Positions 1 through 21,127 of a stretch of 21,127 nucleotides of DNA are shown one piece after another (position 1 is the first letter of the stretch; the number at the start of each line of letters is the position of its first letter). This stretch comes from a virus: positions 1 through 21,127 of the IMG/VR virus record IMGVR_UViG_3300002460_000195; one strand, given 5' to 3'. Under the pieces are notes generated by a model that worked only from the letters and a program-made list of their open reading frames with translations, did not search any database and was not told where the DNA came from. A program made the position numbers and the translations under genes.

Positions 1-81
1 CTTGCCGCCGCAAAGCGGCTCCGGCCGCCGCTGGACATGAAGCCCAGCTCCGAGCCGCCACCCTCACCCTTACTCGCTTAG
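1..81 (+). CDS. 3' end of an unknown gene (partial)
   Basis: An open frame runs from the left edge to a TAG at 79-81 and encodes 26 residues ending PPPSPLLA. Proline-rich, low-complexity composition fits a C-terminal tail but carries no recognisable domain. It ends 6 bases before the next start codon, matching the tight packing of the + strand genes. The gene body lies outside the window, so neither function nor full length can be given; the frame could also be chance. Confidence 0.4.
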   Translation, partial: LAAAKRLRPPLDMKPSSEPPPSPLLA

Positions 82-87
82 GAAGCC

Positions 88-561
88 ATGCTGAACAATC
101 ATCCGTGGCGCAACGGCGTTATCATCGCCGCGCTGTTTTTCTTCCTGGTGCTGGCCATAAACGCCCTCACCTCCATTGCCAAGGGCGCCGAACCAGCCGT
201 GCCGTGGCCCGGTAACGAGGCCGTCGCTGGCGAGTACCGTGTAAATAGCCTGGAACCCGCCTCGTTGCTCGAATATTATGTTCTTTCGGCCCAAGTTTTC
301 GGGTATATTGTTTTTCCCGTTGCCCCCGATGCGGCTGTTACCGCGACCACCGAATGCAAAGCGCGTTTTGGCGCTGTTTCGCAAGCAGTTGCTGGCTATA
401 TGCAAGCCGATGGCCGCAGTGGTTGGATTTGCACGGCGTTCCCAACCGACGAAGCCGCCCACGAAACGGCGAACTATTTGTCCATTGTTCTCGGCGTTCC
501 CGTTCGATTCGATCACCGCGAGGGAGCGCTTTTGGTTTTCAAATTCGGCGCCTCCATATGA
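88..561 (+). CDS. small membrane-anchored or secreted protein, unknown function
   Basis: The 157-residue product starts with a short charged segment, then a hydrophobic stretch at about residues 11-28 and an AKGAEP segment that could be a signal-peptide cleavage region or the end of a membrane anchor. The rest is a soluble domain of mixed composition with cysteines in TTECKARF and GWICTAF. I do not recognise the family. The start is supported by AGGAAG seven bases upstream (81-86 region). The TGA stop overlaps the ATG of the ATPase gene (ATGA at 558-561), so the two are probably translationally coupled. An inner-membrane or periplasmic location is inferred from the N-terminus only. Confidence 0.65.
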   Translation: MLNNHPWRNGVIIAALFFFLVLAINALTSIAKGAEPAVPWPGNEAVAGEYRVNSLEPASLLEYYVLSAQVFGYIVFPVAPDAAVTATTECKARFGAVSQAVAGYMQADGRSGWICTAFPTDEAAHETANYLSIVLGVPVRFDHREGALLVFKFGASI

Positions 562-1448
562 CAGTCATCATCGAAACCACCGCCATGCCACCCAGTGGTG
601 AAACGTTCCTCATCGTCGGCTACTCGGGCAGCGGCAAAACGACCCTCGGCTTAACTCTGCCCAAGCCGGCGTTGTTCATTTTCTTCGACCCCTCCGGCGC
701 CGGAGGGGTACGTGGATTCAGGGGTGTTTCGTATGTGGAGTTTCTTTCCGACGAAACCGGCATCATGCCCGTTGGCGGCATTTCGTCTAAGCGCAAGGAC
801 GGCGCCGGAACCCGGGCGCCGTCACTCCCGAGCGAAATCAAGTTCAGCCCCAAAACCTACCTCAATTTCATTGCGTGGTGGAACGAAATGGCAAAAAGTC
901 GAGCCCTGCTCAACTTCGCCAGCATCGTTCTAGACTCGACCTCGTTCCTGGAAGCCGCGATTTACGACTGGGTTATGACTGAACGCGGGCTGTGGGGCAA
1001 TGAGCCAGGAACCGGCGAGTACATGCAGTTCCGCGATAACGTGATGATGGTCGCCCGGAACGTCACGGCCATCCGCCGGCACGGTGTTCATGTGATGTTC
1101 ACAACCCACATCCGCGACAAGACCGATCAGGCTGGAAACGTCGTCGGCCGGGTGCTCAAACTCTATGGCTCAAGCCGCGAAGATCTTCCTGGCGTGTTTG
1201 GGAATCTCTTCGTTGCGGAGTTCGTTCGGGGCCGGGGAGTGGGAGACGCGGTAACGGGTGCGCGTTACCTCCTGCGCACCCAACCCGACTCAGACCTTCG
1301 GCTCGGTAAAACGTCGCAAAAGCGCTTCGCCTTGCCCCACGAAATCGACGTGACGGTGACAGACTGGGATCGGCCCGAAGCGGGCGGGCTTGGAAAGCTC
1401 ATTGCCGACATTCAAAACAACGCGCTTGAAGTAGCGAAGGACGAATAA
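558..1448 (+). CDS. Sak4/AAA_24-like phage recombination ATPase
   Basis: The 296-residue product has a Walker A motif GYSGSGKTT at residues 21-29, a Walker B-type strand IVLDS at 123-127 and an MFTTH strand at 180-184. This is the layout of the RecA-like phage NTP-binding proteins (AAA_24/Sak4 group), which act in single-strand annealing or strand-exchange recombination, usually with a phage single-strand-binding protein. The frame stays open upstream to 354, but that part overlaps the preceding gene in another frame; the ATG at 558 sits in an ATGA stop/start overlap and puts the Walker A close to the N-terminus as is usual. Residues 60-100 hold a charged, probably flexible insertion. An ATPase of this fold is clear; the exact recombination role is inferred from family and context. 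Confidence 0.85.
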   Translation: MTVIIETTAMPPSGETFLIVGYSGSGKTTLGLTLPKPALFIFFDPSGAGGVRGFRGVSYVEFLSDETGIMPVGGISSKRKDGAGTRAPSLPSEIKFSPKTYLNFIAWWNEMAKSRALLNFASIVLDSTSFLEAAIYDWVMTERGLWGNEPGTGEYMQFRDNVMMVARNVTAIRRHGVHVMFTTHIRDKTDQAGNVVGRVLKLYGSSREDLPGVFGNLFVAEFVRGRGVGDAVTGARYLLRTQPDSDLRLGKTSQKRFALPHEIDVTVTDWDRPEAGGLGKLIADIQNNALEVAKDE

Positions 1449-1520
1449 AGTCGGCCCGTCGGTTGGTCGAGCGCTTCATGGCGTTGTCGTCGATTGCCCG
1501 CCATTGCTTGAGGATCAGTC

Positions 1521-1826
1521 TTGGATCGCGATACACTGGAAATCCTCCGAATGCTCCGCGAATCGGCGCGTCGGGCTTCAATGGAGCCGCCAAGCCGAAA
1601 GCGCGAAGTTCGGGCCGAAATCGACGCCGCAATGGCGCACTTTGCCGGCCCGATAATGCAGCTCCCAAGTCAATCAGCCGTCGCCCGGGAAACCGTGCGG
1701 CCGAGGCGGTCGTTGGCTGGCGACGATAACTCACTACCCGATGAGCTCGACTTGGGAGTCTTGCCACTCTTGGTTCGCCACGAACGGGTGAAGTCAGCCA
1801 CCCAAGCCATGGACTCCAATGGATGA
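1521..1826 (+). CDS. small hypothetical protein (TTG start)
   Basis: A 101-residue frame begins with TTG at 1521, preceded by GAGGA at 1510-1514 with a six-base gap; an in-frame TGA at 1509-1511 rules out any earlier start. The N-terminus (DRDTLEILRMLRESARRAS) looks helical, followed by a basic stretch and a proline-containing, probably disordered C-terminal half. Its TGA overlaps the next ATG (ATGA at 1823-1826), the junction type used all through this operon, which is the best evidence that it is real. No family is recognised. The 72-base gap before it shows no clear signal. Confidence 0.6.
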   Translation: MDRDTLEILRMLRESARRASMEPPSRKREVRAEIDAAMAHFAGPIMQLPSQSAVARETVRPRRSLAGDDNSLPDELDLGVLPLLVRHERVKSATQAMDSNG

Positions 1827-2269
1827 GATCTTCCTTTATATCTTTGCCGGGTGGGGGGGCCTTTTTGTTGTGGGGGTTGCTCTTTATCTTCTGGCCTACC
1901 TTGCTCCTTGGGGGATCAGTGCTCGACGATCAGCGCGCCGCCATTCTCTCCGCAATCCGAGTCGTCGAAAGCTCTGACGGCCGGGATTGCCATCAAGGTC
2001 GCACGGGCGAGCTGACGTGCTATCAAATCAAGCCGGCCACGGCGCGGCTGGTAAAGTGCGACGCCGGGTGGACTGAAAGCGACGCCGCCGCCGCAAAGTG
2101 CGCCGGGCGCGTCCTTGACTTTGCGGCGAACTTTTGCTACCGTAAAGACATTTACGGCTTGCTTCGATTTTACAACCGAGGCAAGTGTATGCGGTTTGCA
2201 GTTCGACCGCAAGGCTATGAACTAAGCGTGGCTTGGCTTAGGCTGCGTTTTTTAATCGAGGCAAGATGA
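1823..2269 (+). CDS. membrane-anchored lytic transglycosylase-like (SLT fold) protein
   Basis: The 148-residue product has a hydrophobic signal or anchor segment at residues 13-31 followed by a compact domain whose motifs match the lysozyme-like SLT family in order: ILSAIRVVES with the expected catalytic Glu at 49, GELTCYQIKPATAR at 62-75 (SLT consensus G-LMQI-PATA), and FYNRG at 116-120 (consensus YNAG). Such enzymes cleave the peptidoglycan MurNAc-GlcNAc bond. Six cysteines (56, 66, 79, 93, 105, 122) suggest disulfides in the periplasm. The domain is short for the family, so this is a minimal version. It overlaps its neighbours at both ends by ATGA. It sits among early genes, away from the virion genes, so a lysis role (export with a held anchor) or a cell-wall remodelling role are both possible. 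The fold call rests on motif reading only. Confidence 0.6.
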   Translation: MRSSFISLPGGGAFLLWGLLFIFWPTLLLGGSVLDDQRAAILSAIRVVESSDGRDCHQGRTGELTCYQIKPATARLVKCDAGWTESDAAAAKCAGRVLDFAANFCYRKDIYGLLRFYNRGKCMRFAVRPQGYELSVAWLRLRFLIEAR

Positions 2270-2565
2270 AATACGAGATTTACGAAAAAGCACAGGCGCT
2301 CAAACCCCAGGAACCAACCGTTCGGCTTCGGCTGACGGCAGTCGGCAAAGAGGTTTTACTTTCGGTGGTTGATTCCGTCGGGCGCACCGTGATGGACGGG
2401 GCGCTAATTGTCTTTGAGCCCGATGGTTCGTTCTGCTTGCTGCCGGCAGTTGATCCGGGGCTTGGTTTGTTGCTGACCGAGTCTGGCAGGCTGGTTGAGA
2501 AACGTCCTGCGCCGCCCGCTGTGATCCCTGCCGCTGTGAACTCTGTTTTCCCCCTTGACATCTAA
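2266..2565 (+). CDS. small paralogous phage protein, copy A
   Basis: The 99-residue product shares a clear pattern with the products at 2615-2860 and 3464-3691: MKY-x-x-Y at the start, a charged strand (TVRLRLTAVG), a hydrophobic strand with VDSVGR, DGALIVFEPDG near the middle, then a conserved LGL-L-x-SGRL end. The alternating hydrophobic pattern suggests an all-beta fold of about 75 residues; copy A adds a proline-rich tail. The ribosome site GAGGCAA lies just before the ATG, and the stop of the preceding gene overlaps the start. I know no family for it. Three copies within 1.4 kb point to local duplication and divergence. Confidence 0.7.
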   Translation: MKYEIYEKAQALKPQEPTVRLRLTAVGKEVLLSVVDSVGRTVMDGALIVFEPDGSFCLLPAVDPGLGLLLTESGRLVEKRPAPPAVIPAAVNSVFPLDI

Positions 2566-2583
2566 CACTCATCGGGTTAAGAT
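2555..2583 (+). promoter_or_regulatory. sigma70-type promoter before paralogue B
   Basis: A perfect -35 box TTGACA at 2555-2560 is followed by a 17-base spacer and the -10-like TAAGAT at 2578-2583 (4 of 6 consensus bases). The -35 box lies inside the last codons of copy A, and the start of copy B is 32 bases after the -10. It would give the genes from 2615 onward, and perhaps the RNA elements further on, their own transcript made by host RNA polymerase. Spacing and -35 quality are good; activity is not shown. Confidence 0.5.
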
Positions 2584-2614
2584 TAATTTGTCGGTACACT
2601 CCAACGGAGGCAAA

Positions 2615-2860
2615 ATGAAATATCGAGTCTATCAGCCCACCGCCGCACCCCCTGAGCCGACTGTTTGGTTTAAACTCACTCAGGGAGGGGGGGTGGATCG
2701 CGTTATTCTTGAGGCCGTGGACGAAAATGGGGAAGCCGTAGACCGGGGCGTCCTTCTCATCCTCGCGCCCGGAGAGCCCATGATTCTGCCGTCGAGTGTC
2801 AATCCGACTCTCGGGCTGAATCTCACGAAAAGTGGACGGTTGGCGATATCAAACACCTAA
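2615..2860 (+). CDS. small paralogous phage protein, copy B
   Basis: The 81-residue product starts at the ATG at 2615, chosen because GGAGGCAAA lies directly before it and because this start lines up with copies A and C (MKYRVY versus MKYEIY and MKLLVY). Shared features are PEPTVWFKL, a VDENGEAVDRG turn, LLILAPGE and the SVNPTLGLNLTKSGRL end. It matches copy A through the NPTLGL/DPGLGL block and copy C through VDRGVL. Predicted compact beta protein of unknown role; no membrane segment or catalytic motif is visible. It lies downstream of the promoter at 2555-2583. Confidence 0.72.
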   Translation: MKYRVYQPTAAPPEPTVWFKLTQGGGVDRVILEAVDENGEAVDRGVLLILAPGEPMILPSSVNPTLGLNLTKSGRLAISNT

Positions 2861-2887
2861 TCAAACCCAAATCAAGGAAATTCACAA

Positions 2888-3358
2888 ATGGCCAAGAACA
2901 CATCCTCAATCGAACGGATCGACCTGTTGTACGAGCAAGGCCCCCCTGAAAGCCTGTCAGTCAACACGTTCTATCATTTCATGGTTCGCGGGCCGGCCAA
3001 GCGAGGCGAGGTTGAATGGGACGATGCCACAACGGGCGCCCACGTCGTTGCTCCGGTTCTGAATTTCACAGCCGTCGCGTTCGACGAAGGCTACAAAAAG
3101 CCGCTCTCGAACAAAGACCCGATCCGCGAAACGGTCTTTCTGCCGGACAAGGCGCGCATGGACGAAGATCAACTCGTTCGCGCCCGGCAAGACCTCAAGC
3201 GCGTCCTTCGTGCCCTTAACATTCCAATTTCGACGAAAAGCGAAATCAGTGTGCTCGACTTCGACGGAGTCAAGTTCACCGCCAAAACTCGGCTCTTTGT
3301 GAACAAGAAAACCGGCGTCGAGCGGATAACCATTTCGTGGCCGAAATTCACGGAGTAA
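2888..3358 (+). CDS. hypothetical phage protein, possibly DNA-binding
   Basis: The 156-residue product starts at an ATG preceded by AAGGAAA. It has an N-terminal half with beta-strand character (FYHFMVRGPAKRGEVEW), a helix at about residues 104-122 (DEDQLVRARQDLKRVLRAL), and a C-terminal beta segment (FDGVKFTAKTRLFVNKKTG). This layout, and the presence of a Sak4-like ATPase upstream, would be compatible with a phage single-strand-binding or accessory protein of the DUF669 type, but the resemblance is weak and I would not name it. It separates copies B and C of the small paralogous family. The product contains no cysteine. Confidence 0.7.
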   Translation: MAKNTSSIERIDLLYEQGPPESLSVNTFYHFMVRGPAKRGEVEWDDATTGAHVVAPVLNFTAVAFDEGYKKPLSNKDPIRETVFLPDKARMDEDQLVRARQDLKRVLRALNIPISTKSEISVLDFDGVKFTAKTRLFVNKKTGVERITISWPKFTE

Positions 3359-3365
3359 CAAATGC

Positions 3366-3429
3366 GCGTCCGGGGGAACGCTGACTGGCGTGAGAGTGTA
3401 TCATTCGCTGGCTCCTATCCCCCGGACGC
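3366..3429 (+). promoter_or_regulatory. strong stem structure in the leader of paralogue C
   Basis: Bases 3366-3377 (GCGTCCGGGGGA) and 3418-3429 (TCCCCCGGACGC) form a perfect 12-bp stem. A second short hairpin, ACGC at 3378-3381 with GCGT at 3388-3391, would stack directly on it. The element lies in the gap between the stop at 3358 and the GGAGG ribosome site at 3453-3457. It is not followed by a run of T on either strand, so it does not look like a terminator. It could be a leader element, an RNA processing site or a protein-binding hairpin. Confidence 0.5.
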
Positions 3430-3463
3430 CACCCCGTTTCGCTCAACCCATCGGAGGTTTCAG

Positions 3464-3691
3464 ATGAAACTCTTGGTTTACGGAGAAGGCGAGTCAGACC
3501 AAGCTCGCTTGCGCCTGGTTCGAGCGGGTGATTTTATCCGGGTGGTAGTAGTCAATCAGGAAGGATACACGGTTGACCGTGGAGTCTTGGTTCAGTTTCG
3601 ACCAGATGGGACAATGGGTCGTCTGTCTGGTGTCGGTGGGAACCTTGGTTTCCGACTTGATTCTGAAGGAAAAATCAAGTTGGAGGATTAA
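3464..3691 (+). CDS. small paralogous phage protein, copy C
   Basis: The 75-residue product starts at the ATG at 3464 with GGAGG at 3453-3457 seven bases upstream. The frame is open upstream to 3362, but that part covers the stem at 3366-3429 and has no ribosome site. It is the shortest copy: MKLLVYGEG, ARLRLVRAGD, VVVVNQEGYTVDRGVL, FRPDGTM and NLGFRLDSEGKI line up with copies A and B over their whole length. It stops 9 bases before the large structured element at 3701, so transcription of this gene would run into that RNA. Confidence 0.7.
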   Translation: MKLLVYGEGESDQARLRLVRAGDFIRVVVVNQEGYTVDRGVLVQFRPDGTMGRLSGVGGNLGFRLDSEGKIKLED

Positions 3692-3700
3692 GTGAAGTCC

Positions 3701-3904
3701 TCGGGTAAAGCCGCCTGAGCAGGGTAGACAGCGCGGTCTGGTCACGCGCAGCAGCCGGAAGTTGCGCCCGGTTGCGGTGCCAAAGAGGACAGAAGGCTGG
3801 TACACGCTAAGCCGGCAAAACTGTCCCACCGAAAGCGCTAGTCTTGGTAAAGGACGCTTCCCCAGGACACTAGCTGTCTATCCTCCTGAGGTGGCTTTAC
3901 TCGA
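3701..3904 (+). ncRNA. candidate structured RNA 1 (multi-branched, 204 nt)
   Basis: The ends, 3701-3732 and 3873-3904, pair over 32 positions with only two mismatches and three G-U pairs. Inside are: GCGCG 3731-3735 with CGCGC 3745-3749; AGCCGG 3753-3758 with CCGGTT 3768-3773; CGGTG 3775-3779 with CACCG 3827-3831, which encloses GGACAG 3787-3792 with CTGTCC 3821-3826 and GCTGG 3796-3800 with CCGGC 3812-3816; and CTAGT plus CTTGG (3838-3847) with CCAGG plus ACTAG (3862-3873). That is a closed five-helix junction occupying almost the whole gap between two genes. I see no convincing reading frame on the + strand here. It fits no RNA class I can name: it lacks the RNase P, tmRNA and hammerhead core sequences. 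The G-U pairs argue for function as RNA rather than as a DNA palindrome. No own promoter is obvious; it may be cut from the 2590-onward transcript. Confidence 0.6.
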
Positions 3905-3943
3905 TCGGCGGTGTGAAACGATTAACCAATGAAGGTGCCCCCG

Positions 3944-4585
3944 ATGCTTTCCTACCCTAAAATCGACAGCTTGTTTTTACGCGACCTGGATAATAACAAC
4001 AGGTCGTTCCTGGTCGGCAAGTGGGCGCGTGAGGAATTCGAGTATCTGAAAAACCTCCCGTGGAGCTGGACTGAAAAAATCGACGGCATGAATATCCGTG
4101 TAATTTGGGATGGGCGCCAGGTGCATTTTCGGGGCCGAAACGACGGAACCCAAATTCACACGCGACTTGGCGATCACCTTAGGGCTAAGTTCCTCACTAG
4201 CAAGTTGGCGGAGGTTTTCAGTGAGCCGGCGACGCTTTATGGCGAGGGCTACGGCGATAGAATTCAGAAGCTCGGCGCTCAATACCTCCCTTCGCAGGAG
4301 TTCATATTGTTCGATGTTTTTTGCAAGAACTGGCTGCCGCGAGAAGCTGTCACCGAGATCGCAGAAAAGTTGGATTTGCCTGTAGTTCCGGTGGTTGGTG
4401 TTGGCCCGTTGACCATGGCAATTGATTTCGCGGCGGCGGGGTTTTTCTCTCAGGTTGCCGTAACCCCGAAAACGCTCGCTGAGGGAATAGTGATGCGCCC
4501 GCCGATCGAGCTGCAAGATCGCCACGGAGCTCGAATTATAACAAAAGCCAAATTCAAGGATTTTCTCCGCCAGAAGAAACTGTAA
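3944..4585 (+). CDS. RNA ligase (Rnl2/PF09414-type nucleotidyltransferase), short form
   Basis: The 213-residue product shows the covalent nucleotidyltransferase motifs in order: motif I EKIDG at 44-48 with the AMP-accepting Lys45, FRGRND at 62-67, motif III LYGEGYG at 98-104, motif IIIa FILFDVF at 120-126, motif IV EGIVMRPP at 180-187 and motif V ITKAKFKDF at 199-207. Such enzymes seal RNA ends using ATP through enzyme-AMP and RNA-adenylate steps. T4 Rnl2 is 334 residues, so the C-terminal accessory domain is missing here and the protein is nearly the bare catalytic domain. The start at 3944 is preferred because AAGGTG lies six bases upstream; an in-frame ATG at 3929 would add five residues but has no ribosome site. 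It has candidate structured RNAs on both sides, which suggests, without proving, that they are its substrates. Confidence 0.85.
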   Translation: MLSYPKIDSLFLRDLDNNNRSFLVGKWAREEFEYLKNLPWSWTEKIDGMNIRVIWDGRQVHFRGRNDGTQIHTRLGDHLRAKFLTSKLAEVFSEPATLYGEGYGDRIQKLGAQYLPSQEFILFDVFCKNWLPREAVTEIAEKLDLPVVPVVGVGPLTMAIDFAAAGFFSQVAVTPKTLAEGIVMRPPIELQDRHGARIITKAKFKDFLRQKKL

Positions 4586-4753
4586 CTCCCGGCCAGCGGC
4601 GGATTGTAGGCTCCGCTGGTGGTGTGCGTGGCAACCTCCTGGGCAAGAGGCTAAACTGCCCAATCGTCCCTGTCTCCACGCCGGCGGAGAGGTGGTCTCG
4701 CTCAGGCGAGCCGGAGGTTCGATTCCTCCCAGGGGCACTAGGAAAACCGGGGG
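4586..4753 (+). ncRNA. candidate structured RNA 2, with tRNA-like 3' part
   Basis: Directly after the RNA ligase stop, CTCCCGG at 4586-4592 can pair with CCGGGGG at 4747-4753 and close the element. Inside are CCAGCGG 4593-4599 with CCGCTGG 4613-4619, GCGTGG 4626-4631 with CCACGC 4676-4681 enclosing TGGGCA 4640-4645 with TGCCCA 4657-4662, CTCGC 4697-4701 with GCGAG 4706-4710 (loop TCAG), and a tRNA-type T-arm at 4713-4729. The 4586-5106 stretch holds no protein gene that I can support: its short frames have no good ribosome sites and cross these stems. A further 5-bp hairpin lies at 4758-4772. The pairing is read by eye and has not been tested by folding energy or covariation. Confidence 0.45.
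4666..4737 (+). other. tRNA-like segment: T-arm and acceptor stem (degenerate tRNA or attP-like)
   Basis: GGAGG-TTCGATT-CCTCC at 4713-4729 is a standard T-arm with a canonical T-loop. It is followed by CAGGGGC and A at 4730-4737, a seven-base acceptor strand and discriminator base. GTCCCTG at 4666-4672 can pair with that acceptor strand over seven positions (one G-U). Between them TCTCC 4673-4677 with GGAGA 4686-4690 resembles a D-arm, but no proper anticodon arm can be built: the CTCGC/GCGAG hairpin has only a 4-6 base loop around TCAG. CCA is not encoded (CTA instead). Possible readings are a decayed tRNA gene, a tRNA-mimic at the end of RNA 2, or a copy of a host tRNA 3' end serving as a phage attachment core. 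Confidence 0.35.
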
Positions 4754-4776
4754 CGAAGCATGTAGCTCATGCACGG

Positions 4777-4816
4777 TGTATACGATCCTTGACTTTTGTG
4801 AATGTATACGATCCTT
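4777..4816 (+). repeat. two direct repeats TGTATACGATCCTT
   Basis: The 14-base sequence TGTATACGATCCTT occurs at 4777-4790 and again at 4803-4816, a spacing of 26 bases. Each copy contains the palindrome GTATAC. They sit between RNA 2 and RNA 3 in a relatively AT-rich gap, where TTGACT at 4789-4794 could be a weak -35 box. A repeated regulator site or a pair of phage-specific promoter elements for RNA 3 and downstream genes are both possible; no clear sigma70 -10 box is correctly spaced. Confidence 0.5.
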
Positions 4817-4834
4817 ATTGAATCGACATTGAAG

Positions 4835-4995
4835 GAGACTCACAACGCGGCGTGGATGGACACGCATGTCGTCATGGTCGGGGCGGCGACCTCGCCAGTC
4901 GCTAGAGACGTTGTGCTTAGGAGTGGGAATTGGCGTCCCACACGCGGCACAGAAAAGCCTGGAGCTGGTACTCAAGCCCAGTCGTTGTGAATCTC
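4835..4995 (+). ncRNA. candidate structured RNA 3 (161 nt)
   Basis: GAGACTCACAACG at 4835-4847 pairs with CGTTGTGAATCTC at 4983-4995 in 12 of 13 positions. Inside are GCGTG 4850-4854 with CACGC 4861-4865, GCGAC 4886-4890 with GTCGC 4898-4902, TGTGC 4912-4916 with GCACA 4947-4951 enclosing GTGGGA 4923-4928 with TCCCAC 4936-4941, and CTGG 4959-4962 with CCAG 4978-4981. A second CGTTGTG at 4909-4915 could pair with the same 5' CACAACG, so two exclusive folds are possible. The ordered motif ACAGAA, GCTGGTAC, AAGCC occurs here (4949-4978) and in RNA 1 (3789-3813). The following 4996-5095 has no gene or clear signal. Less strongly paired than RNA 1, hence lower confidence. Confidence 0.4.
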
Positions 4996-5095
4996 TCTGA
5001 ATGCCCAAGGATGGGGATAGTGCTCATGGAAGAGCCAGGCTGAGGGGCGGGGCGGTTTTACTTCCCGCATCGTCTCGCTCCAAGGCTTCTTGTTT

Positions 5096-5138
5096 GGAGT
5101 TTCCTGATGGCCTCGATTAGGAGTTTCCTGATGGCCTC
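5096..5138 (+). repeat. 24-bp tandem duplication of a ribosome site and start codon
   Basis: The 19-base GGAGTTTCCTGATGGCCTC is present at 5096-5114 and 5120-5138, a period of 24 bases. Each copy carries a GGAG ribosome site, a seven-base spacer and an ATG (5107 and 5131). As the period is eight codons, the two starts are in the same frame and give products differing by eight residues. This looks like a recent slippage duplication that left two working initiation sites. Confidence 0.85.
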
Positions 5139-5415
5139 TTTCGACGAATCCTACGAAGTCCGCCTTTCGCAGCAGCTAAAAGCTGAGTGGTATCGGCGCG
5201 TTCCGAACGGAGCTGGGAGCGAATTGGTTCGTCTGTTTATGACAAAAACAGTCGAACTACTAGCTGCGAATCGACACGCGCTTGTGTCGCTGCTGTACGG
5301 AAACTTTGACATCGTTCCAACCCAAGCCCCGAAAAAGGGGAAGGAATCCAATCAACCCGCGATGCAAGAATCACTATTTCCCGACCCCTCTCCTCCTTTC
5401 ACACTTCTCGGCTAG
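5107..5415 (+). CDS. small protein, possible ribbon-helix-helix DNA-binding fold
   Basis: The product is 102 residues from the ATG at 5107 or 94 from the equally good ATG at 5131; both have GGAG seven bases upstream because the start region is duplicated. From residue 9 the order is a short strand (SYEVRLSQQLK), helix (AEWYRRV), turn (PNGAGS) and helix (ELVRLFMTKTVELLAAN), which resembles the ribbon-helix-helix proteins of the CopG/Arc type, whose strand pairs bind the major groove as dimers. The C-terminal third is proline-rich and ends QESLFPDPSPPFTLLG, probably flexible. Its place just before the polymerase would suit a regulator. The fold call is a pattern impression only. Confidence 0.65.
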   Translation: MASIRSFLMASFDESYEVRLSQQLKAEWYRRVPNGAGSELVRLFMTKTVELLAANRHALVSLLYGNFDIVPTQAPKKGKESNQPAMQESLFPDPSPPFTLLG

Positions 5416-5444
5416 TTCATAAGCAGCCCCCCTGAGGCAACCGA

Positions 5445-8237
5445 GTGAAGATTAAACACGTTCCACCGATTGGCCAGCTAACAGCACGATTGGCGATTTG
5501 CGGCGAGGCGCCGGGCCGGGAGGAAGAAGCTCAAGGCATTCCATTCGTCCCGTGGGCGCCGAGCGGTGCAAAGCTGATGCAGCTCGCCCACAACGCGGGC
5601 CTCGTTCGGGCCGACATGTATTTAACCAACGTAATCAAAACCCGCCCGCCCAACAACAACATTTCGACATTTTTCTCCGAAGGGAGCTTTACAGCCCTCG
5701 GCGAACGCTATCGGCGCGAGCTGCTCGACGAACTCCAAGCAGTTGAGTCGCCAGTTGTCCTGGCCGTTGGCTACGTCGCGATGGCGGCCCTGACCACCGA
5801 ACGTCGTCCGATTCACCTCATGCGCGGGTCGCCATTAATCAACCAACAGCTCAACAAAATCATCATCCCAACCCTGCACCCGGCCGGCATCATGCGGTCG
5901 GGTCAGCATATGCAGTATCACCTAATCGAGTGGGATATTCGGAACGCCCTGGCTCTCGCAGCCGAGGGGGGAATTAGCGCCCTGCCGTCACCGAATTACG
6001 TCCTCGATCCGAGCTTTGAAACCGCCATGGCCTGGCTGGCCGAGTTGCCCAGCCTGCCTGAATTCGCCTTTGATATTGAAACCAGCAGTAACGAGCTGAC
6101 TCACATTTCGTTCACTCGTGCCCTGGACGACGTGATTTCAATTCCCCTCGGAAAATTCAACCCGGCTCAGCGGAAATCCATTCTCAACGGCATTCAGACT
6201 GCTTTGGCGGCCCCGGGGCCGCGCAAGATCACCCAAAACGGCAACTACGACACGTTCTTTCTCAAGTGGCATTGCAACATCGAAACCGATCTTTCCACCC
6301 TTGACGACGCCATGGTGGCGAACAGCGTCCTATTTCCGCAACTTGCGCCAGCAAGCGCGCCGGACGCGGCAACCGGAAAATCACTTGCAATGTTGGCCTC
6401 CTTGTGGGGCCGAGAGGTTTATTACAAAGACGACGGCGAAATCACCAAGTTTGACGGTGATTCGCTCGGCTATCAGCTCTACAATGCCAAAGACTCTGCC
6501 GTTGTTCATCGTTGCTGGCGACGCCTAAAAACCTTCCTCGACGCCGATCCGGCATTCCGCTACACTTACGACTTCACGATGGCCCGATTGCCGGCGATTC
6601 AAGCGATGCAAACTAATGGCTTTAGGGTTGACCGGCGCGGGCTCGCCCTGGCCCGCGCGGCGATTCTCGCCGAACTGACCGAGTTGAGCGCCGAACTAAA
6701 CGCCCTTGCTCAACCTCGATTGCGGCTTCAACTCGATGCCGAGCTCGACACCCTTCGCGACCTAGAAGTCAAGCGAAAAGCGGCTCGCGCCGAGGGCGCG
6801 GAAACAAAGCCGCTAACCAAGCGGATTACCGCACTCCGAACGTACCTTAGGCAATGGAGTGCGACCGGTTCCGACGGCAAGCCTGAACTCGGCGCGTGGG
6901 AATTGCCGGTGAATTCGTCCGCCAAGCTCTGTACGTATTTTTACGATTGGCTCGGTTTGCCTGAATACACTGCCGTGCGAAAAAACTCAGCCGGCGTGTC
7001 TCGGACACGGTCTGTCAACGATGTTGCGTTGACAAAGTTTCTCCGCCCGACCGAAGATCGCCCAGCCGTTGCCGAGGCGGCCCCAATCCAGAAAATCCGC
7101 GAGCGCGGGAAGCTGATTTCAACGTACATCGACATCGACTACATGCCCAACACCGGCCGGTATCAGGCGTCGTTCAACCTGCGCGGAACCTGGACGGGGC
7201 GCTACAGCAGCAGCCAGTTGTTTTTCCGGTATGGCTCGAATCAACAGAATATTCCGCCCCGGATTCGGCAGTATTACCTCCCAGACGAAGCCACCCCCTC
7301 CCGCCTACCGTTCTTCGTCGAGTACGACGGCAAACAGGCCGAGTGGGTTGTCGTTGCGCACGAAGCCAACGAGCCCCGAATGATTGAGGTCATTCAGACC
7401 CGCCGAGATCCCCACGTTGCCACCGCACAATACATGTGGGGTGTGAGTGAGGCTGCGATTGTTGCCGAAGCCAAGGCCGTTGGCAAATCGACATCGCCCG
7501 AAGTAATTGCCGCAGCTCGCGCTGCGCTTTCCAGCCGATTCCCGGAGCTCGCAGCGCCTGACCTTCCTCGCAACATGACACTTAGGCAGGGTGGCAAAAA
7601 GGACAACCACGCTGGAAACTATCGCGAAGGCCCAGAAACTTATGCGCAAGTCAATGGCGTCACTCTTCGCGAAGCTCGACTGCGGTTGTCAAGATACTCG
7701 GAGGTCGTTTATCCCGGCCTCTTGACATGGTGGGAAAACACAGACTTTCGTGTTCGGCACCAAGGCTTTCTCATCAATCCGCTCGGTCGGAAACTGCCGA
7801 TTCTCGGCCCGACCCACGGAAAGGGCGCCGAACACACGTTTAAGCAGGGCTATGCGGCAATTCCGCAATCGGTTGTTCACGACATTGCGATGATTGGCCA
7901 ATTGAGGGTTTTGGCCATGCAGCCAACTGTGTTGTTGTTGTCTGACAACCACGACAGCATCTTGGTTCAGCATTTCCTTGATCCCCGAGTTGGCCCCGAA
8001 GCCTGTTCGGAAAAGCTGCTAAGCGAAGTTAGCGCCGTCGTTTCGGCCTTGACGGTTCCGTTGTCGTCTGTCGCTGGGGAGTATGTTATTGAAATCGAGC
8101 CGAAGCTGGGACTTAATTGGGCCGACGCAAATGAGGAAAATCCGCGTGGCCTGCGCGAACTTGAGCTGACCCCCGACGGTGCATCGGCGGCAGTTTCGTG
8201 GCTTTTGGAGAACACCGCGAGGATAACCTGCGAATGA
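5445..8237 (+). CDS. DNA polymerase, family A, with N-terminal uracil-DNA-glycosylase-like domain
   Basis: The 930-residue product replicates the phage genome. Residues 15-150 match family 4 UDG motifs: GEAPGREEE (20-28), YLTNVIKTRPPNN (59-71) and TLHPAG (143-148); the cysteine of the usual KCRPP motif is threonine and no CxxC is present, so an iron-sulfur cluster is unlikely. The proofreading exonuclease has FDIET (Asp210, Glu212), NGNYD (Asp269) and YNAKD (Asp350), all conserved. The polymerase part shows TGRYSS (584-589), QNIP (601-604), motif A YDGKQAEW with Asp628, O-helix R714-K718-H722-Y726 and motif C HDS at 836-838. His722 occupies the E. coli Phe762 position and Ser838 replaces the Glu of HDE. 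The GTG start has GAGG seven bases upstream. A UDG-like domain on a phage polymerase is known from the SPO1 type. Confidence 0.93.
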   Translation: MKIKHVPPIGQLTARLAICGEAPGREEEAQGIPFVPWAPSGAKLMQLAHNAGLVRADMYLTNVIKTRPPNNNISTFFSEGSFTALGERYRRELLDELQAVESPVVLAVGYVAMAALTTERRPIHLMRGSPLINQQLNKIIIPTLHPAGIMRSGQHMQYHLIEWDIRNALALAAEGGISALPSPNYVLDPSFETAMAWLAELPSLPEFAFDIETSSNELTHISFTRALDDVISIPLGKFNPAQRKSILNGIQTALAAPGPRKITQNGNYDTFFLKWHCNIETDLSTLDDAMVANSVLFPQLAPASAPDAATGKSLAMLASLWGREVYYKDDGEITKFDGDSLGYQLYNAKDSAVVHRCWRRLKTFLDADPAFRYTYDFTMARLPAIQAMQTNGFRVDRRGLALARAAILAELTELSAELNALAQPRLRLQLDAELDTLRDLEVKRKAARAEGAETKPLTKRITALRTYLRQWSATGSDGKPELGAWELPVNSSAKLCTYFYDWLGLPEYTAVRKNSAGVSRTRSVNDVALTKFLRPTEDRPAVAEAAPIQKIRERGKLISTYIDIDYMPNTGRYQASFNLRGTWTGRYSSSQLFFRYGSNQQNIPPRIRQYYLPDEATPSRLPFFVEYDGKQAEWVVVAHEANEPRMIEVIQTRRDPHVATAQYMWGVSEAAIVAEAKAVGKSTSPEVIAAARAALSSRFPELAAPDLPRNMTLRQGGKKDNHAGNYREGPETYAQVNGVTLREARLRLSRYSEVVYPGLLTWWENTDFRVRHQGFLINPLGRKLPILGPTHGKGAEHTFKQGYAAIPQSVVHDIAMIGQLRVLAMQPTVLLLSDNHDSILVQHFLDPRVGPEACSEKLLSEVSAVVSALTVPLSSVAGEYVIEIEPKLGLNWADANEENPRGLRELELTPDGASAAVSWLLENTARITCE

Positions 8238-8263
8238 CTGAAGATAACCTGCGAATGACTGGG
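8222..8263 (+). repeat. 21-bp tandem duplication spanning the polymerase stop
   Basis: GATAACCTGCGAATGACTG occurs at 8222-8240 and 8243-8261 with a 21-base period. The first copy holds the last codons of the polymerase (Ile-Thr-Cys-Glu and TGA) and the overlapping ATG at 8234; the second repeats the ATG at 8255 in the same frame. So the polymerase end and the downstream start were copied together. Confidence 0.85.
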
Positions 8264-8326
8264 GAAGAAGCACTGAATGCGGTCGCACTGGCGTTGAGTG
8301 GGGTGAACTTCGAGGAGATAAAATGA
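8234..8326 (+). CDS. 30-residue micro-ORF between polymerase and pentapeptide protein
   Basis: The frame MTEDNLRMTGEEALNAVALA continues to LSGVNFEEIK and a TGA at 8324-8326. Both ends use ATGA overlaps, with the polymerase stop at 8235-8237 and with the next start at 8323, so it is fully embedded in the coupled operon. The N-terminal seven residues are duplicated (MTEDNLR, MTGEEAL) because of the 21-bp repeat. It is acidic and would form one amphipathic helix; its start resembles MTEDEAREEI in the next protein. It may make a real small protein or only carry ribosomes across the gap by translational coupling. Confidence 0.5.
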   Translation: MTEDNLRMTGEEALNAVALALSGVNFEEIK

Positions 8327-8733
8327 GGCCGAGGATGAGAATGACCGAGGACGAAGCTCGGGAAGAGATCACGCTTGCACGGCGCGGAAAGCGAGAAGCC
8401 CGGCTGTGCGACGCTAATTTGCAGGGGGCTGAGCTGTTCGGAACCGACTTGTCTGGAACCAACCTATACGGAGCCATTCTATTCCAAGCCAACCTACACA
8501 AGGTCGCAGGAATCATTGAAATTGGCGGGCTGGACTGGTCGCTCTATCTCATTCGAGGAGACGACGGGCCACGCATCAAAGGTGGCATCTGTCAGTGGTT
8601 TGAAACTCGAACTGAGGCTGAGGCTCACTGGATGAATCATTCCGACCAAAAACACGGCGCCCTGATGCTGGCAAAACTCGATGCTGCTTGGTTCATTGCC
8701 ACGCAGCAGGGCTGGCCGGGGACGAAAGAATGA
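8323..8733 (+). CDS. pentapeptide-repeat protein with C-terminal phage domain
   Basis: The 136-residue product has about six pentapeptide-type repeats at residues 27-57 (for example ANLQG, AELFG, TDLSG, TNLYG, AILFQ, ANLHK), which normally fold into a right-handed quadrilateral beta-helix. The C-terminal part, from GLDWSLYLIRGDDGPRIKGG to the end, resembles domains often attached to short pentapeptide stretches in phage proteins, but no enzymatic motif is visible. Long pentapeptide proteins can mimic DNA and inhibit gyrase; this run is too short to claim that. It starts in an ATGA overlap; a later in-frame ATG (MTEDEA) is possible. Its stop overlaps the next gene. Confidence 0.75.
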   Translation: MRPRMRMTEDEAREEITLARRGKREARLCDANLQGAELFGTDLSGTNLYGAILFQANLHKVAGIIEIGGLDWSLYLIRGDDGPRIKGGICQWFETRTEAEAHWMNHSDQKHGALMLAKLDAAWFIATQQGWPGTKE

Positions 8734-9161
8734 CAGCGCAAACGCAGGAACAACCAATGACGAAATCAACGAAATCGACGAAATCACCACCCGCCGAGCC
8801 ACGCGAAGCGGCGTATATTTCTCACCTCTTGACTGGCCTCAAGCACGACGCCACCAAAAATCGCCTCGATCTGGTGCCGCCGGAGCTTGTTCTGGCGGTT
8901 GGCGCCGTAATGACCTATGGCGCGGAGAAATACGACGATCACAATTGGGCTGGCGGAATGCGGTGGAGTCGCTTGATTGCGGCCGCGCTGCGACATTTGA
9001 TGGAATTCAACGCCGGGGTTGACAGTGACTCCGAATCAGGCTTGCCGCACCTTGCTCACGCGGCAACGTGTATTGGCTTTTTGATCGCATACGCGAAGAA
9101 CGGCTGGGGCGAGGACGACCGCCGTGACAGGGTTCTGCCTTTCTCGCTGGGGAAGAAATGA
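8730..9161 (+). CDS. dATP/dGTP diphosphohydrolase-like protein (DUF5664/PF18909, MazZ type)
   Basis: The 143-residue product has a poorly ordered, Lys/Ser/Thr-rich N-terminus (about 20 residues) and then a domain with family features: KHDATKNRLDLVPPELV, MTYGAEKYDDHNW, AALRHLMEF and SGLPHLAHAATCIGFLIAY. The acidic and histidine residues are the expected metal-binding helix positions. The S-2L phage relative MazZ splits dGTP or dATP to the monophosphate and pyrophosphate, shaping the dNTP pool in phages with 2-aminoadenine DNA; most relatives occur in phages without that modification. The ATG at 8730 overlaps the preceding stop. It is coupled to a deoxyribosyltransferase-like gene, pointing to nucleotide-pool control. 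Confidence 0.8.
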   Translation: MTAQTQEQPMTKSTKSTKSPPAEPREAAYISHLLTGLKHDATKNRLDLVPPELVLAVGAVMTYGAEKYDDHNWAGGMRWSRLIAAALRHLMEFNAGVDSDSESGLPHLAHAATCIGFLIAYAKNGWGEDDRRDRVLPFSLGKK

Positions 9162-9598
9162 TGAAAAAACTATCGACTGTGATATATTCCGAGCCGACAA
9201 ATTCATCGTTTGGGGTCTATTTGGCAGCGCCGTTTCAGCGGAAAGATGAAATCGCGGAGGTCGCTCGGGAGCTGCGGGGCTTGAAATATTCAGTCGTCTC
9301 AACGTGGCATGATCGGGACGAGCCCGCCGATTACACGTTTCTGGAAGCTAGGCGGTGGGCTAGGGAAGAACTCTTTGAGATCGAGCAGGCTTACCTTCTT
9401 GTTGTGTTCACTGGCGGAATTGGCCCAATGACGGGCGGAAAGGACGTGGAGCTCGGATACGCCATGGGGAAAAACATCCGAACATGCCGGGTTGGCCCCC
9501 GAGTTAACATTTTTCATTCCTTAGACCACTACATGATGTTTACGTCGCCGCAGGAGTTTGTCCAAGCAATGAATCCCAAATCATGGGGGGTCAAGTGA
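9158..9598 (+). CDS. nucleoside 2-deoxyribosyltransferase-like protein
   Basis: The 146-residue product fits the Nuc_deoxyrib_tr fold: an N-terminal strand VYLAAPF (about residues 20-26), helix, STWHDRDE, then a helix and strand EIEQAYLLVVFTGG and the key segment TGGKDVELGYAMGKNIRT with the expected catalytic Glu of the GxxxExGxA motif, and a terminal GPRVNIFHSL. Family members swap bases between deoxyribonucleosides or hydrolyse deoxynucleoside 5'-monophosphates. GGGGAAG lies before the ATG, and the start overlaps the preceding stop. Base exchange versus hydrolase activity cannot be told from sequence. Confidence 0.78.
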   Translation: MMKKLSTVIYSEPTNSSFGVYLAAPFQRKDEIAEVARELRGLKYSVVSTWHDRDEPADYTFLEARRWAREELFEIEQAYLLVVFTGGIGPMTGGKDVELGYAMGKNIRTCRVGPRVNIFHSLDHYMMFTSPQEFVQAMNPKSWGVK

Positions 9599-9798
9599 AA
9601 CCAACTCACAAAATCGGAGACGACTGGGCGCTTTGGGCACTAGTTGACAAGCGAACGCAGCGCATTTTGCGCGACGACTACGGAATGCCGTTGGTTGGGC
9701 CAACGAAAAAACCGCTACTCGAAATAATGACGTTCGGGGGGCTGGCTGATCGGGACGCGGTCGAGTTCAAGCAAGTAAAAATCGTCCCTCGCGAATGA
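9595..9798 (+). CDS. small hypothetical protein, last gene of the + strand operon
   Basis: The 67-residue product (from KPTHKIGDDWALWALVDKRT to VKIVPRE) begins at GTG 9595, which overlaps the previous TGA as GTGA and has a GGGGGG run six bases upstream; an ATG at 9583 in the same frame would add four residues but lacks a ribosome site. The sequence alternates short strands and turns and shows no known motif. It ends 10 bases before the stop of the opposing late operon. A weak hairpin (TCAGC 9803-9807, GCTGA 9814-9818) lies at the junction, without a T-run, so I do not call a terminator. Confidence 0.65.
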   Translation: MKPTHKIGDDWALWALVDKRTQRILRDDYGMPLVGPTKKPLLEIMTFGGLADRDAVEFKQVKIVPRE

Positions 9799-9808
9799 AT
9801 CGTCAGCT

Positions 9809-12800
9809 TCATTGCTGATTGAAGCCAAGCTCCAATTTGTCAAGCGCATAAACTTGGCGAGTGGCCCGAATTTCGGGATTTGCTTGCATCAGCTCCAACC
9901 GCGCCGCTCGGCGGGCGCCGTCAATGCTGCTCCAAATGAGCCGCTGCTTGACGGCCATCGGAGTGCGTTCCCAACCCGACGAAGAGATTTGCTGCTCAAG
10001 CCGCATGTAGGCGCCGCGCCCGGCCCGAAGCTGATAATCTACATATTGCTCTCCAGTCAGCTCGAAGCCGTTCCATTCGCGGCTTGGCAGCGACGGGAAG
10101 ATCTTCAGCCGCGAAAGCTCGCGGCTAACCTTGTCGTCATAGGTTGGGTTGAAATAAATCGGGCTGAACAGATCCACCCCCGCCGCCTCGCTTTTAACCT
10201 CCCTGCCCCACAAATCTACGCGCGCCGGCAGGCTTTCACGCCAGCCCGGAACGCGCTGCTGAACCCGATCAAGAATCCCCCGAACTTGTCGGAATGTTGG
10301 ATCGAGCTCTTGCCCAACAGCGTTCAGCGCGTTCGGGACAGCGAGGCCGGCCAGGTTTCCCACGAAAGTCGGCAAATACTGCATCGGGTCGGTGATAACT
10401 TCAACCAGGTTGCTCAAGCCGCGAAGCCAGGTCTTGCTCGTCAAGTTTCGCGTGATCGCCAGCCCGAACAGCGCCGTCGCCTTGGCCACTTCGCCGCTTG
10501 ACATTTGCGGGGCAAGGGTTGCCATATCGGCACTTATCCCCATAATGATTCCAAGGGGTTCCAGCCGAGCGAAGCTGAACCAGCCATCGCCTGGGCCATA
10601 ACCAGGCCCGGCCAGGTAACGCGGCAACCGAAGGCTGTATGGCTGCCAGCCTTGGGAATTGAGTGCCGCTCGTTCAGTCTGGCCCGCCGGCCCGCCACCG
10701 GTGATAAAACCCTCGCCTGCGAGGCTCCAAGTGGCGAGGCCGATCGTTGTCCCCAAAACCATTCGGCTCCACGCGCGGGACTGTTCCTGCAAGCCGGCCT
10801 GACCTAGCAGGGCTTTCCGGGTGTCCTGGAACGCCCAGGCGAGCGGCGTCCGCTCGACGGCGAATTCGACAATGTTATACGGCGTTCTTACAAACGGGAT
10901 CACGAGCTTAAGTGCCGGGTGTTCGTCAGTGGCATCCTGAACGCGCTTCATCAAGCTGCCCTTCTTTAGTGCCTTTGTCCACGTGAAGTAATCAGCAGCT
11001 CGTTTGCTAGTGATGTCAATGTCATTCGGCAAGCCCTTAACCGTGTCGATCAGGTTTTGCGCGAATCGGTTTGGGTCGAGCGAAAGGGCCTTTGCTTCGT
11101 GGCGCAGTTCGGCGGCTGCCACCAGGTCGCCGGTGAGCGCGACTTTATCAGCCTGAGCGCGCAGTTCTCGCACTGCGCCGGCTTGCTCAGCCACGCCAGT
11201 TGCCAGCGTAAGTTCGTTTGTTTTTCGGCCCCGTTCCACGGCGCGCTGAACCTCGAACAACACCCCACGCTGGGCGGCCGTCTGGTACAACTCTTGCATG
11301 TAACCGATGGACTTTGTCAGGCTGTCCTCGGCGAGCAAAAACCGGCCAGGCGCTCGCACCAACATGTTGCCGGAAGCTTGGGCGGGGAGGAGCTTTCCTT
11401 CGCCGAGGGTGTCACCAGTTAGGAGCGTGTGCCGGAACAAGCGGACGCCCTGCTTGGCTCCCTCGACAGCTCCCAACGCTCTGGCCCACACCTGCGCTCC
11501 CTCGGTTGCGATTTGCAGGGGCCGCCCGGTCGCGGCGCGACTGGCAACACGAAATACGCCAGCTCCGGCTTCCTCGGGGATACTCCAAAGCTCGGCCAAA
11601 GAAGTCGTTAGTATGTTGGTTGCGTGGGTTCGCGGATGCGACAACATTCCCCAGTTGATGGCGAAGTTGGCAATCCGCCAACTCCATTTTTTGTCCTTGA
11701 TCGCTTCAGCCCCCCCTGCCACAACCGCCAGGCGATCTTTTGAATCAGCAGCGTTGATTATGAGTGTCGCAAGATCGTCCGCCGTGCTGCTCCCACCCGC
11801 CTTCAAAACCACATCCCGAACCGCGTCGGAGCCGGGTTCCATCAACGTTTCCCAAGCCCGGAGCCCAGCGCCTTGCTCGGTTGCGCTGCCGCGAAGCGTC
11901 GCAACTAACACCCGAGCTTGATCGGCTTTGATGAACATCTGTGCTTCGACGGCCTTGCCCGCCCCTGCCCTGACTTGCCGCGAAAGCGCAAGCGCGTCGT
12001 CAAGCAGCGAACGAAGATAAAATCCGCCGGCTGCGACAACCTCCGCCGAGAACGGCGTTCCTCTGGCCTTGTTGAAAATTTCGCCCCGAATCACGTCCTC
12101 TGGTAGTCCTAACATTTCGGCCCGAGCTGCCTGCCGTTCAGCGGGTGTTCGGCGTTTGAGGTCAAAGTAACCTTTGAACTCCTTCGCCATGCGCTCCACC
12201 AACTCGCGCTGCTCGCCGGGATTGACAATGCGCGGAAATTGTGGAACTGGGGGAGCGGCCGGGCTTCCGCCCTCACCCATCAGGACTCGCTCCAGCCGTT
12301 GCGTGTGTTCGAGGGGAAGATCGGCAGCCGCTGCGACGGGCCGACTAGCCACGACCGGGACACCCAGCCTTTTCAGTTCTTGCTCAGCGATAACTTCAAG
12401 GACAGGAAAGTCGGGCCGGCTCGGCGGCAGCCCCCGAACGGCGTCAATAAGTGGATCGACGCCCAACGTGCCTGCCCGGGGCGGCTCCGGTCGCGCAGCT
12501 AACGCTCGGTTCCAAACGGCCCCGAGCCCGCGACGCAGCCCCACCAATCCCAGCCCGCTTATCGGTTCGCTGGCGATCTGAACCGCATCCGAGATTTGCG
12601 TTGCTCTGGCGAGAATCACACCAACCTTGCTAGTCGCGCTTCCAAACCTAGCCGCCGCCGCCGCCCCTCCGCTGAATGCAATACTCAACGGTGCTGCAAC
12701 GTCTTGCACGAACTCTAAGGGGTGTTGCTTGATGGCGTCGGTGAACGTTCCGCCCTTCGCAGCTTCGTACCAACGGTAGTAGCTTTGCGCGACGGCGGCG

Positions 12801-13069
12801 GGCATGTTTTTGATAACATCAACCAACACGCCCGGCCCGTGTTCGACCAGGGCTGTGCCGATTGCCTTGTAACCGTCCAACAGGTCGTCCCAATCAGCCA
12901 GGAAGTTGGCCCCAATGTTGTTCGGGTCGCGGGGCGTCGCGGCCTGGCCGGTCGGGAATGCGAGTTGCGACCGCGCCGAAACGCGGCTGAGCAACGAAAC
13001 TGGAGCATCAATCGGGCGGGCCAGCTTTTGGGCCAGCGTTGGCTCGCTGAACAGGTTGGGTTCGGTCAT
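9809..13069 (-). CDS. large internal virion / DNA-ejection protein (1086 aa)
   Basis: This is the largest product and the last of the late operon. It is rich in Ala and helices, with hydrophobic stretches at about residues 124-142 and 768-790. Recognisable blocks are NFAINWGMLSHPRTHATN (468-485) and LKLVIPFVRTPYNIVEFAVERTP from 720, a segment I associate with very large phage structural or polyvalent proteins. Residues 195-280 are proline-rich and probably linkers. I see no peptidase or transglycosylase motif. Position after the tail nozzle and two helical proteins is where podoviruses encode internal proteins that are injected with the DNA and form a trans-envelope channel; the role is inferred from that. 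AGGAGG lies 13 bases before the ATG, within the preceding gene's end. Confidence 0.75.
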   Translation of the reverse strand: MTEPNLFSEPTLAQKLARPIDAPVSLLSRVSARSQLAFPTGQAATPRDPNNIGANFLADWDDLLDGYKAIGTALVEHGPGVLVDVIKNMPAAVAQSYYRWYEAAKGGTFTDAIKQHPLEFVQDVAAPLSIAFSGGAAAAARFGSATSKVGVILARATQISDAVQIASEPISGLGLVGLRRGLGAVWNRALAARPEPPRAGTLGVDPLIDAVRGLPPSRPDFPVLEVIAEQELKRLGVPVVASRPVAAAADLPLEHTQRLERVLMGEGGSPAAPPVPQFPRIVNPGEQRELVERMAKEFKGYFDLKRRTPAERQAARAEMLGLPEDVIRGEIFNKARGTPFSAEVVAAGGFYLRSLLDDALALSRQVRAGAGKAVEAQMFIKADQARVLVATLRGSATEQGAGLRAWETLMEPGSDAVRDVVLKAGGSSTADDLATLIINAADSKDRLAVVAGGAEAIKDKKWSWRIANFAINWGMLSHPRTHATNILTTSLAELWSIPEEAGAGVFRVASRAATGRPLQIATEGAQVWARALGAVEGAKQGVRLFRHTLLTGDTLGEGKLLPAQASGNMLVRAPGRFLLAEDSLTKSIGYMQELYQTAAQRGVLFEVQRAVERGRKTNELTLATGVAEQAGAVRELRAQADKVALTGDLVAAAELRHEAKALSLDPNRFAQNLIDTVKGLPNDIDITSKRAADYFTWTKALKKGSLMKRVQDATDEHPALKLVIPFVRTPYNIVEFAVERTPLAWAFQDTRKALLGQAGLQEQSRAWSRMVLGTTIGLATWSLAGEGFITGGGPAGQTERAALNSQGWQPYSLRLPRYLAGPGYGPGDGWFSFARLEPLGIIMGISADMATLAPQMSSGEVAKATALFGLAITRNLTSKTWLRGLSNLVEVITDPMQYLPTFVGNLAGLAVPNALNAVGQELDPTFRQVRGILDRVQQRVPGWRESLPARVDLWGREVKSEAAGVDLFSPIYFNPTYDDKVSRELSRLKIFPSLPSREWNGFELTGEQYVDYQLRAGRGAYMRLEQQISSSGWERTPMAVKQRLIWSSIDGARRAARLELMQANPEIRATRQVYALDKLELGFNQQ

Positions 13070-13075
13070 TGTGTT

Positions 13076-14653
13076 TTAAGTGCCTCCTGAGGGGGGTATA
13101 AACTCCGTCCATTTATTGCGGATTATGCCCAGCTTTCGCCCCTCGATATCAATGTATTGTTGTCGTTGCGCTTCAGCAACAGCTTTGCCCGCCTCTTCGA
13201 TGGCCTCGAACTTCATTCCGCGCGGTGGGGCCGCCTTGAAGGGAACGGCGCCGTAGTATGTCCAGAGCGCGGGCGTGTTCGGCGCGGCCGTTACCATCAG
13301 GGCGTTGAATTGCCGAATCAGGGCCGGCTTGTCTTTAACATCAGCGGCGTTGATTGTGGCTACCAGCGGATCGACAATCGACCCTAGATACTTCTCGTCC
13401 CCCCTGACGATTGCTTCCTGAACCTCGGCGATGCTCCGAACAAATTCTCTTGCCTGGAGTGGATCTTGCATGGCGTTAAGCTGCGATTGCAGGTATGCGA
13501 CAGCTTCCGGCGAGGCCGCAACGCGCCCCAAAACGAACACTGACCAGCGCTCGCTTGGTGTCCACGTAGCCGGCTCCTTTTTTAGAATCCCCCGCAGATA
13601 GGCGCCGTCGTCGGCAGCAGCTTGGCTCGCCTTCATGCGGGCGCGGGCTTCGGTTGCGGCGATGGCGAGTTTTTTGGTTTCAAGCCAGTTGTCATAGGAA
13701 AGCGCGAATGAATTTGGATGCGCCGCTAGGAATTTATCCCTCGGCCCGGTGCCTTTGTCGATTGGCTTGCTTTGAGCTGGATCATCCGCATTTTTGAATA
13801 TAACCCAAGTTTCGTTTTTAGTCAGTTCATCTTCGATTTTGTCCATTAATTTGCTGGTGTAATCTCCCCGTGCGGTCGCTTCCCTAATCCGCGCAAGTGC
13901 TTCCTTGCTTTCCATCATTGTTTTGAATGTAGATCGGTGAGTGGCAATTTGCGTAAGGTCAGAAAAGGCGTTACGAGACGCATATGGAATCTCTGCCATT
14001 TCCCCGGTTGTTTCGCTGAGGTAAACAAACGGATCGTCGTTATAATCCTTCTCGCTTTGCGCCGCGAGGGCGGTGTTCTGGCGGGCAGCCTCGGCATCAA
14101 TCACCTTCTGAGTTCTTAGCAGATCGGCATCGCGATTGATCGTGGCAACATCAATTTGCCCCTTGACTTGAGTTTCCGCCACCCCTTTAGCTTGTTCGCC
14201 CGTGGTGCGGATTTCTTCGAGCTTTGCCGCTTGGGAGCGAGCCGCAACGGCCGCTGGTGTTTCGCCCCCGACCAGTTCAGGCCGAACTTTTCCCAACAAG
14301 TCGGTGAAAACCCTCGTGCCCTCGATACCAAGTCCTTTGTATAGGGCACTCATGTCAGCCGGGGTGAACCCCGCTGGCTTGGGCGGAACAACCCCCGGCG
14401 CTCCGGTTAACTCCGGCCCAGTGAAGCCGCCCTGGTCGGAAGTTTGGATTGCATTGAAGCCCGGCTCAGCCGCGCGCAACCGGCTGAGCTCTCCCAGGGC
14501 CTGCCCGAGCGCCTCGTTCTCGGCTTGTTGACGCAACAGCTCCTGTTGCCGCTCCCGCTCGGTCATAAACCCAGTCGTAAAGTTTTGCGACGCGGCTTGA
14601 AGCAGCGCGAGCATTCGCGCGCCTCGGTCGGGGAATTGAACGATGTTTGCCAT
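13076..14653 (-). CDS. helical virion protein, probable internal/ejection protein (525 aa)
   Basis: The start has AAGGGGA eight bases upstream. Residues 29-63 (beginning FMTERERQQELLRQQAENEA) form a likely coiled coil, residues 65-105 are Gly/Pro-rich, residues 140-205 are again long and helical (KLEEIRTTGEQAKGVAETQ and on), and the C-terminal half is mixed alpha. There is no signal peptide, catalytic motif or family I can name. Late-operon position between two other probable ejection proteins is the basis for the role. Confidence 0.7.
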   Translation of the reverse strand: MANIVQFPDRGARMLALLQAASQNFTTGFMTERERQQELLRQQAENEALGQALGELSRLRAAEPGFNAIQTSDQGGFTGPELTGAPGVVPPKPAGFTPADMSALYKGLGIEGTRVFTDLLGKVRPELVGGETPAAVAARSQAAKLEEIRTTGEQAKGVAETQVKGQIDVATINRDADLLRTQKVIDAEAARQNTALAAQSEKDYNDDPFVYLSETTGEMAEIPYASRNAFSDLTQIATHRSTFKTMMESKEALARIREATARGDYTSKLMDKIEDELTKNETWVIFKNADDPAQSKPIDKGTGPRDKFLAAHPNSFALSYDNWLETKKLAIAATEARARMKASQAAADDGAYLRGILKKEPATWTPSERWSVFVLGRVAASPEAVAYLQSQLNAMQDPLQAREFVRSIAEVQEAIVRGDEKYLGSIVDPLVATINAADVKDKPALIRQFNALMVTAAPNTPALWTYYGAVPFKAAPPRGMKFEAIEEAGKAVAEAQRQQYIDIEGRKLGIIRNKWTEFIPPSGGT

Positions 14654-14671
14654 TTTTAATTCCCCTTAGGT

Positions 14672-15757
14672 TTAGGCTGCGGCTGCGGCTGCGGGTTTGG
14701 AAGCTTTGCTGGCTGCGGCGGCACCGGCTCCCTGTGCACCACCACTCAATATTGCCATGATAATTTCCCAGGTGCTCGGATCGCCCGGATCGACGCCGGC
14801 GACATTCTCGATTTGCGGAATTGCCATGACTGCCGCGAGCAGCGCTGCCTGTTGGTTGGAAATCTGCCCGCTCGCCGTCAAGGCGTCGATTTGTTGCTGG
14901 TTGGCCTGCATTCGAGCACTAAGCTCAGCTTTCATGGCGTCGAGTCTTTGCCCGTCAACGTCGCTTGATAGTTTACCCGCCGCCATGAGGCTATCGAGGG
15001 CCTGTTGACTTTTGGTGATCCGCCCCTGAAGTTCGGCTTGACTGTTCGCCAGCGTTTGTGCGTTCATTACGCCGGTTTGCTGCCCTGCCAAGCCGAGCCG
15101 CTGTGTCGTCTGCTCGGTCTGAAATCGCTGCATCGACTCGGCGGTGCGCGAACGCTCGGCGGATAGGTTTGTCAGCAGGTTTGCCGTTGCCGCGTCGCCG
15201 GCGCGCCGGGTGCCGGAGCTGAACAAGCTTCCACTGAGGTTTGCGGCGATTCCGGGCTGAACTTCCTCTCGGAACTGTTTCATTGCTGGGTCGGAAACGT
15301 TTCGCTGGAACGCTTCGTTGACAAGATCTTGATTGAACGGAACCCCGGCTGAGAGTTGGTCGATGATTTCCTTGGTTCGGGGATCGGGCGTCCAGCCGGT
15401 TGTGGCATCGAAGCCCTGAGGCTGCGATAGGCGGTTAATTAGGTCGGCGGTGGTGCCGCTGGGTGTATAGCCGAGATTCGTGTTGGGTCGATCCATGGCA
15501 GCAAGCATCGCCGCGACTTGGTTGGCGCCCTGTTGTGGGCCGTACTCGCCGCGCATGAACGCCTGAAGCCACGACATTTGCTCCGGCGTGACGGTTGGGA
15601 GCTGCTCGGAGACGACACTGGGGCCTTGGCGCCCACCGAGCGGCCCCGATCCCCACTGCTTCTTTGCCCAATCCCAAACGTTCCGGCTGGCGCCGCCACC
15701 CGTAGACAAATAAACAGCATCCTCAAAGAGTTTTCCAACCGGATCAAACATGCCCAT
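14672..15757 (-). CDS. helical virion protein, probable internal/ejection protein (361 aa)
   Basis: The product begins MGMFDPVGKLFEDAVYL; an ATG two codons later is also possible. Residues 195-300 are a long Gln/Ala-rich helical region (QTTQRLGLAGQQTGV, KSQQALDSLMAAGKL, ARMQANQQQIDALTA), typical of small ejection or tail-associated proteins in podoviruses. The C-terminus ends in an alanine-rich tail (SKASKPAAAAAA) coded by a GCN repeat at about 14675-14695 that is prone to length change. The start lies one base from the stop of the nozzle gene. No specific family is recognised. Confidence 0.7.
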   Translation of the reverse strand: MGMFDPVGKLFEDAVYLSTGGGASRNVWDWAKKQWGSGPLGGRQGPSVVSEQLPTVTPEQMSWLQAFMRGEYGPQQGANQVAAMLAAMDRPNTNLGYTPSGTTADLINRLSQPQGFDATTGWTPDPRTKEIIDQLSAGVPFNQDLVNEAFQRNVSDPAMKQFREEVQPGIAANLSGSLFSSGTRRAGDAATANLLTNLSAERSRTAESMQRFQTEQTTQRLGLAGQQTGVMNAQTLANSQAELQGRITKSQQALDSLMAAGKLSSDVDGQRLDAMKAELSARMQANQQQIDALTASGQISNQQAALLAAVMAIPQIENVAGVDPGDPSTWEIIMAILSGGAQGAGAAAASKASKPAAAAAA

Positions 15758-15758
15758 T

Positions 15759-17588
15759 TTATACTCTCATCGACTCAGTCGTGTATCGCATTGCAACCCA
15801 CTCAATTTGACTACTTCCCTGACCCGACAAGCGCACACGCGCCGCCTGTAGGCTCAGATTCGCGCCAAGCCGATAAACCAACATTCGGTCGTTAGAGGTT
15901 GGCGTGATTGTACCCAGTTGCTCCCAAGTTGCTCCACCGTCCTCACTTAATTCTACCGCGAACGCAGCTCCTTTGGCAAGAATTTCGACCGTCACAACCC
16001 GAATGTTATCGGGGATTTTTCTCAGCTCGCCCGTTTCGACTGTCCACGAAATTGCTGTTCCAAGGTCGGTGCCGGCGGTTGGTGTGTACGAGAACGTTGT
16101 CGTTTCCCCGACGAACATGATTTCGTGCTGTTCGTTGTTATAGCTATCCCACGATCCGCTAATTGTGTCCCAAGTTCCAACAACATCGTCCCACGTCGTA
16201 AATGCGGCGTCGAAGGTAAACGGCGTCGCGCTGTAAATTTGCTCCGGCGCGGTGCGGCGGAACCAAGCATTGTAGTGCAGATCGTACCGCAAGATGTTAA
16301 CCAACTCCAAGTCGGCGTTTGGGTATACCAGCCACAATTCACCATTATACGTCAAGTCGAGCATGAATGACTTTTCCAGCCCTTCGGGGTTTATGAATTC
16401 GCCCTCGCCGAAGATCAACGTCTGAATCGGACTGCGCTGCAAGATATTGCGCGGGGAGCCGGAAGGTTCGCCGATTGAGCCCGCGCCGAGAACAATAACT
16501 GACTGCCCCCCACCGTATGCGAAAACATCATGCTCGTCAAGAAAAACATGGATTCCTTGAATGTTGACCAGCGCGCCCGGCGCAATCAAGCCGTGCCCCG
16601 GAACGCGGACATCGTAGCGCCAGAGCTGAAAAATATTACCAATATAAGTGTACGCTACGATCCCGCGCTCAAAGTACAGAATCAACTCGTTTCCGAGCGT
16701 CTCGGCCCGCTGGCCCATTCCGAGGTGTTCCGCAATATCTTCGTAGAATGCGTTTCCGACGGAATCATCCCAAGTTTCGCCATCACCAATGTCGCTTCCG
16801 CGAATTCGCCACGGATTGTTTGTTCCGTTTTCTTGCACGTTGAACAACAACAATTGGTTGTGCAGTGCCGCAACCCACTTACACTTGTTGATCGTTGTGG
16901 CGCCAAACACCAAACCTGGCACATCGACGCAGTTCGTTCCATTGTATCGCTGCGGTTCATCAACGTTGTTAGTAAAAACCAGCCAATTGTTGGGCATCCA
17001 ACCGGTATAACCGATCCGATGATCGGTGCTGCCGGTAAAGATGGCTGCGCTCACCAAGGCTTTGCCGATTGCGCTGGCGCTGGGGAGGGCCGCGTCTAGG
17101 TTAATCCTATCCGAGCCGCCGACCCCACCCCCAACTGAGGGTGCGCCGTTGATTGTCGTTTGAAATTGAGTACCGTCGTCCATCGTCAAACCAACGAAGG
17201 CTCCATCGACAAACCCGGTGCTGGCGGCAACGTCGATGTACGTGTTCGTCGCCACTCCGGCATCGGCCACGGTCGTTCCGGCTGGGCCTTGCACGTACCA
17301 CCACTCATCGCTTGCGCTAACGAACTTATAGAACGTCAGCGTTGTAACAAGAAGAACCTCAGACGTTCCGTTCGCAAACGTGTGCTTGATGAGTTGCTGG
17401 GGTGTTCCGCGCAGAGTTGTTGCCGCGCCGCGCGCGATGAATCCAGTGTCCGTTGTGATGGCGTTGGCGGTCGCTGGCCGAACGTTGCTGGCGTCGTAAA
17501 CGAAGCCCTCGCCAAGCTGGTCGATGGCCTGGCGCCGATCGAGGCCCGCTGTGAAGCGCGGCCAGATTTTAATTTCTCCCGTCGGCAC
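15759..17588 (-). CDS. probable tail nozzle / DNA-stabilisation protein (609 aa)
   Basis: The product has repeated beta segments and short Trp/Tyr motifs spaced along the chain (EWWYVQGP, NNWLVFTNN, NPWRIRGSDIGDGETW, LILYFERGIVAYTYIG, VFLDEHDVFAYGGG, GELWLVYPNADLE, NAWFRRTAPEQIY), the look of a beta-propeller. Podoviruses place such a protein (P22 gp10, T7 gp12) below the adaptor as the tail nozzle; family membership here is inferred. The GTG at 17588 is chosen: it has GGGGGA upstream and shares its G with the TAG of the preceding gene (TAGTG). A longer reading to 17756 would overlap that gene with a low-complexity, unlikely N-terminus. Confidence 0.68.
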   Translation of the reverse strand: MPTGEIKIWPRFTAGLDRRQAIDQLGEGFVYDASNVRPATANAITTDTGFIARGAATTLRGTPQQLIKHTFANGTSEVLLVTTLTFYKFVSASDEWWYVQGPAGTTVADAGVATNTYIDVAASTGFVDGAFVGLTMDDGTQFQTTINGAPSVGGGVGGSDRINLDAALPSASAIGKALVSAAIFTGSTDHRIGYTGWMPNNWLVFTNNVDEPQRYNGTNCVDVPGLVFGATTINKCKWVAALHNQLLLFNVQENGTNNPWRIRGSDIGDGETWDDSVGNAFYEDIAEHLGMGQRAETLGNELILYFERGIVAYTYIGNIFQLWRYDVRVPGHGLIAPGALVNIQGIHVFLDEHDVFAYGGGQSVIVLGAGSIGEPSGSPRNILQRSPIQTLIFGEGEFINPEGLEKSFMLDLTYNGELWLVYPNADLELVNILRYDLHYNAWFRRTAPEQIYSATPFTFDAAFTTWDDVVGTWDTISGSWDSYNNEQHEIMFVGETTTFSYTPTAGTDLGTAISWTVETGELRKIPDNIRVVTVEILAKGAAFAVELSEDGGATWEQLGTITPTSNDRMLVYRLGANLSLQAARVRLSGQGSSQIEWVAMRYTTESMRV

Positions 17589-17809
17589 TATTTCCCCCGC
17601 AAGATTTCCCGATCCCGAATTTCCTTGACCAGAACGGTCAACGCATAAACTTGTTCCCGGACAACCCGAAGCTCCACCAGTATTGGTTCGTGGGAGACGC
17701 GCATTCGCTGTTCGATCTCCCGCCCTAGCCAAGATTCGGCTTGAAGCGGAACCCAAACCAGTCCGGAACCGAAAAGCAACGTCGCGGCGGCGATAATCCA
17801 GGGCTTCAT
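17588..17809 (-). CDS. small membrane protein with coiled coil, possible spanin- or holin-like
   Basis: The 73-residue product has one hydrophobic segment at about residues 4-22 (WIIAAATLLFGSGLVWVPL) and then a charged helical region (LGREIEQRMRV, ILVELRVVREQVYALTVLV, KEIRDREILRGK). A single N-terminal membrane segment with a coiled coil is the form of inner-membrane spanins and of some small tail or chaperone proteins, but there is no nested outer spanin visible, so the role is open. The ribosome site is weak. Its stop overlaps the nozzle gene start by one base, which supports it. Confidence 0.6.
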   Translation of the reverse strand: MKPWIIAAATLLFGSGLVWVPLQAESWLGREIEQRMRVSHEPILVELRVVREQVYALTVLVKEIRDREILRGK

Positions 17810-17818
17810 AACGGAGGC

Positions 17819-18496
17819 TCAGGTCTTGATTATGTAGTTCACCGCGAGGAACGGCGGATTGGCCGTTCCAGTGGCGTCCGTTCCGCTGGCGCCGGTTGCT
17901 CCGTGCTCGTGCGCCGCGCCGCCGCCGGTCGAGCCGGTGTCGTATTCCCGCACATGGGGCACGGCCTGTGCACCGCCAAGGGAGACATTGTTTATCCCTC
18001 CGTACAAGGCGCGGTTGAGGGAGTTGAGCGGGTGAGTGTGTGCCGGGATCTCGCTCGTAATCAGCGTGTGGCCGCCGGTCGTATGCGTGTGGCTCGGGCC
18101 GGTATGGGTGTGGTCGATGGCCCCGCCCGTCCCGCCCAGGGTGCTCCCCGTGCCGGCGGCCGCCTTGCCCAGCATGAAGCGCTGGCGCGGGTCAGGCACG
18201 TTAAAATGGGTGCCGTCGGCCGCCCCGAAGGCCGTGCCGATGGTGGCAAAGAGAGCGGCGTAGTCGGCCCGCAAATAACTTGCCCCGTCGCAAAGCAACC
18301 AACCGTCCGGGGCCGCCGTGCCGCCGTATGGAAACATCGCGCCCGCTGGCGCCATGCCCTGATTTAACGGCGCTTCCCAATCCACAAGCGTTCGCTGGAT
18401 CTGGCTGAACACTCGCTGCAACTCAACCCGAAGTTCGGGTTGATCGACAAACACGCCCTCGTTCAGCGCCAAGCTTGGGGTGACTTGCAGGGTCAT
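17819..18496 (-). CDS. tail-collar-domain fibre protein 1 (225 aa)
   Basis: Residues 48-110 carry the phage tail collar domain: PAGAMFPYGG, APDGWLLCDGASYLRADYAALFATIG, HFNVPDPRQRFMLGK. The following Gly/Thr/His-rich region has HTH clusters at about 129-138 and 153-155, and a further His cluster (AAHEHGA) near the end, as in metal-binding short-fibre tips; the end NPPFLAVNYIIKT is typical of the family. Such proteins trimerise at the tail tip and contact the host surface. The N-terminal 45 residues are a probable attachment helix. By eye the gene is more GC-rich than its neighbours, which suggests a different origin from fibre 2. The start overlaps the preceding stop (ATGA). Confidence 0.88.
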   Translation of the reverse strand: MTLQVTPSLALNEGVFVDQPELRVELQRVFSQIQRTLVDWEAPLNQGMAPAGAMFPYGGTAAPDGWLLCDGASYLRADYAALFATIGTAFGAADGTHFNVPDPRQRFMLGKAAAGTGSTLGGTGGAIDHTHTGPSHTHTTGGHTLITSEIPAHTHPLNSLNRALYGGINNVSLGGAQAVPHVREYDTGSTGGGAAHEHGATGASGTDATGTANPPFLAVNYIIKT

Positions 18497-18741
18497 TCCA
18501 GTGGCAACCTTTGTCCAGCCGTCGCTTCCATGCTACGAATGATTTCCTCATAAAACTCGCGGCCGTAAGTAATAATTCGGCCCCGAGCATCAATAAACAC
18601 TCGCCGTTCGTCGGTCAGGACGAGCAACAAAACTCCCACCGGGACGCCGTTCTTTTCTCCGCACCACTCGATACCTTTGCAATCGAAGCGTTTTGGCCAG
18701 GGCCAAAATCGCCGCGATACCCACACACGAAAGGTTTTCAT
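18493..18741 (-). CDS. small basic hypothetical protein between two fibre genes
   Basis: The 82-residue product begins MKTFRVWVSRRFWPWPKRF, with a strong ribosome site (GGAGG, four bases before the ATG), and has a hydrophobic strand VPVGVLLLVLTD and an FYEEIIRSME helix. Tryptophan and arginine are unusually frequent at the N-terminus. It is coupled to fibre 1 by ATGA. Its position between two fibres would suit a fibre chaperone or attachment protein, but nothing in the sequence shows it. Confidence 0.65.
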   Translation of the reverse strand: MKTFRVWVSRRFWPWPKRFDCKGIEWCGEKNGVPVGVLLLVLTDERRVFIDARGRIITYGREFYEEIIRSMEATAGQRLPLE

Positions 18742-18749
18742 TGTGCCTC

Positions 18750-19700
18750 CTATTTGATCCGTTGATAGAACGTCACGGTTAGGTAAGTTGGAAGAATGGT
18801 GCCGGTGTTGAAAAACGATGCGAAAGTCGCTGGCGTGCCCGCGAAGGTGTGTAAATGCCCGCCGCCGCCGCCAGTTGACGCTGTAGTAAAGCTGTGGGTA
18901 TGGTTGGCAGAGGCACCACCAACAGATAAATTGTCTACTCTGGACGTGGTTCCAGACCGGCCCGATGCCCCCGCAACGGGTGAAGCTATTCCTTCATAGG
19001 CGTAGTCATATCCGGTGGTAGTTACTGAATGGAAGTGGCCTGCGGACTCATTTCCAGTTGTTCCGGTGTGAGTGTGGGGGGGAATTTCAGACTCTGTTAG
19101 TGTGTGGACGTTGGCTGTGCCAGCCGGCGTGTAACTCCCAGTTGCCGCGAGGCTTTGGGCATTTGCCGTTGCGGCCGTACCGCCGGCGGTGCTGCCCATC
19201 AAGAAGCGGCTGTCGGTTAGCTTCGGAACGTATCGACCATCGAATGGCGATGCGGCGTCGCTAATAACCGTGCCGTCGCAAAGTTTCCAGGCTCCCCCGA
19301 TCGCCACGCCGGTTGTGCTATAAGTTCCACCGTTGTTGGCTGCTGAAAACGTCCCGCTCACCGCGACAATCGCCCCGATGGGCGGGCCATTGAAGCTTGT
19401 GATAATTGTTCTGACGGTTCCGTCGTCCTCTTTTAGATAGAGGTGTTGAACGCCGTTGTCGTCGTCAAGATAGAGCAGACCTTCGCCGGCTGCTGGAGTT
19501 GTCGGCACCCCGGCCGTCTCAATCAGCGTCGCTTGATTGTGTTTGCCATCTTGTTCTACGTTACGCCACTCGTGATCGACCTGCATTCGTTCCCGAGTGC
19601 CGACCTTCAGGTCGTGAAATTCTTCGTCGCCGCCGCCAACGTTATCGCCTCCTGCTGGGGTTGCTTCATAACCAGCCGTCCAGGGAACCGTGAAAGCCAT
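18750..19700 (-). CDS. tail-collar-domain fibre protein 2 (316 aa)
   Basis: The N-terminus has a conserved-looking virion-attachment segment (GTRERMQVDHEW, DGKHNQATL). Residues 75-100 form a short beta repeat (LLYLDDDNGVQHLYLKEDDG), then the collar domain at 107-170 (GAIVAVSG, WKLCDGTVISDA, VPKLTDSRFLMGS). The C-terminal half is Gly/Thr-rich with His clusters HTHTG, GHFHS, NHTHS and GHLHT, ending in a strand TYLTVTFYQRIK. This is a second tail-tip fibre, alignable with fibre 1 only in the collar and His-rich parts. The ribosome site AAAGG lies just inside the end of the adaptor gene. Confidence 0.88.
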   Translation of the reverse strand: MAFTVPWTAGYEATPAGGDNVGGGDEEFHDLKVGTRERMQVDHEWRNVEQDGKHNQATLIETAGVPTTPAAGEGLLYLDDDNGVQHLYLKEDDGTVRTIITSFNGPPIGAIVAVSGTFSAANNGGTYSTTGVAIGGAWKLCDGTVISDAASPFDGRYVPKLTDSRFLMGSTAGGTAATANAQSLAATGSYTPAGTANVHTLTESEIPPHTHTGTTGNESAGHFHSVTTTGYDYAYEGIASPVAGASGRSGTTSRVDNLSVGGASANHTHSFTTASTGGGGGHLHTFAGTPATFASFFNTGTILPTYLTVTFYQRIK

Positions 19701-19706
19701 GGTGTC

Positions 19707-20426
19707 TTAACCTTTATAAAACGGGTCGGCCCAATAATTGGGCGGAACCGGACTGACGCGCGGTAGCGGCAAAAATGTCGGCCGGACAATCAGTAAATCC
19801 GGTTTGCGCCGATCTTCGGCAATGGCCTCAGTCAGCAGCCGCTGATAAATCTGCCAGTGATACAGCGACCGTTCGTTTTCCAGGCGTAGCGACTGAACAA
19901 AGCTTAGCGTCAAGTGAATCAACAGTTCGTCTTTGTTGTCAAAATCGACAACGTCGGCGTCGTCCGCCAACGGGGTCGGCCAGCGGAGCCAGCGAATTTT
20001 CGCATCGTAGGCTTCGTCGGGAACCCGCCAAAGTAAAACGCTCTCAGCCGTCCAAACCGAGTAAACCGTCGGTCGGCCGGTCGCGAACTGCTCAGGGTAC
20101 GGAATTTGGGCGTCGTAGCCCTGCGGCGTCAGCGCTTCTAGTCGTAGCGAGTTACTGCCATCGACTATGACAAAGTCATAAACGTCTCGGAACAGGCTCG
20201 TTCCAAGCAGCGTCGGCAGGTCGATAACCTTGTCCGTTGCGGCGACGCCGGTATAGCCCAGCGTGACTGAGCTCAACTCGCGCAGTTCCTGAAAGTCATG
20301 CGCGCGGGCCACGCGAATTTGGGCCAGATTGATGTAGCGGGTGATTTGCGCAGAACTCAGCGCCGTCGTGCTGCCAAGGCCGACATCGTAGATCGTGTCT
20401 CGGAACTGCGCCAGTGTCAAGGCCAC
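19707..20426 (-). CDS. head-tail adaptor (P22 gp4 / SU10 adaptor type)
   Basis: The 239-residue product starts LTLAQFRDTIYDVG, then LSSAQITRYINLAQIRVARAHDF, the helix-turn-helix bundle typical of phage adaptor proteins that bind the portal and carry the tail. Later segments (YSVWTAESVLLWRVPDEAYD, KIRWLRWPTPLAD, DELLIHLTLSFVQSLRLENE, YHWQIYQRLLTEAIAEDRR) fit the middle beta part and the C-terminal helices. The start is uncertain. The GTG at 20426 follows the terminator directly and has GGGGG from the terminator arm seven bases before it; a TTG at 20420 would give the family-like MTLAQF. An ATG at 20501 would read through the terminator and has no ribosome site. Confidence 0.68.
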   Translation of the reverse strand: MALTLAQFRDTIYDVGLGSTTALSSAQITRYINLAQIRVARAHDFQELRELSSVTLGYTGVAATDKVIDLPTLLGTSLFRDVYDFVIVDGSNSLRLEALTPQGYDAQIPYPEQFATGRPTVYSVWTAESVLLWRVPDEAYDAKIRWLRWPTPLADDADVVDFDNKDELLIHLTLSFVQSLRLENERSLYHWQIYQRLLTEAIAEDRRKPDLLIVRPTFLPLPRVSPVPPNYWADPFYKG

Positions 20427-20459
20427 AAAAAAACCCCCAACGACAATTGCCGCTGGGGG
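20427..20459 (-). terminator. rho-independent terminator (- strand)
   Basis: On the - strand CCCCCAGCGGC (20459-20449), loop AATT and GTCGTTGGGGG (20444-20434) form an 11-bp stem with two G-U pairs, followed by seven T (20433-20427). It lies after the surface-protein gene and would cut back transcription into the adaptor and tail genes, as is common after abundantly made head proteins. The 108-base stretch between it and the upstream stop at 20568 holds no other signal I can support. Confidence 0.88.
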
Positions 20460-20567
20460 GTAGGGGCGAAACGCGGAAGCTGCTGCCGCCGCAAGGATCA
20501 TGGCGCCACTTGGTGGAGGCGCACCAACTGGCCCAGGATTCCCCTACCCGCCAGCGAGCGTTTTTGG

Positions 20568-21119
20568 TTAGCGGCCCACCGCGATGAAGTCGAACGTTCC
20601 AACGTCCACCGCGTTTGCGACTTCCGAGCCGGCTGCCGCCGTGATGCTATTGATCGTGCCGGCGGGGGTGTCACGCTTCCAGCCAATCGCAGCCTCGGTG
20701 GAAAATGTCTCGTCGGCGTTATCGACCACGACCGCTTGAAGTGCCAAGTCGCCTGTCGCGCCCTCGGGATAACTGTAAACCTGCACCCCCGCCGGGGAGG
20801 CCGCGTAGGCGACCTTCAGAAACTCGCCGTTGCTGGCGGGCACGTAGACATCTTCCTTACCGAAGTTGGCGGCATTGAAGCCGGCGCCGGCCGCTTGAAC
20901 GTACAGCGCCACTGCGCCTGCCACGCCTGCTACGTCGGGGCGGGAGGCAACCGTGATTTCCGGCCCACTCGCGCCGACAAGGTAAGTAAAGGGCTTCGGC
21001 CCGACGGTTACAAGCGACGCCAACCGAGGCCCGCCTTGATTCAAAGCCGGGGGAATGTCCTCGGTGGCTGCAAGCGAGTTGACAAAGACCGCATACGGTT
21101 CATCGAGGTTGTCCACCAT
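20568..21119 (-). CDS. probable virion surface/decoration protein (183 aa or longer)
   Basis: The product is rich in Gly, Ala and Val with alternating beta strands (PYAVFVNSLAA, RLASLVTVG, GAVALYVQAAG, EFLKVAYAAS, GVQVYSYPEGA, ALQAVVVDNADE, TFDFIAVGR) and no cysteine, catalytic motif or membrane segment. This suits a head decoration or virion fibre protein with a jelly-roll or Ig-like form. It sits just upstream of a strong terminator and before the adaptor gene, where podoviruses often place capsid-associated proteins. The frame stays open to the window edge beyond the ATG at 21119, so the true start may lie outside. Confidence 0.55.
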   Translation of the reverse strand: MVDNLDEPYAVFVNSLAATEDIPPALNQGGPRLASLVTVGPKPFTYLVGASGPEITVASRPDVAGVAGAVALYVQAAGAGFNAANFGKEDVYVPASNGEFLKVAYAASPAGVQVYSYPEGATGDLALQAVVVDNADETFSTEAAIGWKRDTPAGTINSITAAAGSEVANAVDVGTFDFIAVGR

Positions 21120-21127
21120 GACGGCCT

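Follow-up and report, generated by a model that had tools for sequence, protein, structure and literature searches.

A phage sequence carries, side by side, a minimal Rnl2-type RNA ligase gene, a structured RNA candidate without a counterpart in Rfam (element A), and, directly after the ligase gene, a predicted tRNA-like cloverleaf whose top half is that of a tRNA-Arg (the core of element B). The explanation we favor, though with no better than even confidence, is that an ordinary mobile ligase of the tRNA-repair type lies beside a remodeled tRNA, both belonging to an accessory block where structured RNA, probably processed by RNases, punctuates the rightward transcript. The results presented here carry the identity of the ligase, the reality of element A, the prediction of the cloverleaf with its tRNA-Arg top half, and the enrichment of tRNA genes beside other ligases of the family.

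The accessory block

The window is a linear virus record of 21,127 bp (IMG/VR record IMGVR_UViG_3300002460_000195, positions 1-21,127). Its likely genes from 88 to 9798 all lie on the + strand and encode a Sak4-like ATPase, small unknown proteins, the RNA ligase, and a UDG-DNA polymerase A fusion; the remaining genes, virion proteins among them, are on the - strand. Distant annotated relatives (40-44 kb phages) have a common plan in which a recombination/Sak4-like/helicase gene is followed by small genes, the polymerase, and then convergent virion genes; the ligase and RNA elements, located here between the Sak4-like and DNA polymerase genes, are thus a variable accessory block. No close relatives of the phage emerged when exact peptides of its polymerase and of a virion protein were scanned for, and the best IMG/VR polymerases found by profile search are only 23-34% identical, with no ligase in their fetched flanks.

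Three small paralogous proteins (2266-2562, 2615-2857, and 3464-3691; mutual identity 30-44%) have no match in Pfam, PHROGs, or the fetched loci, and the gene for the third is placed between a hairpin, element D, and element A. Farther downstream, the DNA polymerase A at 5445-8234 carries a fused N-terminal uracil-DNA-glycosylase domain, the N-terminal part also being aligned in some distant relatives, and a tandem 24-bp duplication at 5093-5138 (GGAGTTTCCTGATGGCCTC twice) spans the ribosome-binding site and start codon of the gene at 5107, creating two in-frame starts. Codon scores are 0.15 or more for nearly all genes; open frames within the element regions score -0.24 to +0.09, so that these regions (element A included) are non-coding, and the original prediction had placed the elements accurately. 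A 343-aa antisense frame (3977-5008) was rejected as a gene: its homology is only a shadow of the ligase, and its 4586-5008 portion codes at -0.24.

The RNA ligase

The ligase gene (3944-4585, + strand) encodes 213 aa; the ATG at 3944, with GAAGGTG 8 nt upstream, is more likely to be the start than the first ATG of the frame at 3929. Its identity as a short Rnl2-type RNA ligase, surmised earlier from the sequence, is borne out in four ways: i) the protein matches Pfam RNA_ligase (1.9e-18) and PHROG 548; ii) motifs I, III, IIIa, IV, and V are present as KIDG (with the KxDG lysine), EGYG, ILFDV, EGIVMRP, and KAKFKDF, and the core motif residues (KIDG, EGYG, EGIVMRP, and KAK among them) are conserved across 26 homologues; iii) an AlphaFold model built from the 26-sequence alignment has a mean pLDDT of 91, and among solved structures it comes closest to those of T4 Rnl2, Naegleria Rnl, and the trypanosome editing ligase (REL); and iv) the top 18 PDB matches of the model all fall in this T4 Rnl2/REL/Naegleria Rnl group, none of them being a DNA ligase or Rnl1. 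The protein belongs to the T4 Rnl2 fold group and consists of the catalytic domain only. It shares the nucleotidyl-transferase fold and signature motifs with T4 Rnl2 and its relatives (PDB 2hvr, 1s68; Naegleria Rnl 6vt4), its best structural matches, but T4 Rnl2 also has a C-terminal domain, and identity is about 16%.

The enzyme is widely distributed. We found 435 relatives in IMG/VR, and in INPHARED the same enzyme occurs at about 31-44% identity in unclassified podoviruses, crAss-like phages, and Streptomyces phages, in a plain gene context in all five of the INPHARED loci viewed. As part of the evenly weighted explanation given above, we regard it as an ordinary, horizontally mobile, catalytic-domain-only Rnl2-type enzyme. 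Phage ligases repair nicked tRNA (PMC10264068), and the likely task of this one is to seal structured RNAs that have been broken, a tRNA nicked at its anticodon for example. No polynucleotide kinase partner is found among the window genes scanned, so that this 21-kb fragment does not encode a complete repair pathway.

The tRNA-like cloverleaf

Element B (4586-4753) had been described as a multi-helix element. Taken whole, it folds no better than shuffled sequence (z -0.95; 37/200 shuffles fold as well), and its 5′ part (4586-4665, + strand), consisting of a hairpin CCAGCGG/CCGCTGG (4593-4599/4613-4619) and a weak second hairpin, is not above chance (z +0.13). Within it, however, lies a structure that the original prediction did not name, a predicted tRNA-Arg-like cloverleaf (4666-4740, + strand) composed of an acceptor arm (4666-4672/4730-4736), a D-like arm (4673-4690), a UCAG-loop hairpin (4694-4712) at the anticodon position, and a T arm (4713-4729), followed by A73 and then CTA rather than CCA. 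The 7-bp acceptor and the 5-bp T arm with its TTCRANY-type loop stand at canonical tRNA spacing without a mismatch, a combination that turns up a single time in the window and was produced by 3 of 100 shuffles; the 5-bp D-like arm begins directly after the acceptor, and the anticodon arm with its 7-nt loop is missing, a CTCGC-TCAG-GCGAG hairpin taking its place.

The Rfam tRNA model aligns with the cloverleaf from end to end, scoring 20.9 bits where the cut-off is 29, and ARAGORN rejects it both with and without introns, the former disposing of a split or intron-bearing tRNA. Pairing probability is about 0.85-1 when up to 500 nt of context are folded; with 1081 nt, other pairings compete with the acceptor arm (probability 0.05). 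Processing signals of the mascRNA type likewise place a tRNA-like fold in a transcript; the mascRNA Rfam model scores 12.8 bits against the cloverleaf, which is not significant.

The resemblance to tRNA-Arg is close. A 25-mer of the cloverleaf is identical in 12 GTDB genomes, all of Thermotogota or candidate-phylum (Patescibacteria) types, where the genes bearing it are tRNA-Arg as read by eye (anticodons CCT, TCT, and similar), and one of these genes (L105) also shares the GTCCCTG 5′ strand. Like tRNA-Arg (CCU/UCU) genes, the cloverleaf has the acceptor GTCCCTG/CAGGGGC, the T arm GGAGG-TTCGATT-CCTCC, and a spacer of exactly 40 nt between acceptor and T arm; unlike them, it has a different spacer sequence in which the linker nucleotides, D arm, and anticodon arm are all replaced, has no anticodon, and ends in ACTA instead of ACCA. 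We read it, with the same even confidence, as a putative remodeled tRNA-Arg which, having no anticodon, could not decode.

Two other origins deserve consideration. The first, a decaying and functionless phage tRNA-Arg pseudogene left from a former ligase-tRNA pair, would explain the tRNA score below cut-off, the missing CCA and the missing anticodon arm, and intact tRNAs do adjoin the ligase in relatives (see below); yet the acceptor and T arms are free of mismatches at exactly canonical spacing, and the two lower arms each form a perfect hairpin of another kind, which point-mutation decay would not produce, so that we think this origin rather unlikely. The second is an attP copied from a host tRNA gene. 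Integrases often act at tRNA 3′ halves, and 26 nt of the cloverleaf are identical to tRNA-Arg 3′ ends; but the 5′ acceptor strand is there too, at tRNA spacing, no integrase is found among the window proteins scanned (on a 21-kb fragment of the genome), a 29-nt match occurs in none of 84,980 species genomes, and the Thermotogota and candidate-phylum genomes that share the 25-mer are unlikely hosts. We judge an attP very improbable.

Element A and the other elements

The original prediction spoke of a cluster of structured elements around the ligase gene. With shuffled controls this stands for A (3701-3904) and for the hairpin at 3366-3429, both of which beat their shuffles; it is not convincing for B or for C (4835-4995).

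Element A (3697-3907, + strand) is a multi-branched RNA structure in which 3701-3732 pairs with 3873-3904 as an imperfect closing helix of 32 bp, and inner hairpins are predicted at about 3745-3779, 3786-3825, and 3840-3867. The region 3690-3912 has a folding energy of -110.8 kcal/mol (z -6.4 on the + strand), which none of 200 shuffles equals, and its closing helix is the best imperfect helix in the window, scoring 26.9; the next one scores 15.4, and shuffling the whole window 200 times yields no more than 21.0. The structure of element A is thus real, well beyond chance, and A is a strong orphan RNA candidate absent from Rfam: no covariance model matches (window at E up to 1; A alone at E up to 10, with nothing meaningful), the GOLLD, ROOL, RNase P, tmRNA, 6S, and ribozyme families included. 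No promoter consensus above shuffles is found near A. The pattern of its arms was tried and discarded, its two matches being copies of one proline-rich coding stretch.

A long inverted repeat is also what a DNA element would show, and A might instead be an origin of replication or, with its 32-bp arms as terminal inverted repeats, a MITE-like insertion, a reading to which the lack of an Rfam match and of sequence relatives (none for A, C, or D in the collections searched) lends itself. Against it, i) the - strand folds far more poorly than the + strand (z -2.3 versus -6.4); ii) the arms pair through 27 Watson-Crick and 3 G-U pairs with 2 mismatches and no A-C, as expected under selection on a + strand RNA, three positions being few; iii) three inner hairpins are predicted; and iv) the flanking sequence shows no target duplication. 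We consider a DNA element unlikely, and continue to treat A as an RNA. GOLLD and ROOL, structured phage RNAs of unknown function, are often found near tRNA islands (PMC12286853); A, at about 210 nt and without an Rfam match, is far smaller.

Element D (3362-3432, + strand) is an intercistronic hairpin with a perfect 12-bp outer stem, an internal loop, and an inner stem. Its local fold is strong (z -4.3 to -4.8), and a helix scan with shuffles indicates that stems scoring like the 12-bp stem are expected somewhere in 21 kb. The intercistronic RNase III sites of phage T7 are likewise hairpins between genes. Element C (4833-4995, + strand) is a multi-helix candidate whose support is weak, since its z of -2.1 (4/200 shuffles fold as well) is near the window background (mean -0.43, sd 1.26); the score of its closing helix, near 4835-4847/4983-4995, is 12.7, within chance.

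Two smaller features touch on these elements. Just upstream of C, two exact copies of TGTATACGATCCTT stand 26 bp apart as a direct repeat (4777-4816, + strand), the single such site in the window, which holds no further copies; the pair is possibly a promoter or operator. The string ACAGAA-GCTGGTAC-AAGCC is common to A (3789-3813) and C (4949-4978) in the same order. It was rejected as a family signature: its 19 IMG/VR matches all lie within open frames of at least 92 codons (17 of them more than 145), include no doubles, and are about as many as an estimate of chance would give.

tRNA genes beside related ligases

We examined 80 loci among the 435 IMG/VR relatives of the ligase, and counted tRNAs on the 71 that are non-redundant. 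At 6 of these 71 loci a tRNA gene is found no more than 120 bp from the ligase, against 0.49 expected; none of 2000 random placements reached as many as 6. These tRNAs are mostly directly downstream, the side on which the cloverleaf sits here. The minimal phage RNA ligases of IMG/VR and INPHARED (MW202615, Streptomyces phages, and crAss-like cr116_1 among them) are of the same family and size as ours at about 31-51% identity, but differ in their surroundings, since sequence resembling A, B, C, or D is found at none of the 80 loci. The association is thus of the ligase with tRNA, and not with elements A-D. The proposal that ligase and elements form one system is accordingly not supported, related phages keeping the ligase without them; what survives is the narrower tie of a genuine ligase to RNA, in that it adjoins non-coding structured RNA and belongs to a tRNA-enriched family, which fits RNA or tRNA repair.

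Nor do related ligases have structured surroundings in general. Fold scores beside them are only slightly below those within the ligase gene, and the seven strongest structured windows, when viewed, proved to be fully or nearly open coding frames, save for a terminator-type hairpin at one locus (L074). Two of the loci hold other features: an Rfam DUF3800-V RNA (L080, 2682-2777), which follows the ligase and a neighboring tRNA-Asp at a distance of about 730 nt, and, in phage isolate ctKR88 (L204, 4716-6121), 1.4 kb without annotated genes downstream of the ligase and without an Rfam match.

A dedicated system could still be imagined in which the ligase circularises or repairs A and/or the tRNA-like RNA, and these act as decoys, guides, or guards against host nucleases. 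The elements do physically adjoin the ligase, A is clearly structured, and the RNA directly after the ligase gene has no cleavable anticodon loop; an enlarged anticodon loop is also seen in a tRNA that directly follows a related ligase gene (L056, 4126-4204) and is called tRNA-?(gatg) by ARAGORN, and nuclease resistance has been proposed for phage tRNAs with mutated anticodon loops (PMC10264068). But the elements are missing from all 80 related loci examined, annotated phages carry the ligase in a plain gene context, and the remaining ligase-adjacent tRNAs examined have ordinary seven-base anticodon loops. Such a system is improbable in our judgment.

A possible history of the transcript

From the arrangement of genes and elements we infer how the RNAs may be transcribed, processed, and used by an ordinary ligase beside a remodeled tRNA. 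The accessory block would be transcribed rightward, probably as an early unit, into a single message bearing all the RNA elements on the same + transcript; the long closing helix of A would offer host RNase III a good double-stranded substrate, so that A might be released as a stable small RNA of the phage, leaving the ligase message with a free 5′ end; a simpler and lesser intercistronic processing site of the same kind would be provided by the hairpin at 3362-3432; RNase P might cut the cloverleaf (4666-4740) at its 5′ end; and the ligase would act as an ordinary repair enzyme. Perhaps comparable are the small stable RNAs (species 1 and 2) of the T4 tRNA cluster, non-tRNA RNAs that accompany phage tRNAs in a phage with tRNA-repair ligases.

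Phage tRNAs have been proposed to resist or evade anticodon nucleases through mutated anticodon loops (PMC10264068), and this makes it attractive, by analogy, to think of the tRNA-like RNA, if it is expressed, as a nuclease-proof decoy or stand-in, but with no anticodon it could not decode. The fuller version, an RNA-repair cassette in which a minimal ligase acts together with its own tRNA-Arg-derived RNA, the cleavable anticodon arm replaced, and with an excised or circularised 210-nt RNA, both serving as decoys or guards against host anticodon nucleases, strikes us as more improbable still than a dedicated system more loosely conceived.

The chief interest that remains is in one strong orphan RNA, element A, and one remodeled tRNA. 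If expressed, an anticodon-less tRNA-like RNA would be an uncommon way of countering nucleases whose target is the anticodon loop. For the family as a whole, the ligase beside a tRNA is a recurrent phage layout, quantified here, which provides a set of ligase-tRNA loci available for testing and points to tRNA repair as the job of these enzymes.

Follow-up and report, generated by a model that had tools for sequence, protein, structure and literature searches.

The stretch of DNA analysed here, hereafter the window, is a 21,127-nt virus record that represents a fragment of a tailed phage. Its plus strand carries a block of genes for a Sak4-like ATPase, small proteins, an RNA ligase, a family A DNA polymerase and a dATP/dGTP diphosphohydrolase-like protein, and the structural genes form a block on the minus strand; no packaging gene was identified in the window and no reverse transcriptase was found. 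A structured element of 204 nt fills the intergenic gap at 3692-3943 between a gene of 75 codons and the RNA ligase gene, all on the plus strand, ending 39 nt upstream of the ligase start, and no plus-strand ORF of at least 60 codons overlaps it. The features of the locus are as follows.

3464-3691, plus strand: gene of 75 codons, with GGAGG before its ATG at 3464, ending 9 nt before P1
3701-3732, plus strand: 5' arm of the closing stem P1, TCGGGTAAAGCCGCCTGAGCAGGGTAGACAGC, forming 30 pairs with 3873-3904 at a mean pairing probability of 0.96
3733-3838, plus strand: P2 domain, made of junction helices (3733-3742/3828-3838) with two hairpins on top
3746-3780, plus strand: hairpin P2a, 12 bp with the 9-nt loop AAGUUGCGC, probability 0.84
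3787-3826, plus strand: hairpin P2b, 6+6 bp with the 9-nt loop ACACGCUAA, probability 0.99-1.00
3841-3868, plus strand: hairpin P3, 7+3 bp, containing the second GGTAAAG (3846-3852), probability 0.87-0.95
3873-3904, plus strand: 3' arm of P1, GCTGTCTATCCTCCTGAGGTGGCTTTACTCGA, with TCGGCGGTGTG coming next
3944-4585, plus strand: RNA ligase of 213 aa with an Rnl2-type catalytic domain (PF09414, E 1.9e-18; phrog_548; T4 Rnl2 profile, 4.5e-13)

The 75-codon gene is one of three small paralogous plus-strand genes without an assigned function (2266-2565, 2615-2860 and 3464-3691; 35-43% identical to the first), a relative of which adjoins the polymerase of another locus, L142. A different gap of the same operon, at 3366-3430 on the plus strand, is filled by a perfect 12-bp inverted repeat (GCGTCCGGGGGA / TCCCCCGGACGC).

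P1 had been predicted as a long stem with two mismatches and three G-U pairs, and this description proved exact: the 32 positions comprise 30 pairs, three of which are G-U, and two single mismatches (G-G and C-C) situated mid-stem. The interior helices that were predicted with it are also present, the hairpins P2a, P2b and P3 having pairing probabilities of 0.84-1.00 overall, though the two junction helices of P2, of 4 bp each, are weak (only 0.43-0.49). Folded on the plus strand, the 204 nt reach a minimum free energy of -107.9 kcal/mol (z -7.0; shuffle mean -75.1), which none of 200 shuffles matches, and the structure is unchanged when folded within surrounding stretches of 401 and 737 nt. 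The 140-nt interior by itself folds on this strand at -56.1 kcal/mol, a marginal value as 9 of 200 shuffles are as stable; the excess stability is located mostly in the closing stem P1 and not in the interior.

Structures of this stability are rare. When compared with 5,000 random 204-nt windows of related viral DNA, folded on both strands with GC-corrected energies, the element ranks 2 of 10,000 background folds, the sole better one being a tandem repeat in L059. A helix scan over 3.6 Mb (both strands counted) detected, outside tandem repeats, an equal-scoring ungapped helix at L015 only. The element was not ranked high in a sliding fold scan with windows of 150 nt, because P1 spans 204 nt.

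The original prediction took the G-U pairs as a sign of selection on RNA. As the three transitions of a plain DNA inverted repeat would all land on the G-U side with a chance of 1/8, this part of the argument is weak, whereas the structured RNA on the plus strand that it was meant to establish is supported on other grounds. The minus strand folds at -86.3 kcal/mol (z -2.9), 21.6 kcal/mol behind the plus strand, an asymmetry that 4.5% of random windows equal, and the interior is more stable than its shuffles on the plus strand and not on the minus strand. Since this asymmetry, the interior excess limited to the plus strand and the co-direction with the flanking genes all point to the plus strand, an RNA made from it is favored; theirs is a better argument than that of the G-U pairs, still a modest one that falls short of proof. 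The two occurrences of GGTAAAG had moreover been thought to offer the 3' arm a second partner. At least one repeated 7-mer occurs in 66% of shuffles, so that chance accounts for the double GGTAAAG, and when GTAAAG (3847-3852) is made to pair with CTTTAC (3895-3900), the fold reaches -78.7 vs -107.9 kcal/mol, a cost of 29 kcal/mol. We rejected the proposed switch on both counts, and with this one alternative considered, the element has no two exclusive structures of similar energy such as define a riboswitch-like leader.

Rfam 15 returned no match at the gathering threshold in the whole window, and relaxing the limit to an E of 10 brought up nothing but unrelated noise around the element, which agrees with the initial impression that it belongs to no recognized class and supports a structured plus-strand RNA outside any Rfam family. 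Neither tRNA nor tmRNA was found in 3701-3904 by ARAGORN or Rfam, there is no second copy of the element in the window, and blastn against phages and plasmids produced no similar record. Exact and gapped stem/loop patterns, run over viral contigs and genome contigs, yielded look-alikes only, which we dismissed as chance matches once they had been checked with blastn, a selection of them by folding and most of them with a covariance model. The element is absent from 80 loci with relatives of the RNA ligase (by blastn, nhmmer, helix scan and the covariance model R1) and from 80 loci with relatives of the polymerase (by blastn, helix scan and R1), R1 being built from a single sequence and hence of little power for remote homologues. 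Identity to the nearest relatives is 46-49% for the ligase and reaches about 34% for the polymerase. The titles and abstracts covered by a literature search held nothing bearing on the element. As no homologue emerged by nucleotide, gapped-pattern, stem or covariance-model search, we consider the fold an orphan, close relatives of which may exist beyond the sequences searched. Its novelty is a matter of absent matches, which for a single sequence are weak evidence of a new class, and we regard the element as a real and striking structure, plausibly an RNA, that stands as an orphan without evolutionary support. The L015 helix mentioned above belongs to a viral contig in which, as read by eye, integron attC-like sites (GTTAGGC ... 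GCCTAACGCCGTGTTAAGCGG) flank a 170-nt cassette (L015:3612-3990) that sits just upstream of an RNA ligase; the stem was rejected as a relative of the element, being read as the boundary of this cassette.

RNase III requires roughly two helical turns, which the 30 pairs of P1 exceed, many of its sites have mid-stem mismatches, and its substrates include the stalks that enclose bacterial rRNAs as well as the intergenic hairpins of T7-like phages. We propose, with a probability of roughly 0.4, that P1 serves a phage operon transcript as a processing stalk of the RNase III type; cleavage there would cut out a three-hairpin RNA and set the ligase message free. Assuming that the intergenic gap is transcribed as part of a plus-strand operon transcript, it would contain a stem with 30 of its 32 positions paired, compared with the about 20 bp or more expected of an RNase III substrate. 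Host RNase III would cut the double-stranded P1, releasing a compact and presumably stable three-hairpin RNA, about 170-200 nt long, and the same cut would divide the transcript into one message for the small upstream gene and another for the RNA ligase. As neither a sigma-70-type promoter-like match nor a terminator-like match (a GC-rich hairpin with a U-run) was found at the element, read-through and processing fit better than an independent gene, and with no T-run after its 3' arm, P1 does not qualify as an intrinsic terminator. Since the interior only marginally beats its shuffles, the RNA enclosed by the stem may be without a function of its own. That no similar element was found in related phages sharing the ligase or the polymerase counts against the processing reading, and as no relative was found, any function given to the element remains a guess.

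The likeness to generally known systems is partial. The RNase III stems of bacterial pre-rRNA and of the early transcript of T7-like phages share with the element a long stem mismatched in its middle, co-directional genes and the lack of a terminator, yet a T7 site is a plain hairpin about 60 nt long, whereas here the stem encloses a 140-nt domain of three hairpins and the cleavage is a proposed one; as a domain is enclosed, the rRNA stalk is the closer likeness. The packaging RNA (pRNA) of phi29 resembles the element in its size of about 170-200 nt, its closed terminal helix and its branched interior, but the element lies outside all Rfam families and next to replication and RNA-repair genes. 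Similarly, the retron msr-msd RNA is structured, closed by an inverted repeat and adjoins an enzyme gene, but the enzyme encoded beside the element is an RNA ligase, not a reverse transcriptase.

The foremost alternative to a processing stalk, which we hold to be unlikely, perhaps a one-in-four matter, is that no RNA is released and the element acts only in cis, as a leader of the ligase message that stabilizes it or controls its translation. The mere 39 nt to the ligase start would suit such a leader, and in a different locus a 17-bp hairpin directly before the RNA ligase (L026:3906-3994) holds the ribosome-binding site inside its 3' arm. In the window, however, the ligase most probably starts at ATG 3944, preceded by AAGGTG at 3932-3937 (an in-frame ATG farther upstream, at 3929, is the less probable start), and this ribosome-binding site is not covered by P1; no switch is visible, considering the price of the only alternative pairing proposed, and most other ligase genes are without a leader of this kind. 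Less credible is an independent trans-acting small RNA of the phage with a promoter and function of its own, such as binding a host or phage protein: the compact three-hairpin domain with its high pairing probabilities and the absence of an overlapping long ORF would agree with it; against it, the element has neither a promoter-like match nor a terminator, no relatives were found and the interior fold is marginal.

We also find it improbable that the element is a DNA inverted repeat, either what is left of a small mobile element whose ends span 32 positions or a replication or hairpin site. A long imperfect inverted repeat does surround 140 nt, and the similar-looking repeat of L015 corresponds, by eye, to the ends of attC-like sites, a DNA feature; against this, the fold differs between the strands, all three transitions are G-U on the plus strand, the window holds one copy only, and by eye neither a flanking duplication nor the attC core sites RYYYAAC / GTTRRRY were seen in 3701-3904. 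A bolder extension of the processing stalk, to which we attach very little weight, would make a module of the RNA and the ligase. The cut in P1 would leave a 5'-phosphate and a 3'-hydroxyl side by side in the duplex, a nick of the kind that Rnl2-type ligases seal, and resealing of these ends might yield a structured RNA that is circular or sealed again, perhaps a decoy against a host RNA-targeting defence. Least probable of all is an unusually stable stretch without function: that conservation could not be demonstrated speaks for it, but a z of -7.0, a rank of 2 among 10,000 folds and the exact fit to the intergenic gap speak against chance.

Should the RNA be made, it would be a phage RNA outside the described families, encoded next to an RNA-repair enzyme. 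The ligase aligns with positions 16-231 of the T4 RNA ligase 2 structure sequence, which constitute the catalytic domain, and with its 213 aa is presumably too short to include the C-terminal domain of Rnl2. After near-duplicates were removed by hand, a tRNA gene was located within 100 nt of the related ligase gene in 7 of 78 loci (L014, L035, L037, L046, L049, L056 and L075), compared with 1.0 expected from random tRNA placement in the same loci (p about 0.0005). The window itself has a tRNA-like element at 4666-4738 on the plus strand, 80 nt after the ligase, with a 7-bp acceptor, a D-like arm, an intact T-arm (GGAGGTTCGATTCCTCC) and a 4-nt loop at the anticodon position; its score with the Rfam tRNA model is 20.9 bits (E 0.086 over all families), short of the 29 bits set as cut-off. 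The adjacency of tRNA genes in related loci, taken with this downstream element, suggests from sequence that the ligase works on tRNA or tRNA-like RNA, and for the same reasons the locus may be a small phage neighborhood of RNA repair or RNA decoys. For the 204-nt RNA the tRNA neighborhood is a possible context and no more.

The tRNA-like element is housed in about 500 nt with little coding sign (4586-5106, plus strand), in which two exact copies of GTATACGATCCTT occur at 4778 and 4804, and just past this stretch a 24-nt tandem duplication surrounds a start codon (5093-5138). Rfam has no match for a structured RNA downstream of the RNA ligase of another locus (L038:2527-2690), which is closed by a long stem and has a hairpin resembling a T-arm. 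The polymerase gene of the window (5445-8237, plus strand) encodes an N-terminal uracil-DNA-glycosylase-like domain fused to the family A DNA polymerase, with the glycosylase-like part also aligning in L007 and L008.
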